64,000 nucleotides of DNA from Morchella semilibera (Eukaryota > Ascomycota > Pezizomycetes > Pezizales > Morchellaceae), in contig WBVU01000022.1 of the NCBI GenBank assembly GCA_009192285.1, positions 186,001-250,000 of the forward strand, in the 5' to 3' direction. Both the position numbers and the translations under genes were made by a program. The notes below the pieces were generated by a model, which saw only the letters and a list, made by a program, of their open reading frames with translations, ran no database searches and had not been told where the DNA came from. Below are positions 1 through 64,000 of this stretch, piece by piece. Position 1 is the first letter of the stretch; every line of letters begins with the position of its first letter.

Positions 1-910
1 AGCCTAGATCTAGGCGGGCCTTGATCGCCTTTAACGCCCCTCCCGCCATGAAGATAACCCCCTAGAAACACTTCCCACATGTACGTCCGAACCCCCAACG
101 CGGCCAGCACGCTGAGCACCATCAGCATTGCTAGTCATTCTGATATCCATCATGATAATAATCCGGGCAGATAGTCTAGATCTAATAGCTGCTTTAAAGC
201 ACCTGGAAGTCTGTCCTCTGCTAGCTACACACATGTTAGCCGGTTGCCCTTAGACGCATGCCTGCCTGTCCACTTAACAGAAGACACTAAGACGGCCCTT
301 TACCCCCGACCCCGCCGCAGCACCCCCTTTGATCTAAAGATCTGCTCCTGGCCCTAACAAACTTAAAAGCGGGCCCCAACCCCAGCCGCGCCAGATTATA
401 CTACCTTACCGCCTGATGGGATCTTGATGTGGGGGGGGGGGGACTTCCAAAAGGGATGTCTTAACCCCCGTAGGAGATATCTGCTTACATTACCGGTAGA
501 CGGGCCGAGACGTAACTATACCTACCCATATATGTGCTCCATAGTCTTCTAGCTAAAACCAAACAGTGACTTCGAGTAGTTGCATGCAATTATGAGCCAC
601 ACCCTGATCATGAAGATACATACTTAATAGGTGATGTCCATATCAGCACGAGCGTAACCGTGATAAGTGCAGTCAGCCTATGTATAGAATGTATAGAGAG
701 CCTGGTCGTGGAAGTACCACTGAGCCTGTGGTTGACAATCCGGATGAAGGGTTATATACTCCCCACCCGGGGACTTGAGTGGGCTAGTAAGCGTTTTAGC
801 CTGGCCGACCTCCTGGTGCGCGCTGCATATACAGTTCCTAGTAGAATTATGGGTCCTGATAGCCCCATCATATTATATAGCCCTTAAAAGGTAAGGAGAA
901 AAAAAAAAAG
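1..910. other. intergenic, no gene seen
   Basis: No open frame here has protein-like composition or a recognisable motif. The stretch is AT/GC-mixed and holds a G11 run near 430. A perfect 14-bp palindrome GCCTAGATCTAGGC lies at 2-15. An A11 run at about 899-909 forms, on the minus strand, the T-tract that ends the tRNA-like element described next. Confidence 0.6.
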
Positions 911-1010
911 TTAGTCCACCAGGGGCAGGAATCGAACCCACCCCCATGCGCGGCTGGGGAACCTCTCCTCCACGACCACCCCATTTCCATCCCTCACAAT
1001 CACTAGCCCA
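903..1010 (-). ncRNA. tRNA-like Pol III element (degenerate)
   Basis: On the minus strand there is a perfect B-box/T-arm core, GGTTCGATTCC, within a plausible five-pair T-stem (two G-U pairs). It is preceded by a small C/G hairpin that could be a variable arm and followed about 15 nt later by a run of eleven T, which would stop RNA polymerase III. I could not fold a canonical acceptor stem, D-arm or anticodon arm around it. It may be a tRNA relic, a tRNA-derived SINE head, or another Pol III RNA. It lies about 260 bp downstream of the XRCC4-like stop codon, on the same strand. Confidence 0.3.
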
Positions 1011-1271
1011 CAGCCTCTCAACGCATGATGGTGACAACCTTCTTTGCTCCTTTAGGCCCGACCCGCATATTTCCCACTTGTCAACGTACAATACTAAATA
1101 AACCCCATATAAAGTATGAACGGGACGGGTCACCACCAATTAATGTCAAAGTTTGTACCAGAATGAAAATGATATGATTTCTTTTTTTTCTTTTTTTCTT
1201 TAGAAAAAAAAAATCAATCCATGTATGTAATAAAAAAAGGATACGATACAACTCGAAATCTACCAAAACCT

Positions 1272-2746
1272 TCACAGTTCATCGTCATCACTCTCCCCTA
1301 CTGAGTCCTCTGTTGCCATCGCGGGCACTGCTGCTGGGCTGTCTTCCTTCTTTACTCTTGCTGGCTGCCTCTTTGGTAGCACCTCTGTCTTACCTCTACC
1401 TCTGCCTCTTCCCCTGCCCCGCCCTCTCGCGCCTCTACCTCTTACAGTTGGTCGCTCATCCTCCTCCTCCTCCTCCTCCTCTTCCGCAGCATCACCTACC
1501 TGTGTCTGAGACTCCGGCTCGGGTGCCTTCATTAACGTAAATGCTTCAAAAGGTTTTCTCGGCGGGGGCAGATCGTCGTCGTCCATATCACTCTGATCCG
1601 ATGGCGCGTTTGGGCGTATATAGCTCTCTTCAGAATCTTCAGTGTCTGCAGTTTCATCACCTGGTGGGGGTGGTGGTGGTGGTGGTGGTGCAACAGATTT
1701 GCCCTTGTCGACTTGCATTTTTACGAAGCCGTCGGAGTCTGATTCGCTGGGTGGGGCGGCAGCTTTACGTTTCCTACCTCCTATAGTAGTCTTTGGTTTG
1801 GCACGGGACGCACGGGTGGTGGCAGGAGGTGGCGGCGGCGATGGGCTAGGCTGTGGTTCGGGCTTGACTACTACAGCTTCTTGTAGCGCAGCAGAGGCTG
1901 TGGGAGATGCCTCAATGATACGAGATAGTTCGCGGATTTTACTCTTTTTAGAATTGAGGAGTAAGGCGAACTTGGAGAAGAGGATCTCTTCATGTTCTTT
2001 CTTGAGATCTACGAGTGTTCTAAGCTGCTTGGTAAGTTTTTCAACCTCTTCTTTCTGCTGCGCTAGCTGCGATTGCAATTCTTTGAGCTCGGACTGTATA
2101 ATTCCCCATTAGTATGTTATATGTTGTCTGGGGGGGCAGCGGACGAGGGCGAATACTCACAGAGCTATCTGATATGACACCACAGCTTTCGACAACCCAA
2201 TCGAAAATTGGAATGTCATCTTCTACCTCTGGGACCTTGAGAGCTGCAATACGTTGCTTGATGCCACCAATATCTTGGCGGATCGTCAACTGTTTCGGTG
2301 AAATTAGCATATCAAGCTACTAATATCCGAGCGGGCGGAAATGCATACAGTAATGTAATCACCATCCACTGAGGCTGCCAACTCAACCCCCCTGGGGACC
2401 AGCTGCGGTTCCGCGATTGGAAGCTTCAACAATAATGAAAAGATTCTTTCCAACTCCGCGACACTCCCAGTGTACGACTTAGCTCGGAGCCCATCTATTT
2501 TACTTTGTTTCACTACTCCCGAGCAAATTAATCAGTCACTAGCCTTTTCTCTGGGTGAATTGGGGGGGGAGGGGGGGGCAGACACTTCAATCCAAAAGCT
2601 CTCTCCCCGTCCGTCGCGTCTAGGTGCAGATCCAGCGGTGAGGGGGAGTCTCTAGGTGTAGTGTAGAGAAGCACGTATTGATTCTCATCCGGGGTGTCAT
2701 TTCGTAGAATACGTAAAAGTGTCCCCTTTGCTTGAGCCGTCGCCAT
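1272..2746 (-). CDS. xrcc4: XRCC4/Lif1-like DNA double-strand-break repair protein
   Basis: Probable XRCC4 (yeast Lif1) family protein, the partner that stabilises DNA ligase IV in nuclear non-homologous end joining. Exons read on the minus strand: about 2746-2590, 2512-2349, 2289-2161 and 2093-1272; the third intron has a TACTAAT branch site. The N-terminal part would be the beta head domain. The last exon opens with a coiled coil rich in K/E/Q and carries the family-like helix ILFSKFALLLNSKKSKIREL. The tail is disordered and acidic with proline runs and a (GR)n stretch, as in long fungal homologues. The start is the first ATG (MATAQAKG); the open frame upstream begins only with GTG. The exon 1/exon 2 junction cannot be joined in frame by a canonical intron, and a one-base indel near 2594-2597 is suspected. 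Family call is moderately firm; N-terminal structure is uncertain. Confidence 0.72.
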
Positions 2747-4567
2747 CTCTGCGTGTTGTAATTGAAGTGTTCGAAGAGACACGACGGCGACGATGGCGAT
2801 GAGCTAAAGTAGGAACACGTCGCGTTGGAGTCATAGTAGCACGTGATGTTACACTAATTACGCGTTGCGAGTGAGAAATTGTGCAGCATTAATTACTATA
2901 ACGAACGATATTATTATAATATCAATTAACATCGTCGTCACTATGCGCCAGGATCTTGGATTCTTGTTCCTGCAGTATGTATGTGCGTATGGGCCGGACG
3001 GAGGCCACGGAGTTAAGCTTAAGCTTATCTCACGCTCCTGCGTGCGCCTTTGTGGGCCAAGACGGTATCCCATCTGCAAGGCGTCGTGACTTTGCGCTTA
3101 GTCAAACGGAAAGATGAAATTGACGATGCCATCATTGTTTCACCGCATACATACAACAATATATACGAAACATCCAGAAGAAAAGATGCGCATTGTGGAT
3201 TATTACCCCTTAAATTCTGGGGGGGGAGAGGGGGGGGGAGCCTCGGTCTCGGTATAACTTTGGAGATGTGCTCGCGCTCGGAACGTTCAGAAATCCGGCC
3301 GCTGCAAAACCGCCTACACCCTATAACATATACAGCTGGTTTACCGCCGAAATTCTATCTGGGGCCTGGGAGTAGCTTGCGCACAAGGGGCTGGGAATCG
3401 GAGCAGATGAGAGTCTACTCTGAGTGCATGTAGCTAGCTGCGGGGTAACTAGGACAAGCGGTAGAGTTGGGCGTATTGTACTCTACGTAGAGTACGATAT
3501 AGTGGTGAGAAGCGATAAGATGGAGTGCTCCGCAATAGAGTAGGATGGCTTTAACTAACCCCCTATCTCAGGTTGAGTGAGGCTGGCAATCATTGATCCT
3601 GATGCGCGATATATATCGCACAATCACGTGAAGAGGGATTATATTATAGGGTTAGGTGAATGGGGCATATTACCGTAGTCCGCATATGGCGGTAATCGTC
3701 ACTGGTGCGTCAGAGCATAACCAACGTAACCCATGAGTTATAACCTTTCAAGAAGGAAGGAGGGAGGGAGGAAAGAAGGATCTGGGAAGGGCAGCAGGAC
3801 AGGTTTGATTACATGTACCTACTGTCCTACAACACATATACCAAATCCGTGTGTATATTTGGTGTATTTGTGTGTCGTGTGCTGTGAGTCTTCAACCTGG
3901 ATAGTACCGGCTACATCTGCACTCTCACAAGGGAACAGGAAAGGAAAAAAAAGCAGAAAGCTGAGGAACATTCAGGCCACTCTGTATCGATCGAGAAACA
4001 GGAAATACGACCTGTGAAATGAATGCTGTTCTAAAGAGTCTGACGGGCAGACAAACCTGAGCCTGGACACAGGGCCCGCAAAGAATCCCATTGGGTAATT
4101 ACACCCATCTTAAAGGCCATCCTCTTCTTGACCTTCTTCTTCTTCTCATCTCCACGAACCAAAATCCCCCCCCCCCCCCACACATCATCATCACACACCA
4201 TACACACATCACATACATAAACTCCCCTCCTCCTCTTCCTCCTCCTCCTCCTCGTGTTTTCTCTCTATTCTCCTATTCGTCTATCTACAGCCCTAGATAG
4301 CCTATATTTGTGACTGTGGCTTGATCATTCGATGGTTTGAGCTACATGAGCTAATATACTCACTCTAGAACTCTACTGCAGACGCCATCACATCACATCC
4401 CCCCCCCCCCCACTCACCCACAAGCTTTCTCCGCATTATTCAACCACCTCAACCTCAACACTTCCCCCCCCCCCCCACATTTACACCACACCACACCACA
4501 CACACACAAAAGTGCATAGTCTGAAATAAACGAAGAAAACCACACACCCACGTGTACGTTCTAATAC
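2747..4567. promoter_or_regulatory. divergent intergenic region (XRCC4-like / TBC)
   Basis: This spacer holds the 5' regions of two divergently transcribed genes. No convincing coding frame is present. The last 450 bp before the TBC start are strongly C/CT-rich, with several C10-C12 runs and TCCTCC repeats, a usual look for fungal core promoters and 5' leaders. I see no TATA box that I would defend. Confidence 0.4.
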
Positions 4568-7500
4568 ATGGACAACCAAGATGCTCCCTCTTTGTCCTCG
4601 CCACAGAATACAGAAGGAGACGTTGAGAGATCTTCCACAGGTCCCATTCCTCAAAAAATGTCAAACTCAAACTGTTCTTCCCCAGGTCCTCTAGAATCTG
4701 TAGAGGAGTTATATGCCAGTTCTACCTCCTCTGCCTCGCCCGCTTCACCCAAACCTGCCTCCCCCGTCTCCCAGCGCTCCATCTTCCGTCCACCTGCTGA
4801 CTCTCCGTCGCCGCGCCCCCCACCCCGCACTTCACCAGTTAGGCCGACTGAGGACCCGCGCTCAGTATTGTTTGATGACCATGTGGCATCTGCACATGTT
4901 CCGGGGAGTTTACACCTTGCGCCAGATAGCACCATCGAGCGTCTCATCGAGCGACAGGGTGCAATAATGCTGATTCGTCAGCTTGCGTCGGATTTAGCTC
5001 ATCGCGACCGTGAGCTCGTATCTGTACGTCGGCGCGCAGAGGAGCGGGAGAGGGCGCTAAAAACGTATGCTAGTAGAGGTGGAAGTCTCTAATGCTAATA
5101 TTGAACGTCGGCTTGCGACGGCGACGTTGGGTAGGGAGGACACTAGCTACACCGAAAATATCGATGAAATGATGCAGCAGGCCATGAGTGAGGAGGACAC
5201 ATTCAGTGTTGTAGATGACTCGTTTAGTGAGCGCATAGAGTGGGATGATGCTGCTGGGGACGACCTTATTACACCAAAGGCAACAATACGGGCACGTTCG
5301 GGGGTAAGGGATAGTGACACCTTCTCGATCACATCGGCAGGATCTACGAGTCGGCGTAACTCTACGCTAAGAGGCTGGAAGGAATACTTTTGGGGACCCA
5401 AAGGAGCGCAGGAGGAGTACAGTAGAGGCCGACCAGCGTCACTGTTGGCTAAGCGTAGAGGTATCACGAGCGATACCTTCTCGCCGCCGCCAGGGCTGGA
5501 TCGAAATGACCCAGATAGTAGAGCGTCTAGTAGGGCACCATCGATATACAGCCCGACGTCACCAGGGAAGCCGGGGCGGGCAGCAAGTCTACAGATTTCT
5601 TCTGCGATACGGGGATCTGCGTCGCCATCATCGTTATATACTTACCCCCATCTGGCTTCTGACCAATCACACCCCACACCACCGCATCTCCAGGCTGCCT
5701 CGACGCCCCATAAAGACGGGGCTGTTGTTGATTCGGCAGATAATATGGCAAGAAGGAGAACGTCTAGCACAGTCGCCGCCTGGGCCTTGCGTCTCGTAGC
5801 CAACGCTCCGCCAACTGATCAAGAAAATCAGCAATATAACCCTAAGAGCCCGCAACAACGTAGTGTCAGCGGCCCCGCTGAGCCCACAGACCGCCGCCTT
5901 AGTGCTAGCTCAATAAACCGTGAAGACCTACATCGCATCATGGCCAAAAACACAGCGCGAGTTCAACCCACTAGCCCCCGCAGGCGTGCGCTTTCTTCGG
6001 CGTCTAATGGCGGCGCGCCGCCGGCAAAGTTCTTCCAAGGTATAGGGGAGGCTACCGCTAGTGGGGCAACGGTGGGCCCGGTGGAGATGGATACCATTGT
6101 ACCGCACGCGGTGCAGCCGCCAACGTTATTGCAGTGCTGGAATGAATATTATCCCACGGACTACCTGACGGATAGGTTTGGGTTTATTTATAATAAAGAT
6201 CGGCGGAATGGGACAGAAGTTGCAGGAAAGTCGAAGGGACCAAAGGACGAGGAGGAGGCAGAGCATAGCAGTTTTAGTAGCGGTGACATAGAGTTCCCAG
6301 ACACTGTTACTACTTCCGCTACTGCAACTGCAACTACCAGTAGTGCTACTGCCGAGGAGAGTGCTGGTAAGGATAGTGATGCTACGGACTTAAAGACACC
6401 AACAAAGTGGCAAGAGCTACTCACTCGACCCCCATCACCAAGTGTGGGTGCCTCTAACGTCTCCCCCAAAGCGTCAATGAACGAAGCATCCACAAGCCGC
6501 AGAAGCAGTCTTGCCAAACTGAAGCCACAAGCTATGTCAATTTTGGACAAGCTCAACACCCCTGCACCGCCCACATTCTCCTCAGCGCCCCTTGCCCTTC
6601 GCTCTCCACAGCACTCAGACCCCACAAATGGCACCGTCCGCCTACTTCTTGGCCAGCTCAGTGACCTTCACGACACTCTCCAGCGTGACCGCTCCGCGAA
6701 ATGGAACGAGTTCTTCCGCCATATCCGGCGTGACCGTGAAGAAGCTCCCGAGGGTAGTGGTGTTGGTGACGGTGAGCTCATCGGCATTTCTACTCTCGGC
6801 CGAGGTGGGAAGACCCGCTGGAAGGAATTCAAGTCACTTGTACTAGGTGGCATTCCAGTCGCATACCGGTGGAAAGTGTGGGCAGAGTGTAGTCGTGCTA
6901 CTGCCCTAAGGGTACCAGGGTACTACGAGGATTTGCTAGTGAATGGAGCTGATGACCCAGGAGTGCTAGGGCAGATCGAGATGGATATCAACAGGACACT
7001 CACAGACAATATCTTCTACAGGAAGGGCCCAGGGGTTGGTAAGCTCAAACAAGTACTTGTAGCGTATAGTCGTAGGAACCCTGCAGTGGGGTACTGTCAG
7101 GGTATGAACATGATTGTAGCGAGCTTGCTGCTCATCATGCCGAGTGAAGAAGACGCATTTTGGGGTATTATGTAGTATTGTGGAGAAGATACTCCCAAAG
7201 ACGTATTTTGAGACCAGTTTGCTTGCGTCGAGGGCAGATCAGCAGGTACGGCTCCCATCATCTTATGTGGCTACAATCACAACATCTCACTCGTTTTATA
7301 CAACACTGCTAACCCCACTATAGGTGTTAAAACAGTATGTTCATGAAATTCTCCCCACACTTGACGCCCATTTGTTCAAGCTTTCCGTCGAGCTTGAAGC
7401 CCTCACCTTCCAATGGTTTCTATCCGTCTTCACCGATTGTCTGGCGGCAGAAGCGCTCTTCCGTGTCTGGGATGTCGTCTTGTGCCTTGTCGGCTCCCCG

Positions 7501-8223
7501 TTCTTGTTCCAAGTGGCGCTAGCGCTACTGAAGTTAAATGAGAAAGCGCTGTTGGATTGCAATTCCGCTGCGGCAGTTTACAGTTATCTTAACGGTGAGA
7601 TGACGCATCAGGGCATTAGTATCGATGGGCTTATCAGAGAGAGTGATGCTTTGAGGCATGTGGTTAAGAAAGTAGATGTGGAGAAACGTAGAGAGAAAGC
7701 TGTCGAGAGGGAGTTGGCCGAAATGGGAGGGGGTGAAGTGTTTGCTAGTGAGATTGCTGCTAGGGAGGGCTCGGTCAAGTCGCGGGAGCCTACAGTAGCT
7801 CCAGAACCGGTTACTTCCCCAGAACCGGCCGCCCCGACAGAACCGGCCGCCCCGACAGAACCGGCCGTTTCTCCCGAGTCGGTAACTTCTCAGGAGCCGG
7901 TAGCCTCGGAGGCGACAGTTACGCCGGTGCGCCCGCTTTCGCCCGAGCCTGCACCAGAGGTGTCTGAAGTAGAGAGTACACATCCGCCAGTTGAAGTAAC
8001 ACCTGGGACGGTGGAGGCGGTGGAGGCGGTGGAGGCGGAGCCGATGTCAATGGTGGTAGAGGACGTGGACCTTATCGCCACTAAAAACCTCGGGGTTTCG
8101 GTATCATTGACCACCCCCATCTCCGAACCTGAAATGGAGAAATCAGAGAGCCCGGCGATGTCGCCGGGGTCGTCGCCGACTCCGTCAGCTGCTGCGGCGG
8201 CAGCATTGTTATCCGTCATGTGA
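4568..8223 (+). CDS. TBC-domain Rab GTPase-activating protein (two apparent frame breaks)
   Basis: Large TBC protein, predicted to stimulate GTP hydrolysis by a Rab GTPase in vesicle traffic. One GT-AG intron (7246-7323) separates exons 4568-7245 and 7324-8223. The first ~750 residues are Ser/Pro-rich and probably disordered, with a short coiled coil near residues 140-190. The TBC domain spans roughly 755-1010: GIPVAYRWKVW, then IEMDINRT (IxxDxxR arginine finger), then YCQGMN (glutamine finger). The tail has an EP-rich tandem repeat. The frame changes twice: an extra A in the A5 run at 5059-5063 (ALK|RMLVEVEVSNAN), and an extra base near 7171-7173 (FWGIM|SIVEKILP). Removing both gives one continuous protein of about 1191 aa. 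Which Rab it acts on cannot be told. It is either intact with sequence errors or a recent pseudogene. Confidence 0.85.
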
Positions 8224-9118
8224 TGTGAAGTGTGATTGAATGTGTTTTATGCCGTTTCCTTCTTTTTGACATTGGTTGGGTGGGGCGTTAGGAGCTATTT
8301 TTTGTCCTGTTTGCATGGACACTTTGGAACTTATATAAAGTGGTATTATTGGTGTTTTGTATCCATTTCCCTCTCTTTTTGTCTTTTTTCAAGTTATATT
8401 GGGTATTTCCCCTTCTTTCTTTCCGCTCTCTAAGGCCGTTGGTTCGGGTTGTTTATTGGTCAATAATTTTTCGGTTTGGGTTTTTTCTTTCTTTCTTTCC
8501 CAACTGCCCACTATGGAATATCATTTACGGAGTTTTTGTTGCTTTTTGTTCTTTTTCCTTTTGCTTCTATCTATGCTATCAACACTGGCTTGGGCCCGGC
8601 TTGGGTTTTTTTGTTTAATCTTGTCAACTACGGGGCCTCGTAGATATGAGGGGGGGGCATCAACTATTTTATATATGGAGAAAGAGAAATCTTACTCTTT
8701 TTCCCTTATACTACATAGGCGGTGGCGGGGAAGGGGATTGTTTTTTTTGTGGTTATCATGTAGTCGTACATACACACAAGATCTGTGTTATCTCCTGTAT
8801 AGAGTGGAGGTGGAGGTGGAGGCGGTGGGGGGATGGAGAAATGGAGACATGGAGCGTCACTCATCGTGGGTGGGCCCCAGGTTTAATTTGTGGGGGGTCA
8901 AGGGTTTGCTAGAAGACGTTGGATAATGGACATTTGATAGATAGAATCGCATTTATACAGCTTTATTTTACGTTTTCTGGGAGGATGAAATTCTGGGTTC
9001 CCGGGTCACTGTTGTAACGATAATCTATCTCCGGCCTTCTGGGGTCCAAATTCCCACGCTAACCAGCCACCATTTTAGTAAAATGCGTGATATAAGCAGC
9101 TGTGAGATTGGTAAGCAT
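8224..9118. other. 3' flank of TBC gene, no gene seen
   Basis: The sequence is T-rich and G-rich (many TTTCTTTCTTTC and TTTTT stretches), consistent with a 3' UTR and terminator region. Overlapping open frames here are composed almost entirely of F/L/S/W from the T-rich composition and show no family motif. Confidence 0.5.
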
Positions 9119-9192
9119 GGTTTCGTGGTGTAGTTGGTTATCACACAAGTCTAACACACTTGTGGTCCCCGGTTCGAGCCCGGGCGAAATCA
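9119..9192 (+). tRNA. tRNA-Val (anticodon AAC)
   Basis: A 74-nt cloverleaf without intron. The acceptor stem GGTTTCG pairs with CGAAATC (one G-T pair). The D-loop is AGTTGGTTA, the anticodon arm is CAAGT-CTAACAC-ACTTG with AAC at positions 34-36, and the T-arm is CCCGG-TTCGAGC-CCGGG with discriminator A. Internal A and B boxes are intact. No T-run of four or more lies close behind it; the first clear one is about 65 nt downstream. It reads codons GUU and, after A-to-I editing, GUC. Confidence 0.95.
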
Positions 9193-10849
9193 GAAGAGTC
9201 TCTGTCTACAGGTTAGAATTTGAATGTGCGAGCGTTCGGCTTCGGTCTGTAGGTTGGTCTTTTTGTTTTTCACCTCGCGGGTCTTGTGGTTGGTGTTTGG
9301 AGCACTGAATGCCCCCCCCCCCCATTACCTTCTGGTCCGGCTGGTATCGAGAATTTTGAGGGGTTGGGGTGTCTGTTGCTCTGTTTATCCGTTTTTTTTT
9401 TTAGTCTTGGCCCTGGCATTTCTTGGGCTTTTCGGCCTGGGTAGTGTAAACAGATGGGCATTGTTTGCACGGGGTCGTTTCGGGTTTCAATTTGGTTCTC
9501 CTAGTGAGAGGTACCTATAGTTATGACCGAGTAAACAGGAGTACTGAAACGGACTTGTTGCTGAATTTATACCCCTGAACTAAGCCGTCCGTCATGCGCG
9601 AGTCATTATATAGACGTTTATTGAAATATGGTTTCTCGATACACCACTTCGTTTTTTGTTTTTTTAGTGGTGGTAGTTTTAGTGATCTTCTTTCTTGTAA
9701 GGCTGGGAAGGACATGCTAGAAGAGGAATAATAATATCCGGTATAAAATATTTGTTAGGGAGAGGTGTCGATGTTGAGCAGGTACACGTGCTGTACCAGA
9801 TCTGGAGTTGTATTCAGTACTACCCCACCCCTCTCTTAGGTAGAACGGTAGAATGGTAGATCTAGAAGGTCGCACTTCCGGGGCGTTGTGTATATATTAT
9901 ATTGGAGCTACGTCCAATCCCCCCCCTTTTTTTTTTCTCTCTCTAGATCTTGGCTGTTGTTTCGTTTCTGCTCTGCGAATCTCGGTGTCTGCATGTGTTT
10001 AGCTGTGTCTTCGGTAACAAGACCGTTCGCTGTACCACTCTGGAGTACCTGGTTGAACGTTAGAGTTTGCAAGCAAGTATACGGCTAGAGTTGGGGTTGT
10101 ACCTACATACTGTAGCTACTCTAGCACCATGCATCACCGCGCCGCATCCGCAGGTGTCAGCAGCATTCACACTTATGCACCCGACCCCCTCACGTACCTC
10201 GTACCTACATGTAGGTACATACATACATGTAGTACATAGCTTAGACCCAGGTACTCAATGTCTGTGCATGGCAAGTAATCAAAAACCCTGTACAATAATA
10301 ACTATGTAGGTACTGAGATCTGAGTATACCCGAAAACTCACTCCCCCCCCCTCCAGGCAGCCATCCGAGAAAGTACATACATGTAGATACCTCGATCATT
10401 GGCCCAGGATCTACCCTGGCTTATGTAAGAGGGGGGGAGAGAGGTTGATCAGGGACGTGTGTGTGGTTGGGGTTGTGTTTTGTGTGTGTGCCTGGTGACA
10501 ATCCCCCGAGTGAGTGAGTGACTGACATCACAGGATCATCCATTCATCTTCATCTTCTACTTACTTCCTTGCCTTCTACACCTTCTTGCACTCACTCTCG
10601 CCCATACATACTTCTCTTTTTATTTTAATACCATACTATACTACATACTATCTATCATATCCCTAGCTATCCACCCATCCACCCGTTATCTGCTTCTTCC
10701 TCTCATACTTCTCTTCCTCCTCCCCCTTCTGCTGCTGCCACTGCTTCTTATACGACGACTGCTGCACGAATACCAAGAGACTGTTTAGTAAAGGACAGAG
10801 CAAATAGATCGGAAGAGAGATAGATATAGATACCGAGAAACCTTGAACG
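9193..10849. promoter_or_regulatory. intergenic region and Rab2-type promoter/leader
   Basis: No gene is visible. The stretch holds three TACATGTA palindromes (10206, 10224, 10378), the first inside an 18-bp perfect palindrome at 10201-10218. The segment from about 10530 to 10745 is strongly CT-rich (CTTCCTCTCATACTTCTC-like), as expected for the core promoter or leader of the Rab2-type gene that begins at 10850. Confidence 0.45.
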
Positions 10850-11640
10850 ATGACACAGCCTTGGGACTACATAGCTGTAGGCCACCAACCCCCCCCCCCC
10901 CCTCTCCCCAGATCTTCCAACTAACCTCCCCACGCTACACAGAAAGTCGTCAACATCGGTGACAGTGGCTGCGGCAAATCCTCCGTTCGTCCCTATCCCC
11001 CTTTTTCATTATTACACCCCCATACTAACACTCCCCCCTCCAGCTCACCATCCGCCTCTGCGAAGGCCGCTTCACGCCCACCCACGACGTAACCATCGGC
11101 GTTGAATTCGGCTCCCGCATCATCCCATGCGACCCCACCTCCCCCACCAACTCCCCAAAGATCAAGCTGCAGATCTGGGACACCGCCGGCCAAGAGTCCT
11201 TCCGCGCCATCACACGCTCGTACTTCCGCGGCGCGACCGGAGCCCTCCTCGTCTACGACATCACGCGCCGAGACACGTTCACGCACGTCCAGGGGTGGCT
11301 GGAGGAGCTGCGCAGCGCCGCGGAGCCAAACATCAGCATCATCCTGGTGGGAAACAAGTCCGACCTGGCGGCCGAGGGCGGCAAGCGCGAGGTGCAGGAG
11401 GAGGAGGCGAGGGCGTGGGCAGAGGCGAATGGTGTCAAGGCGGCGGTGGAGACGAGTGCCAAGACGGGCGAGGGCGTGGAGAGGGCGTTCGTGGATGTGG
11501 CGCAGGAGATATATAGGAATATCAGGGATGGCGTGTATGATCTGAATGACCGCAGTCATGGGATCAGGGCGAACTCGAACACGGCAAAGACGAGCTTGAG
11601 TATGGACGAGACGATTAAGGCGAGGGGAGGGTGCTGTTAG
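10850..11640 (+). CDS. rab2: Rab2-type small GTPase
   Basis: Rab GTPase of about 221 aa. The family acts in ER-Golgi, Golgi and late endosomal traffic. Three exons, 10850-10876, 10943-10984 and 11044-11640, join in frame; the second intron has a perfect TACTAAC branch site. Motifs in order: MTQPWDYIAKVVNIGDSGCGKSS start with P-loop, HDVTIGVEFGSR (switch I), WDTAGQESFR (switch II), NKSD, ETSAK, and a C-terminal CC for double geranylgeranylation. DTAGQESFRAITRSYFRGA, YDITRR and the HDVTIGVEFG block favour Rab2 over Ypt1/Sec4, Rab4 or Rab11. The 27-nt first exon carries the WDYIAK lead common in fungal homologues. The second 5' splice site is an unusual GTTCGT. It is convergent with the RNase H2A gene 549 bp downstream. 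Confidence 0.9.
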
Positions 11641-12189
11641 CTGGGGGTTTGGTGGTATACTCGGCTGGTTGACTCTTTCCTTCCTTCCTTCCTTTTCCTT
11701 TTCCTTTTCCTCCTTCTTTTCTTGTTGCCGGTTTGGTTGCACTCTTTGTTGGTTTTTTTATTTTTTATTTTATTCTATTCCAGGGACTGTGCTGTTATAA
11801 GCTGCTGCTATTGCCACTGCAGGGACCGGACACGGTCCTGTCCTGTCCTTCTTTTTTCTGCTTTTTTTTTTTCTTGGGCGCTGGGTATCATCTGGGGTTG
11901 GGGTTTTGTTTTCCTTGCGGGACTATAATTTTGCTACGGAGCATCGTTTTGTTACCTGCTCAGGTTTTTCATAAATCAAAAAATACATAAACCACATACA
12001 AACATACAACATGCACGTCTAGACCATGTGAGAAGAGGATCTAATCCATTTATTATTACCTTCATGACCATTGCTCATTAGAACTACTTGTATGTATGTA
12101 GTTACCGTAACGCCTCTACTTAGCTAAGCCTTACTTTTCCTGCCTACAAAAGAGAAAAAAAACCTGTCTACCTATCATTACCCCCCAAA
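11641..12189. terminator. convergent 3' intergenic region
   Basis: This is the spacer between the Rab2-type and RNase H2A stop codons. It has TTCCTTCC repeats and T-rich tracts after the Rab2 stop and an AT-rich centre (AAATCAAAAAATACATAAACC). Both 3' UTRs and polyadenylation regions must lie here. No gene is seen. Confidence 0.45.
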
Positions 12190-13179
12190 CTAAAAATCCA
12201 TCTCAACCCCCACACTCAGCCCGTACCACCCGCCCATGCCCGCCCCCTTCGCCCCTCCCAGAAAGCCCGCAATCCCCCTCTCCCCCTCCTCCCCCTCCTC
12301 CTTTGGCCACTCCACCTCCACCCCCAGCCCCTTCGTCCCCCCGGCCCTCTTCCCCCCCGGCGCCCCCTCCAACATATCCCTCGCCGTACTCCAACTAAAC
12401 CTGACCACCTCCCCCCTCCACCCAAAAACCCTCTCCATCTCCCCCCTCAGCCACCTCTTCGTCTTCTCATCCCCCGGATACCCACTCCCCGCAACCCCCT
12501 CCCCCCCACCGCCAACCACAACCCCCAGCGCCTCATCCCTCGTCACCTTCGCACACACGCTCGCAGCACTGACAACCGGATACAGGCTATCAGCCTTCTT
12601 ACTAACCGTGACCTTCAGCGTCGGGAACCTCCGCTGCAGCCGCGCCTGGTACTGCGCCGGCGGCCCCACAGTGTCAACATAGACCTCAACAACATTGACC
12701 CCGCGCGCGAGCGCGCCGTCCACAAGCGCAACCGTAGCATCGTACGCCTGCGCGTTAAGGTTGTACTGCGCGGCGCGCATCATCCCCGCCGAGATCGCGC
12801 GCGGGGACAGGGAGAGCGTCGACCAGCCGAGGGCGCGGTGCAGCGGGGTGTCGGGCGTTGTGAGCGCGCGCATCAGCGACGCGCGGAACGCCGCCGTCAG
12901 CTTCTTGGAGTCGTCGAAGCCGTGCGTGCGCAGGAGTGCGGCGTGCGTTGTGGGGAGGTAGGCCGTTGCGTAGACCATTGGCCCGAGAACGGGGCCGCGG
13001 CCGGCTTCGTCGACGCCGAGGAGGACGGGCGTGGTGTGTGGGGTTATTAGCGATGGGAGCGGGGAGTGGTAGGTGTGTGATTTGCCGGCGGCGAGGGAGG
13101 GGGGGTCGACGGAGGGGAGGAGGAGGGGGGCCGTGGCTGTGGGGGAGGGGGGTGGGGACGGGGTGGGCGTGTCTGGCAT
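12190..13179 (-). CDS. rnh201: ribonuclease H2 catalytic subunit A
   Basis: Single-exon gene of 329 aa. RNase H2 cleaves RNA in RNA-DNA hybrids and removes ribonucleotides embedded in nuclear DNA. The GRG motif DEAGRGPVLGP gives the first two catalytic acidic residues. A further acidic residue sits in VYVDTVGP, and the eukaryote-type block SKKADSLYPVVSAASVCAKV supplies the next. The KKAD and SAASVCAKV residues are those of eukaryotic RNase H2A rather than bacterial RNase HII. The start is the ATG at 13179 (MPDTPTPSP); the open frame extends upstream, but that part reads through a leader of low-complexity sequence. A proline-rich N-terminal ~45 residues precede the fold. The coding strand is very GC-rich. 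Confidence 0.93.
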   Translation of the reverse strand: MPDTPTPSPPPSPTATAPLLLPSVDPPSLAAGKSHTYHSPLPSLITPHTTPVLLGVDEAGRGPVLGPMVYATAYLPTTHAALLRTHGFDDSKKLTAAFRASLMRALTTPDTPLHRALGWSTLSLSPRAISAGMMRAAQYNLNAQAYDATVALVDGALARGVNVVEVYVDTVGPPAQYQARLQRRFPTLKVTVSKKADSLYPVVSAASVCAKVTRDEALGVVVGGGGEGVAGSGYPGDEKTKRWLRGEMERVFGWRGEVVRFSWSTARDMLEGAPGGKRAGGTKGLGVEVEWPKEEGEEGERGIAGFLGGAKGAGMGGWYGLSVGVEMDF

Positions 13180-13334
13180 TGTGGTTTGTGGTTTGTTGTT
13201 TGTGGTTTTTGTATATACCGCGATGTGTGTAATTAATTGGAGATATGTAGATTTGGTAGTTTTGAAAAAAAAAGTGTCCAACTCTCACCCCCTTCTTCTG
13301 CCTCTTCCCCGTGCGACGCGTTCCCCCTACTTCC

Positions 13335-13359
13335 CACGTGGCAGAAAACCCTAACCCTA
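13335..13359. promoter_or_regulatory. E-box and telobox-like pair upstream of rnh201
   Basis: A CACGTG palindrome at 13335-13340 is followed by AACCCTAACCCTA at 13347-13359, about 155-180 bp upstream of the RNase H2A start. CACGTG is the bHLH (Cbf1/Pho4-type) core. AACCCTA repeats are bound by telobox/Tbf1-type Myb factors in fungi. That these sites act here is inference from position. Confidence 0.35.
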
Positions 13360-16208
13360 CTATCCTATCAGATTCATTATCATTAATTATTATTTCTACA
13401 CTTTTGGTCTCCAATCGATTTTTATAAACCCCACAATCGCGCGCAATAACAAGCAAAAAAACATACTTGTGTGTGTGTGTGTGTCAATGATTGTTGCTTC
13501 GTTTTTATTTGGGAGGGCGGGGCTTGGCGGGGGTAATGATTGAGCTGCCGCTAAACGACGTTACTGCATGACACACTTACATGTAGAGTCCTTCCCGGCG
13601 GTGATGGGGAACTCGGGCTAGATACCGTGTCGCCGGACGTACGGGGGGGTTGCATATGTGGCTTGCGGAGAGGAGACTGCAAATTGGCTGGAGTGACTGA
13701 CTACTTGGGTGCTAATGGGAAGCAAAGGCACTTGATTTATATTAGGCTCTAGTGTATGGTTAACCTGGGTAGCTAGGGGGGTTTAAGGCTCGAGCTGTAT
13801 ATAGATATACAAACATATGGTCATGGCTATAACCCCCAGGCACTTTACATATAATATCGCGAGTTGACGGCGGTTCTCGAATGCGGTTGATTCTCGAGGG
13901 TGAGGTGTATATAAGCTACCAGAACCTATCAGGCAGCCCCCCCCCCCCCTCATACAATAGTCCCAAGCACCGCCTCCACACCCCGTGCACGACCTTGAGG
14001 TCGTTGCTGCATAGGATGCGCCGCTGGGGTGGGCGGGCGTTGCTCATTGTAAGGCTTTCTAGGTAGCTAGGGAGAAGGACCTTGGTGCCTGGAAGGCTTG
14101 GATCGAGAGAAACATAGTTGCGAGGTGTGTGGGAGACGTGGCCCTCTTGTCTGTGCTATATGGGCTTGCTTATATATAAGTCCATAGGGACCGGGGGAGA
14201 GTACTACATAGTATAGACAACACCGCAAGAATCCTCTTGCACAAAGACACTACCAATGAGCACTAGTACTCTACACTGAAAAGCCCGTGATACGGATACG
14301 GACACAAAACCCCACCAAACCACCCAGCCGGCCATCCTATCTGCTGGCCCCCGAAGTACCAACTCACCTAATTAGATCTGGGTGATGGAGGGTGTTATGT
14401 AGCTAGCTCCACTCACAGAATATCACTCGACAAGACTCTGGGTGGAGCATGCATCACGAGAGCACCGATCGTCGAGCCCCCCCCTTCTCGCACCAGCGAT
14501 AGTCCCCCCGCCAGGACCAAAACGATCCCCTCCACAAAGTCTACACAAAAGCCAACCAGCCAATCCTTACAGCGCCAGGAACGACCCGGCCCACAAACCG
14601 TCTCTTCCCTGCCGCCGTGTAGCGGGCAACCCAACCCCACCCCCAGCCCCCGCCGCCCCCCAGTGTACGGTCTCTCTCCAGGGCACCCGTACGTCTAGCT
14701 AGCACCTCCGTTCCGTACGTACGTACAGACACATATCAAGAATTTTATTTTTACTCTCTCTTTCCCTCCCTCCCTCCCTCCCTCCCTATGCAAAACATAA
14801 AAACATGAAGAAAAGAAAGAAGAAAACAGGCATGCACGCACGCCCAAGAACAGATGCAAAAAAAAAAAAAAGAATAATAATAATAATAATAATATACATA
14901 CACAACAACAGACGGTGCACACACCACACTGATATCCTCCTATCCTCCTCGGCCCTCTCGCACACACAACAACAACACAACACACAATCTAATCACGCCA
15001 AAGCAAAGCCCGTTATAAACACAATTTTTTTTTTCTCCCCGCTGCATACGTCCCGGGGCGGAAGCACAGGTCGACGTAAAAAAAAAAAAAAAAAAAAAAA
15101 AAACAGAAATGGAGTGAAAAGGCGCCAAAAGGAAAAAAAAAAGAGAAGAGGAGAAAAGAGACCCAAAGGAAAGAACACGTGCAAACGGAGAGAGAAAGAA
15201 AGCCCCAAACACAGCAAGAAGGAGAAGAGTGACCCGCGCGAGAAGGAAACAACATGAAGCGGGCACCACATGCACCCAAACAGAAACACACACACACACA
15301 CACACCCAGCTGGGCAGAGAGACGGCGCAGTGCAGTGCAGGGAGGGTGGGTAAATAGACAATAAAGACTAGATAAATAGGATAGATAGAGCAGGTTATAT
15401 GGCGGGTAGGTAGGTGAGTGGGTATGTAATGTAGTATAAACAGGATCAACCATATCAGAGAAGAAGGACTAGAAAACATAAGTAAACCGTAAATACCACT
15501 TTTTTGTACTCCCAACCCATGAGAATGAGATTGGAAGTCCATGCCCCCCGGGGCGTGTGTGCACGCACAAAGAAAGAAAAAAGAAGTAAAAGAAAAGTCG
15601 AAAGAAAAGGAAGCGTCGTCGTAGACTACTACTTTAACTGCTTCTTTGATTCTCGTCTCCACTGTTCTTCTATCCAGATCCAATCAGCTGAAGATAAGAT
15701 TGAGAGATAAGATAACAACAGAGGGAAGAAGGAGGAGGAGATTATTGAATACCTACTTAAAGCTGTAAGATTGACAAAAAAAGAAAATTCAGACAAGAAA
15801 ATGTATAACACAAAAAACTCCCTTATCAAAAAAAAAAAGCAATAAAAAAACGAAAAAAAAAAAAACGAAGAAAAAAGTAAATTTGATGATCCCCTAAATA
15901 ACCCCCCCTTCCCGTAAAATAAAAATAAAAAATAAAAGACAAAAAAACAAAAAAATGGCCAGGCCCAACACCGATTTTGGTATAAAAATAGACAGGAAAT
16001 TCATTAGTAGTAATGCGCCCTCCCCCCCTTCCCCCTCCCACATTAGAAGCTAGGTTAGTCAGTCAGGGTATTTCAAATAATAGTAAGAGGTCCCCCATCC
16101 AGAAACTCCACATAAGCCATATATCTTTTAATCTCCTAACTTCATTTTAAATCGTTGGGTATTTAATTTTTTTTTTTTTTTCATCCGGTCCGGTCGGTCG
16201 GTGGGAGC
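13360..16208. other. gene-poor, microsatellite-rich region
   Basis: No supportable gene. Simple repeats dominate: (GT)n at 13468-13484, (TCCC)n about 14763-14787, (AAT)n about 14873-14894, A26 at 15078-15103, and (AC)n near 15287-15303. The long minus-strand open frames of 14.9-15.7 kb are F/L/S/C-rich translations of these A/T tracts. One TACATGTA (13578) and one ATCACTCG (14422) occur. Confidence 0.5.
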
Positions 16209-18932
16209 TCATAAACACGCATCCAGCTTGCTCTTGAAATTCATCCCCTCCATGCCCACCCACTCCTGCAGAAACAAATACCCAAAGTTGAGGGCCTCAA
16301 TCATGCACGTATTCGGATGCAGCGGTAGCTGGTACGAATGCTTGTACTTCCCCAATTTCAGAGTCGACGCATTAGGATCGATGAACTTCCGCGACCGTTT
16401 CTCCCAGGTTTGGGGGAACTGGCTTTGGATAACGTCGGGCGTGAGGTAGCGCATGCCTTCTAACCAGCAGTCCTTCAACTCGCGCGCCTCCCTAACAATG
16501 GTATTTTTGTGCTTGAGATATCCGCTGACTCCGTTTGTGGTTGTGCCAGAGTCGGGGGTCGGTGCCTTAGACACGTTGTCCGGGACTGCCGTCTCCCCAA
16601 AATTCTGGATTCCCATATCAAACAGATGCTGTCGTATTGTGGCCTCGAGCTGTTTGCATAAACCATGAAGTGGGGGGTAGGCAGAGCACTTTTCGGCAAC
16701 AAACCTTGATAAGGGAACGATGGAGCGCCAAATGTCTATCGGACGAGACCGCTGTTCCAAAAACCTAGCCTCCTCCTCGCACATGAAAGCGAGGATGTAA
16801 CATAGGACAGAATCAACAGCCACTACTGTTGCATACCGAGTCTTTTCCTTATCAGTTTCAGTTTGGTGTTTGAATGTTCTGTCAGCTTCATATTTCGAGA
16901 GCTTCCCCCAATCCGCATACCTGCAATCAAAAAGCAGAAAAATTAACACCAAGTGCACGCAAAAAAGCACAACGGACGGGGAGAAAAGAAAAAAAGCAAT
17001 GTCTTGGAATTTTTTTTTATATACCTCTGATACTCTGCCCTAAAAGACTCCGCCTTTGACTGCACCGAGTGATCCAACTGCTTTCTCGGCACACCATTCC
17101 TTTCATCCTTGATCGGCGTCTGCGCATGTCCCTCCGATGCCGTCCTTTTCAGAGTCGTCGTTGTGGGGTGACCATTGACCTTTTTCGGCGGGGTTGTTGT
17201 GATGTCCTTCTCTTTCGGCACTTTCAAAGCGGGAGACTTGAAAGCGGGAGATCTCCCAGATGTAACTGCCTGTCGCTTCGCGGCTGGCGCCGGCAGCAGA
17301 TGATCCTCTTGGCGCTGTCGCTTAGGGTTTGGGGGGGTGGGTTTGAGCTGCAACAGGGTCTGGACATCCTTCCAGCGTCGCTTTGAGAATTTTAGCCGGA
17401 CAACCAGCGATTTCTTTTCCGAACCCGCAGCGCTAGATGCAGAGGCCGGCGGGAATTTCGAGGACGTTTTCGAACTCCTCGGTAATGGGGACGATGGCTT
17501 GGGACTTGCCGGTCGCTTCTGCACTGTTTTGGACGCAACCGTTTTGGGGGTTGTGTTGCCGCCAAGACTTGTCCTTTTGCTACTGGTCGCGGGCGTCCCC
17601 TTTGTGGGTGAGGGATTGGTGCGTGGGGAGCGCGACGATGGCGTGTTCGTGCTTGATCCCGGCAGTTTCTTTCCAGGCGCGACAGTCTTTCGACCAGCAC
17701 GCTCAGTATCGGATGGTGCGCGTTGCCGTTTGCGCGAGCTCAAAGCAATTGAGCTATCGTATTCGTCATCCCTCGTGCCACCGCGTGACCTGTTATTGTC
17801 GTCCAGCAGCAGAAGAGCGTCCTCTATAGCTTGCGGGAGCGTAGGGCTGAGCAATGGTGGTAGTAGCGATGGGGGTGTTGGAGTAGCTGGATGGGGGGGT
17901 GGTCGCGGGCTGGGGGTCCTGAGTTTCTTCCTGGGAGGTAGCTGATCGTCCCGTGATGGGCTCCGCCGTGGGGGGGGACTTCGCCTTGAAGGGCTTCTTC
18001 GTCGCGAGGGACTTCGTCGCGGAGAGTTCCGTCGCGGAATTGGGCTCCGTCGAGCTTCCCTAGAGTTCCTTATCGTCTCCTGTGAGTCCACCGAGCCTTC
18101 CTTGGACCTACGCGAACCCCGTCAGCAACTGTGAAGTTTTCGCCAAACCCCCCCTCGTAGCAGTACAGGGGTATGTAGATAGAAAAGACACAAAATAGAT
18201 AAAAACCGACTTTTTGTCCCCTGTCCTTATAGGAGAATTCTTTGATGTAGCGCTAAGAGCCGTTGCCGAAATACCAGTAGGGGGATGCGAAGTAGGAGGG
18301 AGGGGAAGAGAAGGAGGGGGAGGATTCGTCTTCGCAGGCGCCTTTCCAGCCAGTTTCTTGTCCTTGTACTGCCCCAAGCTGTACTTCTTCTTCTCCGGTA
18401 ACTTGTTGGACCCATTCACCCTCGCCGTCCCAGCACTACCGCTACCGCCCGTATCGTGCTCCTCTCTCTCCCTCTCCCTCTCCCTCTCCCTCTCCCTTTC
18501 CCTTTCCCTTTCCCTGTCCCTATCCCTTTCCCTATCCCTTTCCCTTTCCCTTTCCCTTTCCCTATCCCTTTCCCTATCCCTCTCCCTCTCCCTTTCCCTC
18601 TCCCTCTCCCTTTCCCTCTCCCTTTCCCTCTCCCTACCCTCCCTCACATCTCTGCCCCCCCTGCTATTCCCGTTCGTCAAAGCCTTCACCGGATTGTCCA
18701 GCGGATCAGGACTATCCGGGAGCCACTTCCCTTCATACTCGTGCCTGTATAGTAACGTCGTGTACTCGTAACACCAACACCTCTCTGCATCGCTGTGTCC
18801 GCAGAGTCGCTGGCGCGGACGGTTGACCTTGTCCATGATGAGCGGCTTCTGCGGTAAATTTAGCTTCTGGAGACGCGCGCCGATGTCCTCGCCGTCGTCC
18901 GACGATGCGGACGCGACGGCGGTGTGGGCCAT
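16209..18932 (-). CDS. RE/SR-rich nuclear protein, possibly AFF4/Ebp1-like (SEC scaffold)
   Basis: Three exons on the minus strand: 18932 to about 18207, about 18100-17025, and 16920-16209, giving about 837 aa. The first intron's ends are ambiguous because neither candidate donor is strong. Residues 1-90 hold a compact segment with [14 protein letters not shown]. Then comes a pure (RE)n/(RD)n tract of about 60 residues encoded by a CCCTTT/CCCTCT microsatellite, then an RS/SP-rich, Pro-rich disordered middle. The last exon encodes a conserved-looking helical domain ([33 protein letters not shown]), resembling in pattern the C-terminal homology domain of AFF-family scaffolds. Fission yeast Ebp1 carries such a domain in a super-elongation-like complex with Ell1 and Eaf1. 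The match is by eye only and could be wrong; the gene itself is well supported. Confidence 0.6.
18460..18640. repeat. coding hexanucleotide microsatellite
   Basis: About 180 bp of near-perfect TCCCTC/TCCCTT units on the plus strand, read on the minus strand as Arg-Glu and Arg-Asp dipeptides inside the preceding gene. The interruptions are mostly third-position or D/E changes that keep the charged dipeptide pattern. Confidence 0.9.
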
Positions 18933-21900
18933 TCCGGTGGTGGTCGTTTGTAGTGATGGTGGTGATGCTGGTGGTGGTGGATGCGTGTATTCGATCCGTC
19001 TTTACCCCCTCCTCTCTCTGACTCCTAACTGCTGCTGCACTGAGTCTTCTTTTTCTCCTTCTTCCCTTTTCTTCCTGATTTTGATTTCCCCCCCGGTGCG
19101 TAGCAGTGGGGACGAATGGATGGGATGGGGGGATGGATGATAATTGTTTTTGTTTTTTTTTTTCCCTTTTTTTTTTTCACCCTTCCTGTTTCTTTTTTTC
19201 TTTTTCTTTTTCCTACCCTCTTATTTTCCCTCCTATAGCCTTCGTTGCACTTATGGGGGGCGGCCTTCCTTTTTTTTTTCGCACCGTTTCAAGCAATTTT
19301 CCTAGCTGCAGGGCGTGTGCGTCGTGCGTGGTTGTGGGCGTGGGCGTGGACGTGGGGGGTGATGGTGGTGGTGGTGGTGGTGGTGGTGGTGGTGATGAAG
19401 GGGGAGGGAAGGCTAGGTAGGTCGAGGGGGGTGGTGGATGGGATGGTACCTAACCGTGACGAAGGAGAGGGAGGAGGGGGGGGGCGTGAATGAATGAATT
19501 GACAGGCGTTCTGGCGTCGTGGTGTTGTGTGGGGGGGGGGGGGGAGAGGGAGAGAGAGCGAGAGAGAGAGAGAGAGAGAAGGTGAGGTGGTGGTGGAAGA
19601 GGAAGGGAATGTGAGGTGTTGAAGGTAATGCAGCAGCAAGGTAGTAAAAGTAGTGAAGTAGTAGTAGATAGATAGGGAATAGGCTGGTAGGCTGTAGGGT
19701 TGTTAGATCAGTCGGTAAGTTGTGGCTTGGACGCAGACAAGATTATTTTTCCGTGAGGCTTAAACGCGGGCAGCGGGATGATGGGATGGAGGGGGGCGGG
19801 TTGGTTGGTTGGTGGAAGGGATCGGGATGACGGAGGGGGAGTTGTGGTAAAAGAGCGTAGTGCGTGGGTTAGGGGTGTAAAATAATCATGTAAAGGAAGT
19901 ACATGTGTGCATGAAAGGATGTATAGAAATGTATGTATTATTATTCTATTGGTACCTGTGGACCGTGAGGGTTTCGGGTCGGTGAGAGTGTAGAAACCGA
20001 CCTGTGGTTGTGGGGGGTTGTGGTGGTGGTGATGGTGGTTGTGGGCTGGGGTGGTGGCAGCAGCAGCAGGGCAACACCAGGTGGGTTGAATGGGATGGGA
20101 TGTACTCTAGCAGCAGCAGTGTAGCAGTCTGCAGTAATGGTGGTGGTGGTGGTGGTGCTCCTACTTACTACTACTACTACATGTACCTACTACTGCTACT
20201 ACTGTAACGATAGGCAAGTAACAAGCAAAAAATAAAATAAAAATGGGCAGCCAGCAACGGGTGTCCTTCGTCGTCGGGTACCCTGCACTGCACTGGTAGA
20301 CCCGCACCCCAGACCCTGATCCAGTGATCCAGATCCGAAGCGACACAAACAGTAGATTAGAGCACCTGGTAACCCAACCCAAGTTACCCAACCCAGTAGC
20401 AGCAGCAGCAGCAGCAGCGGCGGCGGCTGTCTCTGCCACTGTCTCTGTCTCTGTCTCTGTCTGTCTCTCTCTGTAAAGCAGCAAGCAGCTCTACCAACAA
20501 TAACGCAGAAGAGCGTAATAACGAAAAGAAAATAATAAAAAAAATTATAAAAAAAGAACTCGAATTCTAAAGAACAGAAAGGAAACTAGTCGTGCACAAC
20601 CACCTGGAAACCAAGAAACCACCACTCCTGGGACAGAAGAGCGCAAAAGTGAGTGGTGAAAAGGAAGGAAAGAAAGCAAAGAAAGAAAAAAATAAAATAA
20701 AAAAAGGGCGTATGTAGGCTGGGTCACTAGACCGAATCTCAGAACCGCCCACGTTTCTGGGAGCGGGGATGGCGCAGCCCTGGGTTGGGAGGGTGTGTGT
20801 GTGTGTGTGTGGGAGGGATGATGATGATGGTGATGGATGGATGGATGGGATGCGGATGTGTGTGTGAGAGAGTGTGTGAGCCCTAGCGTTGCAGCAGAAG
20901 CAGCAGCAGCAGCAGAAGCAGCGTGCCTGTTCTCGCGTTGACTGACCTGGTACGATGTATCGAAAAGTTATTGTATTACTACTCGGAGAAGATATTCTGA
21001 AACGAGGCAGGAAAAGAATTTAAAACTGCCCACACACAACACGAAGCAAACAATGAACAGGAAAGTGCACCGAGGCAAACAAAGCAGCGATATAGCTAAC
21101 AGAAATTGTGTGTGTGTGTGTATGAGCGAACGAGGCCTAAAGAAATACGAGAGGTGGCATCGGGAGGGAAACAACATCCCAGTGTTGCTCTGATCATGTA
21201 GTCATAACCCATATGATTGTGAGCGGAAGATCGATTAGATCTCCTTCCTCCCCCCAGGCCCCCCTATCGATGGGCGTGGTGATGATGAATTCACACATGC
21301 CATTCACAGCAAGAATCGTTATATCACCACTAAACGCGCAACCTCTTGTTCACTGCTATATTAAGTACTACGCGCCAGATGAACGCAGCGAAACGCTCCT
21401 CCCTCTTTCTACCTTTCGACGGGAACAACGGTGATCCTCGTTTCGCCTTGTCCCGTTCCGTATTGTCCCTACCTGTTGATCCACCTACTCTACTGATCCC
21501 TGGTCCTTCCCTCCGTTTCCCGCTGTATGTAATGTATGTAACGGCCCAGCCAAATTAAAATCGCAAAGAAACCGTTGGAGCTAACCAATTCTCCGAGTAC
21601 AGGTATGAAGTAGCTCCAGCTCCCATTCACCACAAATCTGCCCACCCACAACTCCAGCACCACACCGTCCAAGCAGCCACTCAAAAAAAAGTTTAAACAA
21701 ACAACAACCAGCGGTGTGCCTGTCAGCCCCCAATCCATATATATTATCATCTACTCTAGATCTGATCAAGCTACATATCTACATATACCTACCTACAACC
21801 TACCCTCTGCTGTGAGTCTGAGCGAGTCTTCTCTACGCTACCCAGCTCTGCTTTACTTATAAATTATCTCTAACGGGAAGCAGTCAGCACTCAATCCCAG

Positions 21901-24900
21901 CTAGATCTATAGAAGAGGGATCCGGGAAGGGGGAAGGAAACCTTGTCGTCGAATATTCCCCCCCAAAGCTCGGCTTCCAGAAGTAATGCCGTCCAACTAC
22001 GACAACCCGAGCCGATCAGCGTGTGCGACATCCGCCTTACTAGAGTGCTCCCCTCCGGCCATTATGGCCCACTCATCGTCTATTCCCTCATGCACCAGCA
22101 CCAGCACCAGCACACAGAGCAGAAAACACACAGAGCAAAAAAAGGAATAAATAAAAAAAAGATGCGGAGCGCACATAACACCTCAACACCTCACGCAATA
22201 AAATAATCTCTACTTTTCCCCCGCCAGCAACCATCCCCCCGCCCCCCCTCCGCGAAATGGAATCACTCCGGTGCCGGCGTGAGAGAGGGAAAGAAAAAAA
22301 AAATTTCTAGCTAGTAGCTAGTCCCCGATTGCGAGGCACATCCAGCCAACCTGTCCCTGTGTATGTACATACCCGTACATATGTACTTACGCGCGTGAAC
22401 GTGCTCCCTGCATTGCAGGGAAAGTGAGAGAGCATGAAGGAGGGAGGGAGGGGAGTGACTGCAACGCCGACGACAGCGACAACGACGACGGTCCACCGCC
22501 CACCGACGTTTGAATTGACCCTACTCGTACATGCCATATGTATGCCACTCTTGAAGAAAACCATTTGCCGGATAAAGTAACTCTTTGTATGTATGCTATA
22601 CCCCCTCCATCCCTGTGGATAAAATAGTGTAGGTACATACACCATGGAGAGAGAGAGAAAAAACCGGCATAACCCTAACCCTAGCCGGAACGAACCTAAG
22701 TAGCCGGTGGTGCAATAGTTACTCTCTGGTTCTTTCTTTTCTTTTCTTTTTTTGAGGGAATATACCGAGTATGTGGGTTCCCTGGACAACTGTAAACCTG
22801 CTCCTTCGGTAATGCGGTGTAGCTATAGCTAGCTAGCTAGCTAGGGGGGGTGGGTAGAGTGTCCCGGGCAGTAAATGCGAGTGATTCCCGTACCGCATTG
22901 CTTTTGCTTTGTATACTTCATGTATATGCGCGATGTCTTGGATTGGGGGGAGGGTCTGTATCATGCTTTTCCCCACTGTACTCCCACTATTTCCCGAAGC
23001 CAGCAGTGTCTGTTGTGCTCTGGGGCAGCACGCAGATACGACATTCGTGATACCGTTACGTCTCGGCCACGCCAGAACACGTGATATTAGGATCATCACC
23101 TCATGATAGATCACTCGGGCGAGAGAAGGAAATCACCGCGCGAGACACCCCTCTCCACACACACACACGCGCGCGCATCGAGTGATCTCGGGTGCTGCCG
23201 CAAGGGACCCCTAGATATATACCGCATATCTTGTATATAGATCTCTAGCTTTTATTTCTATTTTTTATTTTTATTTCATCTTATATGATCATGAGTGGAC
23301 GTGGGGCCCGCCGTTGATGCGGAGGCCGATTGAGTGATCTGCCGTGTCTAACCCCCCGCCCCAGTGGGTCGCCGGTCGGGGGGGTGCAATATCAGGTGCT
23401 GAGGTTTTTCTTTTTTTTTCTCCTTCCTGTGGAAAAAGAAATATGGCTGCTGCTGGGCAGGGTAGCTCCCGGGGATGTGGTCAACTCAACTCAACTCAGT
23501 CAACCCAGTGCCTACAAGTTCTATCCCGGGCTGTCGATATACTTTGCAATTAACTGTTCCTCTCCAGCCAGCGGGCAGGTTGGCGCGCGGTGGATGAGTG
23601 AGAGTATAACTAGCTGTAAGTACATACACAGCTGAGCTGATGTCCCCCCCTCCGACCAGCCAGCCTACGGAGGAGCTCTGCCTGTGTAACTAGCTACATG
23701 TACATAGACAGACCCACGCGCGCGTAGCTAGCTAGCTAGCTGCTAGTACCACCGACCAGATCGGAAAATAAAAATAAAATAAAAAAATGCGGGGGGGGCT
23801 ACATGTACTTGGCGACAGCTCCGTCGGAGCTTCGACGACTGGCGTGGCACTCGGTAACCGCACATATACCGAGCGGGCGGGTGGGTAAGATTAATCCCCC
23901 AAACTATACGGGCTAGGGCCAATTGTAGCCGTGGGTGCGGTGCGGCAGTGTGGTGATTGTGTGTAGTGGTTTTACGGTCACTCGGGCCCATAATTGCAGC
24001 GCGCGTTCAACTCTCCACGGCGGGCATCAACCCCCCCAGAAAAGAAAGAAAAGGATGATCTACATAGATATAGATCAACGCCGTATGTAAACCACCGACC
24101 CAACCCAACCCAATCCACTCCCGCGAGAGACCCCCCCCCAAAAAAAAAACCGTTTATCCCAAACCACGTACCTTTGTAGATCCCCCCGCCGGTCGGTGGC
24201 CTGGCGAGACAAGACAGCAATACAATACGATACAATACATCCCACCCCACCCCACCGAGACGTGTACCTAACAACAGTACTTACACCGCCGCTAGAAGGA
24301 ACGTCGGCACAAGCAGAAGATGCGCGTACCAATGTAGTTACCTAACAAGTGATCCACCGTCCATCGCCAAAGCCACCACCCCGCACCTACCGGCGGGCGG
24401 ACATCCCCTTCCATCCGTAGGTTAGAACCCCCCCCCCCCGCGGGGACATCGGGCTATAAAAAGCATATATATATACACCCCTCCCCGCCCCGCCTCCTAC
24501 CCCTGCCCCCTGCGCCTGGCCCCCAAAAGGAGGCAGATGAAAGCCAGGTGAAAGCCCAAGCCAGCAAGACCAGACCCCGGCGGGCGCGCATGGCATACCA
24601 GCGCAACACAACACAAAGGCGCCCCCTCATTCCATACACAGCTCCAGCCCCTTCCAGCCGTACCCACCCCCTCCCCCCACTCTCCACTCCCCACCCCCAC
24701 AACTCGTCCGCATCACCCACAATCACTCGCCGTCACCGCAAATCACTCGTCTCCAGCACACGCCATCACTCGTCTCCCCCCTTTCCCGCCTTCGCCCTCC
24801 CCTCCACACACGGCACAGCACGGCACGGTCTTCATCAATAATTGATTACCCCCCCACAATAGCGTACACTCCTCCACCTTCCCCCACAACCCTCCCCATC

Positions 24901-25174
24901 CACCCCCCCAAAAAAGAAACAAGGGTGATATCGCAGCTGGCTAACAAAAACACACACACAGAGAGACGCAGAGATACAATTCGTAATCATACACCACAAC
25001 AAGAAGAAGGAAGAAGAGATTCTAGATATCCAGAAGTGCGTTGCGATTTTCAAGAACAGAATATAGAAAGAAAAAAAAAGAAGAAAAAGGTTACAAGAAA
25101 TACCAAAGAAAAAATAAAGAAAAAACATAGGCAGGGGGGTATCTAACTAGTGCCCACACAGCCAGTGCCTGCTC
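18933..25174. other. 6.2-kb gene-poor block with dense simple repeats
   Basis: No gene can be supported. Notable content: (GGT)n about 19363-19393, (GA)n about 19549-19580, (CAG)n about 20397-20427 followed by (TCTGTC)n to about 20467, (GT)n near 20795 and 21110, (AGCT)n near 22825 and 23725, and AACCCTAACCCTA at 22671-22683. There are three TACATGTA and six ATCACTCG words. A minus-strand frame at 21490-21750 (86 aa, hydrophobic, starts MIIYMDWGL) is the only frame with even faintly protein-like composition, and I could not place it. Confidence 0.5.
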
Positions 25175-28088
25175 CTACTCCTTCATCTCCTCGTCCTCCT
25201 CCTCGTCGTCGCCGCTGCTACCCCTCGTGACCTTCTCGCACCCCTGCGCAAAAAACATCTTTGCCCTAAAGTCGTAAGGATTTTCGATCGAGTACAAATT
25301 CCCTACACAATTAGCTCTCCGCCCTACCCCCCAAAAAAACAGGAAAAGAAACTCACCTCTCGGCACCATAAACTGCGCCCCCCTCCTCACCCTAAACGTA
25401 TTATCACCCACCTTAACCGCCACCTTCCCCTCCACCACATAAAAGACCAGATGCATCTTCCCAGAGTTCTTGGTCCTCTTGATGCCCCCGGGCGGGATCT
25501 CGACCACGCCCGTCCCAAAAAAGTCCTCGGTACACGTCTTGACAAACGTAAAGTCGCCATTCGCCACCTCCACCGTCACGATCCTCTCGCGCGAGAACGC
25601 CAGCTCGCGCTCCTCGAGCTCCTCCTCGTCCTCGTCCTCGTGCCCATGCCCCCGCTCGCGGTAGGGCCTGACATAGCCGCGCACGACGCCAATCTCCCGT
25701 CCACGACCTGCGTCTCCCAGTCCTCCTCCTCGGGATCGCTGTCCTCCGCCTCCTTCCTGGCCGGCTTCGCCGCGGCGCGCTTCCGCTTCGCTCCTGCGCG
25801 GTGCTCCTCGGGATCGGACTCGACACGGATGATCTCGGAGATACTCGGCATCGCAATCACGTCTTTACTGCGCTTGCCGTCGAGCTGGTATACAACCTTC
25901 TCGCCACGCCAGTATGCAAGAGGCGGGACAGTGGCACGGGTTGAGCGCCGCGCGCCGGCAGGGTCGACGGATGCTGCACGCGAGGGGGGCTTCTGCGTGA
26001 TGATTCGCTGGCCGCCCTTTTTGTTTGCAGTTGCTGCGGCGGCAGCGGCGGCAGCAGCGCGCTTGGAACGGGGTGTGAAGGACTGAAGCTCGGGGCTGAG
26101 CTGCTTGGAAGGTTGTTTGGATTTGCCTTTTGCAGCAGCGGCAGAGGCGGTCTTGGTGCGCTTGCGGGAGGGGCCCGGGTCCGCATCTACCTCCTCGTCC
26201 GCATCCGTGTCGGCGGGCTGTTGCGTGGAATCGAGCGGTGATTCCGGGATCTCAATGACCTTAGCCTTTCCTCTGCGGTTACGTGTAGTAGCCGGCCCAG
26301 AATCCTCCGAGCCCTCAGCGACGGCGGCAGCGGTCTTCTTGACACGGCCCTTAGCCGGCACCTCCACCTCCACCTCCACGGTCTTGGTGGCAGCCTTCCT
26401 CCCGCGCCCGGCCTTGGCCGGCACAGGGTCCGGACTCTCAGGGTCAATGACGACTGCAGCGGCTTTTGCGCGACCCTTTGTCGCCGCCGGTTTAGGAGCT
26501 GCCTCTTCTTCAGGCTCTGCGTCGGATGTCTTTGTGACCTTCTTTGGTCGGCCTTTGGCTTTAGGTGCTGGGTCCGACTCGGGCTCGGAAACCGACTGCT
26601 GCTTCTTCGCATGGGCGTTATTGGGACGGGGCGCAATTTCCTCCTGCTCCTCTTCCGCCTCGGCTTCTGGCGCCTTAGCACCTTTCCTCGGACGGCCAGC
26701 CTTCGGTTCTGCCGCTTCAGCGCTCTTCTTACTGCGTGCCCCAACCTTCTTCTTCGGAACCACAACCTCCTCTCCTGCCTCCTCCGCCTCCTCCGCCTGG
26801 ACGGCAGCCTTGCCCTTCTTCCTACGGTTTGCGGCAACCTTCGACTTGGGCGCAGTCACAGGCTCTGGGGCCTCGTCGACCTCGGTTTCCTCGTCGGCCA
26901 CTGGGTCTGGTTCTGGGGCGGCAGGTTTTGGGGCTTGCTTCCTACCCCGGTTTGCAGCGGCGGGCTTTGGTTTTTCGACCTCGACTTCAGTGTCCGCCTC
27001 TTCCTCTCCCTCTTTCTCTGGTGCTGCGGCTGGGGCAGCCTTGGCCGCGGCCTTTCTGCCTCGTACGGCGGGTTTTGGCTTCGGTGTCGGCTCGGCCTCC
27101 GACCCTTCCTCAGATTGCTCTTTTTCCTGCCTTGTCTCTGCGGCGGCGGCGGCGGCAGCAGCAGCCCTCCCCCCCTTTCCCTTTGCGCTACTACCGTTAA
27201 CCTTCCTCTTCTCTACCGACGCCGACGCTCTTCCTCTCTTCTGCACCGGGGTGGTGACCGCCTCCGCGACAATTCCATCCATACTATCCTCCGCCTCGAC
27301 CTCACCCGCACCTACGTCCTCGCTCCCCGCCTCCTCATCCTCATCCTCCAGCAGCGAGAACACCTTTTGCGGCGCCGCGGCCGCCGGCTTCCTACTAACC
27401 AGCAAGCCCCTCTTCGCCGGCGCCTTCTTCGCCTTCTCCTTCTGCGCCGCAGCGGCCACAGGCTTCTCCACCACCTCCGGCAGCGCCGGCGAGCTCTCCA
27501 CACCCGCCGTAGTACTCGCCGCACCCACACCCGCAAACAGCACCCTCCCGACACCAACACCAACACCAACACCCCCCTCATCCGCCGGCGTCCCAAGCCC
27601 CACGCTCGCGGCCCTCCTCACCGGCGTCGCCCCAATCGTCGTCTTCACGGGGCTCCTCGCGCGTGGCGGCATCGACGCCCTACTGTTCAGTCTTGCCGGG
27701 GCGGGGGTGGAGCTGGTCGTCACCAGGTCCATACTCATCGACATTGTTGTTGCTGCTGTTGTAGCCAGCTTCGCTGGCGAGCTTGTCGGTTCGGCGGGTG
27801 GTGGTGGGGCAGGCGTCGGGTGCGTGGTGGCGGGAGCGGGCGTTTTGGCGGGGGAGCTGAAGAAGCCGGAGAGTGGCTCCATGCCGAGTTCGTCGCGGTG
27901 GCCGGTATCGGCGACTGTCACGCCGGTTTTACTAGCAGTAGTAGCAATGTTTAGTATGGATGATGGCGGGGGGAGAGGGGGGGGGAGGGGGGAGGGGGGG
28001 AGAGAGGAGGGGGGAGAGAGGAGGGGGGGGGAACACACCGGCCAGCGACGCCGATATCGGTGAAGTTTGTGTCGCGCTTTGGCGGCAT
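25175..28088 (-). CDS. mif2: CENP-C/Mif2 inner-kinetochore protein (one apparent frame break)
   Basis: Centromere protein C, which binds CENP-A nucleosomes and recruits the Mis12 complex. Exons on the minus strand are 28088-28039, 27931-25357 and 25302-25175. The N-terminus (DTNFTDIGVAGRKTGVTV) fits the Mif2 N-terminal region. A very long Lys/Ala/Glu-rich linker follows. The CENP-C signature is RRSTRATVPPLAYWRGEKV. The C-terminus is a cupin dimerisation fold (FGTGVVEIPPGG, MHLVFYVVEGKVAVKVG, FMVPRGNLYSIENP) with an acidic tail. Between DWETQVVDG and GVVRGYVRPY the frame shifts at the GGG (plus-strand CCC at 25696-25698). Adding one base gives DGEIGVV and makes the total exactly 918 codons, which supports a missing base. 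Length is at the long end for the family because of the linker. Confidence 0.93.
27932..28038 (-). other. mif2 intron 1 with homopurine tract
   Basis: A 107-nt GT-AG intron following the 50-nt first coding exon. On the plus strand, about 27966-28031 is almost pure G with scattered A (GGGGGGAGAGG units). The coding strand is therefore an unusually long C/T polypyrimidine stretch immediately behind the 5' splice site, with the 3' end TACTACTGCTAG. Confidence 0.7.
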
Positions 28089-29326
28089 TGTTACAGGGTG
28101 GGGGGGCTGCTTCCTTCGATCCTTTCTAGCAAGACCACCGATTCGCAGCGTAAGTTGTGAGTTCCAATGGAGAGTTGTGGAGTTCGTGGAGTTCGTGTGT
28201 GCGTGCGGAAGACGTGTCGAACGACGCGTTGGTGGTGGTGAGGAGTCTGTGCAGTACCTTCTATCTGCGGACTTTTGAGAATGGGTGTGGTCACGTGGGG
28301 TCTTGGAATTGGAAGAGAGGCGGTGGGGGTATTTAACTCTGATATGATAAGGTGGGAGAGAGATGAGAGATGAGAGATGGTGGGGGAGAGATGGTGGGAG
28401 TGAAAGAGGTTGGAAGGAGGGATGGTGAATGGATGGATGGATGAGGGGGTGGAAGAGATACGGTTGGTGGTTATACACATGCGGGTAGAGGAGATGGGAG
28501 GAGTGAAGGAAGGGAAGGATGAGATGGATGAGATGGATGAGATGGATGGAACGTGCCCTCCCTTCTCTCCCTTCTCTCCCTCCTCAACCCTCGCTCTCAT
28601 TGACAAACAACAGCCAGATCACACGACATCACTCTCAACCTCTCAGTGCGTGTGTTTCTACCACCAATACCTCATCTATAAACTATGTAAGTACCTCAAT
28701 CCCGTACCCTGCCAGTGCACAATGACAAACCCACCCCCCCACCCATACTTACATGTACAGAGAAAGAAAGATGCACACACAAAACAGAACAGGGAGAGAT
28801 AGAGGGACCCCAGCAGACCACGAAATACGAAGTTTTCGGGGGGGGGAGAAAACGAATATAATCATCCTTTCATAAGGAGCTCAGATTAAAGAGCACTCAT
28901 AAAACGACTACACTAGGAAAAAGAGAATAACAAAAAAAAACTCCATGAACGTGAGCTAAAAAGATAAAAGGTAAGAAAAAATGTGGACAAGAAGAGGTAC
29001 ACAAGTAAGGTAGGTAGAAATGACAAGAAGAATAAGGATAAGGAGTGAAATCAAACATCCATTCCGCCCCCCCCCCCCTCCGTTCCGCTCCTCCTCCTCC
29101 CCAAGGTTTATATATCATTCAAGAAGGTAAAGAGCAAAAATCAAAAGGAAAAGCCAAACCACCGCACCTCACTACCCACGATGATCCCTCAGAAAAGAAA
29201 AGAAAAGGTCTACCGGAAGTAACTGAAATAAGAATTCACTCAGAAAATAGAAACTCGTCATAAAGAAACGAAAAAAAGAGGACCCGATAAAAATATATAA
29301 AAAAAAAAGTGACTTTGTACTACGAT
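28089..29326. other. intergenic between pns1 and mif2
   Basis: Promoter of mif2 and 3' region of the transporter gene. It includes GGATGAGATGGATGAGAT repeats (about 28515-28550), a TACATGTA at 28750, and an A-rich stretch before 29327. No gene is seen. Confidence 0.5.
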
Positions 29327-31874
29327 CTAGCCACCAAACACCATCTGAGCCTCCCTGCAGTGTCCACCATTCGGTCCCTCGGAGCCCACACACACTAGGC
29401 ACGCATCCACAATATTACTCAGGCACCCCTCAGTCGCTCCCAACACTGCCCAACCAATCGCTCCCGCAATCAAACCCACAATATAACCGTATGCGCTCCC
29501 GCCATTAATATCCCTAGCAGTTGTAACCCAAGCCCCTATCCCCATGCTCAGTGCTGTGATACCACGGGTGGCTGTCAAGAGCATCTTGCTGAACTTGTAT
29601 GCCGTCCGTGGCTGCTTGGTGGTTCCATATCCCGCTGTATCAATGAATCTCATGCCCGCTACGGCCCGGGACGAAGTGATCAAGGGCTGGGAGTGGATCG
29701 CGGCGTAGGTCAATGTCAGAGGGTTAGTGAGCGACGCTACTGGCGATGTTATGAAACTGTAGCAAAACATATGGATAAAGGCTGCAATGCGCCTTGGAGC
29801 CACCATTAACGGAACCCGAACGAGAAGCGCTACGAGGGAAGAGAAACATATTGTTCCAAAGAGAGTGGTGGTGGAGTGTGTAAACGCAGCCTGCATTATA
29901 TCCTTGGATGAAGCTTTCGGAATCTGGTGTCTGTGAAAGTACCATTGGGAAACCGTCGCAGCAGAAGTTGCCCTACAAAACATTAATATCACAGAAAAAA
30001 TACGACTAAAAACCGGCTTACCTCTGGATATTTGAGCAGATCCCCAAAGTCCACAAATACATCATAATGTAGTATGTAGCAAGCATCATCATCTTAGTAT
30101 CCAAATGCCACAATGGAACACCTATTCCCGTCAGCCCCGCGCAGCCATCTCCATTTCATAGCCACAAAAACTCACCTCCTACAATGTAATTCCCCATCCA
30201 AAACATTCTCGTAAACATGGCAACCCACACCCAAGTGAACACGCAAATGACGCCCAACGTTCCGAAACTCAAAAGTACCAGGGCTGCATTCTCTCCGAGG
30301 ATTTTACAAGCAAGCTGGATAATTCCTATGGCACGACCCAATGCATTCTTTCCCCTCCACGCAAACAAGATCCAGAACGCGGCCATGACCGCTGGGAAAA
30401 TACTGCCCCACCTCATGGCTTTATCTTGCGGCGCGTCGCCTTCCCATTTCCCGCGATACGACATGATGAGTGGGTACATGCTCAAAGCCACCAATATTAT
30501 GGCACTGCCCCAAGTATGAGGAAGAGCAACGGTTTTACAAATGCCCGGAGAAGGTACATCCACACTAAAGAAACCCCGATTGCAAGAAGTGTGTCTATCG
30601 TGAGAAGATGGATTGAGGACCCTATCGTACGATATATTGTATCGAGACCACCCAGCTTCAATTCTTCTGTGTGTAGCCACACTACGAAAGATGTGGTAAA
30701 TAAGCAAGTCATTAACACCATATATAAAGTACCCCATATTGCATCATGGGATGGGGGTTCTAGGGGCGGATATGCCACCTGTTGGGGGATCTAAAAGACA
30801 CTTAGTATAAACTTGGATCAATCAACCCAGGCTCAAAAAAGAAACAAGGACCATTGATGGAGAGAGTGCGAGGGGTAACTTACAATGCTCATATGAGGCC
30901 CACGCGGCTGGGTGGGCGAAGAGAGTCGCGGCATAAACGTAGTCTCTGGCTTTTTATCCGGCAGATTAGATTTTGGCGGCGGCGGTCTTCGGAACTGCTG
31001 AAATGCAGGCTCCTCTTCCTCATCATCATCCGACGGCATCTGAATGCAGATATCCCTCGGGGGCCGATCCGCACCATCGTCATCATCATCCTCCAACAAA
31101 GGCCGCCTTTCATAGCCACCAAACGGCCTTTGAACAGCCGACTCCACCATGTCCGAATGGTCGATACCCTCCGGCATCATTCCTAGCCGTACGCTATCAT
31201 CTAGTCCTATATCTACCATTCTCCCCTTTCCCTTAGCACCCTTTTCCGTCCCGTCGCTTCCAGCAGAGCCTGGTCTTGATGTCGACCTAACCAGCGATGA
31301 CCCAGCCGACCTTGAAGCTCTCCACGAGCTCTTGATGTTATTCGAGTTTCCCAGAATCGACAGCCTCGACTTCCCCTTCCCCCCGCTCCGCCGTAGCTCC
31401 TGCGTGCTCCCACCAGAATCGTCTTCATCATCCTCCTCCTGAACCGTCGCGTTCGAGGATGCATATGCCCCAAAATGCCGTCGGCTGCTCTTCAAGGCGT
31501 AGAAATCCTGCACTTCCTGTTCGTGCTCCTCATCCGGGGGCATAAAGTCGGCAGCCGAGTGGAATAGCGGTGCGGGGTTGTGCGGGTTATTTAGACGGCC
31601 CTCGCGTATGGCACTCATCCGAGTCTGGGACTGCGCCAGAAATCGGGAGGCATCTGGGAGCAGCACATCTTCTGGTTAGCTAGGGACTCTGGGGTATAGT
31701 AGCATGTGAAAAGGCAACGCAAAAGCCCGAATACGGGGACAGCAAGATACGATGGGTAAAATGGGGTGATGGGGTGGGGGGTGGGGAACGGATGAGCGGC
31801 GATAGCGATACTGGAGGGATAACATTTCTACAGATGGGTTATAGGAGGGGTCTGAGATTACATTCAGAAAACAT
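29327..31874 (-). CDS. pns1: CTL/Pns1-family choline-transporter-like membrane protein (one apparent frame break)
   Basis: Multi-spanning SLC44/CTL protein of the plasma membrane or endomembranes; fungal substrate unproven. Minus-strand exons: 31874-31862, 31668-30884, 30778-30176, 30121-30022 and 29972-29327. The 13-nt first exon joined to the second gives MFSEYVLLPDASRFLAQSQ, a start typical of fungal homologues. About 255 hydrophilic residues follow, rich in S/D/E/R with RRPLLEDDDDD. Then come around ten hydrophobic segments, including ALGRAIGIIQLACKILGENA and the family's C-terminal block YGYIVGLIAGAIGWAVLGATEG. At plus-strand 30500-30502 the frame shifts (LILGAVP|IILVALSMYP). Adding one base restores AVPIILVAL and gives 715 aa with all exon phases agreeing. 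Confidence 0.9.
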
Positions 31875-34800
31875 GATGGCGAGGCAGAGATGCCTTTGTG
31901 CCCCAGCGAAACAGAAGCTATCGGACGATGTACTACTCAGGCAGTGGCGTCAGCAGTCGAGAGTTGTTGATCTTTATCACTACTGATAAAAAAGAAAAAG
32001 TTGATGGATTATATTTTGTTGTTCGTTGATGGGACGGTGGTGGTTGTGGTAGTTGTGGTGGTCCGAACTCCCAAACGAGAACGAGAGGTTGAGAGAGGAA
32101 GATGAGGCGGCACTTGGTTGTGTTGTAGTTGAGACGGGGGGGGGCGCGGTGGGCCCAGGCGGGACACAGGACACAGGTAAGTGTATGTATGTAATAGGTG
32201 GGTGTGAAATGAAAGAGTCAACTCTCTCTGTCTGTCTGTCACAAGCAAGGAAGCACAAGCACAAGCACAACAAGCACAGGGGGTAAGCTCTCTCTATCAA
32301 CCAACACCCTTTGAACGATAGAGAATGGTTACTCTAAAAAGGCATTTCTCACCACCTACATATATGCCTGGCTGTGGGAAACTGGTGCCTTTGTAATAAT
32401 TATATGCAACACGAGATGATAAAATACATCTCTCTTTTGAATTTTTACAATAGTATCATGCACGCATACCTACTGGCTTGTTGGAACCTTTGGCCCGGGA
32501 GCAACTGACCGCCAAATGACAGTAAAGCGGCCATCCGCACCGACATCACGCTCCTCCCGCGGGAAAAAAAAAAAAGATCACTTCTTACCACAAGATCAGA
32601 CCGAGGAGGAAAGGGAAGGGGGGGGGTGTGATTGTGATTGTGGTTGTGGTTGTGGTTGTGGGGGTTACTAATATCGCCAAGCCACGTCTCCACCTGTCTC
32701 TGCAAGCTTTCAAGATCTCTGGGCTCTTCATATCGGCCACAGTTTGTGCTGCTTCGCTGGCTTGGAGATACAAGTTACAGATCTCCTACAAAATACATGT
32801 AATATCCAGTTGGGGAAAGTGTATCCTGTAGACGCACTCCTGGGGGTATGGTTATCCTGGGGGTACGACTAACTCCTCATAAATTTGAAAACCAAGTTCA
32901 ACAAAACAATGCTCTGGATGGGTGCTGACAATTAAGAAACGCTCTCCATATTCTTACAAAAAGTACCATCTGTTCTTAAGAATTTCGTTTAATTCATTAC
33001 TGAAATTGGGTGGTATTAGTCATACCCCCCGTTTAACCATACCCCCAGGAGCTCGTCTATCCACTCCTCCGTGGACAGCTACATACAGTGACAGAGTACA
33101 ATGTCAGAGTATGCACTCTCGCATTGCCATACTATGCTCTGGAGTACATGTAGTCATAACACACATACATGTATGCATCCGGATCTCACAGTTCCTGCCC
33201 CCTCCCTCTTGACTCTGTCTATTACTCATACATGGCACATCGAAGCAACTTGCAAGGGTAGCATGGGTCAGGTACGGCTCCCGGATGCAAGCCACGAAGC
33301 GAGTGCAGAACTAACTAGGCCCAAGCGAGGCTATTTTTGCCCTCAAGGACGATCTCCTAAGAAACATCAACTTGAGCCTCATGGTCCCCTAGCTATCTCT
33401 CTCAATCTAGATCTCATCAGAACATGTACAACCTATATACCATACCCGCCTAGACAACCAGCAACCGCAACGAGATCTCGAGAATCTTGCATAAAAGTAA
33501 ACTTCGAATCTCATCGTCAACACTGTACCGACATAGCTTCCCGTACAACCCTTCCTAGACTAATGTAAGGCAGCTTAGCTTCCTTCTCATCCCTGGGGAC
33601 CTGGATTCTGTAACCAGGCAGGGGCTCCAGCTATGATGCTAGAGCATCATACTACTCTAGATTATATTACTAAATCCACCATATGGCGCTGGCAGTACTT
33701 CCAAGTTCCAAGCAGGGCCCAGCTCTATAGGGAACCTGGATCGGAGTAGCAGCAAACAACAGTCAAGGGCCCTTTCCTCTTCTACATGCAGGATTAGTGG
33801 CTTGGCAAAGTTAGATGTTTCCCGCAGGGGCACGATAATTCGATTAGCTTTTCCAGCGTTGCACCAGGACCAGGTGCAGCAGAAACATCTCCATATGGGC
33901 CGGTTCGATGGCCGGTAAGGTACAAAAAACCAAAGAGGTGACAAGGACGGGATGAGCTGACGCATGCGGCTGTCTGCATCGACTACATACATGTAGTACA
34001 TGTAGTCGCTGGAGCCTTGGATCAGTCATATCGCATCACTCGATTTTTCTGGAAGGCGGGAATTAAACAAGCTCTGACTCACAATGGGTTTAAATGTTGC
34101 AGAGGGAGCCTGCCTTGTACGGCCTTGACTGCACATTGCGTAACTCTGTTTGTACTATATGGCAACATGTAAGCATGCGTGTATAAAGTATAGCTAAATA
34201 ACGTCTGGTGTTTGAGATTGTCTCCGGTAGTAATGCTTCCCTAGAAAACCCGGGTTCCACAATTCTGTAATGACTCAACTATCATTACCTAGATCACGTG
34301 CTCACCATCAGCCAGATCAGCAGACAGCAGAAAGTTTATAATACCAGCCTAGGTAAGGTACCGATATCTTTCAATGTATTTGGAATAGTAGCTCTCTGGG
34401 GAGGATTTCCTATAGCGGAAACATAATAATACGGGGGGTTATATATATCAGCATGGTGGCTGGTGAGTAAAAGTGAGTTTGGCCGCTAATAGGCACATGT
34501 ATCAATTAAGGTAGTATTGCGCACCAAGTTTCACGCCCTGCCATAGATTATGCCGAAGGCCAAGGCCCGCAACGAAGAGGTAGTAGACGACCGACACTGA
34601 TGTACTGGGCGCCCTCCAGACCCTGTATTTCGCAAAACAGCCGAGGCCCATATTTATTCATATGTGGTCACTCGTTTCCAAACAATAACAAGCCCACTCA
34701 CCCCTAGGCAGACCACAACCGTGCCAGTCAGCCAGCGTTTTTGAATACTTCAAGTTACACGCTGCTGCTGCTGCCACTATTATTACTAAGCATCGAAAGC

Positions 34801-35188
34801 TTAGACTGACCATATAGCAGTACGTTTGCGGGCCACTGTCTAACGTTACGAGTACCTCGAGGGCTACTTCTGCCAGGACGTCGAACCATTATCCAGCACG
34901 GAGATTGGGTGGTTGGGAAAGCTTTACAAATATCTGGATGGTCGATCGATATCAAGGTTTTTTAGATGCTCCATGATTGATTTACTTCATCTTTTTAGTT
35001 GGGAATGGCAAACAGCTTGGGAGTTGGGATGACTGTAGTGATTCTTTCAATCCTATACATAATTCTGATATCGAGGGATCTGAAAGTTGCTGCTATATAT
35101 ATGCTCAGTATATATATGCTCAGTAGGTTAATAGATTCAACAGACAACCTTTGGGAGCAAGAAATAGCAATTTATTAATATATAAAGA
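31875..35188. other. gene-poor block containing a MITE-like element
   Basis: No gene can be supported. Overlapping minus-strand frames at 33657-34001 have locally protein-like stretches, such as ILHVEEERALDCCLLLLRS, but no continuous gene or family match is visible. Four TACATGTA words (33145, 33166, 33988, 33997) and one ATCACTCG (34035) lie here, plus a tandem ATATATGCTCAGT near 35095-35125. The inverted-repeat element is annotated separately. Confidence 0.45.
32837..33051. mobile_element. 215-bp terminal-inverted-repeat element (MITE candidate)
   Basis: The ends are a perfect 18-bp inverted repeat: CTCCTGGGGGTATGGTTA at 32837-32854 and its reverse complement at 33034-33051. Directly inside lies a second inverted pair, GGGGGTACGACTAA near 32859-32872 and TTAGTCATACCCCC near 33016-33029 (one mismatch), so the complementary ends total about 36 bp per side. 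The interior (about 145 bp) is AT-rich and non-coding. Size, structure and lack of an ORF fit a non-autonomous DNA transposon. I could not identify a clear target-site duplication, so the superfamily is unassigned. No second copy is visible in the window. Confidence 0.7.
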
Positions 35189-36352
35189 TCAGGCCCGCAT
35201 ACAGGTAGCCAGCGCTTTCTCCACGCACCTTTTCCCGCCCTCGCCCTCCAGGCTCTCATCTCCGCCCTCTCCCACCTGCGTGCCCTCTTCTACAGCTGCC
35301 TCATAGACGGCGTTCAAGATCTCCTCATCAACTCTTACGTTATGCCTCACGAGCGCAGTAACACAGTTGCCTATCCTCGCAATCTCCCTCCGGGTAGCCG
35401 GGGAGATAGATTCATTAACCGAGGAGTAAATGGCCTCCGAAGCCTCCTCCTCTAACCTCGTGATACTAACCTCCTTTCCATCCTTTTTCCCATCTGCGCC
35501 TGTCACCCGCTTGGAGATCCAGATGTACCCGTTGATACCCAGGATCACATCGACCTCACCGCCGCCATTGGCCGCGGTCAGCGTAAGGATGTGGGATTTT
35601 GACCTCTGGATCCCCTTAGGGTCCACCTTGATGAAGTGGCCGTTCCGGAGTTTCCCGTACTTGAGGGATCTGGTGTGGAGCGATGCGGCGCCGTCCTGGA
35701 AGAGTGACTGGACTTCAGCGACAAGGAGGTCACCCTCAGAGAAGAAGGTCCGGATCTGGAGTTCGTCTGTGGAGGTACGTTTCCGGAGGATACCGCCTGG
35801 AAGATTGATCGACGAGAGGAGGAGGTGTGCTGTCTGCGTGCTGTTTATATCGACTTTCCAACGTTTCGATTGCACCTAATTCACCCACCATTCACATCAG
35901 CTCCCACCCCCACCTCTAACGAACCCCCCCTCTAGACCTTACTGCAGTGGTAGACAAACCTCCATGATCCTCCCCACAACCAAGTCTCCAATATCCGGGG
36001 TATACCGCGCCCTCAGCGGCTTGACACTCAGCAACTTATTCGTCTTCGTCACGGTCCCCGCTACCGTCGCGACAATGCTATTCCCCGTCTCCCCCTCTTC
36101 CGTCTCGGCCAGGTAGGTGCCATGCCCCCTCATCCACTGCGGGTCGCTCGTGACGACCTCTCCGGGCGTCACAATCGGCATTCTTCCGCCCAGTCCTCTC
36201 TTTATCGCCGACGAGCCGCCCATGGCGATGCCCCCCTCCATGTCATCCTCCTCCTCATCCTCCTCTTCTGAGTTAGAGTATTCGTTTGGCCGTGAGAATT
36301 CGGCGAATTTGTCTGTATGGGCCTCCCGCGGGGGTTGGATTGAGATTGGCAT
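35189..36352 (-). CDS. rrp4: exosome complex subunit Rrp4
   Basis: RNA-binding cap subunit of the nuclear/cytoplasmic RNA exosome, which feeds RNA to the 3'-5' nuclease for rRNA, snoRNA and mRNA processing and decay. Two exons (36352-35960 and 35875-35189) are joined by an 84-nt intron with a GTTTGT donor, making [14 protein letters not shown] in frame. The total of 359 aa is normal for Rrp4. The N-terminal region has [20 protein letters not shown], typical of the family. The S1 domain runs from [20 protein letters not shown] to [10 protein letters not shown], and the KH-like domain includes [28 protein letters not shown]. An acidic [10 protein letters not shown] insert lies near residue 30. 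It shares orientation with the PUF gene upstream. Confidence 0.94.
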
Positions 36353-37322
36353 GTTTGGGTTGCTGAGGTGTGTGGCGCTGCTCTTCGGAGGTCTCGTGTG
36401 TTTTTCTGCTATACTTTATCGGTGGATTGGATAGGGTTGCGGCTCTGTAAGTGACATGCGTAAATTTCAGCCTGGACACTGGCAGGATGATCTACGCCAA
36501 GCTATTAACCCTGGCCCTGTCGATGAGTGACGGGCTGTGATCCTGGCCCTAATAGTGGGGGTCAACAGAGGATTTAGTTTGGGTCTATAGAGGTTATTTT
36601 GCTGCCGTGCAAATATTCTTGGTCATTTAGGGAAAGGTCTCTATTCCTCCACTAAAAAGAGCAAATGACTAAACCCGCCACCCTCGGATCTATATACAGG
36701 AAAGCATCGCTATGATTTTATGGTAGCTAAAAGTTTAAAGACAAAAGGAAATCTCATAGTTACTAGAGTACAGGTAGATAGTTCAACAGTTAATACACCC
36801 CGTTTTAGAAAAACAAGAAAAAAAATACTAGAAGAAGGTGAGTATAATAAAAGAAGAGTTGAAGAGGTATTTTAAGCAAATATAGAACAGGGCTATTCCA
36901 CAGGTTCCGTCCACGGTGTAAAAAAAAGCTAGAAAATATTTTTGAGAAAAGAAAAAATGATAAGGAAAAAGACGAGTTAGTCTAAGCCAGAAGGGAAACA
37001 TGTAAGTATTGTACAAAATACCATAATCCGAGTCAGCAATCCTGCACACACACGTAATATACAGCCATAGCATGATTTTTCAACCATTTAACACCGCCGT
37101 ACTTACAACCACACCCAGAGAATTTTGCGGCCATAAGTCCATAAAGAGGAGTTACCCCCCATAATTCAACAAGAGCGACCCTCCACTCGCCCATATATTA
37201 TCGTTTCGTCGTATCGTGTTGCGTCTTTTCATAATCCCAGGAATGTGAAAGGAAAAGAGTGTATGAACAAGGTGTCATAAAGCAGATCATTACCCACATA
37301 TAAGTCATTAGAGGGAAAGAAA
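36353..37322. other. intergenic between rrp4 and the PUF gene
   Basis: Promoter side of rrp4 and 3' UTR side of the PUF gene. The part at 36780-37100 is AT-rich with AAAAA and TTTTT tracts. No gene or clear element is seen. Confidence 0.5.
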
Positions 37323-40300
37323 TCACATGAAGAATTGGGCACCCCCATCAAGGAAGTTATTTCCGTAGGATTGTTGTTGTACAGGGTTTGGGCGCATAGA
37401 CGGCTGGCTGTACGAGTTCGAGCGCTGGGGTGGCTGAGGATGTCCCGTGGGAGAACCTGAGCCTTGAAGGCCTGAATTTTGGAATACAAGGCCACCCGAG
37501 GCTCCAGGTGCCTGGATCTTTTGTTGGATTCTGCGTCCGTAAGGGGTCATGCGAATTGCTGGAAGGATTGGTCTAATGCAATCGACCAGCTGTTGCTTGA
37601 GATGAGGCCCAGAGTATTCAATCTATCAACAATTAGTACTGAATTAAAGATGGCAATTCTGAGGAGCATTACAGCTGTCTGAATAACGTAATTAGCATAC
37701 GAATCGCGAAGCAACTTCTCCATCTCAGTATGGTTCATCATTTCCTCAAGCAAGATTGCTTTTGTTGATTGCTGGGCCACCCGAATACACTATTTTTTGG
37801 TTAGCTTGATACGCTGCAGAAAAACTAAGGCTAAACTCACCTTCTCCATAACATTGGAGCTGAATTTTTGCTTCGACAATTCGCAAACACGCGTACGGAA
37901 TTGAAGAATCAATGGCTCAGAAAACATTGGCTCGTTAAGATCGACTATAGGTTGTTAGATTTACTTCATCAGTAGGAGGTGGTAATTACTCACGGATATA
38001 TTGAACAACGTAATTTCCAAAAGGATCCTGAACAAGTTGGACCGCATGAGCTGTGATTTGTTGAACCAACTGAGCTCTCTGGTCACCAGATGCGTGGTCG
38101 ATACATCTCTGAAGGACACAACAGCCGTGACGGTGAGTTCCTACGGGGATACAGTTCCTGCCAACAGCATCGAAAATGAACTACCTGATGTTAGGATGAC
38201 TTTGGTTCTTAGCTTTTCAATATTCTGACTAACCTGAGCGTCTTGGCCCTTGAGGCGATTCAAACACTTCTGGATGACATGGTTTCCGTTGAGATCCTGA
38301 ATCAAATCCACAACCTTGCTCTCAAGAGCACGAATAATGGTAGCGATCTTCAAGTTATGTTAGTTAAAGCATATTGAGTTATAATTATCAGCTTCAGTAA
38401 GAGCCCTACCTGTTCGGGAGTTGAAATGAATTCGATCATCTTCTGCAATGCCCTGGTTCCATGCTGATTGAGAGCAATCTTGACAAGGTTTGGAGCGGCA
38501 GTATTGACAAGAACAGTGCGCTGAGCGTCGTTGGCAAACTCGAGAAGTTTTTGACAGAGGTAGTTTCCAAATGGATCTGTCAAAAGTGCTTTAGAATAAT
38601 TCTAATTTTCGAAATGTAGACATGAGAGAAAAATGAAAGCTTACCAGTCATGAGCTCAACGACATGGGCATGGGTCTCACGGAAGATCATCTCAACATGC
38701 TGGGGGTTACGTTCTTCCAATTTCTTCTGTAGGTAACGGCACCCATGCTGGTCTTTACAATATCCGTAGATATCACCCTTCAAGCTCTCGAGTTGAACAT
38801 TGGTAAACCGATTAGCTATAAAATTTATCAGCCAATAATCCCCCAAATATTACCTATCAATAACAAACCTTCGCCATCATGAGCTCTCTTTGGAACATTA
38901 CGATTCTGAGAATTGTTGGCTTGCTGAGTAGAATCACCAAGTTTGGAACCTTGTGCATACAAAGGACCATAGGATCCATAAGGCGCTGCGTGGAAGACAG
39001 AGTTTGCCATATTGATGTTTCCGTACGCTCCATAGATTCCGGGAGAAGGAAGAGGAGTGATCCCAGGAGGTGTCATTCCAGGGATGGGTCCAACACCTGT
39101 CGATAGAGGCGGGCCAAATGCAATCGCCGGATTTCCCTAAATAACTGTCAGCCTCTAGCATTATAAAATTTGAAATGCTGGCTAGGCACCGAATTCAAGA
39201 TTTCGCCACTAGCCGATGGTTCGCGGCTATGCCTAGGACGTTCCATCTGAATTCTGTTGAAACTCTGAGTATTGATATGAGTGGAAGTTCTCATGGTTGG
39301 AATATCTGAAGTCGAGAAAGACGATTGAAGTCTCGGCATGTTGCTTTGGTTTACATGAGGGACTTCATTGCCCTGGGTCAATTTTGCCTCAAGGTTTTCG
39401 GAAAATGGGGGGAACGGCTTCTCTTCAAAGCGCCGGAAGGTTGTTGGGGAATCAGTCTGAGGGACAGTGACTTTGGGCGAGGATTTTCCAGCTGGCGTGA
39501 ATGGATAATTATTTGCTGGAAGGCTGTGCTGAGCTGGGCGATGGCGGAAGCTGCTCCAGCTTCCAGGCACATTGTTCTGTCCCTCCTTGGGCTTAGAAAG
39601 GGCAAGATCAAGTGCAGCTGACGAGGAGGAAAGCTGGAGAATAGGTTAGCTTTTAGCTATAAATATACATGAAGGGACTGGAGAAGATCATTACAACCCC
39701 AGGGAAGCTATCACGACGCACCAGAACGGGAAAGTCATCGGCGTCAGTCATCTGGAGATAGGTCTTCAAAGAATTGTTTGCAGATGGGGCATTCTTGACA
39801 TTCCCGTTCTTGTCCGTTTCACTGTAAAGAAAGCTGGTGTCGATCTGACCCATTCCCAGGGTATCCAACTGCTGACCAGGCCTAGAGATTGTGCCGTTTG
39901 GTAGAGAGTTTCTTCAGAGATCAGCACGATCCTTAATGATAAGGCAATAGTATTTACCTAATATTAGATCTAGGTCCAATAGGAGCTTGATCCTGCATTC
40001 CTAGGACCTCGTGCTCATCCGAATTACGCCTAGATCCTGGGACTGACCTGGATGGCTTGTGAGGCATGAAGATGCTTCCATCGTCTGTAGGAGGTGTCAT
40101 GAGCTGACGGCCGTCACGACGCCCACTACTTGGTGGCGTTGCAAGAGCGGTAGGCACGGACATGCCAGAGCTGGTAAACTCGTACGATGCACCATCGCGT
40201 AGTTCTGGAGGAGTAGTCGGGACATGCACTGTCGAAGGTTTATAAACTCCGTGGCCATTTCCTTGGGTAACCTGACGGTCCCGGTCGAGATCCTGAGCGA

Positions 40301-40882
40301 TACGCATAATTTCTTGCTCGTCCCTTTGCTGCTGGAGATGGAGGAGAGCCATCTGAGTCTCGAATACCTTCCTTTGCTGACGCTTATGTTCCAGTTCCTG
40401 TTGTTTTTGTTGAAGCTTTGTATATGTTAGTATGATTTTCTAAAGAAATATTCAGCGGTAGTGAATAAACGAACCATTTGGAACTTTTGGTTCCTCTATA
40501 TAACTCTATATTAGCTTTTATCAATATCAATAGACCTCCGGGGAGAGCATACCTCAGCCTCCAACGGGTCTGTAACCTGAAGCCTTTGAAAGCTGGGGGC
40601 AAGATCCAATGACTCTGAAGGGTTCATCCGGTTTCTGTGAAAAACATTGGAAGAATCCCAGCCCATATCAATATTAGGGGGCCTCATGGAATCGGTCGTA
40701 AAACGACGCTGGAGCGTTGCTCTACTGTCGGGTGTAGCCGAGAGAGGAGATTCAGCATTATGGAGCGGGGTATGGGCGGGGAACCGGAATCCATGATCCT
40801 GTTGAGCTTGATTGTTTAGAAGATTATTGGTGAACCGCATGTTTCTATCACCCACGGTAGCAGCAGCAGTGGATGAAGCCAT
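37323..40882 (-). CDS. PUF (Pumilio) RNA-binding protein, Puf4/Puf5-like, 13 exons
   Basis: Cytoplasmic regulator that binds mRNA 3' UTRs. Thirteen minus-strand exons join in frame to 964 aa: 40882-40553, 40495-40475, 40415-39958, 39911-39698, 39633-39190, 39136-38869, 38815-38645, 38576-38410, 38347-38234, 38180-37994, 37944-37841, 37789-37673 and 37622-37323. Exon 2 is only 21 nt. A Q/R-rich coiled coil spans exons 2-3, then a disordered S/P-rich region. Eight PUF repeats (about 579-890) carry recognition motifs GCRYLQ, GNYLCQ, GTRALQ, GNHVIQ, GCCVLQ, GNYVVQ, SSNVMEK and ANYVIQ, then a Q/P-rich tail. DQHGCRYLQKKLEE resembles Puf4/Mpt5-type more than Puf3-type proteins; the subfamily is not certain. 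An out-of-frame ATG lies 5 nt upstream of the start. Confidence 0.95.
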
Positions 40883-43800
40883 TGCTCATGCCTAGTGTAC
40901 AATTGCTTGTCAGCAACTTATTTCGTGTAAAGCAGGGAATCTCCAGATGACTAATTCGTTTACAATGCCGAGAAGCAGCGAGATTACAGATTTGAGGTAT
41001 GAAGATAGAAGTAGAGTTGGCTGTAGATAATTTACCTTGGGGAATGACGTTGAAGCTTGAAAATTAGGTTGACTTCTATGCCAGTTCGGTGAGATTATGG
41101 GGAAAGCAACGGAGAGAGTTAACAGAAGAGTAGTCGAAACGAAACGGTGGAACACCAGACACTGTTGACCTTCTGAACAGAGGAACAGAGGAAACAGCAG
41201 GGGAGAGGGAAGTATGTGAACTTGAACGGGTCAGAAGTAGAGAAACGAGGGAGGGGTAAAAGGAGGGTCCTCAGGGATGAGGTGTCGACTTCACTGTAAT
41301 TGGCAGCGGGCGGTGGTTCGGCGGTGGAGCTCAGGTGCAGCAAGCGCGGGGCAAAGAAGAAACGTACAGGGAGTTAGGTAGTTGCACGGTGCACCTGCTT
41401 GTTTCTCCCAGTCTCCTTAGGGGGGGGGGTGGAGGTCCAGTCAGCAGCAAGAAGCAAAACATTTTAGCCCCCACCATCCATGTTTTGCAATCTCGAGTGT
41501 AAACTACATGTATTTCTTCAGCACCCTCGACATGTGTCTCTACACATTTCACTCGACCATTGCTACGATTAAGAGGACTAGAATCATTTGCAGTGTCTAT
41601 ATAGCGTACAAGCACATACACACACACAAATTTTAAGCGAAAGGATTTTTTTTTCTTCGAAAACCACGCCGGAAGCTTATTTTATCCCGCTTCTCTAACC
41701 CGCTTCTCTAACCTTGAATGACAGAGCGACTAGTGAGCCACCCTGATAGGGCCAGCACCCCTAGATCAATCGATTCCCGATCTATCAAATCGGGGGGCCC
41801 CATTCGGCGTTCCACTGGACGACAACAACAACTAGAAACACTCAATGAGATCTTCATGTTTGTAAGGCGTATGTAAAAAAGCCCATAGGCCCCACTGCCG
41901 CCCCAGAGACCTTTTTTTTCTCTCAGACTAGTGTGTCACATAGTGTCTCCTTAAATGACATCTCGCTAAAATCGTTGGACAACTGCTCGAGATTAAGATT
42001 TAGTCGAGGTGGGTTCGATAAGAGCCTCCCCCCGCATCGGTCCGCGATATACCGGGGAATCGGGATGACGAGGGAAGGTAAGTCGGCACGATGATTTACA
42101 CGATTCCCGACAGAACTTGGAGACACATAATTTTGACATTGCTCGGGCCTTTAAGCGCACCACACACGCACGCACACGATCTCCCGTGAGGATCACTTAC
42201 TTAAATGGTTGCTGCGCGGATCCATAGATGAACCCTGAACTATGGGATGGGGTCTATCTTATGCAGCACACACATTAGCAATGACCATTACTGTCCGCCA
42301 CTCGCCTGAGCAGCGAAGTCTGTTTCCCTACGTGTAGCTGCTGCTCCTGCTGGGGATGCTGATGCTGCTCATGCTGCTGCTACTGCCGTTATTTAGCCTT
42401 CAGGCTACATGCTATTTGTGGTCGCCCAGTGGATACAAGCCTACATGGTAGAAGCGGGGTTTTGATCGGGGAAGATACGGCACCAATTCAAATCATCCAA
42501 CTGACTGACTGACGGCTCTAGGGTAAACATCATCTTCAGTGTCAAACGGCTACGGCTACGCTCGATGGAAGTACGAATTAATTGACTGCAGATAGACAGC
42601 GGAATGCCCTCGTAAGTACGGTATGTATGCGGTGACCCCATGTAAGGGCTAGCTGGGGTGACACGAGTCATCGATGCCAAACCCGCTTTGATCCACGGCT
42701 ATCAGAGCCTACACCTACATGCATGTACTATGATGTACTCTATATGGCATCATCGCAAGACCGATTCCCTTTGCTTCGAAGCTATGGGTTGACTATGACG
42801 GGTTAGACAGGGCGGCCCCACGGGAAACTCAATGGCCGATGTCGAGATTCGGCCTCTGAATTTGTGATTACAATCCGATTTAGCATCTGTTAATTCTGCA
42901 CACGACGTCACTAGGCATTAAACTTTTCACGCAACAATGTAAATTCCATCTGAACTTTAAATACAGTTTTTTTTTATTCAAAAACTAGGGGCTTTACAGT
43001 AAAGAAAACCTATAAATATTTCTAGCAATACCCCCAAATTAAACTCTATAGTTTTTATATTATTCAAGGTTTAGTTAATACGCGTACGGTCACGTGCTTA
43101 CGTGGCGAACTCGTGGGGAAGCTGAAATAGTGGGGAAACTAAAGCTGAACTCGTAGAGAAGTTACGCTGATGTGTATGTAGTTCTTAACCTACGTACGTC
43201 TCCGGCGAATTCACATTTCTGTAACAGACAATGGGCACTAGCCTACGCTGTGGCCCCGATCTCTTGCTGTCTCCAAGAGAGCAAGCTGCTCAGGCACCCC
43301 AGGCCACGAAACTAAGCAGTAAGTTTTCTTTTAGGCCTGTTTTCATACTATCTTGCTACACAGAAATTAAACTGAACTCACGTGCAATGTTTACTGGATT
43401 GGGGGGGCTGTGCATTAGGTTGCATAGGATTCCCTAGAATAATCTGTTTCATCATGAGCTGGCAGATAACATATCATGTCTGCACTTGGGTTGGTTGGGT
43501 TACCTTGATGAGATATAACTTCCCGAAACAATCAGTTCAGCCAAGGGCCAAACAATCCGTCAGAGTTTTTTTTTTTTTTTTTTTTCCTAGGTGGATTACT
43601 GGCTTGCATTTTAAGTCATACAAAGTCTACCCGTCTATCAAACTACGACCTCTGCCAGGGCAACCCACAACCTAGCCCTGGGTGGATTGGCTTGGATAAT
43701 CCTAAAGAATGCGGGCAGATAACTTAGAAATGACTGCCTACAAAGATGAGATTCAGGCAGCCTCCCTAGCCTAGAGTTTTCGGCCGTCATGCCGAGGGCT

Positions 43801-46006
43801 ACTAGAGCCTCGCCTACCTGAGTAACGAATTCCCATAGCAGGCTAGGGCGAACCTTACTCACTGAGTGGCCCAAAGTTTCCCTGACAGAAAATGTCGTGC
43901 CTGAGCAAATTACCTTTAACTCGGGACGTTTCGCCGATCTTAGGTTTCCATTTCACGCGCAGCATGATGGCCAGTATCATACCTAAGCTCTTAAAACCAA
44001 GCTGTTATGTTAAGTTGTACCATTGATGCGGCTCATCAGATAGCGCATGTGCGAATATTATACCACTAGGCCAAGTCATCATTAACTATATCTTAGATTT
44101 AGGTAAACCTAGAGTCAGGAGATTTTATTGTAACTACAACGCTCGACAGAGTTAGGCTCTGAGGCTATAGCTAGGACGACAGAATCAGGCTCCGAGGTTA
44201 GGGGATCCTGCGCGCCACATGCTAGGTGCGGTCCCGCGGTGAAAACTTTGCATCATGCAAGCGCATAAATTTTCGTCATAAATAACTTAACTGTACCTTT
44301 CTATGACTCCTTAGTGCACAACTCTGTTTTAGAAGCGTCTACAGTAACCACCACAAGGAAGGCCGAGTGATGTTTCATGACTACTAGCACTATCCCAAAA
44401 CCAATTGAGCCAACGAACTTAATCTACCCAAATAAAGTCCATAGGATTTTTCACATGGCAATTGAACCTCAAGTCACGAGATACTCGGACTGGCAGTTTA
44501 GGGGCTGTGAACATTATGCTGACTAATGAAGTAGAGTCAATGATCGTCCCTCATCATATGGTATCACTCGGCACCACCACTAGCCACATCACCAACATGA
44601 CATCACCCACAGCACTAATGGTTTTTACACATACGCAGTCCTATAATCTAATGCTACATCTCCTATGAAATCTTAGCTTACCTATCATAGCCCGTAACCT
44701 CTACCAGGCCAGGGCCAATTGTCACCACAGGAACAAACCAGAGGGAGGTTATAACTGCCCTTGGTAACGCCTGTATTTAAATCTTGTCCTCCCTCATGTG
44801 GAAATTGTATGTTTATATGCCATTTAATTTACAAGAACAACGGAAGTAACCATGCCGCAAGGGGCAAGACCCCCAACAGCTAAAACCACACTAGGTGTTC
44901 CAAGTTCTCGTCGGTTTGGGCCACGTCTAGGGTACCCTCAATACTGCATGTACTCGGTTGGGCTAGAGGTTCCTGGCCTTTGGTTGGCTAGCTACATCTA
45001 AACCTTGGAAGCATGACAAACAAGAATACAGGAGCTACGAAAACATCCCAAGAGCGGCATAAAAACCCTTTTCCCGTTTAACTATCTCTACCCACCAACA
45101 TGACATTCACTCGATGGCGCTGTCCCTCATTCAAGTTTCAGCGTCGACCTTTTATCTACAAGTCTAGGGCCGACAATAGATGACTGAACACTTCTAAACA
45201 CATAGTAGCGCGCCTAAGCTAAAACGACGAAGCCAGGTTTCGAGTGGTGATTCGTGAACAAAGAAGTATTATCTCATATATTCGCATTAAAATTGCGTTT
45301 TCAACACAATTCGGTCCCCTCGGTGGTAGATCAATACTCAAACTATTTTTCGGAGACAAAGGCACTGGATATTGCACGCCCAACAAGTCGTCGAAATTAA
45401 CCATAGAACCCTATGATTTGACTACGATAATTCAAACTGAAATCATTCCTTGTCAGCACCCTCCAAGAACCATAGCTTCGTAGTCATAGGTACGGTTGGG
45501 AGTGAAGGGTTCTATTCTTAACTTGGAGTAGTCAAATAGACTTATATTATTGAATCCAATTGTATGAAGAAGGCAACCGGCAGCAATTCCCACCACTAAA
45601 AACCCGAAGATCTATGTAAGTACATGTAGTCAGAACAGGCCTATGACACGTGTTTTCCCCGGATAGCCACCCTAAATGTTTGTTGGTTTGTGGTTGATTG
45701 GTAACCAACTGATGAGCGAGAATCTACTTAAGCCATGCAACTCATCAACATTCAGATAAAGTCCAGAGTTTCTAGCTTCACAATAAAGAATCCTCCAAGT
45801 TCCCCTAGGGCCAATAATTAATTTATAACATAAATCACAAAGAATTCTATCACAGAGAACTTGCGGTTCTAGCGACGTAAACTCATCCGGGTAACCTCGC
45901 GTTTATTGATTTCCTCTCACAACACCGTTGACAGGGTCATCACCGATATATCAACACTCAATACTCCCTCTAAGACGAGCGTCCACGAGGCAAGCAACTA
46001 CCAAAA
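40883..46006. other. 5.1-kb gene-poor block
   Basis: The first several hundred bases are the leader and promoter of the PUF gene. Beyond about 41.7 kb I see no gene. The segment at 42.9-45.9 kb is AT-rich, with only short broken frames and no LTRs or TIRs that I can pair; it may be old repeat DNA. A direct duplication CCCGCTTCTCTAAC lies near 41686-41713 and a T21-type run near 43566-43586. TACATGTA occurs at 41505 and 45621, and ATCACTCG at 44563. Confidence 0.5.
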
Positions 46007-46104
46007 ATGTCATTTCCCCAATCGCCATCCACTCTACAGCCATATTCTCAGAATGGCCAACAGACTCCCCAGCAGCAGCAAATGCAAATGCAAATGCAAT
46101 ACCA

Positions 46105-46135
<31 letters not shown>

Positions 46136-47293
46136 TCTCAACAGCAACAGGCCTCGACCTCTATGCCCCCTCCAGCCTCGAAGCCTACAGACCCTACAGA
46201 CCTTGCTGACGCCCTGACTTCTGCGGGCATCGATCTAAAAGAAGAAGAAGCACGTCTTACCGCCTCCACCTCATCGGCCAACCCCCTCGCTTCCTCCAGC
46301 GACGAAGAAGCAGCACGCATCTACCACCGCCGCCAGGCCGAGATGCGCGCTGCTCACCTCACCGACCCATTCCTGCAGCCAGAGATTCTATCCAATCGCC
46401 TCTTCCGAAAGACCCGCGACTCAGCTTGCCAACTGTTCACGCTCAACGCAGGTAACGGCACGATCGTCACTCACGGCCAGCAAGCCGACATTGCAACGCT
46501 TCTCAGCCTCGGATGCAAAGAGCGCCTTAACCAGTTCATCACGCGCGCAGTCGTCCTAGCTCGTGCTCGCCGCCGTGCTCAAAACGTCGTCTCTGGAGAG
46601 TGGGCAGACAGCGTCAAGGGTGCATCGGTGGATCCGAAGGCTATCCCTGATAGCGCCATCTCCCCCGGAAACCCTCTCAAACGATCCTTCTCCTTTGCAA
46701 CTGAAGCCCCTATACCAACAACAACTCTGACCAATGAAACAGCAAAGGCGCTGAGAGGACTACAGCAGCGCGAGTTCCAGAAGGAACAGGAACGCCTCGT
46801 GAAGAAATCGAAGCGTGATGCGCCGACGTCTTCCAGCACACCCACTGTCGAACCGACCACTCCAGCCGCTACATCGATTGACCCTCCATCGACACCGACA
46901 ATGTCTCTGAAAGAGTCACGGAAGCATATCGCGAGTAAGAAGGAAGAGGTCATGTCACATAAGGCTGCCAACGCAACGGCGAATATGATGATGGGTATCG
47001 GAGGCTTTGGTGGAAAGCGCAAAAAGAAGACGTACTCTTGGATGTCGACTGCAGGCGGCGGCGTTGGTGGCGCCGGGCAGGCAGTGCTTGCGCCCGCCGG
47101 TATAGCTACTCCGACGACACCAGGGGCTACCGGCGGGATGGACTACTGGAGTGGTGGAAGTAGACTTGGGTCCTGGAGAGATGATGGAGAGAGGGGTGGT
47201 GGAGTCCAAATAAGAGATTGGATCGGTGCACTCGAGGGAGATGGTAGAGGTGTGGGCAAAGGCATCGTCAAGGCGTACCTAAGGATGAAATGA
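46007..47293 (+). CDS. taf4: TFIID subunit TAF4
   Basis: Single-exon, 428-aa TBP-associated factor. TAF4 pairs with TAF12 by a histone fold and scaffolds TFIID in nuclear pre-initiation complexes. After a Gln-rich start (residues ~20-50) comes PTDPTDLADALTSAGIDLKEEE, the family's histone-fold lead. Then comes the conserved block DPFLQPEILSNRLFRKT and the helical C-terminal region LSLGCKERLNQFITRAVVLARARRR. A charged segment and KESRKHIASKKEEVMSHKAAN follow, as in fungal TAF4. The C-terminus has WSGGSRLGSWRDDGERGGGVQIRDWIGALEGDG. No frame problem is seen. The start is the ATG at 46007, and the poly-Gln tract immediately follows. Confidence 0.93.
46068..46150 (+). repeat. CAG/CAA and ATGCAA repeats in taf4
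   Basis: An in-frame tract of CAGCAGCAG, three ATGCAA units and mixed CAG/CAA codes for Gln-rich sequence with Met interruptions. It is a coding microsatellite and a likely source of length polymorphism. Confidence 0.85.
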
Positions 47294-48078
47294 TAGTATT
47301 CATCCTGTCCCCTTTTCTCATATTCTTACGTTGAGACTTTTAATAAGTCTTTTAATACTGTACTCTTATCGATGTATCCATACTACTAACTACTTGAACT
47401 AGCATTTCCTCAAAACCGTACTAGGCGTGGACTAAACTAAATATCTTTTTCTTCTTTTTCCTATTTTCTTTTCATATCACTGGAGTTAGGGGAGGGATGC
47501 AATTTGGGGATTTATTTCTTACACCATCACTCATGATCAATATACAATAAAGAATAAAAGTGCTTACCTAGCGATCATTATCTGACCGCTAACCTGAGAT
47601 TCAGTAGCGAAGCTTCGAAGCAGAGGGGGTTTGTCAACAATGATAGGTTCCCTAGAGCAAGAGACTAAAAGCTTTAGATCATGCATCCAGAGCCCCTCAC
47701 CCAAAAACACAAACACTCTTGTAATCTCTGGATGGAGACCTACATGTAGTTCTGTATTGAAAGGACTTATTCATGCCAAGTCGACATTGCCCAGGCTACC
47801 CGGCCGTGGCCCAAAGAGACCAGGACCAATGATAGAAGGTTCGTTTTGATAAGATATCGCCCACCCCCACCATATCCAGATACATAACTGAAAACAAGTA
47901 GGAAACCCTGGAAAACGGAGAGAAGGAGACCCCCCTGTGATATTCCAAGGCATTACAGCCCCTCAAAGATTGCTAAATCTGTTTCCTGTCAGATTTGTCC
48001 CGAAGGCCGGGTTACTCACCTAGCTCACCGGCTGAATACTAATATTTCACAAGAAACATTTTACAAATAATATATCAA
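47294..48078. other. intergenic taf4 to tRNA-Val
   Basis: TAF4 3' flank (T-rich, with AATAAAGAATAAA-like sequence near 47546) and upstream flank of the tRNA gene. One TACATGTA lies at 47741. No gene is seen. Confidence 0.5.
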
Positions 48079-48162
48079 GGTTGCGTGGTGTAGTTGGTTA
48101 TCACACTTGCCTCACACTCAAGTGCTCGCAAGTGGTCCCCGGTTCGAGCCCGGGCGCAATCA
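48079..48162 (+). tRNA. tRNA-Val (anticodon CAC) with 10-nt intron
   Basis: An 84-nt gene. The acceptor stem GGTTGCG pairs with CGCAATC. The D- and T-arms are identical to the tRNA-Val(AAC) at 9 kb. The anticodon stem CTTGC/GCAAG surrounds CTCACAC with anticodon CAC. A 10-nt intron (CTCAAGTGCT) sits at the canonical 37/38 site, and removing it leaves 74 nt. A TTTT at 48168-48171 is a fitting Pol III terminator. It decodes GUG. Confidence 0.93.
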
Positions 48163-48549
48163 TTACCTTTTACTCCATCCTCCATCCTAGATAAAACAGA
48201 TTCTCCAGTGGGTTCATGTTGAATTCCCACGAGGTCGTGGGGAAAACTGTTCTTTTGCCCCGCCTTCAAACTGAAGTCAGTCCGAGACTCCAGGGAGTCC
48301 TCCCCACCCACAACCAAATCTAGCTGTTCCTCATATCTACTGTTTGATTAATCTAGTTGTGCAAGCAGTTGCCCGTCAAATGACTTCCAGCAAGTGAGGC
48401 ATCGCGAAAGCACGTGACGAAGAAATTATATATGCTTAGTCATGATCAGACGTCCAGTTTCGTGCCTACATAGCTAAGTAGGTATGCGGCTCTTCGCCGC
48501 GTCCCAAGCTTTCCAAATCCCCCAGAGACCGCCAAACACGCACTGCAAG
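48163..48549. other. intergenic tRNA-Val to orc5
   Basis: The 387-bp spacer carries the promoter and leader of orc5. A CACGTGACGAAG sequence (CACGTG core at about 48412) and TATATATGCTTAG follow about 110-140 bp before the start codon. No gene is present. Confidence 0.4.
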
Positions 48550-50259
48550 ATGCTTCCTGACGAGACCGTATCCAACGAGCTAATTTCCCTCATTAATGAC
48601 CAGTACCCCTGTAGAGTCCCCCAGCTACAGCGACTCTCTGCACTCATAGGCGATGTTTGTTTGTTGAGCTTTCCGCCGTCTATTCCTTTCACTGCTGACC
48701 AGGACCGAAAACTAGGAAGATGATCCGAGTCCACCAGCGATAATTGTCCACGGTTTGGAGGCGACGGGGAAGTCGCTTATTGTGAGGTCGTTTTTGGAGA
48801 TCATGGGGTGCAAGTTCTCGTGGGCGCCGTGTAATGAGTGTGTTACGGCGAGGCACCTGACGCAGAGGATTGCGGCTGCTGTGGGCGGGGCGGAGGACGC
48901 GGCGAAATGTGAAAATACGAGTGCGTTGGGGGTTCATCTACAGATGCTGTTGAAGGATGGCGGGAAACATTATTTGGTACGGACACTGCAATTGCGTTGC
49001 GCTTATGACGGGGAGAGGCTAACTGCTGGATCCATAGGTTTTGGACCGAATTGACCAGCAGCGGGAATTGACTCCTACTCTACTAGCTTCGTTAGGTAGA
49101 TTGGGGGAAATGGTTAGTAGTATCTAAGGGCGGATGATTGGTTGGACTAACGGTTGTACCCAGATTCCAAACCTGACGGTTATATTCATTGTTTCGGTCT
49201 CCAAGGCGCGCCTGCTAAGCTCCGCCGAGGTCCCCCATATCCACTTCACACCCTACACGAAAGAGGAGAGCATTAAAGTTCTCTCCAAGTACGTTCGACG
49301 AATTACCAAGCTCCCCTCTACGGGCGACGAAGCCGAAGACGAGGAGGAAGACGAGGAGGAAGACTACACTGAAGAGACCGCCAAAGAGGAGCTCTATGTG
49401 TGGGAGAAATTTTGTGGCACGGTATGGGACTCGCTGGCAAAGGGAGCCGCCAGAGATATTGTGCAGTTTCGCGAGTCGGTGGATAGGATGTGGGATCAAT
49501 TCGTGCAGCCTATTGCAAAGGGGCAGTACGGGACTAGGAATTTCTCGCAGTTGTATCTGCTGCAGAAGGACATGTTCAGGAGGGAGACGAATATTACGAA
49601 CTCGGTTGTCCCAGTCACGGCAACGAGGACGACAACGGCGTTGAAAAGTAAGCTTTCCCCTTCGCGGATAGTATATTGGGGCGGTTTGCTAACGAGCACT
49701 TTGACAGATGTCCATGATCTACCCTATTACTCCAAGTACCTCCTATGTGCTGCCTACCTCGCATCGTACAATCCTTCGCGGTTAGATGTAACATTCTTCA
49801 CGAAAACGGGTGATTTCAAGAAGAAGCGTCGAGGAGGCGGCGGCGGTGGTAGGGGTAGGCCCGCAAAAAACAGAAAGGTATTTAGTAGCTCCACGGAGGA
49901 TTTTTCCAATATACATTAATCTAACCCTAATTGTAGATTCATCGAAGACTTCTAGGCCCACAAGCATGGCCGCTTGAGCGTATGTTAGCGATCTTCTACG
50001 CCATCCTACCACATCCTACCAACTCATCGGTAGATCTCCAGGCACAGGTTAATAGTCCCTCTCCTTTCCCGGTAGAATATAAATACTGATTACCTAGTAA
50101 TAGATTGCGACCCTGACATCGCTCCGCCTCCTGACCAAGGCCTCAGTAACAGACGTTTTGGAGGCTTCCACAAAGTGGCGCGTCAATGTTGGATGGGATT
50201 ATATCAGAGGAGTAGCCAGAAGCGTCAAATTTGACATTGAGGACTTTATTGCGGAGTAA
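48550..50259 (+). CDS. orc5: origin recognition complex subunit 5
   Basis: ORC5, an AAA+-like subunit of the six-protein complex that marks replication origins and loads MCM. Seven exons assemble in frame to 453 aa: 48550-48654, 48716-48976, 49038-49112, 49164-49647, 49708-49877, 49937-50047 and 50104-50259. The N-terminus (LINDQYPCRVPQLQRLSALIG) and PSPPAIIVHGLEATGKS give the ORC5-type start and Walker A (about residues 48-55). YLVLDRIDQQ corresponds to Walker B. VHDLPYYSKYLLCAAYLASYNP is a hallmark of ORC5. The C-terminal winged-helix region ends FDIEDFIAE. An acidic [10 protein letters not shown] insert and a (G)n/RG stretch interrupt the protein. All splice phases agree without correction. 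Confidence 0.95.
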
Positions 50260-50854
50260 GGACAATATGCATTGCCGAGTGATAATGCATGACCAAGCGG
50301 CGATCGAATGCATCTTTTTTCTTACTAATGATATTTTCTTTTCTTTTCTCTTTTTCCTAATTCCTCTTTTGTTTTTGTTTTTGTTTTTTCTTTTCAGGCC
50401 TTTTTTTTATCCTTCTAGGAGTCAATGGGAATTAGAAATTGTGGATATCATCTAAATACTGAATGCTGCACACAGTTGTAGAGCCTCTACAACGAAGACT
50501 ACCTAAACAGTCCGCCAGGTCGAAACCTTGTCAGAAAGAAAGGGCAACATACATGTAGATAACTACAGCCTCCCTCCCCGCGCTGGGAACGCTACCGCCA
50601 TAGTATTTTATGGTCTTGGGAACGTTCCCAAGTTGCCTAATTGGGCAAGTACGCACACATGGAACGAGCCACATCATATAAGAGACTTTGCGCAAAGTCT
50701 CTATAGGTGGGTGCCCCCGCCTTTAGTCTCCACCACCTTTACAACTATTTGGAAGCACGACAGGACTACAGACTCGTTAAGTATTCTGCTTTAATACTGT
50801 TAACAAGTACTTATTGACCTGGTCGGTCGGCAGGACTTTACAATACAATGGGTG
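50260..50854. other. intergenic orc5 to orphan gene
   Basis: ORC5 3' region with TTTTCTTTT/TTTGTTTTTG tracts (50330-50410), then the leader of the next gene. A TACATGTA lies at 50550. No coding feature is seen. Confidence 0.5.
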
Positions 50855-51526
50855 ATGATGACACCAACCAGAAGAAACGAAAAAGTCAACAAGTGGAAGA
50901 CCTCGTATTCCAACATAACCGCGGCGGAAGCAGAAAAGAGACTAGGCATCAGAGTTCGACTACCCAAAGGGACAGCGGTTGAAACATCATTGGCAAATGC
51001 AAAGCATAGCGGGATTGATGCCATCAAGGAAACAAAAGAGAAGGTCTATTATGACCGTATATTAGAACATCTTAAAGCCGAGGGATATCCTACGGAAGGG
51101 GATCCGGATTTCAAAGCCAACATCAATGACTTGGTCCATGCAACCACCAATCCGATACTGTTCGATTTCATGTGCCAGACAGGGCGTGAGACTATACGGC
51201 TAAGGAAGGAGAAAGAGATTATCTGTGTAGATGGCGAGACAAGAGGTACAGAGGAATTTATTGTATTGGATTTATTTTCGGTAGTAGAGGAAAAGTGTGT
51301 CTCCGTAGCGGAAGCAAAGCGACCATCGCTCGGAAAGGCACTAAGACAGTGTTTACTAACAATGAAAAATATTGGGGACAACAATTGTGGAGGCAAGGTC
51401 TACGGTTTTGTTACGACAGGGCAGCATTGGCAAATCAAGTACATCGTTTGCAAGCTCGAGAGCCTTGGAAGAAAACTTAAAGGGCAGGGCATAAGCTGGC
51501 TGGGGAGTGATGCTCACTCCCGATGA
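50855..51526 (+). CDS. orphan protein, possible fungal PD-(D/E)XK nuclease-like fold
   Basis: Open frame of 223 aa with no intron needed. The centre has ATTNPILFDFMCQTGRETIR and EEFIVLDLFSVVEEK, then AEAKRPSLGKALRQCLLTMKN and GGKVYGFVTTGQHWQIKYI. The E-x-K of AEAKR after a hydrophobic strand, followed by an amphipathic helix with QCLL and a GFVTTG-W strand, is the pattern of a restriction-endonuclease-like core seen in fungal lineage-specific families. That assignment is from pattern memory only. The frame ends soon after the core (SWLGSDAHSR), earlier than such proteins usually do, so the gene may be truncated. An ATG at 50848 in another frame opens a 44-codon frame overlapping the start. 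Enzymatic function is unproven. Confidence 0.5.
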   Translation: MMTPTRRNEKVNKWKTSYSNITAAEAEKRLGIRVRLPKGTAVETSLANAKHSGIDAIKETKEKVYYDRILEHLKAEGYPTEGDPDFKANINDLVHATTNPILFDFMCQTGRETIRLRKEKEIICVDGETRGTEEFIVLDLFSVVEEKCVSVAEAKRPSLGKALRQCLLTMKNIGDNNCGGKVYGFVTTGQHWQIKYIVCKLESLGRKLKGQGISWLGSDAHSR

Positions 51527-54500
51527 GCCAGAAACCCGGGACAAAAACCATTTGAGTATCCAATAGACCAGGGGCTAGTGCTAGTGTTGTCAGAGTTGAA
51601 GTCACCATGGTGACGGCTGGGGGGAGGGTGGACGTTAGGATGGATAGCTCTGGGGCCATTTATTAACATTAGCACAGTAGTCTTGCGGGTTCTCATGGCA
51701 TCTTTGCTATTTCTTTTACTATATCTATAGGAATATGCCACTGCATCGCTATTCGTGTCCGCCAGAAAGCCCGTAAGTATTTATAGTCACGACGTATCAC
51801 TCGATCGACGCCCGCGATAAACCCGCCAATCAATGGCTTCAGAGCCTGATGCTGGGGTCATGGTCTCCCTTTGGAGACTCATGGGCCATATATATCAACT
51901 AGGTATTGTTTTCTTCCACTCCTCCCTCCTACTCCCCCTCTCCGCGGTACAATACTCAGAGTGTAGTGTTCAGAGTACTATACGCGGGGGAAGTATGCAA
52001 CTGATGGTGGCAATAGTGCTGCCGGCCATAGAGAACCTGGGCCCAAGCTAGCATTTTAAATAAGTAGATACCTTACCATATCATTACCCGCCAATTGCAA
52101 ACGTCTAATATTGAACATCTTTAAATTCACCATTTCCTTTTCTGCCCCATTTAAAGTATATACGAACCTTCAGTCGCCATATATTTAAACTACCGTGTGT
52201 TATATATACATGTATATATGCTTCCTAAAATTCTAGCTACACGTACCGCGTATACGGACCCGCAGTAACCTTCTCTCCACCAGTCTGTCCTAGCCCGCCT
52301 AGTCACAAATTATATAAAGCCGGTCCTGACTATCCCCGCATGCTCGAACCTACCGGTAGCCCCTAGTTACCGGTCATATATCGCCGCTATCATTGACGCC
52401 GACGGCCTAGCACCTACACATCCACCCCCACGCCCGGCGTGTTCAGCCACAATATAAACCCCCTCTAACTCTCTTATCCCACACGCAGCCGCAAGACAAG
52501 AATGTATGCCTAGCTACCTAGCTAGACCGGTGCGAGCGCCGACCACCGCCAGGCCCACCCAACCCGTATACCACCATTGACACCCAGGCCTGACCGCCGC
52601 TCATCGTCACCAGCCCTGGCCAAGCCAGTTATCAATTCCTCTTACCGCGCGCCTGGGAGGTATACGTACGTACCACGCACGCATCGTGGCTATCAACTTC
52701 AGGTCCGGCAGGTACTATCGAGCTTCAAGAAAGAGAGATCCCCACAGATTAGATTTTCCCATAATCCGCCTAATCCTGCACTCTATCTGTGTGGCCATAA
52801 CTGATACCGGTACATACGTGCAAGCATGAAACCCACCACGGAGAAAGAGTAGTTTACTAAACTACATATACCAGGTACTGTATTGTATCAGATCAACCTT
52901 GAGCAAGACCAACCTTGGATGGTAGTGGTGTAGACGTATGCGCATAGTACCCGGTCGGTGTTATACTATCAAATAGTAAGATTCAACCCGAGCATAGCCA
53001 TGGCATGGTAAGCTAGGTAAGGCAAGATAGATAGAAACGTACCCCGCATCTCTCACAGGTTTCCTCGTCCATAGCTACATAGCCCCGGCTGATGTTGCGT
53101 GCACAGGGATGGACACGATGTGCTGCGCGCGGCGAATACAACCATAATCAATCAATTAATTGTACGATTCAAGACACAGATGTATCAGGCATTATGTATC
53201 ATGTCTGCGTCAGTTATTTCCGATCCAGTACGTAGGGTGGTTATAGGTACATTCCGAGACCAGACAACAACAAATAATAAATTAATACCAACTGTTCCAA
53301 TTAAGCGGGACGTCAAGTAGTTAGAGTTCTATAGTTAGCTCCCTTCCTTCAATCCAGGTAGAAGGACGTTACAATTGCACTCCACCCCGTCAGTCAATCA
53401 GTCTCAGTCAGGGGGAGGGATCGAAGGTTGATGTCCTCCTGTCAAACACCCTCCCGCTCCGCATTTTGAAACCCCGTCTCTCTCTGATTTTCCAAATCAT
53501 TGCGAATCACTCGACCCCCATCTTCACCCTTACCCTCACCCCCCCGTGCGCGCGAACATCGGAGCAGTGCAGTATGTAAACGCCACGCAAGCTATTAATT
53601 GCAGCCCAACAAGGACTCTCAGTTAATTGCCTTTCGGTTTGCCTGCTCCATATGTCCGAGTATACGTAGTACCAACAATATGTACGTACGTATATATGCC
53701 AAGGCAGTAATACAAGCACTCCGCCTGTAGAATATGCAAGCACGCGTGCCCCAGGTATGCCCGTTCCCATATTTCTACGGAGTCCGTCCCCTCTCAGGGG
53801 ACCGGAGACGAGGAAGGAAAGGAGGAAGCCTCGGGCCAGAGTAAGCCTTGCGCAATGGAATGTATACCGACACAATTAAGGTTACCGCTTCTTTTTCTTT
53901 TTTTTCTTTTGCTTCTTATTCTTTCCTTTCACATCGGTCCCGCCAAGTTTGTAAGCGTGGGTGGAGCCCCACAGAATTATGTGACTGGTTCTCCACTCTT
54001 CATTGTAGGGGATTAGATCGCGGGATAGAGCACCTATCCATCGGCTTTGGGGCTTCCATCTCCGAGCCCCCTATCCCTCCATACTCGACTCCTGGACTGC
54101 GCACAAAGGGCATCAATGAGAATGGGCCCGTATAATCTTGGTACCCGGGCAATAATGTTCAACGGGGTATGTAAATCCGTCGTGCAAATCCGCTCGTCCA
54201 CTCACCTTCTTAGGGCAGCACACCTCCGGAAGCCCCCCGAAAAAGCCAAGCCAGCGTAATGCGTTAGCATTTACGAAAGGGATGGGAGGGAGGGGAAAAA
54301 AAGAATAGTTCAAAAATAACTAGAAACCACGTACATACCTACTGTGATACGCAATTTGTATGTATGGCTTGATATTCGTTCAGCCTTGGGCGCCCAGCCG
54401 GGCCATGTATCTACAATCCGGACCTTGGCCGTTAACGATGATGGTCATTCCGAGCCCTCCCAAAACGTGGACCCCTTACATGTATGGGGACTCAAAACCT

Positions 54501-57500
54501 CCGGGCCCATCCTTTAAAGAAGTGGAACAAGAAAAGGACCGATGTTCATAGTTCGACCCCTGTTGTTGGCCTGGTTGGTTGGATTGTCTCTTGGCGCGTG
54601 CGTAACACACTAATTCTTAAATACAGTAACCTTAATTCGACTTTCAAAATCTCCTCCAAGGGTTTCAGATGTGGTCAAGCCTCCTGGATAAAGGTTTATC
54701 CAGAGAATATACATAACTACATGTACTATACCTAGCCCTCCGGCGGAGTGTCCTCCGCGGACTTGCGACGCTGCACTTGCGCGCGCACGACACCTGAGAT
54801 CATTGGCAGGCGGCCATCTGGATACATAGAATTATGCGCTGTCTTGCACCGGGTATTGGTCCAGATTCATCAGGGATCTCTTGGAAATATTCCATATTCT
54901 CATATTGCTCCGGCCGCCAAGCTGTTGGTAAGAAACAAACACCATATACGTCGAGTGATATCTCAAGATTGCGCCGCCACGCCTCCGCACCGCCGCCCTG
55001 CCAAGGCCGGGAAACCTGCACTGCAGAAATGTAGGGACTAAACCCCTGCGGGCGATCTCCTTGTGGAGGTACTGCAATGCATCTGGACCGGACCAATTCC
55101 AGAGAGGTCTGCCTGCACTGGGAGAAAAGCAAATATTGATGAATTGATAACGTTGCCGCAGTAGCTGGATAATGCCCAGACTGTATCGCATGTGCCATGC
55201 AGTGTATCAAGGGTCAATGAGAGATAACCAACTTACTGGGTAGGTTTCTGAAGAGAATATCTAACATCAACCAATTGATCCTTGGTGCACCATCCATACC
55301 CTTTCCACGATTCATGACGACAGCATGCCTTGAACCCCCACACCCCAGCACAATCTGAAACGCCTGTTACTACCAATCATATAGTTGTAGCTTTGATTTA
55401 AATGTCTGGTAGATATCCTAAATTTTATCTTCATGATTCATCACTCGGTTTTTAGAGACTAGATAGCTGAGCCATACATAGCGCCTAGATCATTTGTGGA
55501 TAAGTTACATGCCTGAAACATTCATGTATACTATGAAGTAATGCCCTAGGAGGGTGGTATATATCCTGATCTGAGTTAATGTCGTTAGAGTAACTTTAAC
55601 TAGGCAGGTTGCGACACCTAATACTTACGTACATCAGCTGCTCAAAGCAAAACCCTTATCACATCACCCTCCGAATACACTCGGAAATAATATTTCGTAA
55701 CGTTGACCAGACACCAGAAGACTTCAGTGGCTGAGATGGAGTAAAGTTTTCGTTCGCGCACCTAATCGGACCCCACGTGAAATATCCCATGCAACCAACA
55801 TACCAGCCAACTAGATATCGAAGCCTAAAAGGCTTACGAGAAAGAAAGTATGTAGACAACGACAAAAATTCTTTCTCTGCAGCTATCCGAGATCCCGGTA
55901 CTACGTCATTGGGTCAGCAATCGTGCGCCAGGAAAGGCAATCCACGTCGAATGCAGTTCATCTTTCTAGTGACAGGTTTAGCGAAAATAAAGGTCGCGGC
56001 TGATAAGTAAACCAAAATTGAACGAACTGAGAAACATGGGGGTAATGATGACCCCTCTGATTAGCTATGCCAATAGTGCAAGTCTGTCCAGGTTCACTCG
56101 ATCGCCTTGATTAGTACTACCAATGGATTTCAGTCGTGGCAGCCTCCGCTATGGTATCCAGGGTAAGTGAGTAGCAAGGCACACAAGCCACACTGCCACT
56201 TACTCTGGACGCGCGGAGAAATCTATTAAATTCCTGAGTGATAGTAGCTTAGTCATCTAAACACCGTTATTATACGCCCGACCCATATCCATCACTTATC
56301 ACTCGGTTTTTGCACCACTTTTAGTCCGGAATGTGATAGAGGGCAGATCGCTTCAATTACCCTGTGTAGGTACTGATACTTGTGGCGAAAGTCACATTTG
56401 ACACGTACTCTATCTACATGTATCTATCCACCGATCACCGCGCGAAAACCTAACATCTGTATCAACAGTGTCCATAGATACGAGGCTCCAAGGAACCAGA
56501 ACTGAGGTGTTGGTATTTTAAGCGTACGTTCAACGGATAAATGCCGCAAATTTTGCCAGGGTAACAGCGTAATATTCATTCCCTTAAAGATCGTTAAAGA
56601 AAGAAAAAGGTTAAACCCGGGAGTATTAAGTTCGCCGCTTGGCTACAGGAGTGGAACCACTGCTTGGAGCCTTTACTCCATATTGAGAGTCTAAAGACCT
56701 CAGAGTAATAGCCAGGTAACGGGCGGGGTCGTCTCAGGTTACAACGACCCTATGAATGCTCCTATAGGCCTAATCCCTCGTCATTGCGCTTCTTTATGAG
56801 CTGTAAGTACTTGTGTAAGTGTATTGTACGACCAATCGTGATCAGGGAAAGGAGGGGATAAAGTAGTAGTAGTACACGCGTGTAGGTGAGTTGTAACCCC
56901 AGCTCTGAGCCGGGACAGCAACCTAAAGGTTCATTGAGGCCTACCCGTTGAGTCAGTGCACAAATCTACCAGTCATAAGCGAAGGATAACCTTGATAAAC
57001 ATATTACTGAAACGCTAACCTTTCAAAGACCGGCCATTGAAAAATTAATTGCTACATAGTAGAAAAATGTGGGAAAAAACTCCCCAGCTGTTCTGTAGAG
57101 CCGATTCTCTATATCAAGAGTACCGGTATATTCCTTGGGAGGATATTCATAGGAAAGCAGATCATGCCCTCTCTCGGGGCTGGATTCCGTAGGAGAATAT
57201 TTTTATAGCCGCTATTACTTAATATAGGATGATTACACTTTAATCTGGCAGGGACATCGGCTCTGTAGGCGAAGACTAAAGGGAAGAAACGAAAGGCACC
57301 GCCGTTCCACAGGCAACTTCAACACGATCAATTCGAATATCTCAAAACTGCCTGTAATCCGAACCTTGGAGTCTGGAGAAAGATTCATCCTCTTAATGCG
57401 GCTGTCGACTATTATATTGCCCTTGGCGTTGGTTCCCCCCTTGGCAGTAGGCGAGTGGGTCTGGAATATCTGGTTCTTGAGAAGGGTATCTGTGTATGAG

Positions 57501-59115
57501 GCTGCCCCCTTCGTGAGCCGAGAAACACCTCATGCCCCTTGAAGTTTTACCAAGGGCCGGGAAGTATTGATTCATGGTCACAAGTCCACTTTCAGGGCCT
57601 TTGCGCAATGAATCTTGGGTTGGTGATCTCCAAGTTTCTCGGACGAATTGCTCAATGTTTTGCTTGGCTTCCGACCCCAACAGTCAGACTTTAGAGTTGC
57701 TAACCGTGCATTGCGATTCACATGTAGAGGAGGTACTCGCTCACCCAAAGGCTCAAGATCAATGAAAACGAGTTCTAGGGGATGTCACATTCTGCAGCCT
57801 TAGACAGGCTGAAGTGGGCTCAGGACCTCATATGTATGCATGGATTTTTTACGCGAACGCGACACCAGTCACGGGAATTCGCGAGCAAAGATACTTAGCC
57901 AATAGGGGTGCACAAAGATGTAGTTACGTGGCTTGGACTACACCCAATGGCTTGCAGGAGACCTATAGCGCGACTCAAGTAAATCTCCAGATTACCTGAG
58001 AGTTGACGCCAGGTGAAAGATTTTCTCGTTAATCAAATTTACATGGGGGCATTGTGTTTGTCTCGGCAAGAAATCTAGAGTTCTTGGTTTGGGTTCTTGG
58101 GCGTTTTACGGTGAGGATGTTTCTCGCCATTGCCGGAGCCCCGATGGAAAAAACTGACCGATCCCCTGCCATATTAGCCTGATGATTGTGTTTCAGAGCG
58201 GCTGTTGTGCATGTTAGATGCATTCGAGTGATAAATTATGAAGCAGCACATCGTTTCACCTAACTGGCAAAGAAAGAAGGGAAAGGGCATTTAGAAGGGT
58301 AGATCTATGATCTGACACTTCTTAAAAATGGTTAAATTCAACTTTTCACCAATCCGTTGTTTGAAAATATGTACGTAAAACTTCTCCGGAATTAGGGTGT
58401 GACTGCGAACCCCATGGCCTGAATACTACATGTATACTTCTTAATTCTTTTCAATTCAAGATTGCAGGTATTAGGGTAGGGTAAAATTCATGATTAGGCG
58501 CCTCAGGCGCTGTGGCACACGTATTACGTTTATCTACCGCGTACAATGAGCTGGTGTGCTGACTAATAGAAAGGCCTGACAAACTCTGAGTTTCACAGCA
58601 TTCCTTGGAACGTCCCCTCACCGAGACTTCCTTTCTCCTGCATCTCCCAACCAACACCCGCGTCGTAAATCCCCGCAGCCACTGCAACATCAACTACTTA
58701 CGTTACCCATCTAAATCTCCCGATATACAATCAGAGAAAATTCATCTCTCCCCCTCTTGGGTTCACTTCCATCATCAAAAGTTAAACATCGTACTCTTTT
58801 CCTACCTTGAAATCTAGGTGATCGGCGTGGCAAAGACTGGTAGAAGGCATCCAGCAGCACTTTAAAAAGCTGCCCCTCCCCAGTAAAGAGAATCGAGACG
58901 TCAACACATCGTCTCCGACTATCTAGAGAGCGAAGGTGTGAGTAGAGTCAATAAGGGAACGCAAATATTAGTCGCGCGCGACCACTATTGAGAAGTTGTT
59001 AGAATCGTACGCGTCATCGCCAACCATAATCGTTGGATTGACTGCTGCTTCCTCTATTTGGCCCGAGTAATATTCTCCATTTGGTGTTTGCGAGAAAAAA
59101 TCTGTCACCATCATA
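51527..59115. other. 7.6-kb gene-poor block
   Basis: The longest interval without a supportable gene. Content: TACATGTA at 52207, 54477, 54718, 56415 and 58427; ATCACTCG at 51796, 53506, 55440, 56298 and 58225. Minus-strand frames at 54800-55210 look partly protein-like in two overlapping frames (annotated separately). Short frames near 57.4-57.8 kb have no match I recognise. No LTR or TIR pair was found by eye. Confidence 0.5.
54800..55210 (-). pseudogene. unidentified protein-like open frame, possibly a relic
   Basis: A 136-codon minus-strand frame whose second half (RRNLEISLDVYGVCFLPTAW, PEQYENMEYFQEIPDESGP) has normal protein composition. A second minus-strand frame over 55191-54832 reads protein-like in the other half (SLGIIQLLRQRYQFINICFS, RPLWNWSGPDALQYLHKEIA). 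Two overlapping good-looking frames suggest a frame-broken gene fragment or an unmodelled intron. I do not recognise the family, and no flanking exons could be joined. Confidence 0.25.
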
Positions 59116-62100
59116 ATGTCCGTGGTGGTGGAGCTCGAGAATGCCTTGCAGGCCATGTTGGTCACCAAACCACCCGGTGTGTCTGGGTCGAAAATCAACC
59201 AAATAACTGAACTCAGTGCAAAAAACGTCCAGGTACTTCTTCCTACTGAACGATTTTAGAGATATTTTAGACCAGCGGCAACGGTAGCCATGTAGAGCGA
59301 ACAGAGATTAAATAATCATCAGATGCTGACTGTCGATATTCATTGTTTTAGTCCGAATCCGTTATCATCGGGAAACTTTATACACATTTCAAGAAGTGTC
59401 CAGGAACCCATAAACTAGGCCCCCTCTACGTTGTAGATTCTGTTGCTCGCAAGTACTTAGATCTTGCGAAGAAGAGCCAACAGCCGGTCTCTGCCGATGC
59501 TCCTGATGGCACCTATGGTGCCGGTGTCTATAGAATCACGCAGCTTCTCCCAAGTTTAATGAATGATATTTTGCAACATGCGCCTCCAGAAGAAAATAAG
59601 GTACGCTATCTTCCACAGAAGGTCCATACGGATATCCGTGAATGGGGGTGCTCTGTGGCTATCAAATCGTTGTCAAGCTATATATAATATTATTCACTTT
59701 GACAACGACAAAGAAGCCCCCCCCTCCTATTATCGCTTTGAAACACGACATATGATCGTTCGTATAAATATGTAGAGGCATCCAACTTACACAGATATTG
59801 TGTCTTCTAGGATAAAATAGAAAAGCTCGTAGCGATTTGGGAGCGAAGCTCAACATTCCCCCTCGAGGTTTTGTTAGAGATTAAACAGAGGATTGCAGCA
59901 AGCCCCATGTCACAGGCTTATTCGCAGAGTAAGCTACCATATTCCCTTCTTCCTCCACGCGTATTCTCCCTCGTTTAAGCCGGTCCATTTTGGAAGAACT
60001 CCCTTAGTAATTGATGACCTATTTCTTGATTAAACGTAGATTCTACAACTCCAACTGGCTCACCGCCTCCACACCTACAATCCATAAACGGACAGATGCA
60101 GGCCTTTCCACAATACCCGATGTCGCAACCTCAACAACCACAGAGCCAGGCACAGCCAGGCGCATCAAGTACGGCCTCTATCTTACAAGCGCTTGCAAAC
60201 ATGGCAAAGCAAAATCAAACAGCTACCCCCCCTACTGCTCCTGCCCAAGCACCCACACCCCCCGTAGCCGCAACACAACAGTATAATGTATCAAATGGCC
60301 AGATGAATGGACTGTCTGGTTTGTCTCAAGATACTTCGCTTGCTGCTTCACGGCCTATCGCGCCTCCAGTACAAGCTACCCCGGTTCCTATGTCATATAC
60401 TCCTACTCCCCCAATTGCGAACAATGTTCCAACTATGCCTATGTATGGAAATCAAATGCCGGGCATGTATCTTGGCCAACAACAACAGCCTCAGCAACAG
60501 CCACAACAGCAACCACAAATCCAAGCATCGTATCCCCAGTATGCTCAGCAGCAACCCCAGCAACCCCAGCAAGTACCGGGTGCTGCTCCTGCTCCTGTAG
60601 ATCAGATGGCCATTCTTCAACTCCTGCTTAACCATCCAGGTTTGCAGGGTATGAGCCTCCCTCAGTTGACTCAGTCTTTTGGAGCCCTTGGTACTGGTGC
60701 AGGTGCTGTTACTGGTGCAGATAGCCAAAACGGCCAAGCTATGCCGATGTGGCAGCAACAGCAAATGCAGCAGCTGCAGCAAATGATAAATCCTCCTCAA
60801 GTACCACAAAATGCATCTGAGCCTTCTCGTGATGGTGGATATAATCGCGATGTTCGTCGTAACGAGCGCGGATACTCACCACCGCCCATGTCGCCCCCGC
60901 GCTATCAGGGTCGTCGGGGTAGATCTCGTTCAAGATCCCCAGCTCGCTTCGACCGCGGAGGTAGCGCTGGAGGAGCAGGGCGCTCCCCACCAAACTTTAG
61001 ACGTCGCAGCCCTGTATATGGAGAATATGAAGGTAATGATACGCGCAACAGTCGTGATAATAGCGGCAATGGTGGTGGGGGTGGGGGTAGTGGTGGGAAT
61101 GAACGTAATCGTGGAAGGGGGCGTGGTGGAAACGGGGGTTTTGGGCGCAGAGGGGCATCTCCCCGCGGTCGCAGGGATCGTAGCAGGACCCCTCCAAATG
61201 GGAACAGGTTCAACGGAAAGGGTAGCCAAGGTGGTGATCGCACATCACCTTCATTGCCTAAGTTCAGTAAACTCGTGGAGTTCGACGAGGGCATCGCATC
61301 AAACAGCATTAAAGGTAGGCCAATAGCGATATATTCTCAAACAACTTGATCACGTGCTAATATACAGTAATCATCCAGTCCTCAGTAGAACCCTATTCGT
61401 TGGTGGTGTAACGTGAGTTTAAGCCTCCCTTTGTCCAGTGTCTATTTGCTAACATTTCTTCCAGTATCTCTGAGGATGAGCTTCGCGGACTCTTTGAAAG
61501 GCACGGATTAGTCCAGTCCTGCATAGTGAATCAAGACAAGCGTCATGCTTTCATCAAGATGCTCACTCGCGAGGATGCGGTCAAAGCTAGAGCTGGTATG
61601 GAAACATATAGAGCTGATAACATGACCATTAGGGTATGCGCACAGTCTAGCTTTCTCTCATCCTGCTTCTTCCTTTCTTTACGCGTAAAGCTGACGTTTC
61701 TTTCCAGACACGATGGGGCGTTGGGTATGGCCCTCGAGACTGCAGCGACTACCAAACTGGAATCAGTATCATCCCAATCGACCGCCTGACCGACGCCGAT
61801 CAAAGGTGGATGGTCTCAGCTGAATATGGCGGAACTGGTGGAAAACCTCTGGTCGGTGGAATGGTTGTTGAAGAACCAGATATCGAAATTGGACAGGGTG
61901 TCTCCTCTAAAGGTATGTTTCTAAGCCCCTCAAGAATATCCCCCCCCCCCAAAGCCCCTACCTCATTTCCCATCATCACCATCATCATGAGCGCTCCTGC
62001 TTTATCTCTAGGCCATTTGTTGCCAACCAATGTACTAACCAGAATCCCTCACATAGCCATCAGCAAACGTTTCCCAACCGACTCCGGTGGGGCAAAGGGC

Positions 62101-62325
62101 CCACGGTCCTCGCATGACACTTTCGCCGAAGCCCATCGTGAACAACGCAACAGGCGCACAGATTATAATGACAACAACCAGCGGGGAGGTCGTGATAATA
62201 ACATCGGTGTCGCCCCACCAACTCCAGGGTTTGGCGCTGGGCTGCCCTTCATGAACTTTGTGCCGCCAAACATGCCCAATGGTTTCCAATATCCCGGATT
62301 CCCAGGCCAGTCCTCAGGACGGTGA
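59116..62325 (+). CDS. seb1: Seb1/Nrd1-type CID-RRM transcription-termination factor
   Basis: Nuclear RNA-binding protein that reads the RNA polymerase II C-terminal domain and directs termination and 3'-end processing. Eight exons join in frame to 811 aa: 59116-59232, 59352-59600, 59811-59928, 60040-61314, 61379-61412, 61465-61633, 61708-61912 and 62057-62325. The CTD-interaction domain covers about residues 1-160 (KPPGVSGSKINQITELS, LYTHFKKCPGTHKLGPLYVV, APDGTYGAGVYRITQLLP). A Gln/Pro-rich linker and an RS/RGG region follow. The RRM has RNP2 TLFVGGV and RNP1 KRHAFIKM. The conserved region after it includes RWGVGYGPRDCSDYQTGISI and the GGTGGKPLVGGMVVEEPDIE block found in Seb1/Nrd1. The 34-nt fifth exon carries RNP2. 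There is no frame problem. Confidence 0.94.
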
Positions 62326-64000
62326 AGCGTCACGAACCTACTGCGTAGATAAGTGAAATAGGAATTGGTCGATAATCGGAAGCGGCAACGTCAAAGCTTA
62401 ATACTTCAAACAGCTTGACAATGCATTACGGCTAGAGCGGGTTAATATCTTATTGGTCTGGGTTTAAAAGCTGTTTAGTCTTTTGGTTTAAGGCGGGGTG
62501 GTGGGGGAGGTGGTAGTATGTTCCTGCTTGTGGGGTTAAAATCAGGGGCTAGGGTATGCTGGAATATAACCACTAAAATAATTAGTTCACGTTGATGGGG
62601 AGTTTGGGGTTCCTTATTTTTCCGAGTGGCCTTTTGTTTTGTTTGTTTTGTTTCTCTTACTCTCTTTCTTTTCAGTTCCTTTTCCTAAGTATTTTTCCGC
62701 TTTTCCTCTCTGTCTCGTGTATCCGATGATCTTTCTCACTCACTTTATCTCTTTTCTATCTCTCTCATACACAAGCTTGAGTTTACCCGGAGGTGGGTAA
62801 TTTTGAGGATGGGACGTTGTCTGCCGAACGCGCGAATCTGCCCCCCGCCGATACAGCGCGAGCCAGGGCAACTTGTTCTGTTAAATGTAAAACTCTTCTG
62901 TTTCTACTGTAAAATATTTTTTTTCTCTCTCCTATCTCCCCTCTCCTGATCATAGGAGACGTAAAAAACGATATCATAAAACAACAGGTTAAAACTTAAA
63001 AAATAATATTTGTGAACACAATATACATACAAAAACCCCAATTTTGGGAAACCACCCGCGCCGCGCGCGCCGCGCAGAGTGTTGAATTCCCCGGCCGCCC
63101 CAGTTCAGCTATGCAGCAGCTAGTAGTTTTCCCTGGCGAGAATTCCCACCTCTACCCTAGATCTTATGTAATATGTGCTTTCTGTAGGGGGGGGGGGGTT
63201 GATGCCCCCGGTGGGGTACGGTGTGCGGTGCGATTTCTTCCAATTTCCGGAGGGTGGAGGGGTTGGAGGGGGGGGTTGGGGGTTCTTGTTATCCGGGGAG
63301 AATAAACGATGCGATACGGAACCTTGTAGTGACATGACGTCGGTCTGGCCATGGGGGGAGGGGGGAAGGGGGGCGTGAAGTGAGGTGAGGTGAGAATAGT
63401 TGGTTAGTTATGTAGTTAGTTAGGTTGACATTGGAGGTCCCTGTGCGTGAGCGAGGCGGTAAAAACCTCACGCTTGCTTCGGTTTAGGAGTGGCGAGTAA
63501 GTTTGGGCTGGGGGTGGCGGATAGGAGTAACTTGTAAAGTAGATGGAGGTTGTTCCGGCCTGGGCGCGCGCGGGGGGGCCGTACCTGCGCTGTAACTGAG
63601 CAAGTGCCTTTCCCTCCCCAGCGCCCTGGGAGTAGAGTTACTTAGTAATGTATGGAACAGTGGACACACACATGGTCTCTTTTTGAATTGGAGACTTCGA
63701 TCGAGATCCTGTTCTTGTTGGTCATGACCATTTGCTGGTTGGTTGGTTGGTTGGTTGGTTAGTTTGTTACATATACACCCACTACTCGGAGGGATTTCTG
63801 CTGACAGAACTAAATTCTTAATGTTTCTTCTATTATAATTATCCATGTAGGTACTTATGTACAATAATACCCCATGGGCCCCATATGCGGGGGTTAGGTT
63901 ACGACTTACGAGTACCGTACTGTGGAGGAATGGTGTGTATGGATGGTATGGATACGTACGGGTATTGCGGGGGTTTCCAATTAAAACCACTACTACTATT
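62326..64000. other. 3' flank of seb1 and window end, no gene seen
   Basis: T-rich 3' flank with TTTGTTTTGTTTGTTTTG and CTCTCTTTC tracts, then GC-rich sequence with GCGCGCGCCGCGC near 63060, G-runs at 63187-63380, and (GGTT)6 at 63737-63760. Minus-strand frames here are proline- and threonine-rich translations of the G-runs. Any gene whose 5' end lies past 64000 cannot be judged. Confidence 0.5.

Follow-up and report, generated by a model that had tools for sequence, protein, structure and literature searches.

The element at positions 32829-33059 of the 64,000-nucleotide stretch of Morchella semilibera DNA analysed here (the window; contig WBVU01000022.1, positions 186,001 to 250,000) is a miniature inverted-repeat transposable element (MITE), and it very probably depends for its movement on a Fot/pogo (Tc1/mariner) transposase supplied in trans. 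The family is new, its kind is already well known, and it appears to have spread recently, with five near-identical copies. The MITE reading put forward in the initial annotation was borne out: the copies are dispersed and keep the same ends, a TA is duplicated at the target, as empty sites show, and the end design is shared with transposase-bearing elements.

A perfect 18-bp terminal inverted repeat (TIR), with a further inverted repeat inside it on each side, had been described for this element. Positions 32837-32854 and 33034-33051 were complementary at 18/18 positions, and the inner repeats were also present. The extent initially given (32837-33051) was too short, both true ends lying 8 bp further out. 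The inverted repeat extends to TAGACG...CGTCTA and, because the copies share the 8 extra bases on each side, the limits were set at 32829-33059 (231 bp counting one TA per end, 227 bp without the TAs). The left TIR (32829-32872, plus strand) and the right TIR (33016-33059, minus strand) are each 44 bp long and two-tiered. They match at 38/44 positions, a value equalled by none of 200,000 random 231-bp draws from the window, the element itself excepted. The left arm contains an outer repeat, GGGGGTATGGTTA (32842-32854, plus strand), with its G-run at end positions 14-18, and an inner repeat, GGGGGTACGACTAA (32859-32872, plus strand), with its G-run at end positions 31-35; both are presumed transposase sites, judging from their sequence and from a register shared across the genome. 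The sequence of the right arm places the corresponding outer and inner repeats at 33034-33046 and 33016-33029, respectively (minus strand). Between the arms lies a non-coding interior (32873-33015).

The genes named as neighbours, pns1 and rrp4, were both recovered on their respective sides. The exons of RRP4 lie at 35195-36415 on the minus strand; the choline-transporter (Pns1-type) stretches, also on the minus strand, lie at 29333-30061 (above the Pfam cut-off) and 30159-30743 (below it). A (TGTGGT)n microsatellite of 5.8 copies occupies window positions 32627-32661, about 170 bp to the left of the MITE.

We have searched the whole genome (56.76 Mb in 23 contigs, of which C1 is the longest with 7,341,407 bases) with the MITE. 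The search returned 48 rows, which corresponded to 33 distinct places once the pieces of one copy were merged and the rows of an arm matching its own partner were removed; the places on C12 and C13 probably represent a single locus, as these contigs look like near-duplicates. The initial annotation had proposed looking for dispersed copies, and these were thus found genome-wide; a single-copy locus, which it had named as an argument against a MITE, was ruled out by the same 33 places. Two further queries gave weaker extra places on C7 and C2, and the search with the end pattern added others, such as C15:992089.

Five copies, on C22, C18, C16, C11 and C2, were 99-100% identical over the whole query, and over their full 230-232 bp these youngest copies differ from one another at 0 to 5 positions. 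When the flanks of each of the five were joined, they matched in full only their own places, with partial matches to other repeats. The flanks of the near-identical copies are thus mutually unrelated. This bears on whether the element spread passively, as a repeat carried along by segmental duplication or recombination. Such spreading might be suspected from the contig pairs C12/C13, C9/C10 and part of C21/C22, which are near-duplicate, so that some pairs of matches are probably one locus; however, the result with the joined flanks, the constant ends and the empty site found for copy L014 all argue against it, and we consider it extremely unlikely. In the C9/C10 and C12/C13 pairs, and in the first ~1 Mb of C21/C22, the same matches occur at nearly the same coordinates, as would be expected of duplicated haplotype contigs or of assembly redundancy; copy counts would be affected.

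Of the substitutions counted against the consensus of 23 copies, 135 were C>T/G>A, 236 were T>C/A>G and 155 were transversions. C>T/G>A changes were not dominant, so that no RIP signature was seen. The excess of T>C/A>G, the opposite of RIP, may merely reflect the weight of young copies on the consensus. Conservation among the copies differed little between arms and interior (0.85 vs. 0.81).

The target site was investigated at the ends of the copies. Of the 43 loci examined for ends, 38 reached a low minimum score, and in 14 each end matched at ≥13/18. TA was present at both ends in 9 of these 14 two-ended copies; the five without TA on both sides (L022, L023, L025, L053 and L064) are all diverged or rearranged. 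L017, L028 and L061, which fell below this end threshold because of insertions or deletions, also have TA at both ends. No duplication longer than TA was seen, by eye, outside the element ends of the copies examined.

Copy L014, on C6, is nested inside another repeat, and at least 43 rows matched across its joined flanks. Twelve of these regions were fetched and 11 were aligned (L098 was left out). All 11 aligned unoccupied copies of the host repeat had a single TA at the insertion point. The MITE therefore duplicates TA on insertion, and the target-site duplication that the initial annotation had left to be found by aligning flanks is TA. The whole window element with TA at both ends (32829-33059) was delimited by the constant ends across copies and by these empty sites; its left (32829-32830) and right (33058-33059) TA duplications are assigned with L014, a different copy, as the one compared with empty sites. 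Four paralogues cover the joined flanks of copy L009, but small insertions or deletions close to the junction make this case ambiguous, and the TA duplication is based on L014. In an empty-allele check, the C21 stretch L051 and the 1,215-bp locus of the C22 copy gave no match at E ≤ 1e-10.

The repeat that hosts L014, TACAGTATGAAAAAATGGGG...CTCTTTTTGGTACTGTA, is itself MITE-like, 175-187 bp long and present in high copy number. It gave at least 43 matching rows (a minimum, since 40 of the 263 candidates were scored; rows on near-duplicate contigs are counted), among them copies L089-L097, L099 and L100, for example C2:4749437-4749544 and flanks. The 11 copies inspected all fitted a TA-to-TA pattern, a pattern that itself demanded TA.

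The window element could alternatively be a structured RNA gene or a regulatory hairpin, the arms being kept by selection for pairing. Its strand folds far better than shuffled sequences (z -7.4, DNA parameters), a strong hairpin that is due to the inverted repeat. Rfam gave no match at E ≤ 1 within 32300-33600. The pairing of the arms was followed in 19 copies at 39 paired positions, with 82 gapped cells set aside: among the 659 ungapped cells, 513 were unchanged, 37 had changed to G-T, 106 were broken and only 3 were compensated. Compensatory changes across the arms had been named beforehand as evidence against a MITE; the arms instead decay uncompensated, and precise insertion at TA would be unexpected of an RNA gene. 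The Rfam result and the uncompensated changes led us to reject the structured-RNA reading, to which we give hardly any probability.

We have then searched for transposase-bearing relatives of the MITE, the search covering the Pfam family DDE_1 and the protein of a C21 element. The genome contained 96 DDE_1 matches. The MITE end pattern, with ≤3 mismatches allowed, gave 63 matches and 4 in controls, and two of its matches in opposite orientation, C21:486108 and C21:488302, flank one DDE_1 match. The element so delimited (C21:486108-488321) is 2,214 bp long, is identical on C22, and has 40-bp arms that are 95% alike. Three open stretches lie on one strand, and a spliced transposase of 616 aa was predicted from the sequence, with three exons and two GT-AG introns (62 and 71 bases). 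The predicted protein has a D112D35D spacing and matches DDE_1 at E 2e-24, suggesting that it likely belongs with the Fot/pogo transposases of Tc1/mariner. In the Pfam search its helix-turn-helix (HTH) matches were all below the cut-off, so that no DNA-binding domain was found above it, the N-terminal HTH_psq and HTH_Tnp_Tc5 (CENP-B type) domains of the Fot/pogo group included, and a PDB search with the last exon gave 15 matches, none below E 0.12 and none a transposase by name.

The ends of the C21 element match those of the MITE at 33/44 positions on the left and 34/44 on the right, whereas 20,000 shuffles averaged ~12 and reached at most 23 and 26. A second relative, at C1:4804486-4806596, is 2,111 bp long, with 50-bp arms that are 92% alike and the same two tiers. 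Over 114 residues, a stretch that contains one stop, it is 63% identical to the C21 protein, and its ends match those of the MITE at 28/44 and 29/44 positions. The end of C21 carries a third relative, 54% identical to the C21 protein and with one recognisable end of the two-tier type, which matched the MITE end at 24/44 positions, a value reached by 3 of 20,000 shuffles. In the DDE_1 loci L029-L048 the long inverted repeats, where present, are of other sequence. By sequence comparison, C21:486108-488321 is the nearest transposase-bearing relative among the elements examined. The suggestion that the window element is the non-autonomous partner of an unknown transposase could thus be kept in part: there are longer elements that combine this end design with a transposase, whereas the kind of transposase is no longer unknown, being most likely Fot/pogo (Tc1/mariner).

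The interior of the MITE was compared by BLAST with the transposase loci on C21, on C1 and at the end of C21, and no match was found at E ≤ 0.1; the best interior match, of 21 bp, was in the locus at the C21 end (E 0.47). The whole MITE likewise gave no match at E ≤ 1 against the 20 DDE_1 loci L029-L048. In the absence of such matches, simple deletion from any of the compared loci does not explain the MITE, and this candidate origin was rejected. An interior derived from an autonomous element is not required of all MITEs. As the ends of the C21 element and the MITE are ~75% alike, compared with 99-100% among the youngest MITEs, the true partner may be a lost, unsampled or more diverged copy.

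The absence of a link between the interior and a particular element would also be compatible with movement by another TA-targeting transposase outside Fot/pogo, such as one of the Tc1 type, and the TA duplication is common to other Tc1/mariner groups. We regard this as improbable, for the end sequence of the MITE and the 17-bp register of its tiers fit elements carrying a DDE_1 transposase (in a search that covered DDE_1 and the C21 protein). It is this match of end sequence and register to DDE_1-bearing elements that favours a Fot/pogo partner.

The two-tier end had been taken as a distinctive signature of this MITE; it turned out to be common to several families in the same genome. The G-runs occupy end positions 14-18 and 31-35 in the MITE, the C21 element and the C1 element alike. 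The pattern TAGAC-N8-GGGGGTA-N10-GGGGG, with ≤1 mismatch, had 65 matches in the genome compared with 2 for the reversed control, a few of the 65 looking like simple G-rich sequence. When the spacing was left free (2 to 24 bases), 42 matches were obtained compared with 2 for the reversed pattern; they represent 38 places, four being counted twice because of six-G runs. The 17-bp register was observed in 28 of these 38 places, which include both arms of MITE copies and near-duplicate contigs, and in 17 of 25 distinct strings. The doubled places were scored in the 17-bp register; the other reading for the C18 and C22 pair gives 26/38. In the GGGGGTA-type group, two or more transposase-bearing elements stand beside several families that are MITE-like. 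As far as sequence can tell, the two-tier end is a rule of the whole element group here and not the mark of one MITE, and the two tiers are best read as paired transposase-binding sites.

Other families with the fixed 17-bp two-tier end have starts such as TAGACCTCTTCAC, TAGACGCTCTCAC and TAGACTCACTTAT. Some two-tier families occur in short inverted pairs, C1:1114998 with C1:1115083 for example, and resemble additional MITE families.

These data suggest how the MITE would move. Two GGGGGTAYG-type sites, 17 bp apart, are present at each end. The transposase would bind these paired sites, bring the two MITE ends together and cut beside the TA, and the excised MITE would then insert at another TA. 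We infer both the movement itself and the identity of the partner, which would be the C21 transposase or a close relative of it.

MITEs related to such transposons have precedents. Emigrant, an Arabidopsis MITE, reportedly derives from a pogo-like transposon (Feschotte and Mouches); by description it is alike in being a pogo-like MITE and differs in its plant host. In Sclerotinia sclerotiorum, MITEs have been described that are related to Tc1-mariner elements of the DDE type, carry no genes and are presumed to rely on mobilisation in trans (PMC4188875). They resemble the window MITE in lacking genes and in their presumed mobilisation in trans, but measure 481-813 nt compared with its 231 bp (PMC4188875).

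Among fungal Fot transposases, 35 residues are described between the second and third D, with TIRs of 40-60 bp in most (PMC7386202, PMC7325037). The C21 relative agrees in its D35D spacing and in arms of similar length, and the TA duplication is as reported for FotC, FotD and many Fot-like elements (PMC7386202); in contrast, a TAA duplication is reported for most Fot elements (341/385, PMC7386202). The C21 transposase also differs in having no HTH domain above the Pfam cut-off, its placement in the group being made on DDE_1 and the D-35-D spacing. The closest published end design that we found, in the parts of the literature consulted, is that of DAHLIAE 1 and 2 of Verticillium dahliae, described with a TA duplication, a DDE_1 domain and a D110-112 D35D spacing (PMC3441728). 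Their TIRs hold two or three internal direct repeats of 15-17 bp, taken as transposase-binding sites, and the printed DAHLIAE2 repeat contains a run of C (PMC3441728). The likeness thus extends to the TA duplication, DDE_1, repeats within the ends and, in the C21 relative, D112 D35D; the ends themselves begin with ACGT there and with GAC (after TA) here.

The titles and abstract openings of the open-licence literature on MITEs with Fot1, pogo, Morchella or Pezizomycetes indicated no family like the window MITE among the matches listed, and those on Fot1 transposase binding likewise pointed to nothing of this family among the matches listed. In the genome text of Morchella crassipes, the main DNA elements are given as hAT-Ac and CMC-EnSpm, and a word search of its main text gave neither MITE nor TcMar (PMC7014384). 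For M. importuna, TcMar groups are listed, and a word search of the main text gave no MITE (PMC6164635).

The GGGGGTA-type families might all follow one code, with G-runs at 14-18 and 31-35, which would allow a small number of Fot/pogo transposases to cross-mobilise numerous MITE families; we put this forward tentatively, as a possibility that we hold somewhat doubtful. If it were true, the intervening sequence of the MITE families would be free to diverge. The fixed spacing of the paired sites offers a testable rule for transposase recognition. The finding is otherwise ordinary genome biology; to the morel genome it contributes a family of MITEs that has spread recently, with a plausible type of transposase to move it.
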